Part shown: one piece after another, positions 1-64,000 of the stretch | Numbering within the stretch: position 1 is the first letter of the stretch | How the letters are laid out: each line of letters starts with the position of its first letter | Assembly: GCF_011386835.1 (NCBI RefSeq) | Contig: NC_088791.1 | Coordinates: 33,144,998-33,208,997 of the forward strand | Direction of reading: 5' to 3' | DNA length: 64,000 nt | Source of the DNA: Chrysemys picta bellii | Taxonomy: Eukaryota; Chordata; Testudines; Emydidae | Translations under genes and position numbers: made by a program | The notes under the pieces: generated by a model | Told to the model about the DNA's origin: nothing | Database searches by the model: none | The model's input: only the letters and a program-made list of their open reading frames with translations

Positions 1-741
1 CATGTGTTGACCAGAATTTTACTCTAAGAATAATTATTGAGGAGACCTTCGAATTGCAAAACCCATTCATCAGAAACCTCATAGACATTAAGAAAACATT
101 TGACTGCCTTCAATTGTGAACCCTGGAATATCTCAAAATATGATGGAATGCCAATAAAATAATTATCATCAAGCTGTAGCTTGCACAGTTGAAGTAAGTG
201 AACACTTGAGTGAATGTCTTACCATAGACACTAGTGTCCAGCAAGCATGCATTCTCTCACTTCTCCTGTTTGGCATTACCATTGACTTCATTATGAGAAA
301 AAGTTTAGACAGATACAACAGAGAATTCACATGGCTTAATAACAGTACTCTAGAAGATTTAGATTTTTGCTGATATCAGAGGTGATATCTGGGGGTGGGG
401 GTGGGTGGACGTGGAGTCACATGTGCCCCCCCCTTCTACAAGGATTTATATTTTTATTTCTTTTTTTTTTTTGTGAGGAATGGGTTCAAAATTGTGCACA
501 TCCTCCACTATCAACAGTTATGTGTCGCCTCTCACTGATGACATAGATCTTTTAAGTAGTAGCTCAATCACCATGCTAGCAAAGACCAAAAGACTGTCCA
601 GCATCACAAAAAAGACACGGTTAGTGATTAGTTGGGGGCGGGATCTAATGTGAACCCCAGTAATTCTCAACTCAAGCATTATGTTAGAAGGCAAAGAAGT
701 AAAAGGTGAGTCAATTCACATACCTTGGCAATACTTTGCAA
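1..741 (+). pseudogene. Old LINE reverse transcriptase relic, 5' segment
   Basis: Broken reverse transcriptase of a non-LTR retrotransposon. In shifting frames it reads like the RT palm: a stretch near 80-180 resembling F-I-D-x-K-K-A-F-D followed by a 'YG-P-KII' helix, a 'QGC-LS-LLF' loop near 235-275, an 'LEDLDFA' stretch near 350-375, and a D-D-I-D-L-L-S catalytic-like box near 530-560. It then reads into a 'LEGKEVKG...YLGNTL' stretch that ends at the CR1 junction near 741. Frameshifts and stops are frequent, and a low-complexity stretch at 385-480 interrupts it. The same element resumes at 3541. I cannot assign a clade; RTE or Jockey-like are possibilities. The copy is clearly older than the CR1 inserted in it. 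Confidence 0.55.
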
Positions 742-1659
742 GACAGCAGATGATGTGGAAAAAGCTGAAGTACTCGATGCTTTTTTTGCCTCGGTCTTCA
801 CAGACAAGGTCAGCTCCCACACTGCTGTCCTGGGCAACAATGTATGGGGAGGAGGTGAGCAGCCCTCAGTGGTGAAAGAACAGTTTAAGGACTATTTAGA
901 AAAGCTGGACATACACAAGTCCATGGGGCTGGATCTAATGCATCTGAAGGTGCTGAGGGAGTTGGCTGATGTGATTGCAGAGCCATTGGCTATTGTCTTT
1001 GAAAACTTGTGTTTATCGGGGGGAGATCCCGGATGACTAGAAAATGGAAAATATAGTGCCTATCTTTTAAAAAGGGAATACGGAGAATCAGGGAAATTAC
1101 AGACCGGTCAGCCTCACCTCTTTCCCCAGAAAAATCGTGGAGTCGGTCCTCAAGAAATCCATTTGGAAGCAATTGAAGGAGAGGAAGGTGATAAGGAACA
1201 GTTAACATGGATTCACCAAGGACAAGTCATGCCTGACCAACATGATTGCCTTCTATGAAGAGATAACTGGCTCTGTGGCTTTGGTGAAAGTGGTGGACAT
1301 ATACCTTGATTTTAGCAAAGCTTTTGATATGGTCCCCCACAGTATTCTTGCCAGTAAGTTAAAGAAGTATGGATTGAATGAATGGACTATAAGGTGGATA
1401 GAAAGCTGGCTAGATTTTCAGACTCAACGGGTAGCGATCAACGGCTTGATGTCTAGTTGGCAGCCGGTATCAAGTAGAGTGCCCCAGAGGTCAGTCCCGG
1501 GGACGGTTTTGTTCAACATCTTCATTAATGATCTGGATGATGGGATGGATTGCACCCTCAGCAAGTTCGTGGATGACACTAAGCTGGGGGAAGAAGTAGA
1601 TATGCTGGAGTGTAGGGATAGGATCCAGAGTGAGCTAGAGAAATTGGAGGATTGGGCCA
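742..1659 (+). pseudogene. CR1 ORF2 reverse transcriptase, N-terminal and palm relic
   Basis: Remains of CR1 ORF2. 742-1036 encodes the region before the RT fingers, including the '[12 protein letters not shown]' and 'VLRELADVIAEPL' stretches. 1040-1240 continues after frameshifts with 'NYRPVSLTS'-like codons. 1242-1664 is an open 140-codon block containing YLDFSKAFD, the IRWIESWLDF helix, the 'VPQRSV-G-VLFNIFINDLDDG' region and the catalytic box FVDDTKLG, where the usual Ala is Val but both Asp remain. The family product copies its RNA at a nicked target. This copy cannot make it because of frameshifts, the LTR insertion directly after LEDWA, and the missing endonuclease. Confidence 0.85.
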
Positions 1660-1762
1660 TGTAGCGGGGCGGCCTGGCTTCCAGGCGCCCCAGGAAGCGA
1701 TGAGCCAGAAAAGCCGCCAGAGTGGGCGGAGCCACCGCGGCCTGTCCCCGCCCCCCGGAAGT

Positions 1763-1790
1763 CAAGGGGCGGGACAGGAAGTATAAAGGC
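1763..1790 (+). promoter_or_regulatory. GC box plus TATA box of the LTR-like element
   Basis: A GGGGCGGGAC box at about 1767-1776 is followed by TATAAAGG at 1782. Spacing fits a Pol II core promoter with a start near 1810, which would give the element its own promoter reading to the right. Confidence 0.45.
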
Positions 1791-1862
1791 CAGGCCCCAG
1801 CGCTCAGTAGCTGGCCGGCAGCGGGAGAGGACAGACGCTGGTGCCCGAGCTCCCGCGGACCT

Positions 1863-1979
1863 GAGCCTGCCGAGAGCCCGGTATCCTGAGGAGGACTGGC
1901 CGAGCCTGCCGAGAGCCCGGTATCCTGAGGAGGACTGGCTGAGCCTGCCGAGAGCCCGGTATCCTGAGGAGCGGTCTGA
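1863..1979 (+). repeat. 39-bp tandem repeat, 3 copies
   Basis: Copies begin at 1863, 1902 and 1941 with exact 39-bp spacing. Each opens GAGCCTGCCGAGAGCCCGG; the third diverges in its last dozen bases. It lies just downstream of the predicted start site of the LTR-like element. Confidence 0.85.
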
Positions 1980-2443
1980 GCTTCCCCCCGCCGAGGGCCC
2001 AGAGGGAGCGACAGACCTACCTGGTGCTCGGGGCCCGGAGGAGCCTATGATCTGCGACCCAGCAGATGGAACTCAGGAGGAGCAGGTACCCATGGAGGAG
2101 GAGATGGGAAGTGGCCCGGGGATAGCAGACCCCGAACCCATGTCAGTGTGTTGCGGTCAGGATCCCCACTGACTGCGCGGCAGACGGACTGCTGCGGATA
2201 GGGCCCCGGGCTGGAACACAGTGGAGTGGGTGGGCCTGTGTTCCCCCCCTGCCACCCCACGCCGGGTGGCAGTCTCTCCTCCTCCTCCTTGTCCAAGGGG
2301 CCTGGGCCCCTGACAGACTATCTGTTGGCTGCCCCGCCCTGACCTAGGGCCTGGGCTAACCCAAACTGACCCAGCCCCTGCTACAAGGCCTGGGCCACTG
2401 ACTCACTGTTGGTGTGCTGCCCCGCCCTGACCCAGGGCCGGAG

Positions 2444-2811
2444 CTGTTAATTGTGTGCTCAGTCCCTGCATAAGGGCCTGAGCTCTGAACTGTTAATTGT
2501 GTGCTCAGTCCCTGCATAGGGGCCTGAGCTCTAAACTGCTAATTGTGTGCTCAGTCCCTGCATAAGGGCCTGAGCTCTGAACTGTTAATTGTGTGCTCAG
2601 TCCCTGCATAGGGGCCTGAGCTCTAAACTGCTAATTGTGTGCTCAGTCCCTGCATAAGGGCCTGAGCTCGGAACTGTTAATTGTGTGCTCAGTCCCTGCA
2701 TAGGGGCCTGAGCTCTGAACTGCTAATTGTGTGCTCAGTCCCTGCATAGGGGCCTGAGCCCTAAACTGTCAATTGTGTGCTTAGCCCCTACCCAAAGGTC
2801 GGGGCCCTAAC
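2444..2811 (+). repeat. 46-bp tandem repeat, 8 copies, with 92-bp dimer pattern
   Basis: Copies start at 2444, 2490, 2536, 2582, 2628, 2674, 2720 and 2766. The core is CTGTTAATTGTGTGCTCAGT. Copies alternate between CATAAGGGCC and CATAGGGGCC, and mostly between GTTAAT and GCTAAT, so the array looks like a 92-bp dimer amplified several times. The eighth copy is diverged. Confidence 0.9.
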
Positions 2812-2894
2812 TGTTATTCGCTTTGTAGCGGGGCGGCCTGACTTTCAGGTGCCCCAGGAAGGGACGAGCCCCACCCCGGACCTACTACAGGCCA

Positions 2895-3425
2895 AAAGAA
2901 ATCTGATGAGGTTCAACAAGGAAAAGTGCAGAGTCCTGCACTTAGGATGAAAGAATCCCATGCAGTGTTACAGGCTGGGGACCAACTGGCTAAGCAGCAG
3001 TTCTGCAGAAAAGGACCTGGGGATTACAGTGATCATTCCCCTCTATTTGGCACTGGTGAGGCCACATCTGGAGTATTGTGTCCAGTTTTGGGGCCCCCAC
3101 TACAGAAAGGATGTGGACAAATTGGAGAGAGTCCAGTGGAGAGCAACGAAAATGATCAGGGGGATGGTGGCACATGACTTACGAGGAGAGCCTGAGGGAA
3201 CTGGGCATATTTAGTCTGCAGAAGAGTGAGGGGGGGGGGGGTTGATAGCAGCCTGAAGGGGGGTTCCAAAGAGGATGGAGCTAGGCTGTTCTCAATGGTG
3301 GCAGATGACAAAACAAGGAGCAATGGTCTCAAGTTGCAGTGGGGGAGGTCTAGTTTGGATATTAGGAAACACTATTTCACTAGGAGGGTGGTGGAATCTC
3401 CATCCTTAGAGGTTTTTAAGGCCTA
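2895..3425 (+). pseudogene. CR1 ORF2 C-terminal relic
   Basis: C-terminal part of the CR1 RT after the inserted LTR-like block. It resumes with codons like NLMRFNKEKCRVLHLG, then [12 protein letters not shown], then after an internal deletion [20 protein letters not shown] and [17 protein letters not shown] frameshift follows, and the end reads [20 protein letters not shown] and [12 protein letters not shown]. The deletion, frameshifts and loss of the 'KHWNGLPRE' stretch make it non-functional. Confidence 0.85.
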
Positions 3426-3540
3426 GCTTGACAAAGCCCTGGCTGGGATGATTTAGTTGGGGTTGGTCCTGCTTTGAGCAGGGGGTTGGACTAGATGACC
3501 AACCCATATTGTCTATTGTCAACCATCTGATTCTATGATG

Positions 3541-3953
3541 TCCAGATGGAAATAACATCATGAATTGACAAGACAGAAGCTATGTTCACTAGTTTAAACA
3601 AGATTTGCTCATAGAAAAATCTACAATTTAAAGACCAAACTACGATTCTTCAACTCAGCTTTTACTTCTACCTTAACATTTGGATGTGAAAGCTGGAAAT
3701 CCACCAAGAGTGTGCCTAAATGCCTTCAAAAGCGAATGCCTTAGAAAAATATTATGTATTACATGGAATTACTTTATAACAAATGCTGAGATTCACATAG
3801 AGTTCAACAACTTCTTATCTCCAAAATTTTCGAGAAAAAACAAGTAGTAGTATCTGGGACATTGTGTTAGGAATGAAGCCACAGTTTATCTGCCATGGCA
3901 GACATACCATTGGGCAGCTGGAGGAACACATAAAAGGGACTGATCCAAAGAAC
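3541..3953 (+). pseudogene. Old LINE reverse transcriptase relic, 3' segment
   Basis: Continuation of the LINE seen at 1-741. In broken frames it shows a 'DGNNIMN' start, a degenerate 'FGCESWKS-TK-LQKRM-RKILCITWN' stretch near 3680-3775 and a 'FITNAEIH' stretch near 3777-3800, then a 'LGHCVRNE-A' block near 3855-3885. This is the usual C-terminal end of several AP-endonuclease LINE clades. It ends at the hAT terminus at 3954. Confidence 0.5.
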
Positions 3954-4728
3954 CAGGGTGGATAAAAAAATCAATGATTTAAAAAAATAAATAAAAGTGG
4001 GTTTTTTTAAATTTAAATTGGATTTTTTTGATAAAATGCTTTTTGAGGAAAAAACTTATCTAAAGATAGTTTTAATTAAGATACATTATAGCTCAAAGAT
4101 ATCTTATCATGGAATATGGATTATAAATTCTAATTGTATAGTATGAGACAATATATTCATGTAATGTTTAAGAAAAGTTTTGTAAATGAGTTCCAATAGT
4201 TCATGGATTAGGGAGCCAATCTTATGAGATTCCAGGGTCTTCTGTATAGATTATTTAGGTTAATCTTTCTAGCTACCCAATGGGACTCAGTGCTCAGTCT
4301 AGAAGATACCATCAGAGATCCTTAATTTTGTAGTTCTCAAACTGTGGATTTGTGTCTCCAGAGATAACATGCTTGTTAACAGCAAAAATGTTTTAAATAA
4401 ATAAATAATATATAGAGATGAGAAATAACAGACCTCAACCCTATTGTCCCTCTGCAAATTTGTGTACACAGAGTCAATTCTTTCCAACTCTCTAACAGTG
4501 CAAAGTTTCAAAAAGTTCAATGAATAGAAGATTTTTGGGGGTGGAATTGATCTGGATGAGGAGAAGAAGTTTGGAGGTAAATGTGAGAAGGGAGGGACAG
4601 GCAGTAGAAACAAAAGTGAAACTGTTTGAGCAGCATATTCCAGAAGTCTTGAGGTCTTTCTGAGTGTAGCCTTCATTGATTTGAGATCTACCACACCATT
4701 CTCTCACTAGAAGGGAAAACCTATAATG

Positions 4729-5403
4729 TAGGGTTACCATATTTTGTGCCTCCAAAAGGAGGACACTCCACGGGGCCCGGCCCCGCCCCAGCCCCGCCCA
4801 CACCCCCACACCCCCCGCCCCAACTCCACCCCTTCCCAAAGTCCCCGCCCCAACTCCGCCCCCTCCCCTGCTTCCCGCGAACATTTGATTCGCGGGAAGC
4901 CTGAAGCAGGTAAGGGGGGCGTGGGGGGGAGGAGGCGCGGCCCAGTCTGGCCCCCCCGGCGTCTCCAGCCTGGGTCGGCTTGGGCCCTGGGGTGCCGGCC
5001 CTGGCCCCCGGGCCCCCAGCCGAGCACCCCCGGCCCGCTCAGCACCCCCCGGCCCCCGGGCCCCCAGCTGAGGGCCCCCGGCCCATCCAGGACTGCCGGT
5101 CCCCGGCCCCCCGGCCGAGCACCCCCGGCCTGCTCAGCACCACCCGGCGCTCGGCACCGCCGGCGCTCGGCCCCCGGCGCTCGGCACCGCCGGCGCTCGG
5201 CCCCCGGCGCTCGGCACCGCCGGCCCTCGGCGCCCCCGGCACCGCTGACCGCCGGCCCTCGGCGCCCCCGGCCCAGCACTGCGGGCCCCACATGTCCCGA
5301 TTTTCCCGGACATGTCCGGCTTTTTGGGATTTCCCCCCGGACGGGGATTTGGAGCCCAAAAAGCCGGACATGTCCGGGAAAAGCCGGACGTATGGTTACC
5401 CTA
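4729..5403. mobile_element. GC-rich non-autonomous hAT-like transposon
   Basis: Termini are TAGGGTTACCATA and its inverse TATGGTTACCCTA. Flanks share TATAATG (4722-4728 and 5404-5410), which with slippage fits an 8-bp hAT duplication. Inner ends carry inverted CCCGGACATGTCCGG-type segments. The body at 4770-5290 is extremely GC- and CpG-rich, giving long meaningless open frames on both strands. The small element at 53886 has the same kind of ends and a perfect 8-bp TSD. Confidence 0.75.
5145..5235 (+). repeat. 30-bp GC-rich tandem repeat, about 3 copies
   Basis: CGGCGCTCGGCACCGC recurs at 5145, 5175 and 5205 at 30-bp spacing inside the GC-rich hAT. It is a minisatellite carried by the transposon. 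Confidence 0.85.
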
Positions 5404-5407
5404 TATA

Positions 5408-5623
5408 ATGGCAGCAGGCCATAAAAGAGACCCAGTTTGGGAATATTTTAATGAAGTTCCTCTACCTGTGGGTAAGACAGGCCACGTGCAAAATGCAAAC
5501 AGTGCAACAAAGAAATGCAAGGCCTAGTTGCCCGAATGAAACATCATCATGAGAAGTGTTCCTTCTCAGGAGGAAGCTACGTTGAAGATGATGAAAGGAA
5601 CATATCTGAACATGCAGGATCTT
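5408..5623 (+). pseudogene. BED-type zinc finger exon of a hAT transposase, frameshifted
   Basis: The frame opens with Met-Ala-Ala-Gly-His-Lys-Arg-Asp-Pro-Val-Trp at 5408, the typical start of a BED finger (aromatic Trp plus Tyr-Phe a few residues on). It shifts frame near 5480-5495 and continues as C-K-Q-C-N-K-E-M ... M-K-H-H-H-E-K-C, giving the Cys-x2-Cys and His/Cys zinc ligands. An acidic 'YVEDDERN' tail follows and a stop falls at about 5621. BED fingers bind DNA at the N-terminus of hAT transposases and some host genes. The frameshift and absent catalytic domain make it a relic. Confidence 0.6.
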
Positions 5624-5954
5624 AAGGTCGGTAAACTTTTTCATTTCATACCTCTTTCTTAAGAACTGCCTGTCTTCCTTCTGGACTATTCTTGAATTCT
5701 CATGTTTGAGTAAAGAATATAGTTGTTACTCTATGGTACTATCATTTTAGATGCAGTTGTGATAAAAAATAAATAGCCGAAATAGGCATATCTTCCTTTT
5801 ACAATTTCACCTTTAAAGTAGAACTGAGCGTACTCATCGTACTACTAAAGTACAATGACAGAATCTGGAGCAGAAGTATAGTCAATATTGTTGCTTTAGT
5901 ATTAGCTTAATATATTTCAGACTGAAGTACTTTATCTTGAAAGTTTTGGTGTTT

Positions 5955-6060
5955 AAATAATTATCTATGAAGAAGCTATTGCTATTTGTTCTGGGTGATT
6001 TAATGTATTTATTGCTATATTTTTTAAAAGGCACTTAACTCTAGGTTCCAAAGATTTTGT
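5955..6060 (+). repeat. Diverged interspersed repeat, copy 1
   Basis: Shares with 14210-14322 the ordered blocks GCTATTTGTTC, TTTATTTATT-like and AAAAGGCAC-TAACTCTA. I judge about three quarters of positions identical over ~100 bp. Family unknown. Confidence 0.5.
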
Positions 6061-8175
6061 TTTGTGCTTGTTGTGCCTTCATATTAAATGAATCCCTCCC
6101 TCCCCCGGGACATGTTATCCTTTTTTTAGAGGGTGCATTTTGCAAAAGAAAACATTTGTAAAGCGAGAACTAGGAATCACATTTAGGTGACTGCTTGTTT
6201 GAGAGCAAGTTTGAAAGAAATTGTGTGCCATCGGGAACCCTAATGCCACTTTTTATCAAGGCAAAGCAGTTTCATGATGAAACACAGAACTTGTTTAAAT
6301 GTTTTAGATTTCTGAGGATAAAGAGTTATTGTGCAGGTCGCATTTCAGTTAAATATTTATTTCTCAGTAAAGCTAAAGAAAATGTTATGTACAGAAATAA
6401 GAGAGTTGTACATTCAGACAAATGATGGTGAAATTCCCCAGACACTGTAGAGCTGCAAGTACAATGTTGCCTTGCCAGAAATCTTGGAAATCTCAGATGC
6501 CTCATGGCTTGAGTAATGAGGGGAAGTCAATATAGATTATTTGTAACATACGGTACTGTGCTTTTAAAGTTACCAAATGTGGATGGAAGAATGTCTAAAC
6601 ACAGCAACTATAATACATCACACACAGCTCAAACTGTGGCTGGCAATTGATGGTTTGCTAGTTTATAGCTCAGGAAAAAGTCAAGAATAGTTAAGTCCCT
6701 AAACCTCAACCTTGCTCACTAAGAATGCTTGGAACAAAGTTAGTTCATGGGTTTCTTTGGGGAGTAGTTGAGCAATCATATTAATTTTAAAATATATTTA
6801 TTAAGTCACACAATAATTTCCCACAATAATAATAAATAGAACAGTCATTGTAGGGAAATCATAAATAAAAAAAGCTCTCTGACTGAAAACAGCTTTGCTT
6901 TAAATGGTTGCGAAGCTGTAATTTGATATATCTAAAAATATAATGTGACAAACTGGCATTTTAGAAATCCACGAATGTTTTCAGGAAGCATTATATACTG
7001 CGAGTAATGGGTATGTGTCGAGAAGTACATTGTATGCCTCTCCTTTACCTACTTAAGAGAAAATATGGAACATGCAAGTTGAAAACTCCAGCTGATGCCA
7101 GAATGATTTTTGAATTGCCATTAAAACTGTATCAGTTATTTAACCATTTCACCACCTAGTCTACTTGCCACTTGTTTTATTAAAGAAATGCAACGATTCT
7201 CGGGGCTAATCTTGCTCATACACCTGTAACTCTGTTCCATTTAAAATATATATTATTTTGTCTCCCATAGACTTTGCACTTTTTAAATAGCACTAAGGTT
7301 ATCCCTGTTTTCCCAGATTATGTGCTAAATCTCTGCTAGTCTTGCCTAGGGTGAAGAGGGTGGACCTAAGAGAATGTTCCTGCTGGACTCCTGAGGACAA
7401 TGGGGTGAAATCCCTTGGGAATATAGCCAGGCAGTTTGTTGATTAGTCAGATGCTGAATTCTTTTCACACCTGCAGCATCTGGCAGGAGGTTCTAGGAGA
7501 TGTGCATGCACCTTATACCAGCAGGTGTGAGGAGGAACTGTAACGTGCTCCTCCCAGTACTCTCTGCTTGCATCTGACTCGTTCATTTGGAAAATCTCAG
7601 GCCTCTATTTCTCTTCCCTACTAGCAGCCCAGAGAGGAACAAGGGCATGATTTGGTCCAATACGATAGGAAAGTTCTTCCCACAATGCTGATCTTGATGA
7701 ATGGTTTGTACTGCTGTCATATATACAGTATATTGCTGTCAGTACAAGGAATAACACTGATGTCAAGATTTTGTGGTGTGGAAAAAATTTGCTTGTCAAT
7801 GCATGCACCAGTCATCATCCCAATGATAAGATGGCTAACTGTCGAGTGGTCATATTTATAAAGAATGAGTTATTCGCTAAATTTTTGCTTTGGTAATTAC
7901 AGATAGAAAACATAGACTGCGAGGGCCTATAAGATGAGGAAAGAGATTTTTCCATTATAGTGTTTTAGTGTAATTGTTCTTCTGCACATGCCGGGGTATA
8001 TTTCACTGTATGGCCCAAATTTTCAGAAATTATTGTATGTAAAAATGCATGCCTGATTTACAAATGCAGTTATGGTAATTATATGCCTGACTGAATGGGT
8101 GAATGAACAACTGGTCTTTTGCAAAAGCAGTTGAGGTGATTGAATATACAAATTCACATGCTTTTTTGGCACATA

Positions 8176-8219
8176 CAAATATAGGCTCAGGTTTCCCTGG
8201 AAACCTGAGCCTATATTTG
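8176..8219. repeat. Perfect 21-bp inverted repeat with 2-base centre
   Basis: Arm 8176-8196 is the exact reverse complement of 8199-8219, separated only by CT. No terminal repeats or target duplication are evident around it. Confidence 0.9.
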
Positions 8220-8543
8220 CTACTTAAAGATTTAACCAAATAGCTTGTAATATTAAACTATATGTGATAAAGGAGGGGGAAACAAAAAAGGATGTAAGTG
8301 GATATGCATAGATTTACATAAGGAGAGAATGTTGCTACATTTTATTATCACTTATAACATTACTACTACTGAATAAAATCAGTAGATCATCTCCAGACAC
8401 TGGTAAAGGTCATCATCGTGCATTTTCATATTTTACAGCAGCTACTGATTTGTTAAGGAGACTGTGTTAAACAGAAATAAAATTAAATGAAATAAAGAAA
8501 ACATCTTATACATTTATTAAAATAGTTTTGTTACTCTTTATAT

Positions 8544-8879
8544 CCGTGGTCGGCAACCTTCGGCACACGACCCATCAGGATAATCCGCTGGCGGGCCGCG
8601 AGACAGTTTGTTTACACTGACCGTCTGGAGGCACGCCCCTCTGCCTCCCCACAGCAACCAGTGGCTGTGGTTCGCTGTTAATGGGAGCTGCGGGAAGTGG
8701 CGGCTAGCACGTCCCTGCGGTCCGCTGCTTCCCGCAGCTCCCATTGGCCAGAACAGCGAGCCGCAGCCCCTGGGAGCTACGGGGGGCTGTGCCTGTGGAC
8801 GGTCAATGTAAACAAAATATCTTGCGGCCCGCCAGCGGATTACCCTGATGGGTTGCGTGCCAAAGGTTGCTGACCCCTG
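8544..8879. mobile_element. Non-autonomous hAT foldback (CAGGGGTCGGCAACC type)
   Basis: Left end CCGTGGTCGGCAACC and right end GGTTGCTGACCCCTG are imperfect inverted repeats. Flanks CTTTATAT (8536-8543) and CTTTACAT (8880-8887) are an 8-bp TSD with one change. The interior is largely palindromic (GGGAGCTGCGGGAAG facing CTTCCCGCAGCTCCC) and GC-rich. Related copies lie at 24835 and 49686. Confidence 0.85.
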
Positions 8880-9069
8880 CTTTACATTTTTTTAAGAAAA
8901 TTGCTTTTTAAAATACCAGGTGGTGTGCATACCTAAGCTGTGTAACGCCATGATCTTCTTGTTGAACCCCTCATCCTTCATGATCTCATCCTCTCTTTTC
9001 TGCTTGGTACCTCCACTTGTTGCATTGCATTTAAAGTTAGACTGTGATCTCTTTTAGGCGAAGGACCAT

Positions 9070-9138
9070 GGGTGAAATCCTGATCCCATTCAATGGGGTA
9101 TTTTTCTATTGATTTCAATGTAACTTGGATTTCACCCC
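9070..9138. repeat. Short foldback repeat with GGGTGAAATCC ends
   Basis: GGGTGAAATCC at the left faces GGATTTCACCCC at the right around an ATTGATTTCAATG-like centre. A related copy lies at 12973-13020. Confidence 0.6.
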
Positions 9139-9189
9139 ATGACTGGGCTTTTCATTACCATGCTCCATTTGGTGGCTGGTGAGGTGTGG

Positions 9190-9840
9190 TGTCACAGGGT
9201 GACTGGCCCCTTTAAGTAAAAGTGGGGCCAGCCCCACCTACGCCTTAATTAGCTACTTCCCAGTTTAAGGAGATGGGACTATTTGGGTCAGGTATTACTC
9301 TGGTGAATACCTGGCCCACATAAAAAGTGTTGAGAGAAATCAGGAGGAAAGGAACTACAGGAAGTATGTTAGGCTTCAATGGGAGGCCATGAGGTAGAGA
9401 TTAAAGGCAGTAAGTAGGTCCTGGAGGGAGGCTGCTAGAAACCCTGGGAGGAGAGGAAGTGGGAACCTGCTAGGAAAAGGGGCTTCCAGGGAGAAGTGCA
9501 GTGCTCAGCATGGGAGAACTCTGCAGAGTCCAGGAGTAAGAATGAAGAGCAGGGAACTTCAGTGAGTGGTAGCCTGTGAGAGGGATTCCAGACAAAACAG
9601 CCTGGAGTCAGCCCTCTATGACAGAGCAGGGAAGAACTTAAAGGTAGCCCAGAAGAAGGGGCCAAGAACTGGGTTTGGAAGGTGGTCTGAAGGGTAGACT
9701 AAGAGGGGCAGAAGAACCGTCTGTTTGTTTGACTTTTAGTTGGAGTTTTGTTACCATGGAAAGAGACTGAACTTGAAAGGTGACCTGGCTGGTGGGCTGA
9801 GCCACAGCAGAACCAGTATGGCGGACAATAGAGGGCACTA
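9190..9840 (+). mobile_element. Probable LTR-like repeat
   Basis: Starts TGTCACAGGGTGACTGG after a clear composition change and runs as purine-rich non-coding sequence with a CATAAAAAG promoter-like box near 9319. The style matches the LTR-like blocks at 31280 and 39152. The right end and TSD are not clear, so extent and class are uncertain. Confidence 0.4.
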
Positions 9841-10139
9841 GAATGGAAGACTCACTGTAATTCTGAATCTTGGCATGTGGGGGTTCTCTGGTGGTGAGTT
9901 CCTCCCCATTCCAGGGGTGTACAAAATAATTATAAGTTCACAATTGGGAGCCTCTGCACCAAAGAAGCCTACAGGTAGAATCCTTAGGGGGTTAGGCTAT
10001 GAATGAAGTGTGTTGAGAAAGCTGCATGGGGAAGTTTTCAAAATACTTGCCCACACAGTAACCAGCTTTAGCAAATGCTTTAAGCACCAGATCCACAGAA
10101 ACAATACAAAACAAGATAACACTGTTGGAATCTAGAACT

Positions 10140-11370
10140 AGTTTTCTTGTGATTTTCAAAAGGAAGAAAGGAGAGTAGCAAAATACGGACCCTGGACTTC
10201 AGAAAAGCAGACTTTGACTCCCATAGGGAACTGATGGGCAGGATTTCCTGGAAGGCTAATATGAGGGGGAAAGGAATGCAGGAAAGTTGGCTGTATTTTA
10301 AAGAAGCCTTATTGAGGGCGCAGAAACAAACCATCCTAATGTGCAGAAAGAATAGCAAATATGGCAGGCGACCAGCTTGTTTTAACAATGAAATCTTTGG
10401 TGAGCTTAAACACAAAAAGGAAGCTTACAAGAAGTGGAAACTTGGTCAGTTGACTAGGGAAGAGTATACAAATATTGCTCGAGCATGCAGGGGTGTAATC
10501 AGGAAGGCCAAAACACATCTGGAGTTGCAGCTAGCAAGGGATGTGAAGGGTAACAAGAAGGGTTTCTATAGGTATGTTAGCAACAAGAAAAAGGTCAGAA
10601 AAAGTGTGGGACCCTTAATGAATGGGGGAGGCAACCTAGTGACAGATGATGTGGAAAAGGCTAAAGCACTCAATGCTTTTTTTGCCTTGGTCTTCACAGA
10701 CAAGGTCAGCTCCCACACTGCTGTCCTGGGCAACACAGTATTGGGAAGGAGGTGAGCAGCCCTCAGTGGTGAAAGAACAGGTTAAGGACTATTTAGAAAA
10801 GCTGGACATGCACAAGTCCATGGGTCCAGATCTAATGCATCCAAGGGTGCTGAGGGAATTGGATGATGTGATTGCAGAGCCATTGGCCATTATCTTTGAA
10901 AACTCATGGTGGGGGAGGTCCCAGACAATTGGAAAAAGGCAAATATAGTGCCTATCTTTAAAAAACGGAAGAAGGAGAACCTGGGGAACTACAGACCGGT
11001 CAGCCTCACCTCATTCCCTGGAAAAATCATGGAGCAGGTCCTCAAGGAAACCATTTTGAAGCACTTGGAGGAGAGGAAGGTGATCAGGAACAGAACAAGG
11101 AGCAATGGTTTCAAATTGCAGTGGGGGAGTTCTAGGTTGGATATTAGGAAACATTATTTCACTAGGAGGGTGGTGAAGCACTGGGATGGGTTACCTAGGG
11201 AGGTGGTGGAATCTCCATCCTTAGAGGTTTTTAAGGCCCGGCTTGACAAAGCCCTGGCTGGGATGATTTAGTTGGGGTTGGTCCTGATTTGAGCAGGGGG
11301 TTGAATTAGAAGACCTCCTGAGGTCTCTTCCAAACCTAATCTTCTATGATTCTTCTACCATTCTATGACT
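10140..11370 (+). mobile_element. CR1 LINE copy B with the RT core deleted
   Basis: CR1 copy beginning in the endonuclease-RT linker and ending in the TTCTATGATTCTTC tail near 11341-11370. At about 11092 the sequence jumps from the '[10 protein letters not shown]' codons to '[11 protein letters not shown]', skipping the RT palm and most of the thumb, roughly 1.3 kb compared with copy A. The bases ACAG at the junction occur at both parental breakpoints in other CR1 copies here, suggesting microhomology. Confidence 0.85.
10234..10755 (+). pseudogene. CR1 ORF2 linker and pre-RT fragment
   Basis: A 173-codon open frame, the longest CR1 frame here. It holds the conserved linker between endonuclease and RT: 'MQESWLYFKEALLRAQKQ', 'NNEIFGELKHKKEAYKKWK', 'ACRGVIRKAKTHLELQLARD' and 'GNKKGFYRYVSNKKK', then '[20 protein letters not shown]'. 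The Met at 10234 is internal to the family protein, not a true start. The frame is lost near 10740; the following piece (10756-11270) carries '[22 protein letters not shown]', 'NYRPVSLTS' and the C-terminal block after the deletion. Confidence 0.85.
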
Positions 11371-12124
11371 CTTCTTCAGCAACAAAGAAGATGTGGAGAA
11401 CATTACAGAACATGAGAAGAATTTGTTTCAACTGGGATGCAACATGTTTGAAGAAACTAGAAGGGAGTAGGCAAGAAGGGAAGAAATAATTCTTTCTGTG
11501 AAATATCGCGGGTAGCATGTGAATTATTGTCCATTATTCACTCAGCAGAGGTCTCCAGCTAACTTACAACCATTGCCAATAAACAGTTATTTCTAAATCT
11601 CTTCACACTATGGTATGTCACTGTAAATAAACACTGAGAAGAACTTATTCACTATTTTATTAGCAGAAGGCATCCTAAAGAAGGAAAAGGCAGCTCAGGC
11701 CAACGTGATCTCATCATAAGAATTTATGTAACTATTAGTGCTGAAACCCGAATTCCATCTCCTTTTCAGAATGTTTGACCCTAGCGCCATGAAAGACGGT
11801 ACAGTACGGTACTGATTAGCCTACAGATGAATAAACCTAAGCACTCTCAAAATCCTACAAAGGACTTTCAAATGCTCAGGCAGAAACTGTAAAATCTTAT
11901 AAAGTATACACTAGCAAATTTTGTAGCCCTAGTTCATTGGGCATATGGTAGCAAGGACAGAAGTTATAATGCAGACAGGACTTATGAAATTTTACCACCA
12001 GTTATCTAAACCTAATCTAAGATAACATTTCAGTATAAAACTTTCTATTTGAGAGTGGGAAGGAAAAAACACTTCCTATTTCCTATTGCAAAAGACTGAC
12101 TTGCAGCATATAGGCTGTTGAAAC
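11371..12124. other. No recognisable feature
   Basis: AT-rich non-coding DNA. Nothing beyond short chance frames. Confidence 0.6.
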
Positions 12125-12935
12125 CCACATTCTAGCTGTTATGGCTGGAGGTTCTGCTTCCCACAGACTTTCTGACCCCTGAACTCCCGCTGGAGATGAT
12201 TCTCAAAGAAGAGGAAAAAGTATAAAGAGTGGGGAACAGATGCCCCAAGTTATTCCGGCCTTTTTCTCTACCCACAGCAGCCACAATACCTGAGGAACAA
12301 AGAAACAGATTAGGACTGAGGGAGGGATCCCGTCCAAAAGGATTTCAGCCAGCAAGACTGCTGAAACATGGTGAGAGAGACTTCTGCTTTAAATTCACTT
12401 AGCTTGTTAAGTTAGGTATCAGTTACATTTACTTTTATTTTCTTGTAACCAGTTCTGACTTTTATGTCTCATTACTTGTAATCACTTAAAATCTATCTGT
12501 CTGTAGTTAACAAACTTGTTTTATTGTTTTTTCTAAACCAGTGTGCTTGGATTGAAGTGTTTGGGAAACTCCATTTGAGATAACAGGATCTGTGCATGTC
12601 ATCGTCTATTAATAAAATGATGGACTTTATATGAGCTTGTGTTGTCCAGAAGAGAGCTGGGCAGTACAAGAAGCAGAATTCTGGGGGAAAGTCTGGGACT
12701 AGGAATTTGCTGGTGTTGCTCTTCAGTGTAATTCAAGAGTGGCTGGCCATAGCACTCATACATTATAGCTGGGATTAATTTACATGCTGGGGGCTGTGTG
12801 TGGGCAGACCAGGAGTGATTGCTGTCACAGTGAAGCAGTGCAAAAGGCACCCCAGGTTGGAGAATTGAGGGAACACAGCTGTTCAACAGTCCAGATTGTA
12901 CCCTGAGTAATATCACACAGGAACCTATTGCTTTC
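12125..12935. repeat. Possible LTR-type interspersed repeat
   Basis: Composition and wording (a long T-rich stretch with repeated CTTGTAA and ACTTAAAATCTATCT, then a purine-rich block ending near AATATCACACAGG) resemble reptile LTR repeats. No second copy in the window and no TSD support it, so the call is weak. Confidence 0.25.
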
Positions 12936-12972
12936 AAACCCGTGCCTGGGTGCCTCCCTCTGGAATCTCTGG

Positions 12973-13020
12973 GTGAAATCCTAGCACCATGGAAGTCAAT
13001 GGGGACACAATTTCACCCTT
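12973..13020. repeat. Short foldback repeat, second copy
   Basis: GGGTGAAATCCTAGC faces an ATTTCACCCT right end around a GAAGTCAATGG centre. Same type as 9070-9138. Confidence 0.55.
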
Positions 13021-16000
13021 TGTCTTCAGCGAGGCTGCATGTGTGCAAACGAGGGCAGCATTTGGCCCTGCAGTTGGAACTTAGTTAGCAAGGGTTTTGC
13101 TGGTTTGTGAGAAGGAATAGAATCCAGCTCACTCTCCCTAGGCTGTATTGCCTGTATAGGGATGGCAGGGGTTAAACTTTTATTTTGTAACTATAAAGTA
13201 AGCAGATAGCTCACAAAATACCCACAAGGAGCTAATGTTTTGAGTAAATAGGGTGGCATCAACATGTAAAATAATACTCTTTCAGTGGTGGTTTTGGGGA
13301 TTGAAGCAGTGCATTGTAAAGCACGAACCACTGTTACCTGAGCCAAAGAGCCAGGTATATTAACACAAAGGCTGTAGTGGACGCCATAGGTCGAACTAGC
13401 CACTAGAGGGGGACAGAGAGCCCCACGCTGCTCGCATATGCTATAGATACACAGTAGCATTTAGATTAGAAGCACGCTTTAAACCAAAATCAAAACTATA
13501 GATTGCAAAACATTGTGGAGCAAAAGGTGCTATATCAATGTAAGATCCTATTAAGTAGCAATTTTGTAAACTATTCAGCCCTTTTGCCTCATTGACAGCC
13601 CAATTTTGCCACCCATACACATGCTCACTAGGACTTTATTGTCACAAATACTCCTGTTGAAGTCCATGACGCTACATGCTCAAACTAAGGAAGAATGACA
13701 GAATCAGCCCCTGAATGTGTGGCCCTGAATAGCTTCCTGATGATGATCCATGTGCTGCATTTGATGTGATGCAATATTTTGTAGCAAATGAGCAGAGCTG
13801 ATTTTGACAAAAAAATATGCATGGAATCAGGTTTACAAAGCTGGCATGACAATGACAAAACCAGGCTCAAAATCTTGTGGGGGTGGGGTATGGGGGTATG
13901 ACCCACTCTGTGTGAGCTGAATTTTGCAGGGCTTAATCAACTAAAAAGCCAGTTCAGCTCTGGCACTGTCAAGTTTAAACATTAAGCGGGAGTTGTTTTA
14001 ATGCCTCATAACACAACTCCCGCAATAGTGGTTAGTATGCACTGTGTGCATAGAGAAGACAGAGTGAACAAAATTTAAATGGTCTCAGTGCAAAACAAAT
14101 GGGGAACATAAGGCTTTTGAGTCAGAGAGGTTACACTGCCTCTTATTGTTTTAGCCTTTCCCTCCTTTTATTTTAGACAGTTGAAGTTTATCCTTAAAAT
14201 TTCAAAGCTTCTGTATTTATCTACTAAGCAGCTGGTGCTATTTGTTCCGCATGATTGAATTTATTTATTACCCCATATTCAAAAGGCACATAACTCTATC
14301 TCCTAACGATTCTACTGCGTTCTCTTTAAATTTAAACAGTCGATCAGTTGTTTTGGTACATTGTCTTTTGGTTTTCTTTGAAAGAGCAATTAAACTTCAA
14401 TGCATTTTTCCCTAAAGAAGGAATTTAATCAAAGTGAAGGATAGATATAAGTAATGCTGTACTTACAGTCACTTACCACAAAATATTATGGTTCTCTAAA
14501 AGCTGCGATTTGACTTTGTTCTTTGACTAAGCAGTTTTAAAAGGTTGCAATTGCTGTTGCTATGTCGAATCTAATCTGTAATCCAGAGAACATGTCAATA
14601 TACATTAAAATAAAATGTGTTTATTTTAATTGTGTCCCCCCCCCCCCCATGCTTAGCTTTAGGTAACGATTATTTATTTTGGTATCCATATTTTATTGTG
14701 CTGCACAAGCAGGAATGAAAGAATCCTACACAGAGAAGAACAACAGAGTCTATCACCCCAGCACTTGATTTCTGATTCTTTTGTAAGAGATTAAAAATAC
14801 ATCTTTTCCTCACTCACTTTCCTTTTGCTGCCTTTTTACATTGAAGCTATACGTCTGTCTATTGAGGAAACATTGTTAGGTAGGTAACCTCTTTTGATCT
14901 TCATGAGAGTTAGCTATGGAAGAGGGAAATGACTTTGCCACAGAGGAATTGGAATAAAAAGTGAACAATGGCTGGGTAACATTGCCTTTTTCTATGTTTT
15001 TCTTTCCCTATTGAAGGAGAAGAACAGAGCTCCTTAATAAAGATGCTATTGCTTGCAAGATCTTCTATCTTCAATGAACTTTGAGGGAAAAGAATCAGCA
15101 GTCACCTCACACATGCAAACTTTATAGCCTTTGGTGCAAAATCTCAAATAGCAGTTGAATGTTGCCACCACTGGATCATAATTGTCTTGCTGATGTACTT
15201 GTTTATCTCTTAGCCAACACCTAAAATAATCCATTTGGAGGCCACTGTCTACATTTACTAGTTGGCAGATGGGGCAAGCACCAACTGAATAACAAAATCA
15301 GATTAAGTTTTGATATTGTAAGGGAAGACAAGTTTCCGGTTTATACAGTGGATTCATTCACTACTAACTTTTCAGGTTTCTTTCTTGTCAAAATGCCAAG
15401 CGAGGTGACTGCTCTGCATTTTTCCTATTCTAAAGTTTCCAAGAGTATGAAGATTAAAGAGCCAAATTGCACTCTGGGAACCTAGAAGCAAGCTAATGTT
15501 ATAGCCCTCCATGTTAGTGCAATCAGGGGCTGAATTTAAGGGAAAATCTATAGGTACTTAACATTCCATCTCCCTAAAAGTTCAGCTCTGATTTTTTGGA
15601 GAAAGCAATTTACAGCACACATGTGCCTCCCTGCAATCCCTCTGATATTTCAACATGGATGATGAGCGGAGTGGGGTGGGGGGAGTCAGGTAAGTATTAT
15701 TTCCATTCAGCATATGGGGAAACCAACGCAGAGAGGTTATGTGACCAGAACCACAGAGGAGTTGGTGTCAGAGAAGGAAATAGTATGCAAGAGTCCTTTT
15801 CACTCTGTCTTAGTACATTAGGTCATGCCACATTTCACTCTGTTGAGCTGCCCCTCCTCAGAGCCAAAGATTGCACAGGTTACTTAATAGAGGAGCCATC
15901 TCTGCAGCAGGCAAATTGCACCTTCCTGTGCCCGCCTGACCCACTGACTGGGGAAGTGCAGCTTAGTTTTTGCTGCAGGTTCCCAGTATCGCTGCTCGAG

Positions 16001-16128
16001 CAGGTACTGAATTAATGCATCTCCTGGGTGCTCCAATTATGCTGCCTTCAGAGTCACAGCCAAACACATTTGAGAAAGTGTGGGATCCCCTGAGCAAAGG
16101 GAATTTTGTGGATACCTTGTGCGTTTTG
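13021..16128. other. AT-rich DNA without recognisable gene
   Basis: Contains the second copy of the diverged repeat (14210-14322), a C homopolymer at about 14636-14649 and otherwise unremarkable sequence. No frame shows family motifs. Confidence 0.6.
14210..14322 (+). repeat. Diverged interspersed repeat, copy 2
   Basis: Partner of 5955-6060: GCTATTTGTTC, TTTATTTATTA and CAAAAGGCAC in the same order and spacing. Confidence 0.5.
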
Positions 16129-16251
16129 TGGCTGGTGGTCTTTTCACTGTCCACACTCGCACTTTTGTCAGTGAAACTTTTGTCAGTGTTTTTTTTCACA
16201 CCCCTGACCAAGAAAAGATTTGCCGACAAAAGTGTTAGTGTAGACAAAGCC
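16129..16251. mobile_element. Short MITE with TCTACAC-type end
   Basis: The right end is GTGTAGACAAAGCC followed by TAA. The interior holds facing CTTTTGTCAGTG and CCGACAAAAGTG blocks with CACACCCCTGACC between them. The left end near TGTCCACACTCGCAC is disturbed, so the start is approximate. Confidence 0.55.
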
Positions 16252-16301
16252 TAAGTTTAGTTGTGGCAGTGGTTTTAGTGATATAGACAGTTGGTCTACT
16301 G

Positions 16302-16724
16302 CAGCGCTGTATTATTGCCTAGGCTGACAAAGCATAGGCCTAGGGTGGCAAATTTTCAGGGGCAGAAGCTCCCTTCCCCTCCGTGCCCCGCCCCCCTGCT
16401 CCAGCTCCCCCTGCTCCCCCTCCTCTGCAAGCGCACCGCGGCGTCCTGTTTCTCTCCCCTCCCAGCGCTTGCGCCACGAAACAGCTGTTTCGCGAGGCAG
16501 GGAGGGAGGGGGGAGGAGGGGGAATGCCACACACTGGGGGAAGAGGCGGGGCTGGGGCGGGGATTTGGGGAAGGGATCCAATAGGGGAAGGGAGGGGGCG
16601 GAATTGGGGCGGGGACTTTGGGGAGGGGGTTGCAATGGGGGCGGGAAAAGGGTGGAGCCGGGGCGGGGCCAGGTCGGCAATTATTTCCCGGCCTAGGAGC
16701 GGCAAAATTATTAATCCGCCACTG
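16302..16724. mobile_element. Non-autonomous hAT-like transposon with perfect 8-bp TSD
   Basis: GTCTACTG flanks it on both sides (16294-16301 and 16725-16732). Ends are CAGCGCTGTATTATTGCC and the imperfect inverse GGATTAATCCGCCACTG-like right end. The GC-rich interior has a palindromic centre (CGAAACAGCTGTTTCG) and many GGGGCGGGG runs, giving spurious Pro/Gly-rich frames. Confidence 0.85.
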
Positions 16725-16978
16725 GTCTACTGGGGTATGGACTGAGAGCTTCTCACTTTAGGGAAGAGACCTCAATATTAATGGAAAATGATATTACAAA
16801 AATATTGTGACTTTTTTTAATGTGAGGTCATTAAACTTGTCTGTGCCTTTACTGAAGCTTGGGATGTATTCATTATTTTCACACATATGGTACTTAGAGA
16901 GAAGTACCTCACATGCCCATATTTTTGCTTGTTTAATTATATGAAATATTCAAGCTAGCCAAAAGAATTCCAGGAGGC

Positions 16979-18375
16979 TTTTTTGATCTTCCAGAAAACA
17001 CCATCCTGGCCACTATGGACGTAGAAGCCCTCTACACCAATATTCCACACAAAGATGGACTACAAGCTATCAGGAACAGTATCCCCAATAATGTCACATC
17101 TAACCTGGTGGCTGAACTTTGTGACTTTGTCCTCACCCACAACTATTTCTCATTTGGGGACAATATATACCTTCAAGTCAGCAGCACTGCTATGGGTACC
17201 CGCATGGCCCCACAATATGCCAACATTTTTATGGCTGATTTAGAACAATGCTTCCTTAGCTCTTGTCCCCTAACGCCCCTACTCTACTTGCGCTACATTG
17301 ATGACATCTTCATCATCTGGACCCATGGAAAAGAAGCCCTTGAGGAATTTCACCATGATTTCAATAATTTCCATTCCACCATCAACCTCCGCCTAGATCA
17401 ATCCACACAAGCGGTCCATTTCCTGGACACTACTGTGCTAATAAGCGAAGGTCACATAAATACCACCCTATACCGGAAACCTACTGACCGCTATACTTAC
17501 CTACATGCCTCCAGCTTCCATCCAGGACACACTACACGATCCATTGTCTACAGCCAAGCTCTAAGATATAACCGCATTTGCTCCAATCCCTCAGATAGAG
17601 ACAAGCACCTACAAGATCTCTATCAAGCATTCTTAAAACTACAATACGCACCTGCTGAAGTGAAAAAATAGATTGACAGAGCCAGACGAGTACCCAGAAG
17701 TCACCTCCTACAAGACAGGCCCAACAAAGAAAATAACAGAACACCACTAGCTGTCACCTTCAGCCCCCAACTAAAACCTCTCCACCGCATCATCAGAGAT
17801 CTACAACCTATCCTGAAAGATGATTCTTTACTCTCACAGATCTTGGGAGACAGACCTGTCCTTGCTTACAGACAACCCCCCAACCTAAAGCAAATACTCA
17901 CCAGCAACCACACATCACTGAACAAAACCACTGACCCAGGAACCTATCCTTGTAACAAACCCCGATGCTAACTCTGTCCACATATCTATTCAAGTGACAT
18001 CATCATAGGACCTAATCATATCAGCCATACTATCAGGGGCTCGTTCACCTGCACATCTACCAATGTGATATATGCCATCATGTGCCAGCAATGCCCCTCT
18101 GCCATGTACATTGGCCAAACCGGACAGTCTCTACGCAAAAGAATTAATGGACACAAATCTGACATCAGGAATCATAATACTCAAAAACCAGTGGGAGAAC
18201 ACTTTAACCTATCTGGTCATTCAATGTCAGACCTGCGGGTGGCTATCTACAACAGAAAAACTTCAAAAACAGACTCCAACGAGAGACTGCTGAGCTGGAA
18301 TTGATATGCAAACTAGACACAATCAACTCAGGATTGAATAAGGACTGGGAATGGCTGAGCCATTACAAACATTGA
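16979..18375 (+). pseudogene. Penelope-like reverse transcriptase with GIY-YIG endonuclease, nearly intact frame
   Basis: One frame runs from FDLPENTILATMDVEALYTN (16979) through the RT and the GIY-YIG domain. RT motifs: YTNIPH near 17030, STAMGTRMAPQYAN near 17190, catalytic YIDDIF at 17294-17311, VHFLD near 17415, LYRKPTDRYTYLH near 17470. In-frame stops: TAG at 17669 and TAA at 17969. The linker keeps the PLE Cys cluster (PCNKPRC, then LCPHI). The GIY-YIG part begins VIYAIMCQQC at 18065, with YIGQTG, then LRKRINGH (catalytic Arg region) and KPVGEHF (Glu). A frameshift near 18270 moves the end into another frame, which closes at TGA 18373-18375. Only about three lesions in ~465 codons suggest a fairly young copy. 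Penelope-like enzymes prime reverse transcription at a cut made by the GIY-YIG domain. Confidence 0.88.
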
Positions 18376-18631
18376 ATCTATCTCCCCTTGTAAGTATTCT
18401 CACACTTCTTATCAAACTGTCTGTACTGGGCTATCTTGATTGTCACTTCAAAAGTTTTTTTTCTTCTTACTTAATTGGCCTCTCAGAGTTGGTAAGACAA
18501 CTCCCACCTGTTTATGCTCTCTGTATGTGTGTATATATATCTCCTCAATATTTATTCCACTCTATATGCACCCGAAGAAGTGGGCTGTAGTCCACGAAAG
18601 CTTATGCTCTAATAAATTTGTTAGTCTCTAA

Positions 18632-18927
18632 GGCCTGGTCCACACTAACCCCCCACTTCGGACTAAGGTACGCAAATTCAGCTACGTTAATAACGTAGCT
18701 GAATTCGAAGTACCTTAGTCCGAACTTACCGCAGGTCCAGATGCGGCAGGGAGGCTCCCCCGTCGATGCCGCGTACTCCTCTCGCCGAGCTGGAGTACCG
18801 GCGTCGACGGCGAGCACTTCTGGGATCGATCCGGGATCGATTTATCGCGTCTAGACCAGATGCGATAAATCGATCACAGAACATCGATTGCCTGCCGCCG
18901 GACCCGGAGGTAAGTGTAGACGTACCC
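18632..18927. mobile_element. 296-bp MITE inserted in the Penelope tail, TSD TAA
   Basis: Ends GGCCTGGTCCACAC and GTGTAGACGTACCC form imperfect 14-bp inverted repeats. TAA lies on both sides (18629-18631, 18928-18930); removing the insert and one TAA restores the tail sequence found uninterrupted at 41520-41575. The interior folds: 18657-18725 is a long palindrome and 18830-18880 a second. The 3-bp TAA duplication fits PIF/Harbinger-type elements; assignment is tentative. Confidence 0.85.
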
Positions 18928-18959
18928 TAAGGTGCCACAAGTACTCCTGTTCTTTTTGC

Positions 18960-19840
18960 TTTCTGTCATCCCAGGGACAGACAAACCAAAAGAGAGTTTT
19001 GTCTAGACCAGGACACTTCTCTTTGTATAAATGCCAATTTGGTACAAATGTAACCTTCTCTCAAGAAACCAAACATATAAAACATTAATGTTTTAGGAAA
19101 AGTCCTGATTGTGAAAAGCAATATAGCGTTGTGTGATCGGAGCAATAAATCTAGCTATAAATTGAGCTTTTTCAGTCTCCCAAGAAAAATTTCTAAGTAA
19201 ACCCACACAAAGAATTGTTGAAATGAATTTTATATTAGACCTTTATGCTAAAAACATAATTCAGAAAAGCCTCTAGGAAAAATGTGTATTTGGAAATGTT
19301 TTAAACCTTTGCTTATTTCTTAAGTGTTGAAATGGAAAAATGTTTGGAATGACATATTTGTGAGTATTTTAATTAAATACAAAGCATCTAATGTAATTTC
19401 ATAACATTCTTGATATGTAAATAGAAAAGTGCTTTATGTACCAGCATAGAAATCTAATAATGTTGCAAACTAATTACTAATGTAAGAAGCCATTTAAGGA
19501 GAGAATATTTACATGATGCTAGAAGACCAGGTGCCAGTTCACACAAGAGCCCCAGGCCTAACTTAATGTTTACAAATGCATAGCCAAGTCAATTCACTTG
19601 TGAATTAGTATAGATCAAAGGGATTGTTAAATGTATGTGAGTGCATTTGGTGTTTAAACTTCATGAAAACGAATGGGAGATTACTTGAATTGTTTTCACT
19701 TATCTGTATCCTGTTATAATGTAGTCACAAACATTTACATTGTGTATATCCCTGAAACTAAATAGACCATCAAATGGAAAGAAGTTTTGTGGAATGCAAA
19801 TTAAGCACTTTAACAGAAAAGAGCTAATTTCAAAGCAAGT
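18960..19840. other. No recognisable feature
   Basis: AT-rich non-coding DNA. Confidence 0.6.
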
Positions 19841-20400
19841 GAACATTGTGTGTGATGAGTGGAGGCCAAAGATTCAAAATGCATTCCTCACTCTCCATCA
19901 TCAAAGGAAAAGCCCATGTGGGTAGTGACACTGCCAGCTTGTTTTCTGTGAGAAGAAGCTGTAAGCATGAATCCAAGGAAAGATCCTTCATCTCTGGACT
20001 GTTTGGACTCTTACAGGGAAGTGCACCTGATGCAAATTGGAGATCCCCAGAGACAATCTGGGTACCCTGAAAATATTTCTGGGAAACTGCCAGTTTATTA
20101 CATCATTGCCAGCATTCGGAATTACAAACTGTGACTCACCTGTGCATATATTGCACCTGCTTTAAACTCTCAATAATTTTCATTTCCTTTTCTTAGCTAA
20201 TAAATCTTTAGTTAGTTTACTATAGAATTGGCTGCCAACATTGTCTTTGGTGTAAGATCTAGAATACCAACTGATCTGGGGTAATTGACTGGTCTCTTGC
20301 GACTGGGAGCAATCTGATGTGATGTGATTTTTGGCTAGAGTGACCTTTTATAACAAACTGTATATAATTTTGCAACATAAGGGCAGGTGGAGCCTATTTG
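19841..20400 (+). repeat. Possible LTR-like repeat
   Basis: A compositionally distinct block with a TTAGCTAATAAATC stretch that could act as a polyadenylation signal. There is no TSD or second copy here; weak. Confidence 0.25.
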
Positions 20401-20750
20401 GTATATAATTGATAAGCGGGATGGCAGTAAAAAAAATACCTTTTTAAAGCAAATATTAAATTACCCTCAAATGACCAATGAAAAAGTCCAAAGAAACCCA
20501 TACCAGTCATTGTAGCTGAGGTACTTAACCAGGAAACAATACCACCAAGGCAACATACAGGGAGTACATCCTCTCCTCCCTCGCCCAGACACACATTAAG
20601 GGAGTAAGTATGCTGTCCTATCTTCAGACATACATCTTGACTCCCCACACTCAAAGCCCTCTCCCCACCCACAGGAGAGGAAGTATGCATGTCCCAGTCC
20701 ACACACACATGCCAGTATTTTCAGAAGAATTTAGCATCCAGAACTGGGCT

Positions 20751-20871
20751 AGATTTTCAAAAGAGATTGGCATCCTGGATGCTCATTGGGTGCTGAGCTC
20801 TTTTGAAATCGGGACCTAAGTATCATAATTGAAACTGTTAGTTGCTGAACACTTTTGAAAATCTGGATCTT
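20751..20871. repeat. Foldback with AGATTTTCAAAAG ends
   Basis: CTAGATTTTCAAAAG at 20749-20763 faces CTTTTGAAAATCTGG at about 20852-20866. Same style as 26934-27108 and 34024-34132. Confidence 0.6.
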
Positions 20872-22237
20872 TTCACTACTTGGTATTATGGCTCTCTTTC
20901 TACCCTGCTCAGATCTCAGACACCACTACCATTTTAAACTGAAAAGTGCCATTTTGTATCTCAAATTCCTTTTATTGCCTTCAATTTCTTGTTTACTTTT
21001 AAAAACTAAAACAAAAACCACATAAGGGATTAATGTCCTCAATCCTGCATTTCCCCCCCTCTTCCTCGTGGTGTAATGTCTAATAAAAAAAAGAGGAAAG
21101 AAGAAAAAAATTAAAATATCATTCATAATGTTGGTGTCTTATTCACAATTTCAGCAAGGCAATGCATGCATGAAAGATTAGATACGCAAAGCGCTATGTG
21201 ACCCTTGAACAACAAGCAGGTGCTAGCTGATGGTTCACGGATGTCAGTAGTCTGTGGATGAGGTAGTATTGACATTTTTGGCTGTATCATATTTTCACAG
21301 GTAACAATGTCTTCATCTCTCCTAAGGACATTTGGCTAGCCAAATTCCCAGGGCACCAATGGTCACAGCTCCCTATTTCTATGGTCTCCTTAATTTCCCA
21401 CCCTTCATCTCCAATTTCATAACTTCATTCCACCCTTTTAATTTTCCTAAATCAACATGACACATGCCATCCAGTAGATGGCAGCGGTACACCCATATCA
21501 CCACGCTTAATTGGGCACAGCAAACAAGGAGCAACCGAATGAAAAAAAATTCCAAGATGATGATTAAAACTCTTTTAAAGACCATTTGAGATTATCCTCA
21601 AATGATTTGCCTTTTCCTAGGTAGGAAATTATTTGCCTTGATGTTTAAATTAGAAGGAACACAGTTTGCTCTCCAGTTCTGAGCAGAGTGTGTTAGAATG
21701 CCTCTGTTACATATGAATAAATAAGAGCATTTCATTTGCCATGTCATAGTCAGTTACCATTAAATCATATTGATGAAGAGATCTACATATGGAAATTAGA
21801 AGTCTGAATGGCTCCAGTAGTTTTTCACATTGAGGTTGCTGGTTTGAATCCAGCCCCAGTCAAGAGTAACCGAACTCTGTTAAAATTAGATTGTTGTTCC
21901 ATGGCTCTATGAAATGAGTTATGTGGAGTAGAAAGAGCTAATTTTAAATAGTTGGATGTCAAGTAATTGTATTTTAAAAATTACTAAAAATATTTAGGTT
22001 AGAGAAACAAGTCATGTTAGATGTGCTCTTAGTAACTGTTTCTCATGCTGCCAACTCAGGGGTGTAACTCCCACTCTTTTCATGACAATTTTTTTTTACA
22101 TACCTTAAAGTTTAAAAATAAGCAAAATAATCAGAATTGCTAACCATAGGGATTTTATTGGAAAAGAAAGCATTAAACAAAACAACACAAATGATAAACT
22201 GGTAACTTTCATTACTCTCTCTTCTGTATGTCTTTCT
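20872..22237. other. No recognisable gene
   Basis: AT-rich DNA. A tRNA-like B-box stretch (GGTTTGAATCCAGCC) near 21840 may be a SINE remnant. Confidence 0.5.
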
Positions 22238-22539
22238 GGGTACGTCTACACTACCTACCGGATCAGCGGGTAGCGATCGATCTATCGGGGATCGATTTAT
22301 CGCATGTAGTGTAGATGGGATAAATCAATCCCCGATCGCTCTCCCGTCGACTGCTGAACTCCAGCAGTGCGAGAGGCGGAAGCAAAGTCGACGGGGGAGC
22401 CACAGCCATCAATCCAGCGCTGCGAGGACGTGAAATAAGTAATTTTAATTCGATCTAAGATACATCGACTTCAGCTACGCTATTCTCTTAGCGGAAGTTG
22501 CGTATCTTAGATCGAGCCCCTCCCCGTGTAGACCAGGCC
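22238..22539. mobile_element. 302-bp MITE related to 18632-18927, TSD TCT
   Basis: Opens GGGTACGTCTACAC and closes GTGTAGACCAGGCC, the same two termini as the MITE at 18632 in opposite orientation. TCT flanks both sides (22235-22237, 22540-22542). Internal palindromes lie around ATCGATTTATCGC and TCTAAGATACATCGA. Confidence 0.8.
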
Positions 22540-22698
22540 TCTGTAGACATTTTTTAACAGAGATTACAGCTTTGAGAGGGGACTGCCCTTGGGACATTCT
22601 GTGTTTGGCAAGTTAAGACTAACGTATATTGTTTTCCAAAATTATTAGATTTGTACTTCATAGATACTTAGGATATCTCCATTAATTATTATATTATA

Positions 22699-22872
22699 TC
22701 TCCTAGAACTGGAAGGGACCTTGAAAGGTCATTGAGTCAAGCCCCCTGCCTTCACTAGCAGGACCAAGTACTGATTTTGCCCCAGATCCCTAAGTGGTCC
22801 CCCTCAAGGATTGAGCTCACAACCCTGGGTTTAGCAGGCCAATGCTTAAACCACTGAGCTATCCCTCCCCCA
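22699..22872 (-). mobile_element. tRNA-derived SINE with CR1-like 3' end (tortoise Pol III SINE type)
   Basis: On the minus strand it starts GGGGGAGGGATAGCTCAGTGG, containing a Pol III A box (TAGCTCAGTGG), then a B box region GGTTGTGAGCTCAATCC. The 3' part reads like the CR1 tail: GGTCCTGC ... GCAGGGGGCTTGACT ... CAAGGTCCCTTCCAG. Sharing a 3' end with CR1 is the known route by which turtle SINEs borrow the LINE enzyme. This is the best lineage marker in the window. Confidence 0.85.
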
Positions 22873-24834
22873 GTCTGGTTGAACCTGGAGAATGTTTAAA
22901 GAAATTAATGACAAATTGCTCATCATGGTGTTTTTCCAGTGTCTACCAGCCTAGTTTCAAGACTTCATATCTACTAGGGCCAAATTCATTATTAATTCCA
23001 CTGACTTCAAATACCAGCAAAGATGAATTTCATCCATTGTCCTTAAAATTAATCAATTCTTTGTTAGAATTGAAATGTCATCCGTTTTTCTTTTAAGACA
23101 CTCTTTCAGAAGCAAGAATGCAGCCAAAAAGCAATTAATTTCCCCATATGGTATCTCTTCCAGCATTAACCATTGCATCAGGTTTTGCATAGGGAACATG
23201 GATGTAACATCATACCTTATATTTACCTGATATCTAAACATGTAATATTGCCTAAAATGTGGACACACGTAGAGGCCAAAACATACCTTTTAAATATTTA
23301 ACATTTTTCCTTTTTGAATAGTATGTAAAAAACCCTCCTGACTTGCACACTAAAGACATTGGTATAATATAACCATTTAAATTGCTTAGTGATGGGTAGC
23401 ATCCTCCTAGAGCAGCAGGTACTCCAGTCTCTGCAGTATCACAAGTAATAATTGAATCGAACAAGCTTTTTATCAGACATCCTAAAGGTTAACCTGCTTC
23501 GAAGAATGTTCATCCTGCCACTGTGATAGATGGATATTCTGTGCTATAAAAGTCCAACATAAAGAGAAATAATCTTGAAACCATGGCATTTCACAAACAC
23601 AGTACTTGTATCATCCCAAGAGCAGAGTTTAAGATTAAATGGTGATTGCTAGTGCAAACCTGCTTAAATTTTTTTCTGAGAAAATCACCCCTAGCAATGT
23701 TTAGTGAAACATCAAGTACTCAGAGGTAAAATTATTCTTGTTACATAAAAAATTGTTTAAATGTGGCGTTTCCTCCAGTTGCATGGAACAATCAGGGGGT
23801 TATTAATTGCTTACATGTTAAGGAGACTGGCAGTTTGGTTGCTTCTAGTAAATAATAAAATGTACCTTACGGATTCAGTACAGAAATCATCTAAGCTTGT
23901 GGAACTGTATTAATTCAGTATATCATTGTTATAAAAATTGCTTTGTGCAGTTAGAGAATATAATAAAGGGTAATTTAGTTCTCTTATTTTCAAATAATGT
24001 TTTTGTGCAACATTCATTCACATGTTTGCCTTTGTTTTATGTTTGCAATTAATGTAAAACAATATTTTTCTGTTAGGGAAAAATTCATTTAACTATACTA
24101 AAGAAATGTTCTAAGATGGATAATAATAAAAAATTAATTCCTCTACTCTCTAGAGAGCTCTCGGGCGGTTCAGGCGATGAAGTCAATGGTTTTGGTTAGT
24201 GTGTTCTTTCCCTAGAGTTATTGTCTGTCCCAGAAATTGATGGGGATGGGCCTACTCATACCCCACTGCACAGAGGTAGAAGTTTTATTTAGCCAGTATG
24301 TGACAATCTAAGGCATGGATTCGGTAAAGCACTGAGGTACTAGCTTAACTTTAAGCATATGCCTTAAGTCCATCCCTATTCAGCACTGAATTTTAAGCAC
24401 ATGCTTAAGTCTCATTGGAGTTAATTGGATTTGAGTATGTGCTTGAAGTTAACCCCAGTTCTAAATTCTTTGCTGAACAGGGATCCAGGTCTTTCCACAG
24501 GTTGGAGCATCGCCCCATAAGAGTTACATTGAGTGCTATTCCACTCTGAATAAAGCATGCTGGGGGAATAGGAAGCTGTATATACAAGTAGCAGTCTGGC
24601 ATGGCAGAACCTGACAACATGCAAGTGGCAAGAGTAATAGCTGGGTATTGTGTAGATCTGCCGGAGCAAAGTATTTCTGGTGCAGCCATCACAGAAGCAT
24701 GCAACGGACAGGGATCACAGTTAAAAGTAATCAGCAAGAACAGGGGAACCCTGAAGGGTCTTACACTATTAGCCAGATCTTTCACTTGTGTAAATTAGCA
24801 TAACTGCTTTAATTTCATATGCTTCCCTCTAGTG
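22873..24834. other. No recognisable gene
   Basis: AT-rich DNA. 24315-24485 has alternating TTAAGCATATGC, AAGCACATGCTTAAG and GTATGTGCTTGAAG units that form an imperfect foldback. Confidence 0.5.
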
Positions 24835-25169
24835 CAGGGATCGGCAACCTTTGTCATGCGGCTAGCCAGGGTGCTTACCCTGGCAGGCTGGGCTGGTTTG
24901 TTTACCTGCCGCGTCCGCAGGTTTGGCCGATCGCAGCTCCCACAGGCCGCGGTTGGCCGTCCCAGGCCAATGGGGGAAGCGGGAAGTGGCGGCCAGCACA
25001 TCCCTCGGCCTGCAGTGCTTCCCGCAACCCCCATTGGCCGGGAGTGGCGAACTGCGGCCAGTGGGAGCCGTGATCGGCCGAACCTGCGGACGCGTCAGGT
25101 AAATAAACTGGCCCGGCCCACCAGGGTAAGCGCCCTGGCAAGCCGCGTGCCAAAGGTTGCCGATCCCTG
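24835..25169. mobile_element. Non-autonomous hAT foldback (CAGGGATCGGCAACC type)
   Basis: Perfect inverted ends CAGGGATCGGCAACC and GGTTGCCGATCCCTG. Flanks CTCTAGTG (24827-24834) and ATCTAGTG (25170-25177) match at 7 of 8. The two halves face each other almost throughout, so the element can fold as one hairpin. Confidence 0.88.
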
Positions 25170-25608
25170 ATCTAGTGAGTCCAAGAGAAGCTGAGTCTTC
25201 TGTTAATTTTATTGTGGTTTTACAGGGATGATGATTTCCCCCTCCCCCCATGTTTTTTGTGTTGTGGCATAATGACTGACTGCCTAGGAGAACAGTGCAT
25301 CACCCACTGCATTGTCATGGAGCGTGCCACATTGTTCCACTTTTGTAACACTCCTTAAGAATTTCCCCTGCCTTTATTTGGTGTGGCGTATTTTGGGCTT
25401 ACATAGCACTGATGAGCATGATGCCGATTAATGGTGATCAGCTTTTTTTGTTGAAACAGTTTTTTGTCAGAAAATGCAGATTTGTTGAAACCAAAACTTT
25501 TCATGGGATTGTATCAGTTTTGTTGATTAAATTTTATCAGCAATGTTTGGATGGATGGAAATTCCATGATGGAATTTCTGGTGAAATTACGAGAGGCACA
25601 CACCTCCC

Positions 25609-25945
25609 ATTCCATAATAGCTTGGTGGTTTGGGCATCTGGCTGGAATATGGGCAATCAGGTTCAAGACCCTGTTCAGAATCAAGTAGATCCAAGATTTG
25701 ACTCTGGGTCTCCCACGTGAATGCCTTAACCAAAAGTCTGCTATTTTGGGATGGGTCTCTCTCTGTCTTGCCTGTTGGAGCTGTTCCACTTTGTATAAAT
25801 AGTGGTTGGGTTAGAGACAGTGAGACTGACTCTATAGCCTGGTGGTTAGGGCACACAGCTGGGATGCTGGAGATGCAGGGACTTGAACGTGGTACTCCCA
25901 CATCCTGGGGTGTGTCCCCAATCACCAGGCAATAGTCTGTCTGTC
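25609..25945. repeat. Two tRNA-like foldback repeats
   Basis: 25609-25765 and 25826-25945 each have a tRNA-like arm (AGCCTGGTGGTTAGGGCAC; near-copy AGCTTGGTGGTTTGGGCAT) facing an inverse arm with CTCCCAC and an AACCA- or CACCA-type end. This suggests paired copies of a tRNA-derived SINE head to head. Confidence 0.5.
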
Positions 25946-26933
25946 TGTCTTGCTTTCTCTCTCTTGTGTTTTTCATAGAAAATTTCAAAAAGTCTTGGTT
26001 TCATCTTGATGCAAATTGAGAAAATATTTAAAATCTCATTTTTTTTCATGGGACAGGAAAACCATTTCCTGCCCAATTCTAATGCAGACAATACTTCTCC
26101 TTACAATGTAATTATGAGCACAGAGTCTGTCCTTGTGCACTCAGATACACTATTGGCAGTGTTCTGGACACCTAAAGTATTCTGACCTCTACGTTTGCAG
26201 GTCAGAGAGAGCAAAGGAAATTGCTAATGTCACAACACATTAGTTAATTTATAATTAGTAATGTTTAAGTGAAAGTTGGAAGATTATTGTTGGAAGTACA
26301 GTGCAGCCTTTTGTGATCCATCTGTTTTTAAGGGATTTGGTGGACAGGTTATTTCAATAACTAGAATGTGTTGTCAGGAAGTTTTTCTTGAATATTCAGA
26401 TTATTACTTCTAGCAAGTACACCTAGTACTACTTTTAATGCTTTAACCCAGACACTAGAGTTAATTCAGACTATAGGTTGGTTTGCTTCAGGGGATCTCT
26501 TGGGTTTCCTGCTTTTCAGAGAGGTACTTACCTACAAGGTTCAATTCTGAATCTTCACTTTTATGGAGAAATTTACAATCTCTTCATTTTCCTAAGGGCT
26601 CACTCACAACTCAAATATTTTTTGGATTTTCTTCCACCACTGGTGTAATTCACAGAACTTTTTATAGGTAAGTTCCAAAGTCCAATCAATCTGTTGAATT
26701 ATATGGTTTTTCCTTGCATTTTTTCCAAACCTCTTCCCCCACTATTTCAAATACCAGCATTTTGGGATATTTTTGCTGTTAAGTGGACATGTCTGCTCTG
26801 ATTTTGTCCCATAGTTTCTTCCTTTGGTGCTGTAGTGATGAGCTGGCATCCTCTTTGCAGAGACTGAGTATGTCACTTAGACAGCTGTAGTGGCGTGCAT
26901 CATGCAGGGAGAAGTGATTCATGCCTACATTTT

Positions 26934-27108
26934 CAGAAGTGACTAGTGATTTTTGGTGTCTCAGTTTTCAGGGCCTCAACCTGAGATGACGTTTTTTGGA
27001 AACAGCTGAGCACTGCCTCTGAAAATGAGATCTCATTGAAGTGTCTCAAACTGGGCAACCAAAAATTAAGGCAACCAAAATCACTAGTTGCTTTTGAAAA
27101 TTTAAGCC
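26934..27108. repeat. 175-bp foldback repeat
   Basis: TCAGAAGTGACTAGTGATTTT on the left faces AAAATCACTAGTTGCTTTTGA on the right. Inner GAGATG and CATTGAAGTGTCTC blocks extend the pairing. Confidence 0.7.
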
Positions 27109-27194
27109 TGGCCAATACCTTGCTTGGACACAATAATGCTGGTAAGTGTTTCTTTCATTTTAAATCACCACAGTACCTTGTGGAACATAACGCT

Positions 27195-27270
27195 GATTTT
27201 AAGGCCCATCAAGCCCAGTATCCTGTCTCTGACAGTGGCCATTGCCAGGTATTTCAGAGGGAATGAACAG
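27195..27270 (-). mobile_element. CR1-group 3' end fragment, antisense
   Basis: Matches the antisense repeat at 50330-50405 (CAGTATC, GTC, TCTGACAG, GGCCA, TGCCAGG, AGAGGGAATGAACAGA). It abuts CR1 copy C directly. Confidence 0.6.
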
Positions 27271-27975
27271 AACGGGCTAAGCGGCAGTTCTGCAGAAAAG
27301 GACCTGAGGATTACAGTGCGCAAGAAGCTGGATATGAGTCAACAGTGTGCCCTTGTTGCCAAGAAGGCTAACGGCATATTGGGCTGCATTAGTAGGAGCA
27401 TTGCCAGCAGATCAAGAGCAGTGATTATTCCCCTCTCTTTGGCACTGGTGACGCCACATCTGGAGTATTGCATTCAGTTTTGGGCCCTCCACTACAGAAA
27501 GGATGTGGACAAATTGGAGAGAGTCCAACGGAGGGCAACAAAAATGATTAGGGGGCTGGGGCACATGAGGAGAGGCTGAGGGAGCTGGGCTTATTTAGTC
27601 TGCAGAAGAGAAGAGTGAGGGAGGATTTGATAGCAGCCTTCAACTACCTAACGGGAGGTTCCAAAGAGGATTGAGCTCGGCTGTTCTCAGTGATAGCAGA
27701 TGACAGAACAAGGAGCAATGGTCTCAAGTTGCAGTGGGGGAGGTCTAGGTTGGATATTAGGAAACACTATTTCACTAGGAGGGTGGTGAAGCACTTGAAT
27801 GGGTTACCAAGGGAGGTGGTGGAATCTCCGTCCTTAGAGGTCTTTAAGGCCCAGCTTGACAAAGCCCTGGCTGGGGTGATTTAGTTGGCGTTGGTCCTGC
27901 TTTGAGTAGGGGGTTGGATTGGATGACCTCCTGAGGTCTTTTCCAACCATAATCTTCTATGATTCTATAATTTTC
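27271..27975 (+). mobile_element. CR1 LINE copy C, 3' fragment with RT C-terminus
   Basis: Starts at 'LSGSSAEKDLRITVRKKLDMSQQC' and ends with TTCTATGATTCTATAAT at 27955-27971. Coding relics: 'CALVAKKANGILGCISRSIASRS', 'IIPLSLALVTPHLEYCIQFW', '[18 protein letters not shown]' (27280-27568), then after a frameshift the block at 27690-27884 including '[20 protein letters not shown]'. Unlike copies A and B it keeps the intact C-terminal stretch, but the catalytic core is missing because of 5' truncation. Confidence 0.88.
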
Positions 27976-28095
27976 ATAGATTTAAGGACAAAAGGGACCA
28001 TTAGAGCACCACGTCTGGCCTCCTGTATACCACAGGCTATATAATGTCATGCAGTTACCCTTTTATTGAACCCAATAACTTGTGAAATTCCACTA
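27976..28095 (-). repeat. CR1-like 3' end, antisense
   Basis: TTCATAGATTTAAGGACAAAAGGGACC and CCTCCTGTATACCACAGG read, on the minus strand, like the 3' tails at 29318-29386 and 52905-52985. Confidence 0.55.
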
Positions 28096-31000
28096 GGCTA
28101 CCTCAGAACATGTGGACTATCTTCATATATTAAGTGATAAACCATTATAGAGAAATAAGTAGACATGAATTTTCTTATGTTTACGTTTACATGACCAGAC
28201 ACTCTTGTTCAAATTTTCCCCTCTTTGATGCTCTCTTAAGTTAATTAGGTTGCATAGATTTGACTAACAATAGAATTTGGCTCTTCATGTCTTAAAAATA
28301 TACCCAAAGTACATTATAATCTTAATTAAATGACAGAGGAAGGAAGAATACTGTGTATTGTGAAAGATTTAATTTCTGCTTGTGGAGTGAGGGGGCAAAC
28401 TCTGCCCTTAGATGTGCGTACAGACTCCCATTGTAAACAACAAGAGCTACAGGCATATCTGAGGTCAAAATATGACCCTAAAAGAATGACAAAAGTCTTG
28501 GACAGATTTAAATAGTAAGTGTAAAGATGCTATGAATTCTCTTTGGCTGGATATAGTAAGAGGGAAATAGAAATATGTCCCATAATAATTTATAGGTTTG
28601 GAAAGATTAATGGAGGAAAAGGTGGAGATATACAAGGGAGATAAAAAGGAACCCTATCCAGGGAAACAAGACACAGAGACTAAAGATAATTTGAAAACTT
28701 AAATATTTATTGAGGAAGCAGAGGATAACTAATGCTAAAGTGAAGGGTGGGTACAGCTGAAGAAAAGAAACCATGAGTTAAAGAAGAGACTGAAGATATC
28801 AGGAATTATAGAGAATCTGTAACAGAAAAGAAAAGGAATTCAGAAAGAGGGATGTAGCGCTAAGGAAGTTCCTAGGATTGATCTAAAAAGTATTGATGTG
28901 AGAGAGACATTTCAGAAAGCCAGACTGTCCAAAGAATGAAACAGAGAAAATGGTGAATAGAAATACTGAATAGGATATGGACTTAGGGAAGTGGGGAGAG
29001 GTGTGGTGAACACACAATACAGAGCCAGAGTCTGTATGGGCAGAGAGTCTAGAGTCCAAGAGGAAACAGGGTCTGCATCATCGTGCAGATAATGTTGATC
29101 AACTGTTAGAAAGCTTGCTGCTATTTTCTAGATTGAATGCATAAGAAGATGACATTCAAAGTGGTAATTAAAAAGCAAGAGAGAACTGTCCCAGAGCAAT
29201 TGGAATATCTGAAGAGACAGGTTGAGATAATATAGAGGAAAGGAAAGATCATATCTTCTTGTACCAGAGAGAGATTTTGTTTCTTCCTCCCACTTGACAC
29301 GAATATTATTGGGTGAGAGTCTGTGTCCTGTGTTACGCAGGAGGTCAGACTCAATGATCACAAAGGTCCCTTCTGATCTTAAAATTTGGGAATATTTCTT
29401 AAAAATGCACCTCTTTTTTTGTGAAGATTTTCAACCCTGATCTCTTCCAGGACTGCTTCTATGCTGCATTGTATTTGAAGTGGTATTCATTTTTGTATGC
29501 CAGAGATAAGATCATAAACTCTTTGGTGTTGGGACACTGGTATTTTATTTTGTTTGTTTGTTCTCTCTGCGGCACCCATCACAGTATTATCTGAGTGCTT
29601 GGAGAAGCACTGGGTACACTTCCAGAATGCTATAAATAAAAATAGCAAAAGAAAAAGTAGTAATCAATTTTGGAATATTAAAGCCTCAAATATCTTCTGT
29701 TTCTTGTAACAAAATTGGACAGATTCTGTCATCCTTACACACATGGAGTAGTACCATATGTCACAAATAATCCTATTTTCTTCAACAGCACTACTCATGG
29801 AGTAAGGTGTCAGTCAAAGTATAAGCCTAAAACGGTTACAGCACAAATATCTTTGTGTATACACAATGATTTCAGCTAGACTTTAGGCATAGCTCCACTA
29901 AAATACTATTATTCATAAGACTTCACTGTGTTGGCTAATTGTGCCTTCCCTTCAGTCAAGAGGTGCTCCAGGAGCATTCAAGGACAGTTTCTTTCCCTCA
30001 GTTATCTTTGAGGGCATTTGCTGATCCTAGCTGATTTTACTGTTGCCTTTGAGGCTGGGGAGCTTTGAATTCAATTTGATTTGGCAAAATCTATGGCTGT
30101 TGTTATTAACATGGCACCAACCTGATTATTTTATTGACCAACAAGCTGTTTTTGAATTTTCTTTCATGAGTTATACTCTAGGATACCTGAGGCATTCTCC
30201 TTTTGGCTCACTATTATTCCTTAAATATATGCTGCTGTTGGAGATCCGATTCATTCAATGTAATATGAGTTTTCATATGTAATGTTTGCAGATGACTCAT
30301 GCAGTATTTATAATTCATTTGGGTTGCACTGCACTGTCAGTAATGGTCTTTTGGAGATGTTTCTCAGATTCCTAAATTGGATGCATTGCCAAATTATGCA
30401 GCTAACTGTTTGGAGGGGGAATTCTTAGGATTCCTGGAAGCATTTTACTTACTTTACATTTATTTTAACCTGGCTTGGCTGACATTTGCTGTCAAAATGT
30501 AGGTCCTTCATCTCTAGGGCTTATCTTTCAGGGTTATGTTTATTAGGTCACAGGAACATTTTTTCCAGTTTAAAAATATAGCCCATTCTGACATTTCTTG
30601 GACACGTTCACTTAATGATGCTCTAGTTGTGTGTACTCTTTTGACAGTGCCACTCATTTGTCTACATGCTATACGTGTGATTTTACTGTAAACTTCCCTT
30701 TCCTGTACAGTGATTCTCCCTTCCTGAACGGTCCTTTAATGATGTCAGAAATATTTCCCTTTCATCAACATAATTCTCTAGAGACTTCTTTGGATGTGGT
30801 GCTCAAAGAAATATTTTTTGCTGGAGAGGCTGATTTGTTGCCAGTGAAAAGTCATTTCTGAAAGTGCTGGAGGTGTCTACCTCCAGAGTACAATTTGTTA
30901 GAACTCAGGAGACAACCCACATTTAGAATGCTGTAGCATTCAGAAGCACTTTAATTTTGCAGAGTGTCATCTTGTGCAGCTTTCAGATCATCGGGGAATC

Positions 31001-31279
31001 TGAGTGGCTGGTAAAGATGCTAATTTCCTCCTAGTGGGATATGTTCTAGTCTGTGGATCGCAAACCCTAGGGTTTTGTTTTTTGTTAGGCATCCTCTTGT
31101 AAAGGAATGTAAAATGGGCATGGTCACAACCTAGCCCGGTCCCCCTCAACCAGTCTGTATGGAGTGGGCCCAAACCAGGGTTGCCATACATTTTGATAAA
31201 AAAAGGACTTAAATATAAGTGTCAGGTATGCTGTTACAGAAGTACCTATAAGTATGCTGTGGAAATAATACATATGTAC
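28096..31279. other. No recognisable gene
   Basis: AT-rich DNA. 29318-29386 (GTGTTACGCAGGAGGTCAGACT, then GGTCCCTTCTGATC) is a short sense copy of the CR1-like 3' end. Nothing else supported. Confidence 0.55.
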
Positions 31280-31929
31280 TGTGACAGACCCAGACCAGTG
31301 GGGTACAGGAGTCTGGTAGAGGGCAAATATACTGGTCACTGGATGAGTAGTTTTCTGTTCCCTGAGTGACCAGAGCAGGGGCTGCACTAGAGTAACCAGG
31401 AACCTGCTAGAACCAGTTAAGGCAGGCAGGCTAATTAGGACACCTGGAGCCAATTAAGAAGAAGCTGCTAGAATCAATTAAGGCAGTCTAATCAGGGCAC
31501 CTGGGTTTTAAAAGGAGCTCACTTCAGTTTGTGGTGCGAGTGTGAGGAGCTGGGAGCAAGAGGTGCAAGGAACTGAGAGTGTGTGCTGCTGGAGGACTGA
31601 TGAGCACAAGCGTTATCAGACACCAGGAGGAAGGTCCTGTGGTGAGAATAAGGAAGGGCCATGGGGAAGTAGCCCAGGGAGTTGTAGCTGTCATGCAGCT
31701 GTTACAGGAGGCACTATAGATAGCTGCAGTCCACAGGGCCCTGGGCTGAAACCTGGAGTAGAGGGTGGGCCCGGGTTCCCCGCAAACCTCCCAATTGACC
31801 TGGACTATGGGTTCTTCCAGAGGGGAAGGTCTCTGGGCTGTTCCCCCAACCCACATGGTGAATCTGTGAGGCAAGAAAATCTGCCAATAAGCGCAGGACC
31901 CACCAAGATAGAGGAGGAACTTTGTCACA
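31280..31929 (+). mobile_element. 650-bp solo LTR-like element
   Basis: Begins TGTGACA and ends TGTCACA, a perfect 7-bp inverted terminus of the TG...CA type. GTAC on both sides (31276-31279, 31930-31933) is a 4-bp TSD. A promoter-like TTTTAAAAGG stretch lies near 31506. No coding frame is credible. An old solo LTR of an endogenous retrovirus or gypsy-type element fits. Confidence 0.75.
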
Positions 31930-31933
31930 GTAC

Positions 31934-34267
31934 TAAGTACAGAATATTTAAAATACTTAGGTACAAGTATGTAGGATACTTCAAAATATGTTCTTAACTA
32001 TATGGGAGCACTAATCCAGCCACATGATCCCACATGCTTCCAAGCCATGTAGGTTTGGGCAGAGTTTAGTAATCATACCGAGCTCTAAGTCTCTAGGGCT
32101 CATTCCCAGGCACAGGCCTCTTATCAGACCCCTTCCTTGGAACATGGGAGTCTGCACTCCAGATGCTTTACACTTCCCCTCATTACTTGCACACATTCCC
32201 TCAAGTTCCACGTAGCAGTGGCTGCTCTGGGCTTCTAGAAGGATCACAGGGTTAGCCAAGGAATTTCTTAACTACAGACACTTTGAGAACACTTGAGAGT
32301 TACAGATTTTTGAAAGAATAACAGAAGTCATTAGATGCACCCTCCCCTCTCTGCTTTGGTGAGTTTGAGGTTTGTCAATGTTCTGGTTGGGCAGAGTTCC
32401 TCCTGCCCTTTCCCTCTTTTTCCTGCATGTCCTGCTTACATGTAGCGATGGTCACCTCCCCATAACAAAGAGACAGAGAAACACCCTCCCACACTCTTAA
32501 ATACAGTCTCTCTCCTCTTGCCATGTGCCCGGGTTGAGAAGCTGCAGTTCTACCAGCCAGGTTGTGTACAAAATTCATTCTGAGGTTGGGCCAGCACCTG
32601 AGAAAGAATCAAAGGTGATGGCTCCAGATTTCTCTGTGACGGACCTTCATCAAAGCATCAAGCATCTTTCCTGGTCTGGAATACATTACAATAACTGGCC
32701 TTCGGCAATGTTTAAACATGTACTCAGCCCATAGTACAAAATTACAGCCCTAATAAAAAGTGGAGGTTACAATACAAAACTGAATATATCCCATATCCAT
32801 ATCCCATTATTTCACAGGCACCTTCCAATGTCACCATGTATTATGCTCTTGCACATTTACTGCAAGGATTTTCTATCCCTATTCTCATTTGTATTATGGT
32901 AGCACCTGAGGGTCCCAATCATGGATCAGGGCCCCACTGTGCTAGGAAGACTCCAGAGATTTTTCAAAAATCCGAGAATCAGTTAATCATGTACTAATAG
33001 CAACTAAACTGCCTGCAGATGTATTTGGAAGAAGTGACAAAGCATAGAATGAAAGAAAATGTAGCAGGAGAATGGAATGGAAAAGAGTCAGAGACTTGGA
33101 AATCTTTTCAAATCTCTGAAAGCAATTTTTGGGTACCAGGGTTGAACTGGATAGGTCACAAGCCTGGGAGCTGTGCTACAAAACCAGGCCACAGCTGACA
33201 TACTTCCTTCTTAAGGCAGGAAGAAAACCACCTTCACCTCCACCTCTACCTCCTCCACCAAAGACCCCGAGCAAGGGATGGTTCAGAGCCACAATGCTTT
33301 AAGAGTGCCTTAGGGGATATAAGTCCTTGAGGATTGCAGTGCAGACTCTATCATCTCTTCGGATGGGGTTGCATACCTGCTATGGGCCCAGCCAGATCCA
33401 TGGGAAGTGCCAGGGGCCTAATTCCTGCCCATCCTATCCCCTTTGGGGTACTTTATGAGCCTGTGTTTGGTAGGAAGGAACAACTGTCCTCCTCTTTGAT
33501 CCTGGCCATTGCAGGGGGCCCTTGCTTCTGCCTAGCTTGTGCAGCAATGTAGGGCCAGGGTACAGCAGAAGTTAAAGTCTGAGAGACAACTTGAACTCTT
33601 TGTGGTTGATGCTGATCTTGGCTTTTAAGTGGCAAATAGCATTAGTTTCTACCCCTGCTGGTTCATAAGATACCCACACCCTGAAAATGGGCCATTGCTC
33701 TCAGATCAGCCAAAATTCAGAGCATTTGCAAGGCAGGCTAGGATGCTGCCTTGGGCTACTGTCTCTCTCTCAGGCAAGCTACAATGTTATAGAGACAGAT
33801 TGTTTCTACCTCGTGACAGTGTGCAGCACTGTTTTAATATCATTTGTCTTTACTATTATTTTCTTGCAGATTTTAAAACTAAGACAGATAAGCTGTCCTC
33901 CCCCACCAAATAATGTGCACCAAAATGCATTAACATTGTTTCATCCTTTACCTTACACCCCCAACAATCTATTGTGCTCCATCTTTGTATGCACCTGCCA
34001 TCAGTTAAACTAAGGCTGTAGAGGTAGATTTTCAAAGGCACAAGTGGGAGTTGGCAGTTGATCTTTTGTTGAAAGTCAGTAGGAGCTGGGCACATAACTC
34101 CCATTTGTACCTTTGAATATTGACCTTGTAAAATTTATCATTGCTAATTATTTATATTGTGGTAGTGCCTAGCCCCAGTACTGGAGCAGGAACCCATTGT
34201 GCTAGGTACAAACACAGACCAAAAAGACACTTGGCAGAGACCCAACTGATGTAGTTTAACAGTAAGA
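31934..34267. other. Mostly featureless DNA with two old repeat fragments
   Basis: 32885-32950 and 34140-34250 share ordered words (TTGTATTATGGTAGCACCTGAGG versus TATATTGTGGTAGTGCCTAGC; CCCACTGTGCTAGG versus CCATTGTGCTAGG) and are two copies of one old repeat of unknown class. 34024-34132 is a foldback with GATTTTCAAAGGCAC facing ACCTTTGAATATTG. Confidence 0.55.
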
Positions 34268-35213
34268 GGCCTGGTCTACACCAGAAACCTAGCTACATTG
34301 CTCAGGGCTGTGAAAAATGTTGCACTCTTTGTGACATAGTTAGGTTGACCCAGAGGTTCTCGAACTGTGGTTCACAGAGCACTGGTGGTCTGCGAGCTCC
34401 ATTCAGGTGGTCTGCAGATAGTTCCCTCTAAGGTGCGCACCTGTGTGGCCACACATGAGAGAATGAAAGGCCACCCCACCTAATTAGTGGAGCCATGCAG
34501 GCGTTGCTCCCCTAATTAGGTGCCTGGACCCTGGAGAAGATGCACATGTAAGGTGAGGTGGTGGCCTTGAGCAGAATAAGGGGGGTAGGTGGGAGGGGTC
34601 ATTGGAGTGAGAAGAGGGGGTGGGGGGAATTTGGGATGTGCAGGGCTGCGGCGGCCAGAGAAAGAGGTGACTTTCCCAAGCTCCAGGGCTGTGGATGCCG
34701 AGGAGAGATGGCCCTCCTTCCCAGCCTCAGCTCTTGGTTGCTGTGTCGGGGGAGAGACCCCTCTCCTTCACAGCCCCAGCTCGGGGGCTGCTGCAGTGGG
34801 GGAAAGAGGGCACATCCATCACATTAGAAAGGTAAGACTACTGATATTAAAATCTGAGTTGTGTGTTTTTATTTGTGGAACCAAAATAAGTTGTTTATTA
34901 TTAAGGTTTTTTTTTTAATATAGCGCTTTTATCCAAAGCGCTTTACAATAGCTAGCTAATGGTACAAACATTTGGAAAGATCATTAAGTGGTCTGCTGAG
35001 ACCCTCAGCAATTTTCAAGTGGTCCTCGAAAAAAAAAGTTTGAGAACTACTGGGTTGACCTAACCCCCAATGTAGACCCAGCTAAGTCGATGGAAGACTT
35101 CTACTGCCGATCTAGCTACTGCTCTTGAAGGGTAGAGTTAGTACAGCAACAGAAGAGCCTCTACACTACAGTAGTGTAGCTGCTGCTGTAGAGCATGTGG
35201 TGTAGACATACCC
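34268..35213. mobile_element. MITE with GGCCTGGTCTACAC ends, split by a hAT
   Basis: Left end GGCCTGGTCTACACC, right end GGTGTAGACATACCC. The interior resumes after the nested hAT with no loss apart from the 8-bp duplication. The 3-bp flanks are not identical. Same family group as 18632 and 22238. Confidence 0.75.
34351..35052. mobile_element. 702-bp hAT-like element nested in the MITE, TSD GGTTGACC
   Basis: Ends CAGAGGTTCTCGAACTG and CTTGAGAACTACTG-type right end (AGTTTGAGAACTACTG). GGTTGACC occurs exactly at 34343-34350 and 35053-35060. The element contains a GC-rich purine block and a TATAGCGCTTTTATCC stretch. No transposase is present. Confidence 0.85.
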
Positions 35214-37224
35214 TGAGATAAGTTGTTACACAGTGAATGTGCGACTAAATGAAGTTGAAGTGAATATAGTTGTTCCTACTTGTGCCAAGGCTGAAGTTGA
35301 TCTCATGTTTCCAAATAGATGAAAATGTGTGTGTTTAAATGTTGAAAAACTATTAAAATGTTTAAGGAACAGTAAGAGCAGGAAACAAAACTGTTTTCAG
35401 ACAACCTTAACAATGCTACCTTCTGGTACAATGGTGAGATCATGCCTCTGTTTATAATTCCAAGCTCCTGATTCTCTTTTCACATCAGTTTTAGACTGGT
35501 GTAACTTCATTGATTGCAGCGGGGCTTACTTCTGATTTACAGCAATGTAGGTGAGAGGAGATTCAGGCAACATGTGGAAAAACAGAATTTCTGTAACCAA
35601 TTGAAGCTGCGTTCTCTTTGAACAAATATGCCTACCACTTTAGTCCTGTTTCTTACACATAAATAGGAATTTCTAGTGTACTACCACAGAACATTTTAAC
35701 CATATTTGTGCTATCAAAGCTACTGATGTCAGAAAATCTGCTCTGCTCTTCATGAGGCTCCTTTGGTTTAAACACAGAGACATTTTTTATTGCAGTCTTC
35801 TCAGCTTTATTAAAAATGTTATTAATATTCTTGCTGCACAAAGGAGCAATGGAAAAGAGCTTTACACTCTTGGGTAAGTGTTCCATTATTTAAAATGTAA
35901 ATAAGGCAGGCTGCAAAAAGCTAACCATCATAGTGGGGAAAAAATAACCTAGTTCTCCAACAGAGATGGTCTCATCACAGATATCTAATTCATGCATTTG
36001 AAATAATTTGACAGCCCTACCTCTATAATCTCAGCAACAGAAAATGGTATTTTGCTCACATATGAAATCTTTCATTAAAGGGTCTGTCTATTTCCTCCCT
36101 AATTTTCTTTCTGTCTTGCTCCTTTGGTTAAAAAAAATCTTTATGAGAAATTCTCTAAGTCAGCCTGTAAAGTCACTTTATTTTCACAGACTAATTCTGT
36201 TGGTATTATCAGAAAGTTGTCAGAAGAACCTGCCAGACATTTTAAGATTATAGATCTTTAACATGTACAAGGACTAATATAAAATGGATGCCAAGGGAAT
36301 AAAGGTTAATGGGAATGAATCTCTATGTGGCATAGGATAGCTATAATGCTCAGGAACATTGCACTGTCAGACTTATGCCGATGTGGGTAATGTATTTTTC
36401 ATTCTTAAGTGGAATGCAATGTATATTACCGAGATTTTCTGAACAACTCCACATTGTTTTGTATCCACAGGAGACTCTGTGATGTGTAATTCTCTGTTTT
36501 ATGGCATACCATCAGCAGGCTTATAAATACCATGTCCTGTGCTGTGTGTTGTTGCTGTGGCTAAAGCCATCAGTTACTCAGGGGAACAGCTATTTAAAAA
36601 AACCCCTAACTTAAAAGCAGTGCAGAACGTCACAATTCCACCCATCATTCAGGGGATATTGCACTGAATTATACCAAGCCTCTGAAGCCCAAGGGGACTT
36701 TTAAGGTTCCATAACTCTAACACCATAGACGTGTTTTTTGTATATTCATTTTTGAGCTATGGATTGATGATGTATAGTCAACTTTTGAACTACCAAACAT
36801 TTTGTTGAAAAATTCCCAACCAGCTGTCGTGACATAGCCCACTATAGGGTATGGCCTTTGCTGACGTCCCATTGCAGCCTCATAGTCCTTCAAGTCTGCT
36901 CATCTTTGAACTTGTCTGCCATTTCTTGCTTGTATCATCACTGTTGGTGGGGGACAAGCTTCTGCACTGTTTCTGCCTTCAGTCTGTTGGTCCTCTGTGT
37001 TGTTTGCTTCTCCTGACTCTCTTACGCCAGACCACATGATAGATCAATCTCTTTCTATGCCCTCTTCGTCCTGGCCTTGGCCCCATCTGTCTGGGTGTGC
37101 TGGCTGCCTGCCACAACTTCAGGGTTGCCTTTGGTTTCGTCTCCATTTTTGTCAAGAGTCTGTAGTTACCTCATATGACTTTTGTCCCAATGCAGATTGG
37201 ACTGTTGGCTTTTGCCATTGCTTT
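35214..37224. other. No recognisable gene
   Basis: AT-rich DNA. 36840-37200 is C/T-rich on the plus strand with open but motif-free frames. Confidence 0.55.
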
Positions 37225-38460
37225 GTATGGCTATTTGGTTTGAGTCAGAGTTAGGGGCTCATCAATTGAAAGCAAGAGAGGAGGAGAGAAACCAGGGTGT
37301 GTTGTTTGATCACAGGATGACTATGAGCCACCAACTTGATATGGCTGCAAAAAAAAGGCAAATGCAGTCTTAGGATGTATCAGATGAGGTATTTCCAGTA
37401 GAGAACGAGAAGTATTAATGTCACTGTACAAGGCATTGGATAAGATCTCATCTGGAATACTGTTCTGGTGACCCATGTTCAAGAAAGATTAATTCAAAGG
37501 GGTACAAACGCAGAGAAGAGCTACTAGTATGATCAGGGGAATGGATGGCCTATCTTATCAGAGGAGACTAAAAGAGTTTGGCTTGATTAGCCTACCAAAC
37601 TGAAGTCTACGATGGAATATGACTGGTCTCTATAAATACATCGGGGGGTAAACACTGAGAGGGTGAAGAGCTATTTAAGCTGAAGGACAATGTTGGCACA
37701 AGAACAAATGGATATAAACTGCCCATGAAAAAATTCAGGCTGAAGGTTAGAAGATTTTTGACCATCGGAAGAATGATGTTTTGGAACAGCTTTCCAATAG
37801 GAGTTTTGATGTGGTACTCATGCAGATATTTTTTTGGAGAGGGGAAAATTCTGGTTTCTGACCTCTCCTCCAGTGAGGGACTCCATTCCGGTCCCCACTT
37901 TCCTCCTGCAGGGACCACGGGTGTCTCTCAGTTGGGGAGTTTCCCCTCTCTCTTACCCGCATAGTGCAGGAGTCATTGCTGCCAGGAGCGGAGCTCTCAG
38001 TTGGCTCCCCTGTTCTCCACTGTACAGCAACAGACTCTTCAATGGCCAGGTTGCAGCACCATCTCACTGAAATTTGGCCCAGCAGCCCCTCTGTCTGTAC
38101 AGAGGGGTCCTGGGTCAAATTTCAGTGATGATGTGACCATGCAGCTGGAGTGATGCTCTGGACCACTCCGGCAGCAGCCATACTGATTTAGCCTGGGACC
38201 ACCGCTTAATAGTGATCGAGCCACGGCCATCCCCCAGGTCCAAGACCTGTGGAACTTTGAGCAAGTGAAAAAACCTTGCAGGGGTGTTCACCCTCTCAGC
38301 TCCCCTCAATTGGCACCACTGGAGTTGTGGGGGGCAGGGGGAACAAATTAGTTTTAAGAAAGAATTGAAGAAATTTAGGAGTGGGATGGTATGACAGGGT
38401 TGCTTGTGATGGTGGAGTAGATGGCTTGGTAGCTCTGAAGGTCCCTTCTGGTTCATGTTG
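37225..38460 (+). mobile_element. CR1-group LINE copy D, diverged, interrupted
   Basis: 37225-37810 reads in broken frames as the RT C-terminus: 'FDHRMTMSHQLDMAAKK', a 'LGCI-R-G-ISS-RE' stretch, 'DLIWN-T-V-L', 'Q-G-T-N-A-E-K-S' and 'PMKKFRLKVRRF'. The 3' end appears at 38330-38460 with 'SFKKELKKFRSGMV' codons and a GGTCCCTTCTGG tail. Between them (37811-38329) lies unrelated CT-rich sequence with an inverted repeat. The lack of the ATTCTATG tail indicates a subfamily different from copies A-C. Confidence 0.6.
38061..38131. repeat. Imperfect inverted repeat
   Basis: CACTGAAATTTG and CCCCTCTGT on the left face ACAGAGGGG and CAAATTTCAGTG on the right, around a short TCTGTAC-type loop. It lies inside the block that interrupts CR1 copy D. 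Confidence 0.75.
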
Positions 38461-39151
38461 GATGTTCCTAAAATCTCATGCTTCAGGGCTTCAGCAAATA
38501 CTACACATCAACAACAAAAAATTAGTATAAAATATACAGATTTCTTCAGTAACAAATGGTACACAGGCCACAAATCTTCTGCATTTAAAACATACACTAT
38601 TAACTTGGCATTAATGTCACCACGCTGCCCTGAGCTGAGCAAGCACCCAGTTCTTCAAATAGGCTGGCATCCTTCTCCTTGTGTTATCCCCTTGCTACAA
38701 TTAGTAAAAATGAGTATCAGCCTTCAGGGCAGAGCTTTTCACCTCCCCTCTGATATGGCTGCCTCCCTCCCCTCTGGGTCTGGCTTAACTAACTGAAGAA
38801 TTTGGGGCCTTTTTCCTTTACCCTTGGGAGTGGAATTGGGCCCCACCTTGGGAGACGCACTACTGAGCATGCTTCACGGGTTCATGAACTTTTCCTTTGT
38901 TTACCTGCTAGTCCCAGACTAGCTGGAGTCAGTGAGCAGCTGCTCCACCCTCTGGCAGGAAAAAACCCCAAACTGACAGCTACTGTTTAAAAAGACCAGC
39001 GACAGAAGCATGGGTTACATATCTATCTCATGATGTTAGTTCTTAAATTTGCTGGGATTACTGCTGGGTGCATGTGATGGTGCATGCCTGGCCTTTGCAT
39101 ATCCCTATAAGAGGCCCCACAATCCTACTATACCCCATCCCAGTAAACAGC
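38461..39151. other. No recognisable feature
   Basis: Non-coding DNA with no motif-bearing frames. Confidence 0.5.
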
Positions 39152-39800
39152 AATGTAGGGGGGAATGGAGCAGTGAAACTGGGTCCTCCAGGCCCGCCTA
39201 GAGAGGCCTCCCTGGAGCAACCACTTTGGAAACTACATTGACCAAGTCCTCCAAGGGCTAGTGACAACCAATCAGAGCCCAGCAGGCTCAGATTAAAAGG
39301 AGCTGCAGGGCCCTAGTGGGGCGGTCCTTGGCTGGGACCGGAGGAGTAGGGAAGTGTGCACCTGTGGCCACAGCAGCCTTAGGACAAGCCAGGGTTTATA
39401 TCTGGCTGCATTTGCATAGCTGGGTTTGCAGGGAGAGAGGGAACTGAGAACTTTGGCCCTGAGCGAAGGGTGAAGATAAAGGAGACAAGTGGGAGAGGCC
39501 CAGGGAAGTAGCAGTAACTAATTGAATTGAGCATTATATGGCTGCTGTTTATAGGGTCCCTGCAGCTGGAAGCTGGAATAGTGGGTAGGCCTGGGTTCCA
39601 TCACTGACAAAGTGGTGTAAACCCTGAGAAGTGGGGACAAGCCTAATGTAAACCCCAAGGGCTCATTTGGAAGCCCGAGTGAAGGGCTGAATTTAAAGGG
39701 TCCAGAGCTGGGGCTGAAGACCCTGGTGAGGGTAGATAGACTGTTTATTTGTTGGACTCTTTGCTAGCCTGGAGGTTTCATTTTGACTTCATGACCTGTG
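39152..39800 (+). mobile_element. LTR-like block, sense
   Basis: Non-coding sequence with a CCAAT box (AACCAATCAGAGC, near 39267) and an ATTAAAAGG TATA-like box about 25 bp on, then a purine-rich R/U5-like region with CTGGGTTCC as in the LTR-like element at 31280. Boundaries are approximate; no TSD found. Confidence 0.4.
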
Positions 39801-39801
39801 T

Positions 39802-40412
39802 GACAGGTTGGGACTCACCACTGGTTGTTCCAGGAATTAGCTCAGTCCATGGGGAGTACCCTCTGCTGGTGGTGTCCCATCCATCCTCTACTCCTCAGTT
39901 GTGGTCTGGACCCACATTGCTCCCTGCTTGGCAGCATCCTCTTCAGGACACTGCCCTCCAGCAGTGCCCCCTAGTCCATCCTCACCCAGGGACCCTCTAG
40001 TGGTAGTCTCCCTGCCCTCCTTCTCTCCCCTTGTCCAATTGTCCCTGGGCCACTTCCCCTCTGGCCCCTCGCACCCTCTAGGCCCTTTCTCTCAGGGCCG
40101 CAGTCTGGCAGGTTTTGGGCCGGAGCCCTACTGTGTTCCCCCTAAGCCTGCCCAGCACTGCTCTGTCTGAGGTGCTGGTCTCCTGCTCTGGAGACAGACC
40201 TTCCCCCATGAAGGTCTGGGACAGACTGACTGCTCGCTCCCTGAGCAGCCTTCTTATAGGGCTGAGCCTGGCCCTGATTGGCTGTCTCCAATCTGGGCCC
40301 TGATTGGCTCCCAATAAGCCCTCTTCCGATTGGCTGTTCATCTGTGCAGGCCCACTGGCCTGCTGCAGCCCCCCTAGCATGGGGGTGGGGCAGCTGCCCC
40401 ACCACAACCTGT
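39802..40412 (-). mobile_element. LTR-like block, antisense, facing its neighbour
   Basis: Termini GACAGGTTG (plus strand, left) and CAACCTGTC (right) are inverse. Read on the minus strand it has three GCCAATCAG or GCCAATCGG boxes (about 40345-40260), then CCCTATAAGAAGG as TATA box, which makes the antisense orientation firm. The R/U5-like part follows. Flanking bases do not match as a TSD. Confidence 0.55.
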
Positions 40413-40579
40413 CTGGAAGGCTGAGCCACTGAAGAACTGCCTAGCGAGGCCGACAACCTACAATAAGGTCAGAAACAAGAAAAGGACTGCAATACGACCC
40501 CTAGCTTCAAGGAGGTCCTCAGAGAGGTGAGTGTCCCCCACTGCAGTTCCCTTTAAACAAAATCCCATCTTGCACACAC

Positions 40580-41290
40580 CTAGAAGTAGTAGGGGTGATC
40601 TGGCCAACCCTAGAGTATGAACAGTTTTACTACCTGTACCACACCATCCTGTTCAGTGCTTTGTTGGATTGCCTGGAGCCTCCCATCGGAGATGAACAGG
40701 TATTGTAATACTCTATCTCCTGCTCCACAGAGCCATTTGTGTTGCATTATGGAAGATATGTCCTGCTCAGTGTATCTGCCACCAGTAGCGGCATCTTCGG
40801 TGGTACTATTTCCTCACATTGAAGTACTGGAGTCTCAATATCATATTTGGTAGTCACTTGAGTGCACTCAGTAGTGGTTTCTTCATGATGTTTTCTAATG
40901 GCTTGTGATTAGACTGCATGTCCGCCTTGTATCTGAAAGTGAACTGATGGAATCGTTCCATTCCAAAGAGCACAGCCAGTAGCTCTGAGCATTTCCACTT
41001 TGTGTCCTTCATGTTTCTGCTAGTAAATGCTATGGGCTTCTGGATTTACATCAGTGCCCCTCCACCCCCAAGTTCCATGCCAGATGCTAAAGAGAGAATG
41101 GGAATTATTGTCCCAGCAATGACATTAGGCCAATGAGATCCCACGTATCAGTTCTACTAGAGGTCACAATGGTTTCTTTCAATAATTGTTTTCATCCTGC
41201 CTGAGGCTCCGCTCTTGTATCTTTAGATTTAAGATACTCACACACTGCTGCAAGTGCAATAGTGGAGGATGGCAAGAGCATCTCTCCTAA
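40580..41290 (-). pseudogene. Ty3/gypsy RNase H and integrase-linker relic, antisense
   Basis: Reading the minus strand from about 41090: 'GGGALM', 'KPIAFTSRNMKDTKWK-SELLAV' (RNase H start, Glu-Leu-Leu box), 'FGMERFHQFTFRY', 'SNHKPLENIMKKPL' (the family DHKPL box with Asp changed to Asn), 'MILRLQYFNV', and in another frame 'LVADTLSRTYLP' near 40785-40751, the hallmark RNase H C-terminus. The linker follows: 'RLQAIQQSTEQDGVVQVVK' and 'GWPD'. Stops and frameshifts abound. RT and integrase catalytic domains are not recognisable nearby. Confidence 0.75.
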
Positions 41291-41491
41291 CCTCTCTTAC
41301 CAACTTGGACCCTGACCTTCTTTATGATTAGCACTGCCACACCTGCATTGGGACACAGGTTACAGATATATTTATAGTTGGATACATTTAGGCAAATGTA
41401 CAGCATAGCGATTTGAGAATTTCTGTGTATTTATTTCAATATTTATTAGGATGCAAGTGTGGAGCATTGTTGAAGAGACTGTAAAGAAGTA

Positions 41492-41609
41492 AAAAGAATA
41501 GGAGTACTTGTGGCACCTTAGAGACTAACAAATGTATTAGTCTCTAAGGTGCCACAAGTACTCCTGTTCTTTTTGCGGATACAGACTAACACGGCTGCTA
41601 CTCTGAAAC
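41492..41609. mobile_element. 118-bp Penelope terminal fragment with inverted tail, 13-bp TSD
   Basis: The segment 41492-41535 is an inverted copy of the Penelope tail and meets a sense copy at about 41536-41575, followed by ACACGGCTGCTACTCTGAAAC. CTGTAAAGAAGTA flanks it exactly (41479-41491, 41610-41622). Inverted partial terminal copies are typical of Penelope-like insertions. Confidence 0.88.
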
Positions 41610-43705
41610 CTGTAAAGAAGTAGGATTTGAAATAGAAAAAGGAGGTAGTGCAGAGTGCATGGTGATGAACATTCTAACCACCAGGGGGTAGCATGGTAGA
41701 AAGCACAGTTTCACTCTTGGTAGAGGAAGGTCATAAGCATGACCATTAAAAGAAGTACAATTACAATGTCTGCTTTCCTGTTCATTATTTTGTGGTGCAT
41801 GTGGCAACTTGCTGTACAAAGCACAGTACAGGTATATACTGCATCATATTAACATAGTGCAAAGTATTTGATATTATCTCGTGGTGGTGAGGAGATCAGT
41901 TATTCAAACAGTGCTACATAGTTCCCAAGCTGCAGAACTGTGTGTCATGGGATATGGGAATATTAATGACTGCTAATAGTTCTGTTGGACCAATCATAAG
42001 AGAGTACTCAGGAACTGGACACTCACATTTTTGTGAACAGTACCAGAAAAGAAATGACCACTTCATCTACCAGGGCAATGCTATAGTTAAGTATTTTCTT
42101 CTTTTGCTGTATCTTAAGAAGAGTTTAGCTCATAATTGCTTTGATGATGGAGATGGTATGAAGACCTAAACTACACTGCTTTATGTATGTATGTATTTTT
42201 TTTACTATATCTTCAAAATACCTCTTTGGTTTTATCTGATATGAATTGAATCTGGCTGTTTTAACTGGGAAAATTATAGCTGTATTGAACCATCTTTTTA
42301 AAGTTTATTTATAGACATGCACAATTATCTTTAAAAATCCAGTAATAGTTGTTCACATGAAAAAAGTCTAACTTTTTTCTGTACTTGCATCCCTTCTGTT
42401 AGTTTTCCATAAATATTCCTAGCAAATTAGATTATTGGCAAGAATTACTGTGAGATTACTGTGGGTATTTCCACTGAAAACCCAAGTCTGAGAATTATGC
42501 TTCTCTAATGAAGGAATGTAACTAATTTAATATAAACCTCATGACTAATCAATAAGGATATATTTCAGATATAGAATATTTACAAAACTTACTCTTAATC
42601 TGTAGACAAAGAAGTGGGGGATGCAGAGAGAAGCAGACAAAACGTTTTTTAAATTGGAAATAAGGATGTAAATATGTATCAAAACCCTTTATAGGACAAT
42701 GAAATGATAAAACCCACAAATGTCTGAAGGTTAGGCTATTCAAAGGCAATGTTACACTTATTTTAAAAACTTCTCAAATGTATTTCATTGTCCAAATATC
42801 ACAATAGATATTTCTGACATATCAGTTGTCATCTTTAAAGTTTAGTTGTCATGTAACATGTCTTCACACATCTCATTTATTGTCCAGTACACTATTAATG
42901 AAAGGACAATATATGAGGATTAATAAGAAAGAGATATCTGGATCCAGCTAATTAAATGGATGACAAACAAAGAGCAGATTAGCATAATATATGTTAATAT
43001 ATGCTAACATTGAACTATACCACAACAATACAAAGGTCAAAATGATCAAATGTGAGTGCCTAAAGTTAGGTACCTATATGCTTATTTAGCCACCCATATA
43101 ACTGACCTGATTTTCAGAGAAGCTCAGCTCACTGAGGGCTGCAAACGTTCAAATGGGACTGTGATTACGCCACACCTCTCAAAATCAGGTCAATTAAATA
43201 TGGAACTAGTTGCCTAACTTCAAGTACCCGGTTTTCAAACTTTTGGCCAAAGGTCTTTGGTATTAAATGCGCATTCTATCAAGTTGACCAAGATCACTGT
43301 TACTATTCATTGCATAATGCAAATTGTCCCTGGAAAGATGTTTAATGCTATTGATTGGAAAGGTTGGCCCACTAGCATAATATGACAAATAATGGACTCC
43401 ACAGAGCAAAACTGTAGCACAATTCAAGACATGAGCGCATACCAAAGAGCTGCCTCATTGTTCATGTAATTACAAGTTAAAAGAGTATCATTTCACCTAA
43501 CAACACTAAATACTTTTGTTAGTATAGGAAATATTATGGGCTTGATTCTGCTGCTATTAAAGTCAATCATAAAACTCCCATTGGCCTAAATTGGGCAGGA
43601 TTGTGCCCAATTGTTGAATACTCAAAGAATACTAGACCATATATATGAGATATGTTAATGCTGACATTTAATACCATTGAATGAGAGAAAGAAGCTTTAT
43701 GATTT

Positions 43706-43846
43706 GCAGTGTTGTTGTAGGTGAGTTAGTCCCAGGATATGAGAGAGACAAGGTAGGTGAGGTAATATATTTTATTGGACCATCTTCTTTTGGTGCAAGG
43801 GACAAGCTTTTGAGCTTCACACAGCTCTTCTTTAGGTCTGGAGGAG
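43706..43846 (-). repeat. Possible Penelope-like terminal repeat
   Basis: GTTAGTCCCAGGATATGAGAG, ATATTTTATTGGACCA and ACAAGCTTTTGAGCTTCACAC read on the minus strand as an 'AGCTC-AAAGCTTGT ... GGTCCAATAAAA' tail parallel in layout to the Penelope tail (CGAAAGCTTATGCTC...AATAAA). Assignment by analogy only. Confidence 0.4.
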
Positions 43847-44251
43847 GTAACCAGAGTGTCCAAGCTAAAAGCAGCTAACATTTATTCTTTAGGCAATCTC
43901 TCATGGACATTACACATTAACAATAATAATAAGATAATTCTTTGTTAGACTTAGAACCCTGTGAAATTCATGCACTTACACAAACTGCATGAGTGCTGTG
44001 TAACATCTTAGATTGAATTTACAGATACAAGCTTTAAAGTTTTCTATTCAATTACAATTATGGGGAGATGTCTAAATCTCACTATGCATTTAATAAGGTC
44101 AATGAAGTATCATTCATGAAATTCACACAGGGCTTGATCTTGTATTTCTTGCATTTTCCAAAGTGCCATTGTCCTCACCTGATTCAGGTGCTTTCCCTTG
44201 ATTACAATTATTAACATCACTAAAATGCACAAGACCTAATCCTCTCTTAGG

Positions 44252-44345
44252 CTATGTCTACACTACAGTTTATGTTAGTGTAATTTATGGCACTCAAGGG
44301 TGTGAAAGCACCTAGAAAAGCTTACACTATTTCAACCTTAAATGT
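44252..44345 (+). mobile_element. Partial MITE, TCTACACTA end
   Basis: TTAGGCTATGTCTACACTACAG marks a left terminus of the TCTACAC group. Inner words GGCACTCAAGGGTGTGAAA match the group style; the right end is not found. Confidence 0.5.
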
Positions 44346-44699
44346 TTTAAAGTTGAATTGGTTCTACTAATATTTTCCATTCTATGGCTAGGAAATGAAA
44401 GAGGTGTAAGGGCTTTTAAAATGGCAGAACTATTTTTAGAGTGTTCACTGTATTTACATGCCTTAACATGGATTTTTGTGCTTAACCTTATGCTTTCAAG
44501 TTTGAATATTTTGCCCAGTCAATCTGCAGAAAAGTCCATGGGAGTAGAAACATTAGCTGTTTATTAACCAATATTTATATTAAAGGTGCTTTTGGTGGTT
44601 TGTAAAGTATAACTGGAGAGCTGTTCATTTTTGAAGCACTTTATACATAATAATCTAGAATGTCTGAGGTCAGATCTGTAAGCTAATTCTTCTCTAAGG

Positions 44700-44738
44700 T
44701 CTTGACATGATAGGAGCCATTAGTCTATCATGTCAAGA
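44700..44738. repeat. Hairpin, 14-bp stem and 11-base loop
   Basis: TCTTGACATGATAG at 44700-44713 pairs perfectly with CTATCATGTCAAGA at 44725-44738. Confidence 0.85.
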
Positions 44739-45060
44739 ATCCACTTTGATAACTCCATAATTACATAATTAAATGAGGTAGTGAATATTAGGCATTTTAA
44801 CAACTTCCTAATTACATGTTGTATTAACTTATTTGTTCCTATTTGCTCAGAAAGAGCCATTACAGGTTATTGAGTACGGACTTAATTAGAGGATATCTAA
44901 AACATGTAATTTCTATCTGGAAAAAATAGTCTGATAACATTAAGGATTTTAGCCTGGTACAAGCAAATGAATTTGTGAGGAAATTTTTACTGTTTGTATA
45001 AAACTGTAGAAGGAAGCCAGGCACAAGAGGAGCAGGAGGAAGTTCCAGGCAGAAACTCTG

Positions 45061-45200
45061 GGTATGTCTACAGTTGAACAGTTACAGCATCACAGTGGCT
45101 GTGCCACTGTGATGCTTCAGAGTAGACACTACCTACATTGATGGGAGGGATTCTCCCATCAGCATAGATAATCTGCCTCCCTGAGAGGTGGTAGCAGAAA
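45061..45200. mobile_element. Partial MITE of the TCTACA group
   Basis: GGGTATGTCTACAGTT opens it. CATCACAGTGGC faces GCCACTGTGATG, followed by GTAGACACTACC and a GGATTCTCCCATCAGC block. The right half is missing. Confidence 0.55.
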
Positions 45201-45224
45201 GCCTGCCAAACAATCAGTGGGGTC

Positions 45225-45418
45225 AGTGTATAATTGAGGTGCTGAAGAAGCACTCAAGGAAGACAGGGCTGTTGTGGAGAAGCTAAATGAATTCTTTACA
45301 TCAGTCTTCACTGCAGGGGATGTGAGGGAGATTCCCATATCTGAGCCATTCTTTTTATCTGACAAATCTGGGGAACTGTCCAAGATTGGGGTGTCGATAG
45401 AGGAGGTTTTAGAACATG
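45225..45418 (+). pseudogene. CR1-group RT N-terminal fragment
   Basis: Codes in one frame for 'RAVVEKLNEFFTSVFTAGDVREIPISEPFFLSDKSGELSKI-GVSIEEVLE', the region just before the RT fingers in another CR1 subfamily. It ends where CR1 copy E begins. Confidence 0.65.
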
Positions 45419-45549
45419 GTGTCACTAGGAGGGCTTTGGCTTCCTTGACCACAGGATGCTGTTCTGGGAAGAAGGATTGCTAAGCAGAGATGGGGGTCCA
45501 CCTATCAAGGAAAGGGAAGAATATATTTGGATACACATTGGATAACCTA

Positions 45550-45657
45550 CAGGTTTCAGAGTAGCAGCAGTGTTAGTCTGTATCCGTAAAAAGAACAGGA
45601 GTACTTGTGGCACCTTAGAGAGTAACAAATTTATTTGAGCATAATGCAATTATGCTA
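45550..45657 (-). mobile_element. Penelope terminal fragment inside CR1 copy E, about 12-bp TSD
   Basis: AGGTTTCAGAGTAGCAGC through TTTATTTGAGCATAA is the inverted Penelope tail. TTGGATAACCTA (45538-45549) and TTGGCTAACCTA (45658-45669) flank it with one difference. It therefore inserted after CR1 copy E. Confidence 0.85.
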
Positions 45658-45829
45658 TTGGCTAACCTAGTTAGGAGGGCTTTAAACTAAGTTAAATGTG
45701 GGCAGGAGACAAAAGCCCATAGATAAGTCAAAAACATGGAAACCCAGGAGAAGGGTTGGAATCTGAGGCTGTTATAGCAGGGATAAAGGATAGACAAGAG
45801 AAAACATAAGTGGGAAATCAAATCAGTAT

Positions 45830-46560
45830 CTTAGATGTCTGTATACTAATGTGAGAAGTATGGGGAATAAGCATGAAGAACTAAAAATTCTAGTTAATAA
45901 ATACAACTGTGACATAGATGGCATCACAGAATTTGGTGGGATAATACACGTGACTGGAATATTGGTGTAGAAGAGTACAGCTTGCTTAGGAAGGACAGGC
46001 AGCGAAAAAGCAAGGAGGTGTTGCCCTATATATCAAAAATGTATACACTTGGACTGAAGTTGAAATGGAAATAGGAGACAGACTTGTTGAAAGTCTCTGG
46101 GTAAGGATAAAGGGATAAAAAACAAGGGTGATGTCATGGTAGGGGTCTACTATAGACCACCTAACCAGGAAGAAGAGTTGGATGAGGCTTTTTTTAAACA
46201 ACTAATACAATCATCTAAATCATCCACAGGACTTGGTGGTGATGGGGGACTTCAACTACCCAGACATCTGTTGGGAAAATAACACACCAGTGTACAGATT
46301 ATCCAACAAGTTCTGGGAATATATTGGAAACCATTTTTTTTATTTCAGAAGGTGGAGAAAGCTTTAGGGGAGAGGCTGTTCTAGATTTGATTTTGACAAA
46401 TAGCGAGGAACTGGTTGAGAATTTGAAAGGCAGCTTGGGTGAAAGTGATTATGAAATGATACAGTTCACGATTCTAAGGAATGGTAGGAGGGAAAACAGT
46501 ACAATAACGATAATGGATTTCAAGAAGGCAGACTTTAGCAAACTGGTAAGATTCCATGGG
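45830..46560 (+). pseudogene. CR1 AP-endonuclease domain relic
   Basis: Broken frames show the LINE endonuclease: 'NKYNCDIDGITE' followed by a shifted 'WWDNTRDWNIG' region, 'SLLRKD', 'GGVALYIKNVYTWTEVE', 'GVYYRPPNQEEE', then [10 protein letters not shown] near 46232-46262, the catalytic DFN box. An open 82-codon block (46324-46572) carries '[35 protein letters not shown]', where the family Asp-His is Asp-Tyr. This domain nicks target DNA to start reverse transcription; here frameshifts and stops disable it. Confidence 0.8.
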
Positions 46561-46599
46561 AAGCATATCTAAGGGGAAAAACAGTTCAAGAGAGACATT

Positions 46600-48540
46600 A
46601 TTAAGGGGACAAGAGTAACATTTTCAAAGAGACATTACTAAGGGCACAAGAGTAAACTACCCACTGCATAGGAAAGATAGCAAGTATGGCAGAGAGACAG
46701 CTTAACTAGGAGATCTTCAATGATCTTAAACTCAAAAAAGAGTTCTACAAAAAGTGGAAACTAGGTCAAATGCAAAAGGGTGAATATAATCAAATAACAC
46801 AAGTATGTAGGGACAAAATTAGAAAGGTGAAGACACAAAATGAGATGAAACTAGCTAGAGACATAAAGGGTAACAAGAAAACATTCTACAAATACATCAG
46901 AAGCAAGAGAAAGACCAAGGACAGGGTAGGTCTGTTATTCAATGAGGGGGAAAAACAATAACAGAAAATGTGGGAATGGCAAAAGTTCTAAATGACTTTT
47001 ATGTTTCAATTTTCAACTAAATTTTAGTAGCAATTGGAATCTAACAGTGAATGCCAGTGAAAATGAAATAGGATCAGAGGCTAAAATAGGGAAAGAACAA
47101 GTTAAGAATTACTTAGACAAGTTAGATGTCTTCAGGTCACCAGAATCTGATTAAATACTTCCTAGAATACTCAAGGAGCTGACTGAGGAGATATCTGCAA
47201 TTATCTTAAAAAAGTCATGGAAGACAGGAGAGATTCCAGAGGACTGGAAAAGGGCAAATATAGTACCAGCCTATAAAAAGGGGAATAAGGACAATTACAG
47301 ACCAGTCAGCTTTACTTCATTACCTGGAAAAATAATGAAGCAAATAATTTAGCAATCAGTTTGCAAACACCTAGAAGATAATAAGGTGATAAGTAACAAT
47401 CAGCATGGATTTGTCAAGAACAAATAATTTCAAATCAACCTAATAGCTTTCTTTGACAAGGCTTGTGGATAGGGGGGAAGCAGTAGATGTGGTATATCTT
47501 GACTTTAGTAAGGCTTTTGATACTGTGTCGCATGACCTCATAAACAAACTAGGAAAATACAATCTAGACGAAGCTACTATAAGGTGAGTGCATAACTGAT
47601 TGGAAAACCATTCCCAGAGAGTAGTTATCAGAGGTTCACAGTCAAGCTAGAAGGGCATACAGTATCAAGTGGGGTCCTGCAGGGATCAGTTCTGGGTCCG
47701 GTTCTGTTCAATATTTCATCAGTGAATTAGATAATGTCATAGAGAGTACACTTACAAATTTTGCGGATGATACCAAGGTGAGAGGGCTTGCAAGTGCTTC
47801 GGAGGATAGGATTAAAATTCAAAAGATCTGGACAAATTGAAGAAATGGTCTGAAGTAAATCGGATGAAATTCAATAAGGACAAACGCGAAGTATTCCACT
47901 TAGGAAGGAACAACCACATACAAAATGGGAAATGATGGCCTAGGAAGGAGTACTGCGGAAAGGGATCTGGAGGTCATTGTGAATCACAAGCTAAATATGA
48001 GTTAACGGTTGAGTTTGGGGGGTTGTTTCAAGTTTAACACTGTTGCAACAACAACAAAAAAGCAAACATAATTCTGTATTAGCAGGAGTGTTGTAAGCAA
48101 GACATGAGAAGTAATTCTGCTCTACTCCATGTTGATTAGGCCTCAACAGGAGTATTGTGTCCATTTCTGGGCTCCACATTTCAGGCAAGATATAGACAAA
48201 TTCGAGAAAGTCCAAAGAAGAGCAACAAAAATGATTAAAGGTCTAGAAAACATGATCTATGGGAAGATTGAAAATTTTGGTTTGTTTAGTCTGGAAAAGA
48301 GAAGACTGAGCAGGGACATGATTTTTTCAAGTACATACAAAATTGTTGCAAGGAGGAGAGAGAAAAATGATTCTCATTAATCTCTGAACATAGGGCAAGA
48401 AGCAATGACTTAAATTGCAGTAAGGGAAGTTTAGGTTGGACATTAGGAAATATTTCCTGTCTGGGTAGTTGAGCACTGGAATAAATTGCTAGGGAGGTTG
48501 TGAATTCTCCATCATTGGAGCTTTTTAAGAGCAGGTTAGG
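46600..48540 (+). pseudogene. CR1 reverse transcriptase relic, copy E
   Basis: Linker block 46690-46961 ('[30 protein letters not shown]' style). RT in broken frames: 'NYRPVSFTSLPGKIM' near 47295, 'NQHGFVK' near 47400, 'VVYLDFSKAFDTVSHDLINKL' at 47490-47550, 'GVLQGSVLGPVLF' region near 47670, 'FADDTKV' near 47760-47780 with both catalytic Asp, 'LGRN' near 47905, 'LIRPQQEYCVHFWAPHFRQDIDKFEKVQRRATKMIKGLE' at 48129-48260. At least six frameshifts or stops. Both catalytic domains are recognisable, so it is an eroded near-full copy. Confidence 0.85.
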
Positions 48541-48640
48541 CAAACACCTGTCAGGGATGGTCTAGATAATACTTAGTCCTGCCTTGAATGCTGGGACTGG
48601 ACTAGATGACCAGTCCTAAGAGTCTATGATTCTATGATAT

Positions 48641-49111
48641 AGTATACTTGGACTTCAGAAAACCTTTGACAAGGTCCCTCACCAAAGGAGTGTTATTTAC
48701 TCCTTCACATAACACAAGAACCCGGGGTCATCCAATGAAATTAATGGGCAGCAGATTTAAAACAAACAAAACGAAATACTTCTTCATACAATTCACAGTC
48801 AACTATGGAACTTGTTGCAAAGGCCAAAACTATTACTGGATTCAATACAGAGTTTGGTAAATTCATGGAGAATAGGTCCACCAATGGCAATTAGCAAAAT
48901 TGTCAGGGATGCAATCCCATGCTCTGGGGATCTCAAAACCTCTGACTATTAGATGCTGGGACTGGATAATGAGATGGATCACTTGACAATTTTCCCATTC
49001 TGTTCATTCCCTTGAAAGCATCTGGCATTGGCTGCTGTCGGAAGACAAGTTGTGGGGCTATATGGACCATTGGTCTTATCCAGCATGGCCATACTTATCT
49101 TCTTATGTTCT
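48641..49111 (+). mobile_element. Second CR1-group fragment, internally deleted
   Basis: Starts with '[15 protein letters not shown]' (an RT palm piece), jumps near 48690 to a C-terminal stretch '[19 protein letters not shown]', and ends GGACCATTGGTCTTATCC ... CTTCTTATGTTCTA. This tail differs from TTCTATGAT-type CR1 and matches the antisense repeat at 50305-50745. Confidence 0.7.
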
Positions 49112-49143
49112 AGGTGGATGGAAGAATTCTTCCATCCACCTAG
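49110..49143. repeat. 34-bp perfect palindrome centred on GAATTC
   Basis: 49110-49126 equals the reverse complement of 49127-49143 exactly. It lies at the junction of the CR1-group tail and a TCTACAC-group MITE fragment, so part of it is the MITE's internal palindrome. Confidence 0.9.
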
Positions 49144-49290
49144 CACTGCCTACACTGGGGGTTAGGTTGGAAGAGTTACATCTCTCCGGGGTGTGGATTT
49201 TCCCCTCCTTTTAGAGTAGGTATTGTCTATACTGAAGTGCTGCAGTGGTGCAGCTGTGCCACTAGAGCATTTCATTTGTAGAGCAGCCCT
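49112..49290. mobile_element. Partial MITE of the TCTACAC group
   Basis: CACCTAGCACTGCCTACACTGGGGG and TTGTCTATACTGAAGTGCTGCAG segments with CTCTCCGGGGTGTGGATT between them. No clean termini. Confidence 0.45.
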
Positions 49291-49685
49291 GAGAGAGATG
49301 GAGGCGAAAAGTAAGAGATCCTACAGGCATGATGTGTGACTCTGGAACAAATGTGTTTTGGGGTCTGGTGTTGGCTAAAGAGTCTTGGGGCTATAAGCTA
49401 AGAAACTATTCTTTTTGTTTCTGGTTCCTTCTCCGTTTAGAGAACTAGGACCCTGTACGTTCTTTGTAAATGAACAAGTTTGCATCAAAGAAAATCCCGG
49501 ACTATATATCATCAGTTTCTATCCTGAACTGTAACTTCAACTAACTGCTTGGGTCAGAAATGGGCAACAATACTATTTCTCTCATTATAATAAAGTTCAT
49601 TGTTCAACAATATAAGATAACTATGTGATTATTTTGTTTGTTGTCATTGCATATCACCCAAGCACACACGCAGCAGCTCATAGCC
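49291..49685. other. No recognisable feature
   Basis: Non-coding DNA between two transposons. Confidence 0.5.
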
Positions 49686-49873
49686 CAGGGATCGGCAAAC
49701 TTTGGCCCACGGCCCACGCCGCTTCCTGCCACCCCCATCGGCCTGGGACAGTGAACCGCGGCCAGTGGGAGCTATGATCGGCCGAACCTGCGGACGTGGA
49801 AGGTAAACAAACCGGCCCGGCCCACCAAGGTGCTTACCTTGGCGGGCCGCGTGCCAAAGGTTACCGATCCCTG
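49686..49873. mobile_element. Short hAT foldback derivative
   Basis: CAGGGATCGGCAAAC and GGTTACCGATCCCTG ends. Internal GATCGGCCGAACCTGCGGAC matches the element at 24835. Flanks TCATAGCC and TCAGATCC agree at 6 of 8. At 188 bp it lacks most of the left arm, so it is an internal deletion derivative. Confidence 0.8.
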
Positions 49874-50304
49874 TCAGATCCTTTTGTTGATTAGGGGCTT
49901 CGGATGGGTGATTGGAGGTATGCAATAGGAGGGTTGAGAGAGGGAGGGGGCAGAAAAAGTAAAATGTGAAAAAAAGGAAAAGTGAGCCAGTTATCTGATG
50001 TATAAACATTCCTCCACAGGTGCATTGACACGAACAGCCGATTCCCCACAGATTCACTAGCTCAGTCCCCTCACATTGGCCAGCCTGTGCTTGGTGCAAG
50101 TCCAGAGGCAGAGCTGTGGGGGGGCACAGTGGTGACTTTAACACCTCTTTGTGCTGGCCCCATCTGCTCTTCTGGCAGCTGGTGATTATTGAAGTGTAGA
50201 GATGCCCTAGTCAGACCCACTTTTCCCTAGCTACTTCTCCTGTGTCAGAGCAGATGCAAAGGTGGTGGAGGGTTGCTTCAGTGGCTCTGTACCACCCAGG
50301 GATT

Positions 50305-50745
50305 CCTCTCAGAAGAATGACCATGCTGTGTCAGACCAAAGGTCCATCAAGTCAGTATCTTGTCTTCTGACAGGGGCCAATGCCAGGTGCCCCAGAGGGA
50401 ATGAACAGACCAGGTAATCATCAAGTGATCTATCCCATGTCACCAATTCCAAGCTTCTGGCAAACAGAGGCTAGGGACACTATGCCTGCCCATCCTGGCT
50501 AATAGCCATTGATGGCCCTATGCTCCATGAACTTACCTAGTTCTTTTTTGAACCCCATTATAGTCTTGGCCTTCACAACATCCTCTGGCAAGGAGTTCCA
50601 TGGGTTGACTGAGTTTTAAGAAATACTGTTTGTTTTAAACCTGCTGCTATTAATTTCATTTGGTGACCCCTAGTTCTTCTGTTAACACCTCGTTCTTGTG
50701 ATTGGCTCCATAGAGACAATCCCCTCAGGTCTATCTGAAGTAGGG
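50305..50745 (-). mobile_element. CR1-group 3' end, antisense
   Basis: On the plus strand it shows GACCATGCTGTGTCAGACC, AGAGGCTAGGGACACTATGC, CAAGGAGTTCCATGGGTTG and AATTTCATTTGGTGACCCC. The minus strand therefore encodes the same '[12 protein letters not shown]'-like end as 48641-49111. No TTCTATGAT tail. Confidence 0.7.
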
Positions 50746-52689
50746 TTACAGCTTCTTTAACCAGCTAGAGCAAAACAAAGCATCTGGAGGACACTGGAGA
50801 GACGGGCCTACGGACTCTGAACCAATTTTCAGACAGACAGCTATTTTACTGCAGACTTGCTGATATATTATCATTTTTGCAAGGATTCTGATATGCAACC
50901 AGTTCCCAAGTGTAGTTATTCATGCATAAACAACCTGCAATTAAACTTAAAATAACTTTATAGTTAGATTTAAAATCAAGCAAACAAATAGTAAAACTTG
51001 TTCTATATATTCATTCTAAGTGCCTAGGAAGTTTGAAATAATAAAAGCCATTTATTATGGGTTATAAGTGATTTCCCAAAATAATATTAGACACATTTTT
51101 TGCAGAAGTCCAAAACATGTTAATTTTGCAGAGCCTTGTAACTCAGAAATGTCTTGATTTATTTGCTTCAAAATTTCCACAACAAAAATAAATCATTGCT
51201 TGGCCTGAGGCAAAGTATGAGGATTTTCAGGCCAAGTGTTCAAAACAAAACCTGAAAACACACAATACTCACTTGGTTTGGGATTTTATTACATACTTGG
51301 AACTCAGACCAGTTTCTTAAAAGTTCACTAAGTTTTGTGAAATCTGTGCCAATTTATAGTTTCACCTGAAAGTGACCTGAAATATTCAGGATGACCTGAT
51401 TTTCATATGATACTAGATAAAATGCAGCAATTCTAACTTTTACTTTGTTTTTGTATTCACTGAAGCTCAAAAAGCAAAGAAAAATGAAGGTTGTAAACTA
51501 CATGGATAGAAGCCAAAGGTATGTTCCCACACACCTCTGCAAAGTAAAATCTTTGAGAATAATAAGTAGGTGATATATGATGATTTTTAGGGCTGTACAG
51601 TGGAAAAGACCAACCATTAATAACTTAAGTTGAATTAACAAACCCAGGCATACAGGAAAACAAAAATAGATTTTTGAGGTCAAAATGTGAAAACCTACAA
51701 AATCTGGACCCAAATCTGGACCAGGAGTTTTTAGAGTGATAAAATTCAGGCATCTGGGGGTTTTCTTCAGTCCCATCTTTATTTGAAATAACTAATTATT
51801 CTAATCCTCTGTCCCTGTCCAAAAATATATCCAAGGAAATTAGCAAACAAAATCAGACCCTTCATACTCTTTTAATGTAGGCTTTTTTGTTTTGTTAGAC
51901 AATGGGTAAATATAAATCATGTTGCTAAGATATTGCTTAGACATTTTTCAGACCTAAATATAATGTAGGAGGTCAGCTTTGTCTGCCTTAGACACTCCAA
52001 ACAGATGAGAGGATTATTCTCACTCTTGTTCATCTGTCAAAATGCATTCTTCTTACATTTAGAAAGCTTACTTATCATATTTCAGCGTGTAGTTCTCAGT
52101 ATTGCTCCTTCTGTTATTACTACTTTGATATGGGCATTTCATCTGGAGCCTGGAATTACTTCTCCTGAACTGACACTCTTTCAGTAGCTGGTTTGTAGCT
52201 ATTCCTGGTTTAGTCAGATCTATGCTATCAGGTTTTAAGCAGAAGGGTGTCTTTTATTATATACTCCAATAAACATAATTGAACTGCATATACTATGGCT
52301 GTTAGAAATTCTATTATCTTTTATCTTTTGTCTCCTTGGAGTCCCACTCACTCAATCACCTACATGACTGACAACTGTTTGGCATTTTTGGTAGTTTTTA
52401 AAAAAAATATTAATTCTCCAACTATTACTTCAGGATTATCTTAAAACAAGAGCCTAAGTCACTCATGTGCTTTAGGAAATTTTACCTGCTGTCTACTTTT
52501 GCCTTTCAATTCATCCTCCTCCTACTACCTGTACTATTTTTCCTTAGCTGGAAACAAGGAAGAGAGCCTGCCCCATATAACTTACTACCTCTTCACAAGC
52601 TATAGTGGTCCATGGATAAAATTGCTTGAAGTGGGTTGTGAAACTTCAGTAACTGAAACGAGCAACTCTTTAATCTTGTGACTTTGTTG
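50746..52689. other. No recognisable gene
   Basis: AT-rich DNA. No coding frame with family features. Confidence 0.55.
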
Positions 52690-52990
52690 TTTTGTTTTTG
52701 TTTTTACCTTCCTCTTCAGTGTGTGGATACAGATCCCAGGACTATTGGGGTAGATCTCATTTAATTACTTCCCTGCCATTGTGGGGGACTCGAGCATTGA
52801 TGTCTCTCGGTCCCTCCTGTTCTCTGCCTGTGGCATGTAATAGTTAGTTTCCTGTAGGATGTAATACTTTGGTCTTATTTCAGTTGTTGGATTTAGTATG
52901 TGGGTGTTGGTGGCCTGTGATATACAGAAGATCAGACTAGATGATCTAGTAGTCCTTTCTGGCCTTAAACTCTATGTCTCTAATCTGATA
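52690..52990 (+). repeat. Interspersed repeat with CR1-like 3' end
   Basis: Ends GGTGGCCTGTGATATACAGA, AGATCAGACTAGATGATC, AGTCCTTTCTGGCCTTAAAC, the same tail type as 29318-29386 and 27976-28095. The 5' part is a C-rich body of unknown origin. Confidence 0.55.
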
Positions 52991-53593
52991 TTGACAGTTT
53001 TTTCCTTTAATTTTGTTTTTATCTAGACTGTTATATTCTTTTCCCTTACATGCACCTTTGTTGTGGCTCTTCAGAAGGCTAAGGATCAACCAAAATGAGT
53101 TGACAAAATAGTGATTAGTGATGGGCTTAAGCCAGATCTGGGTTTAAATTTCATAGAAGCTAAATTTAAGGAGTATTTGGTCTGGGGTTTTGGCTCATCT
53201 TTACCATTAGTTCAGAGGTGTATTAACAAATGCTATATCTCGTATTGTATGTCTAATGACAATGTGTCCACTGACGCCTTCATGCGAATGAGTCTTTGTC
53301 CGGCTAACTGGAAGAAAAGAGGTGTTGCCCCTTTAAGGGCTCCCTTATAGTCAGTGAGGAGAAGGGGGGAAAGCTTACATGGATAGACGATAAGGGCAGG
53401 ATGCTATTGGGGCCTGGTCACCGCATTGCTTTTCCTGCTGACCGGAAGAGTGTGTGTGTGTGTGTGTGTGGGGGGGGGGGGGGGCGGTTATACCCCAGGC
53501 AGCCCTGGAAGGCCCTCTTTACCAGTATCGGGCTGGTAGGTTACACTGTGGGAGGTACAATCTATTATTGGACATCTTAACTTTGTATGTTGA
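52991..53593. other. Uncertain; possibly upstream part of the DIRS relic
   Basis: A 79-codon frame at 53111-53350 ends 'CPANWKKRGVAPLRAPL' but shows no family motif. 53451-53484 is a (TG)10 run followed by 14 G. No RT palm motif is seen. Confidence 0.35.
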
Positions 53594-53649
53594 GTGGTGG
53601 CCCTGGGGCACACATTCTGTATCAGGCTATCAGCTGCCATTTCCAGAAT

Positions 53650-54360
53650 AGCAAAGCCCAGCCATTTTATAAGAGTTCATAAAGAGATGAGGGAGGATTT
53701 GGGGGTTTGGGAACAGTTTCTGAATGAGTGTAACAGTTTCTTTTTGGAGAGAGGAATGGATTTTAGAGTAGATTTAAAGATGCATTCAGATACATCGTGA
53801 GGACTAGGTTTTGGAATATTTTGCCAACGCAGGTGGTGTGCCCAGAAATGGCCCTCAGATTGGATACAAAGAGGAATAGTAAAGGTAGGGTGACCAGATG
53901 TCCCGATTTTATAGGGGCAGTCCCGATTTTTGGGTCTTTTTCTTATATAGCCTCCTATTACCCCCCCCCACCCCGGTCCCGATTTTTCACACTTGCTGTC
54001 TGGTCTCCCTAAGTAAAGGACATAACATTCTTGAAATTGTTTCCCATATTGATAGTAATTAGTATTTGAGGCATGAATTTTGCAAACAAAAGAATGTTTT
54101 TGAAGTGATGACACATGTTATCAATGGCATATGTTATCAGTTACTAGTTCTCCAGATTGCCCAGGGAAGTGAGGTTGGTAAGGGCATTTGTATTAGTGTT
54201 TAAATCTTAATATGTATTTCTCTGCCAAGCATGTGTCCAGGATTCATAATGGCATAGCCAATGCGTTGTCTCGATTTCAGATGGTCACATTTTGGGACCT
54301 GGCACTGGGGACCAACAAAGAACCAGAGCAGATGTCAGTAGCACTTTGGGACCTTGACTT
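53650..54360 (+). pseudogene. DIRS RNase H relic
   Basis: In shifting frames: 'FIRVHKEMREDLGVWEQFLNEC' (53660-53725), the thumb-connection helix of DIRS RT/RNase H; then 'HSDTS' and 'GLGFGIF-Q-RWC-KWP' (53782-53870), the Asp-containing first strand; after the hAT, 'ITFLKLFPI' near 54022-54050, the Glu-type helix with Glu changed to Lys; and 'GIANALSRFQMVTFWDLALG' at 54250-54310, the ADALSR box with D changed to N. The family enzyme removes template RNA. Two catalytic acids are altered and several frameshifts are present. Confidence 0.7.
53886..54011. mobile_element. 126-bp hAT-like MITE, perfect 8-bp TSD AGTAAAGG
   Basis: Starts TAGGGTGACCAGATGTCCCG and ends GTCTGGTCTCCCTA. AGTAAAGG at 53878-53885 and 54012-54019. 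It carries facing GTCCCGATTTT segments and a TTCTTATATAGCCTCCTA core. Its termini parallel the larger element at 4729-5403. Confidence 0.9.
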
Positions 54361-54379
54361 ATGATTGTTCTCAGGGTAG

Positions 54380-54965
54380 TACAGAAATCAATAGCACCAC
54401 GATCATTTAGGGCCCATCGCAGGAGGTTTAATGATTTTGTGCAATTTCAGAGGAGGGAAGGCCTGTCAATGACATTTCCCATTCTGGAAGACCAGGTACT
54501 GCAATACGTGGGCTGACAGCATCTACCATTTCTGGTTGCCTATCAGGCCTTACATTTGCCAGTGGGATGAGGGGTTAGCTAGATCCTTGTAGCAAAGGTT
54601 TTTAGTGGGGAGGTGTCAGGACATGGGCCCTAGAGAAGATCCACATCATCCCATCACTATTCAAACAAGCACTTAGAGATTTAGTGTAAGTTCTCATTTG
54701 CACAAAGGACATTAAGAACTTATACAATGAGACCCGTTGGGAAGGATTCATGGTGATGGAAAGCCCTTCATAACATACCAGTTTGTTATGGTTTTCAATA
54801 AGGGGCTTACAACGTTGGGGCTACCAGTGCATGAATTTGGTTCCTGCTCTTTGCAGATAGCGACTGTAATGACAGTGGCCCAGCTAGGGCTAGGGGCCAC
54901 AGTGATTCAGGCAATTGGTTGATGGCATTCAAGTACATATAGGATGTACGTGAGATCCCAGGTAG
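54380..54965 (+). pseudogene. DIRS tyrosine recombinase relic
   Basis: Core-binding part: 'RAHRRRFNDFVQFQRREGLSMTFPI' and 'QVLQY' in broken frames (54410-54510), then 'STISGCLSGLTFASG' (54519-54565). Catalytic part: frame 54737-54922 'GKPFITYQFVMVFNKGLTTLGLPVHEFGSCSLQIATVMTVAQLG' and 'VIQAIG'. The family His-x-x-Arg box is Cys-Ser-Leu-Gln (Cys codon 54845, Gln codon 54854), so both catalytic residues are lost. 'IQAIG' is followed by TGA (54920) where the family has Arg, consistent with CGA to TGA decay, and then in frame 'WHSSTYRMYVRS' with the nucleophile Tyr still present. Such enzymes insert a circular DNA copy without a target duplication. This one is dead. Confidence 0.78.
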
Positions 54966-55610
54966 AAAATCAGAGCACATTTTCTTGTATTTCCACTTTC
55001 GGGATTATGCACATGGGCCAAGCAAGTGGTGTTGTGGACTTGCAGGCACAGAATTGTATACCGGGTGCACTGGCAGGGCCTTCAGATCATTGAGCAGTTC
55101 ACATCTGGGTTTCGGGAGTGAGGCAATCCTGAGCTAGCATGAAAAGAAAGGTGATGCACCGTGTACACTGTTTGGTAGCCTGGGAGTAGACACTGGAGCC
55201 ATATATAGTTCACATTGGTTTTAAAAAAAGGAAGGAATCTGTGACTATCTAGGGTCCTGAGGGGTGGGTGGGGAGAGGCAGCCAAGCATTTTGCTCGTGC
55301 TTTCTTTTGGCAGATGTTCAAGGCAAGTACTCTGTATGCATGGAAGGAATATGGTTATCAGATAAAATGGACTGAAGTAAGGGAGGTGGTCCTATGTCTT
55401 GTACAACAGGGAGCCGACTCCCTTGTTTTTGGAGCCCCATTTAAGGGAGCTGAAGAAGGGGGCTTGGAGCTCTTACGTCTGGAGCACTGGAGAGCCGACC
55501 CCCTCTCCCAAACTCTCTATTTGTTTCCGGGTGCAGGCAGATATTTTAAGTGAATAAAGTTGCAGCCTAATTAAACCACATCCAATGCCTCTTGTCTTAC
55601 TTCCAGTGTG

Positions 55611-56874
55611 GATGAAAAATGCATAGACTTTAAGAGACAAGTGCTAGCAGAAACCAGATACAAAAATTGTAAGTGGGAGTGTAATCACTGTTCAGTTCCT
55701 GGGGATGGGGTCTTGTGGAATTGTTAGTTGTTTTGAAGCTTGTATTTTACAAAAAGGCTAAGTCCAACCATTTTCTATCTTAGGGCCTTATCTACGAGGC
55801 ACTTACAATGGCCATTATAGTCAATGGAAGTAGAGGGTGCTCAGAATTGCTCATGATCAGGCCATTATAGGGTGGAATGCTCTGTTATTAATTCATCTGC
55901 AGTGTTATGGCATGCAAGTTGTCATATATAATGCATTATTACAGTGTTATTTGATGTACTGTATTATGCAGCATATCAGTTTTGAAATGGAGTTTAGTCT
56001 GTCAGCATAATCCTTCCCTCTGAACTCAAATAAAACTGCACCAACCTTGGATCAAGGTGGCTTAGGGAACTTATGTGGTTTTAATGCCTCTGTCATGTTC
56101 TGTTTGTATTTATTGAGCCTTTCACACTTGGATTCTATGGGATCTATTCTTCATACATGTGTATAAGTCCCTTTTGTGTCAACAGGAGTAAAGTATGCAT
56201 ACAGTGAAAAATCTCTCTATGGATCTTTAATTCCTCTATTTACTCTGTGCCCTTACATGCCTTGCTCTCCCTTCACATTTCCTATTGCTCACATGTGTTT
56301 TGTGAGTTATTTGCAGCATCTTGCCTCACAAGGTGTTGTCACAATTTCCACTTATTCTCATTTATTTTTAGTTGCATAGCATCTCACAGAAATTTCAACT
56401 GCACAACCCCAAAGAAGATATTAAATGATGAGATATTCTTGTTTTTTCCCTGGCTATTTTCTGTGTACTGCTGGAGTTGCCCAGGCTTATTGTACTTGGC
56501 AATTTAGGAATAATCCTAGGCTCACCATGCCAACATGGCAGTAGATGGTCTACCATGAGCCATCTCAAGTGATTTCAAGATCTACAGAGCTATCTATCAA
56601 TATCTTGTTTTTGTAAGATTACACATTTGTCATAATCAAAACATCTGTAGTGTGAGGTCAGAGCTCTGCTTTGCTCCTGTTGGGATAGAGAACCTATTCC
56701 ATTGGTGCACCTGAGGACACGGTACATATTCTAATTCTTTTGTTCTGTCCTTGAGCTCAGCCAGCTCATCGTTCTGCATTCTTCAGCTGGCTATTCAGAC
56801 CTCGGGGAACATATCATACTTTCATATAACTGGGAGGTTTTGTTAACTGAGGTTTGGATAATCAAGATAACACT
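55611..56874. other. No recognisable gene
   Basis: AT-rich DNA after the DIRS 3' end; no motif-bearing frame. Confidence 0.5.
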
Positions 56875-57195
56875 ATATATGTTTGCATTAATAAAAATGC
56901 TTACAGCAATCTTTCCTCAATTTCTGCTGTATTTTTTCCCATTACTTTAGAGGCTTATACCACTGGGCTTTCACCTTGCAAAATGACAGCTTCAAATCCT
57001 TCTGCAGTTGCATTGACTAAAAGCTTGTTATTCTTGCTAGCCTGTGGGGGGTTTCCATTCTTCCCTGAAAAGTGCAAGCAGCATTTGCCACTGTCATATT
57101 TCGTATCACTGCAATGTGTTTTCATTTTCTCCGAGTCTAAGGGATCATTTTTACTGAGGGAACTATGGCACCATGTGCTACGGGAGGCTTCCTGA
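56875..57195 (-). pseudogene. Possible Ty3/gypsy RNase H relic, antisense
   Basis: On the minus strand near 57030-56890: 'KLLVNATAEGFEAVILQGESPVV', a stop, then 'ASKVMGKNTAEIEERLL'. This follows the gypsy RNase H opening pattern V-D-A-S-x-x-G-L-x-A-V-L-L-Q-x-G-x-P-V, then A-S-R and I-E-x-E-L-L, with the catalytic Asp changed to Asn. Neither the preceding RT thumb nor the following DHKPL box is visible, so the call rests on about 40 residues. It lies 3' of the integrase relic on the same strand, not the usual gypsy order. Confidence 0.45.
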
Positions 57196-57584
57196 TTTGA
57201 GAGTTCAGATTGTTACAACCAATTCCCCTGTTTCTCCTCTGAAGTGACTTTTCTAGCCACAGCACCCTTTCCTTTTAGTGACATCTTGTCAGACAGATAC
57301 CCCTTGTGCTGTTTTCATGCTTGTTTTACATAGTCAGATAAAATCAATGCCATTTCTTTGCGAAATAACATTCTAATTTTTAGAGGCTGTTTCACTGATA
57401 TCAAGTAACTTTCATCATGGTGTGTTCTAATCAACGATGCTTTTTGCCAGCTGGCACATTTACCATCCAAGACAACTGAGATATGCAGAAACCTGTGATA
57501 TGCAAAATGTACTTTGAAATCTAGATCTCTCTTTCTAGTCTGTCTCAGTCCAAGCTGTCAGATAGGTGTGCTTCTGCCCATACT

Positions 57585-57612
57585 CCCCCCCCCCCCCCCC
57601 CAAAAAAAAAAA
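57585..57612 (+). repeat. C17 followed by A11 homopolymers
   Basis: About 17 C run straight into 11 A. It may be a microsatellite or an assembly-sensitive spot. Confidence 0.9.
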
Positions 57613-57879
57613 TAGGAGACCCTTTTTTGATACAGATCTCTTGAGGATAGATGTTTGGCTAGTTATTTAGAGAACTGAAAAAAGTAAAAAGTCCTTTCAT
57701 AAAGGCCCTGAATGGCTCTTGGATACTTATTCAAATAAGGCTCATAACTCACATATAAGCAAACGAAGATGCATATATATGTAGCAATCCTTCAGGAAAC
57801 GGACAGTATTTACTTCTTCTAGTAGCAACAACCTTTCTAAGAACCTGTTCCTTTTATAGGTGCTTTTGAAAATTAAGAG

Positions 57880-58570
57880 GAGGACTCACTCTCTGGGGTG
57901 AAATTCACTCTCCTAAGTTCATCTGTTATAGTGCCCAGTCTGCATTTCTTTATCTTGGGTCATACCTTCCATACCCAACTAATGGGATACCCAACTTCAT
58001 GGTAGTGTAGCTTGATGGAGGGTAAGGAACCTGTTAAGGCCTGTGGTAACTCTCAAATTATGAAGAGGAAACAAGGGAGACGCTGGTCCCAACCTTTTAC
58101 ATCTGTTGTCACAGATTTCCCCCCATATTTGTGAGGAATTCATTGAACCTCTCATGTAAGTTATCACTCGGAGGATGGAAAACTAGGTAGGAAACAATCT
58201 AATCTTCAGCAGTCTCATGCCAGCCATGTTATATGAGACATGAAGTTTCTCTCTTATTGTGTGATCACCCTGACAGAGACTTTGACTCAACTAAACATTT
58301 GAAATAACTCTTTGACTACAGGCTGAATAGTTACAGGTCTCAGAGAAATGGCCTCAGAATAATAAGCACCACAATCTGATATAACTAAAATATACTGGTG
58401 TCTTCTCACATTCTTTTCAAAAGGTCCAGCTGCATGCCTATCCCAGTTTGCCCAAACCAGGTGTAGACAAAGACCATGGAAGTTAAGGGAGATTCAATAG
58501 TGGGGTTTTTTTAGAGACACTTGTTGGCACTCTGGACAGGAGGCAAAGTAAGTTGGCTGTCTCCTTGTAC
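57880..58570 (-). pseudogene. Ty3/gypsy integrase relic, antisense
   Basis: Minus strand, high to low: 'FASCPECQQ' near 58550-58525 (second half of the integrase HHCC zinc finger), then 'AGPFEKNVRRHQYILVISDCGAYYSEAISLRPVTIQPVVKELFQMFS' (about 58430-58290), matching the core opening where the family has D-x-x-G-P-x...D-x-x-x-x-Y-x-E-A-x-P-L; the second Asp survives as ISD. Further on, 'VERFNE'- and 'WDQRLP'-like pieces (about 58140-58080) and 'EVGYPISW' occur. Multiple frameshifts. The first catalytic Asp seems lost. The enzyme joins element cDNA to host DNA; this copy is inactive. Confidence 0.72.
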
Positions 58571-61500
58571 ATCCCTTGCCAAGGACACCATATCCACTCA
58601 TTTCAGTGAGAGTGATTGGCCTCCTGGGGGTGCCACTTTCTGTCTTAATTTTCTGGTGCCATCTGATTCACAGGGCAGAGCTCACTCCTCAGTTTCTATT
58701 TGCCAAGCATGTTCCTGGTCCACAGAAGCAAAACAAAATTTGCATTAAGTACCAACTACTTGCATGTCCTTCCAGTTCTCCTGCCATTCCCACACCCTCA
58801 GTCCAGATATGTCAGGCTAGAATCCTACCATTGCTTGGCTTGTGGATATGCCAACTATTCTCCTTTCCAGCATTGTGGTGCGAGATGCATATCTGATGCA
58901 AGAACATTAAATGACTTATTCAGCTGATAGCACTGGGAATATTCCCTAAGGGATATCTGTGCTGGGTGGAGAAATAATTTAAGAAATAAATTGCTTCAGC
59001 TCATATATTTTTATGAATCTCAGACTTTGTGGGGATTATGTGCATACTGTAAACTCACTCATTTTGTGTGTGGACTTTATTCCATCCTATGTAAATGTAA
59101 TAGGGCACTAAATTCAACTTTTACTTTATTTCTAAGTGTTACTGCATCTTTGTATGGTTGACGGATCAGAGAGGTTATACTAAGATTCATATCTTTATGA
59201 AGGAGAATTTTTAAATAATCCTGTTCCTTAAAATACTTCATTTTTTTGTACCAGTTTTGCTTCATTTCCTGCATTTAGGCTGAGCAAACATTGAATTATC
59301 AGACATTTTAGACTGTCTTGTAAAGTAGGCACAAAGATCACCGCCTGACCTGCTAATTCAAAATTCCAATGCCTAATTAATTACTTATGTGATTAGAACT
59401 TTGTCACATGAGCTTTTTTTGTGTCTACGTTTTATACCATTTAGTTTTTGCATGGAGCCAGTGTTTATTAATTATGGCCTTAAAAAGGCAAAATCAGTTT
59501 TGCAACAAGGATGAAAATAATATTTCTAAAAAGATTAGAATAGTGTAAGGATTGTGAAAGTATGGCCTGATGTCCAGGTTCTCATCCAGAAGAAGAGTCT
59601 GGGAGTCTGACAGTTATTACTAGGTGACCTTTAGGACAAAGCCATACATAGCCTTCAAAAACGCTTCAGATAGTAGGTATGCACAGATGTGAATAGTAAA
59701 TACTAAGTATCGTGATTTATCATATTTGGGAGTCCAGATGTCACAGGGCCAGATTGTCCAGACACTATTAAGATTACATAGTTGTTATTGAACAATGGAG
59801 TGATCTGGGTCATGGATTAGTGCAGATGGCAGAAACAGAATAACCATGACCAAGAAGTAAGGTTGGTGAGGGGCCAAAGTATAACATGTCAAATGGAGGA
59901 AGGGTATGGAGAGGCTGAAATTACTGCTAGCTGTCATCATCACTGCTAGGATGTGTGTGGGAAAAGAAGCAGGATGTACTTCAGAGCTTTGGGGAGCTCC
60001 AGAAGCAAAACACTTAGTGGAAAAAATTCTTTAAAGTTTGATATTTGCGGATTGAGATATGTAATGCCCAGTGGCCAAAGCGGGCTAGGAGGCAGTCAGA
60101 GTAATAGTCAAGTTTGTGTAGTAGCAGGGGTGCGGGAATAATCTGCAGGCACTGGTCTGTTGTGCAGACACCTTCCTCTTCCTGTTGGGGCCTTTATATA
60201 GTCCAGGTACTCAATGAGAGTGCTGCTTGTCCATCCAATCAGGAATCTGGATGCGGCTGCTGTGAGCCAGTAGGCCTCGAGCATTAAGGCTGTCGGTGAG
60301 GGGCACCAGTTCTATGTATTGCTGTGGCTCAGCAGTTAAGGCTACTGACTATGGCCCTGAGTTAAATACTGGAGTCCCGACAAGATGCCTGAAGATCATT
60401 GAATCTGTTTAGAGATTGTTTTTTCTTTGACGTCTGGGAAAAGGGACAAAAATGGTTTGAGAATGGTATTCCCATATTTCTGTGGCACACACTGTCTTAA
60501 ATCTTTCTGTACTGCATGTGTTGCCTAAAAATAAAAATAAGTGAATAAGTATAGTTCACTGAACAAATAATAAAGGGAACAGTAACGTAATTATCTAGCA
60601 TATATTTGGGGATGTAAATACCAACGAAGGAGAGGACTAATTTCACCAAATATTCTAGGCTGAACCCAGCAGTTACTCATTTCCTCCAATGCAACTTTAC
60701 TTGTATCATGCTTTCCTGTACCACCTCCTGCTTTGTATCATTCTTCATAGTCAAGATAGATGGCATATCCTAACAGGCTTTCTCTATCTCCCCATCAATA
60801 CAGAATTGTTCTTCACAATATACCTTCAAGTTATTTCAGCAGTCTTGTTTCAAATGAATGAAGAGAACAGGCTTCATCTACTTCCTCAGGGATACCAATA
60901 AAATGTGGGAGAGATCTCATTGTTATGAAGGTATAAGTAGGTGAAGTTTGTTCTGTCCTGCCCTGAAAAAAATATACACACTCTATAAAATCAAAACTTA
61001 CTTCCTACCTGGGACTTTATTGATAACTTAAATAACAGTAACAGAACATAAACCACACTCAACTATTCCCTGAGATTCCGAGGATTAAGAACGAGTAAAC
61101 TGATGTTGCAATATTCCTGCATTTGCATATTGAAAGTGTGAGGATTGGGCAAGAGTAGACACTGGCTTTGCATCATGCAAGATACAAGATAATAGGTTTT
61201 TCATAATTGTTGCAAACCCTGTTCACATGCAAACTATATTTCTATTTAATATTTGAATGATCCTTTCACTGAATTCCAGGCTTCATCCCTTTGCAGGGAT
61301 GATAGGAACTCCACCCCACTAATACAGATAATGGTTGAGGAACAGTTTTCTGAGTCACCTTTATCTTTTCTTATGTTTTTGATTAAACCCTATGATTCTG
61401 TACACCATATGCTCAAAAAAGCAGAACCAAATGTCTCTACAGAATAAACCTCACCTTCAATGCAAATTAAAAACATGACATCAAAGTTCAGCTCTGAAAG

Positions 61501-64000
61501 ATTCATTAATGTAGAGAGAGTAGCAATTAACAGTGTAACTGACATGGTTAGAATACATCACCCACAAAACTAATGAAAAACATGTTTTCCATGGTTTTGT
61601 GCCAATTTAATTGTTTTTTACAGGTTTCCCCTCAAGTTGGTTGCCGTCTTCTTCAAACACAAAAGCTGAACTTCATAGACAAAAAAAAATTTTTTTTACT
61701 GTGAATGTGTTTAAGATGTGTGTGTGTGTGTGTGGAAATGATACATTAACCCTGGAGCAAATACAGTATGTGAAAATGTCGTCCTGGGCCAAACTCGAGA
61801 ATTTCTCTTAAAAGCTGAACAAAATCTCAACTTTTGCATGTGAATATTCTCAAAACAACAAATAATAGCTTCATGCAGTTCCAGTTAAGGGTTCTTCAGA
61901 AGCAATTACTTACAATAAAAAATAGAAACAAAAGCACAGTAAAAATCTAATACTTTCAACTGAAGATGCTTTTTAACAGCTTCCCACTTCTTCTAATCAT
62001 TTTCAAATAAATAGATGGCATAGTAAAGAAGTGTTATTAGAATGATTTACCCTAATCAAGAATAACTTGTTGTTCATACTTCTCTAGTTTGGACCTGGCT
62101 TGTTTAATTTATCTAAAAGTTCCAGGAAGAGCTCTGTGGTCAGCAGCTGTACCATTTATGGGTGTGTTGGTTTTGCCTTTTTTTCTTGTTAATGAAATCT
62201 GTTCCTGCAAAGGATGGGCCTGGTGATAACATCGAACCAATGTCAACCCAGATGTTAACTCAATTGGAGTTGATGAAGTTACTTCAGTGTGAGATCTGAT
62301 TCCGGCCCAGTGTCTTTTATTGCTTGATTGACACAGGGCTTCTTGTGCTGGACAACTACTTCATATTACTGCTAAAACATTCAGGTTTTTCTATTACTGT
62401 ACAATATGTTTCAATATGTTTAAATTCACTGTCTATTTTGGTGCCTTGGTGCTCGCTTTTTTAATTTTGTTCACTTCAGATCTTTTAGCATATATGAAAG
62501 TGGGAAGATCTAATTTCACTTGCCACACAGTAGAAAGTCCAATTGATGTGCTGTCTTTCTCTAGCTAAGCTATCAGTTATAAAACATATAATACAGTTTC
62601 TAATAAGAAATCTGCGTAGAGTTCCACATTCACAAGACTTTATTGCATAATGCTGCATGCAGAATAATGGTCAAGTTGCTGGTTTGTTTTTATTTTAAAC
62701 ATGCCTTTCCCATGTGGTGATTTGATATGGACTGCATTAGTCTTCACGTGTTTTCAAGATTTATGTCAATTGTTCCCTCTCTATTCTTCAGTTAGAGCAC
62801 ATAATAAATCTGGAGTGCTCCTGAAGTTGGTACATGGAGCTGTGTCATAGAGCTTTCACACAATGAATGTTCAATTGTATACATTGATAATCTCCATTAT
62901 TTATCCAACTTGAAAGAATACAGTAGTTGCCATTAAAAAAGCATTACCCATGGCTTCTGTATCTAAAGTCTCCCTGGACTTTGAAAAAGACATAATTGTG
63001 TTATCTCATATTCCACTGTCGATATTTTAAATGAGAATATTATATATAGAACCATCGGAGGATAGCTCACTTATTTTGGATAAAGGTCAAGCCAACACAA
63101 GGCCTATGAACAGGGGGTTAATTTCACCAGCTGAACAAACATTCTGAAAAAATCAGCAAATCTGAAACCCATTTTTGCTTGTCAGTGCATAACCACTTTG
63201 TTGAACCTACCAATTTATGAACAATGCTACAAATTCTTTTGTTTCAGTAGATGAAACTATTTATATTAATCATCTATATATACAGATCTCTCTCTTTTTA
63301 TATAGCGCTGCTGCAACACCATAGATGGCAAAGGTAATAGGTAGAAGTAGGAAGGAAACAGGGCCATAGAGCAGACCCAACACTTCAGTGGTAGTAAGAA
63401 ACAACCTCTGAAGCGGCAAGTGTATATCCCCTGTGTGTGTGGGGAGGTCAGGTAGGATGCCTTAGAGTTGCCAACCCTCCAGGATTAAAGATTAATCTTT
63501 AATTAAAGATAATATCATGTGATGAAACCTTCAGGAATACATCCAACCTAAAATGGCAGCCCGAGGATGCCTCCCAGTACTCCAACTGAGGCAGTGCAAC
63601 TCCACCGTGCTCTGAGCTGTGCCTATATAGCAACTGAGTAAATTATTGAATCCCACTCTTGGATCCTGGACAGCACAGGCACATTCTCTTTTCTGTACAG
63701 TGCAATGTGAAACTCTAATGTGTCACTATCAGAGTGCTTTTATTCTAAACAACTGCAAGATTCTGACATGGTAGCTGTGTTAAGAATATTACGAGTGAGG
63801 ATGCTGCTTCAGATATTGATTGTGATAATTCACTATTGAGAACATGGTACTCTGACAAACATCAATTCTACTGAAAGGTCTAATCTTACAGGCCTGAGTT
63901 AAATGAGATTTTTTTCAGAGCAAGGAACTCAGAAGTGGGCCCTTAAATTGTCAACACTTCAGGGCAGGGACTTTGATCTTTTATGTACTTTTACGAGCAT
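58571..64000. other. Mostly AT-rich DNA without recognisable gene
   Basis: 58571-58950 has open but unidentified frames and could hold more of the gypsy relic. 61717-61734 is (TG)9. Nothing else is supported up to the window end. Confidence 0.55.

Follow-up and report, generated by a model that had tools for sequence, protein, structure and literature searches.

We found that positions 16985-18959 of the window, the 64,000-nucleotide stretch of Chrysemys picta bellii DNA analysed here, very probably hold a dead, 5′-truncated copy of an endonuclease-bearing turtle Penelope-like element (PLE) of the Cys-linker (Neptune-like) type, from a subfamily that was active in an emydid-like lineage about 20 million years ago, and that this copy has decayed neutrally since. 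The domains, lesions, truncation, 3′ end and Chrysemys/Malaclemys kinship of the copy are established by its sequence and by comparison with relatives. As a PLE it is ordinary, with nothing unusual about it, and PLEs in turtles are already known from the literature. The original prediction had read the same region as a Penelope-like element with few lesions and had taken this as a sign of recent activity; the 5′ truncation, the nested transposon at 18632-18927 and the missing optional 3′ tail were not part of that description.

The features of the copy and of two further insertions of its tail are as follows.

16985..17668, + strand: RT remnant from the MDV Asp motif on, with YIDD present (tblastn of relatives, Pfam RVT_1, relatives' motifs)
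17669..17671, + strand: in-frame stop TAG (sequence; a sense residue in 100 of the 100 covering relatives among the best 120)
17672..17968, + strand: end of the RT part and RT-endonuclease linker (sequence, alignment with relatives)
17969..17971, + strand: in-frame stop TAA inside the linker Cys cluster C-x4-C-x2-C (sequence; a sense residue in 84 of the 84 covering relatives among the best 120)
17972..18246, + strand: GIY-YIG endonuclease, first part, with VIY, YIGQTG, LRKR and GHK (Pfam GIY-YIG, alignment)
18247..18375, + strand: endonuclease C-terminus in a shifted frame, with the conserved Glu at 18292-18294 and the stop codon at 18373-18375 (tblastn with P0001)
18376..18560, + strand: 3′ untranslated part, 185 bases (between stop codon and hairpin)
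18561..18608, + strand: hammerhead-like hairpin, core CCGAAGA ... GAAA, tentative (sequence)
18609..18631, + strand: PLE 3′ end before the nested transposon (matches the 41.5 kb and 45.6 kb copies)
18632..18927, no strand given: nested 296-base transposon (TAA at 18629-18631 and 18928-18930; uninterrupted PLE sequence at about 41536-41576)
18931..18959, + strand: PLE 3′ end after the nested transposon, without the 34-base optional tail (100% match to 41544-41576; the 34-base extension follows at 41577)
41491..41609, + strand: tail-only insertion, an inverted piece (about 41491-41533) and then a direct piece with tail (local score compared with shuffles)
45550..45656, - strand: tail-only insertion with tail; a short inverted start is seen by eye only (blastn, sequence)

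Domain layout and identity

In the translated region 16979-18959, RT and GIY-YIG endonuclease share one frame: re-reading the sequence confirmed that the RT block at 17015 and the GIY-YIG block at 18065 lie 1050 bases apart. When this frame was read through with X at the stops, Pfam returned RVT_1 at 1.5e-10 and GIY-YIG at 1.2e-5, both far beyond chance. The copy thus shows the arrangement that characterizes endonuclease-bearing PLEs, with GIY-YIG coming after the RT domain in a single read-through frame, and its endonuclease part has the I-TevI-like fold of GIY-YIG endonucleases. Both the Pfam domains and the protein relatives uphold the Penelope-like identity. Since the standard layout of PLEs is a single ORF carrying RT and endonuclease (PMC11167929), the shared frame is no mark of youth.

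The Neptune group is distinguished by a Cys-rich stretch between RT and endonuclease, according to an excerpt of PMC3846280. All three Cys of C-x4-C-x2-C are kept in the copy, although the second stop interrupts the cluster, and the same residues are conserved in 83, 83 and 84 of the 85 covering relatives (of the best 120). By this trait, the copy is a probable member of the Neptune group.

Like the known turtle PLEs, the copy has RT and then GIY-YIG in one frame, a turtle host and turtle annotations as its nearest proteins; unlike them, it lacks the first part of the protein. In the sections of the literature covered, the Repbase name Penelope-2_CPB stands in a table of PMC9004415, a count of 139,606 PLEs (30.0 Mb) is given for Testudo graeca (PMC11315351), and PLEs are the third repeat class named for Mauremys mutica (PMC9098631).

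Relatives and tree

Searching with the read-through translation gave 1021 proteins at E <= 0.001, and the counts of relatives reported here rest on the best 120 of these 1021. The top rows among the best 120 are turtles (Chrysemys, Caretta, Lepidochelys, Natator, Gopherus and Malaclemys), and relatives were also found in shark, alligator, echinoderms and tick. In a 33-row tree, the copy groups with P0001, P0043 and P0062 from Chrysemys and P0047 from Malaclemys (support 100/99) on an end branch of 0.016 changes per column, and most sea-turtle rows and the tortoise rows form separate sets.

Among the relatives are annotated isoforms of turtle host genes that bear PLE pieces, namely a TANGO2 homologue, MVB12B, DNAJB13, endothelin-3 and WDR86 (P0005, P0017, P0018, P0068, P0108), which reflect either exon capture or gene-model error.

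Solved structures searched by sequence gave no match to the RT piece at E <= 0.1 and none to the endonuclease piece at E <= 1. A profile search against solved structures gave four weak matches (best E 0.1). In another comparison, no PLE structure was present among the 50 matches listed.

Truncation of the 5′ end

In tblastn, PLE homology starts at 16985, which is residue 124 of the nearest relative P0001; with other relatives the match starts at residue 215 (P0007), 235 (P0010) and 245 (P0015). The N-terminal RT part, with the DKG, LPKIHK and GRPI motifs and the RT motifs before MDV, is missing from the copy, and the alignment places these motifs in relatives such as P0007, P0010 and P0015. 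Their loss concerns the intactness of the copy and not its kinship. Because the first part of the protein is missing, the copy is unable to move by itself in its present form; with two stops, one frameshift and the N-terminal part gone, it does not have the full-length open ORF of an active autonomous PLE.

No clean target duplication could be identified around the main copy: the best match has 11 bases with one mismatch (equalled in 8/300 shuffles), overlaps the element's own 3′ end and leaves 54 bases (16931-16984) unexplained before the PLE homology. Close to the ends of the copy, the duplication search gave nothing better than chance (53/300 shuffles), and an inverted tail at the 5′ junction is unsupported, as a fraction of 0.076 of 1000 shuffles was as good.

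Lesions and the conserved glutamate

The stops TAG at 17669-17671 and TAA at 17969-17971 are, as previously described, the only ones ahead of the frameshift. The late frameshift also exists, at about 18247 rather than near 18270 as first placed: P0001 matches 16985-18268 in frame 2 and then 18247-18372 (residues 545-586) in frame 1 at 100% identity. The stop codon at 18373-18375 follows directly after the end of this match, and P0001 ends at the same place. With two stops and one frameshift, the lesion list of the original prediction stands, and the nearly open remnant, given there as about 465 codons, comes to about 463 by recount.

Of the motifs said to remain, YIDDIF, the linker Cys cluster, YIGQTG and LRKR are indeed present. 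The Glu of EHF, also named among them, occurs in just 46 of the 75 covering relatives of the best 120. The conserved endonuclease Glu (66 of 68 covering relatives) is instead found at 18292-18294, some 30 residues past the EHF Glu and in the shifted frame, so that the catalytic Glu lies behind the frameshift and outside the reading frame. By our count from the aligned ranges, which is not a printed residue pair, it would correspond to I-TevI E75.

The copy had further been credited with far fewer lesions than any other element of the window. Three CR1 copies of the window were compared, and one of them, 10153-11091, is damaged at the same density (0.64 per 100 codons, with two frame changes and zero stops in the matched stretches over about 313 codons, against three lesions in 463 codons or 0.65 per 100 for the PLE). 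Over about 308 codons, the CR1 copy at 740-1664 shifts frame once and is interrupted by three internal stops, at 1038, 1068 and 1203; in the one at 46357-47825, frame changes are more frequent and there are several stops. The PLE copy is therefore among the less damaged elements, with two of the three CR1 copies compared being more broken. A large internal deletion beyond 11091 joins the first of these CR1 copies to its 3′ end (10153-11353). One CR1 relative, P0127, is a 136-residue fragment on a 412-base contig filed under Listeria monocytogenes and is most likely vertebrate contamination.

Given 12 private replacements, neutral decay is expected to produce 0.51-0.63 stops, and two were seen (P 0.09-0.13). 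There is no sign of frame upkeep in the copy, and its lesions fit plain neutral decay. These figures bear on whether the region could be a host-adopted gene fragment in which selection has kept RT and endonuclease mostly in frame. Such domestication could draw on the long open stretches of 228, 99 and 91 codons and on the several turtle host-gene isoforms annotated with PLE pieces; we nevertheless give it almost no credence, because the copy carries two stops and a frameshift, with the stops above the neutral mean and not below it, because one of its private changes strikes a nearly invariant Gly (codon 17183), and because the first RT part and the conserved endonuclease Glu are gone from the frame.

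Age and past activity of the subfamily

In a comparison with five near relatives over 420 columns, 12 replacements are private to the copy. Each of these relatives has between 2 and 5 private residues over 188 to 420 columns; for P0001 the number is 2 among 420 columns, considering those in which two or more relatives are represented. The private replacements imply a nucleotide change of 1.29-1.39% per site. At the rate of 6e-10 per site per year that the available part of PMC11315351 reports for Testudo, the age of the copy is roughly 22 million years, a date for which 12 events bring a sampling error near 30% by themselves, and which is based on amino-acid differences to five relatives, four of them overlapping 188-218 of the 420 columns, and on one rate from another turtle family.

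Two checks had been proposed for recent activity, whether other copies lack the two stops and how far copies have diverged. Protein relatives have a sense residue at both stops (100/100 and 84/84), and the stops are thus not common to all copies; these relatives are predicted proteins, from a database that by nature favours open frames, and the number of copies sharing the stops is not readable from them. Divergence amounts to about 1.3% private nucleotide change. Recent Penelope activity in the lineage consequently holds in a weak sense, carried by the tight Chrysemys/Malaclemys set, the sense residues at the stops and the 1.3% change. The reasons first offered for it do not carry that conclusion, because a shared frame is normal, a CR1 copy is just as densely damaged and the lesions are consistent with neutral decay. 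Past activity of the subfamily in an emydid-like lineage, probably fairly late on the turtle time scale, is supported by these comparisons.

More recent activity would require that the element is active in the species now and that the copy is a very young insertion. Close relatives do have open frames, and P0001 has just 2 private residues in its 420 columns; we nonetheless regard this as very unlikely, given that three lesions, about 1.3% change, a nested transposon and a truncation are already present in the copy, and that turtle DNA changes slowly, at about one third of the human rate in the portion of PMC4054807 consulted, so that even little decay means many million years. The same slow rates (excerpts of PMC4054807 and PMC11315351) would favour the opposite reading, that the copy stems from an old burst and looks young only through slow turtle DNA change, and the great age of the family as a whole is evident from the relatives in shark, alligator, echinoderms and tick. 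This older origin appears unlikely, if less so than present activity, as the copy is not basal and falls inside the tight Chrysemys/Malaclemys set, apart from the sea-turtle and tortoise rows.

For the subfamily active about 20 million years ago, which we prefer, the following course may be proposed. A source element elsewhere would have made the RT-endonuclease protein, the endonuclease would have nicked the target, and the telomerase-like RT would have begun to copy the element RNA at an internal site. It would have stopped early in the RT gene, or the 5′ part may have been lost later, so that the first RT part is missing from the copy. Neutral decay would have come next, with two nonsense changes, one frame lesion and 12 private replacements, and a small DNA transposon would later have hopped into the tail of the copy. 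As turtle genomes hold very many PLE copies, this one matters little by itself; what is useful are the corrections that a single frame is normal for PLEs, that the conserved Glu lies beyond EHF and that the 5′ break precludes autonomy.

Hairpin and 3′ end

The stop codon is followed by 185 bases, a hairpin at 18561-18608 and the tail region, and the copy ends at 18959. We take the hairpin to be hammerhead-like, although no model matches it, and this hammerhead reading is tentative. Rfam gave no hammerhead, either across the window with the gathering score as threshold or in 18380-18980 with E <= 10, and the hairpin folds no better than shuffled sequences (z -0.70, 48/200 as good). Five weak Rfam matches in 18380-18980 (best E 0.07), all far below gathering scores and four of them inside the nested transposon, were dismissed as chance. 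A 25-base tail pattern gave 0 matches in viral contigs.

Tail-only insertions and a possible two-site RT start

At 41478-41622 we found a 119-base insertion of the PLE tail alone, an inverted piece followed by a direct piece, with a local score of 75, where 1000 shuffles reached 25 at most. It is flanked by a 14-base repeat with one mismatch (1/300 shuffles as long). A second tail-only insertion on the minus strand, at 45537-45669, has a 13-base repeat on its two sides, again with one mismatch (0/300 shuffles as long). Relative to the main copy, both have 34 extra 3′ bases, with exact letters at 41.5 kb and in slightly diverged form at 45.6 kb. In the 41.5 kb insertion, the inverted piece begins at most 2 bases from the end point of the main copy. 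The family therefore displays the pLTR traits, an optional tail, an inverted 5′ piece and a short target duplication, at 41.5 and 45.6 kb; the main copy at 16985-18959 lacks the tail and a clean duplication, and an inverted piece is not supported for it. How turtle PLE ends are formed can be seen in compact form in these tail-only insertions.

Counted downstream from the hammerhead-like GCTC, the turtle PLE ends fall at 51 bases and, when the 34 extra bases are included, at 85 bases. The near site is the end of the truncated copy and of the 41.5 kb inverted piece, and the far site is that of the direct pieces at 41.5 and 45.6 kb. Tentatively, and with a likelihood somewhat short of even, we hypothesize that turtle Cys-linker PLEs start RT at two internal sites about 34 bases apart, about 51 and about 85 bases past the hammerhead-like hairpin, as an Anolis element does in vitro. 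In that element, the Poseidon-type PAc, an optional tail of 30-40 bases spans the interval from one RT start site to the other and a hammerhead lies upstream; its ribozyme cleaves at +26, and RT begins 85-92 bases further on, at +111 to +118 (PMC11167929). The turtle PLE likewise has an optional tail, a hammerhead-like hairpin upstream and ends at 51 and 85 bases, but PAc belongs to a different PLE group, the turtle hairpin is without Rfam recognition and the turtle RT starts are deduced from a few genomic ends. If true, a two-site RT start would be common to both big PLE groups.

The arrangement at 41.5 kb also resembles that of Pen2a_Av from Adineta vaga, for which the accessible text of PMC3846280 describes an inverted 5′ pLTR piece 37 bases shorter, an optional 31-base tail and a 9-base target duplication; the turtle insertion differs in being the tail region alone, with no ORF.

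The nested transposon

The 296-base transposon within the tail of the copy has a TAA duplication, terminal repeats matching at 13 of 19 positions and strong internal inverted repeats, and by its traits it is presumably Harbinger-like. A 6-base duplication was also considered and was dropped for its poor terminal repeats, TAA giving the 13 of 19. A diverged inverted relative of this transposon lies at 22238-22510, with 69% identity.
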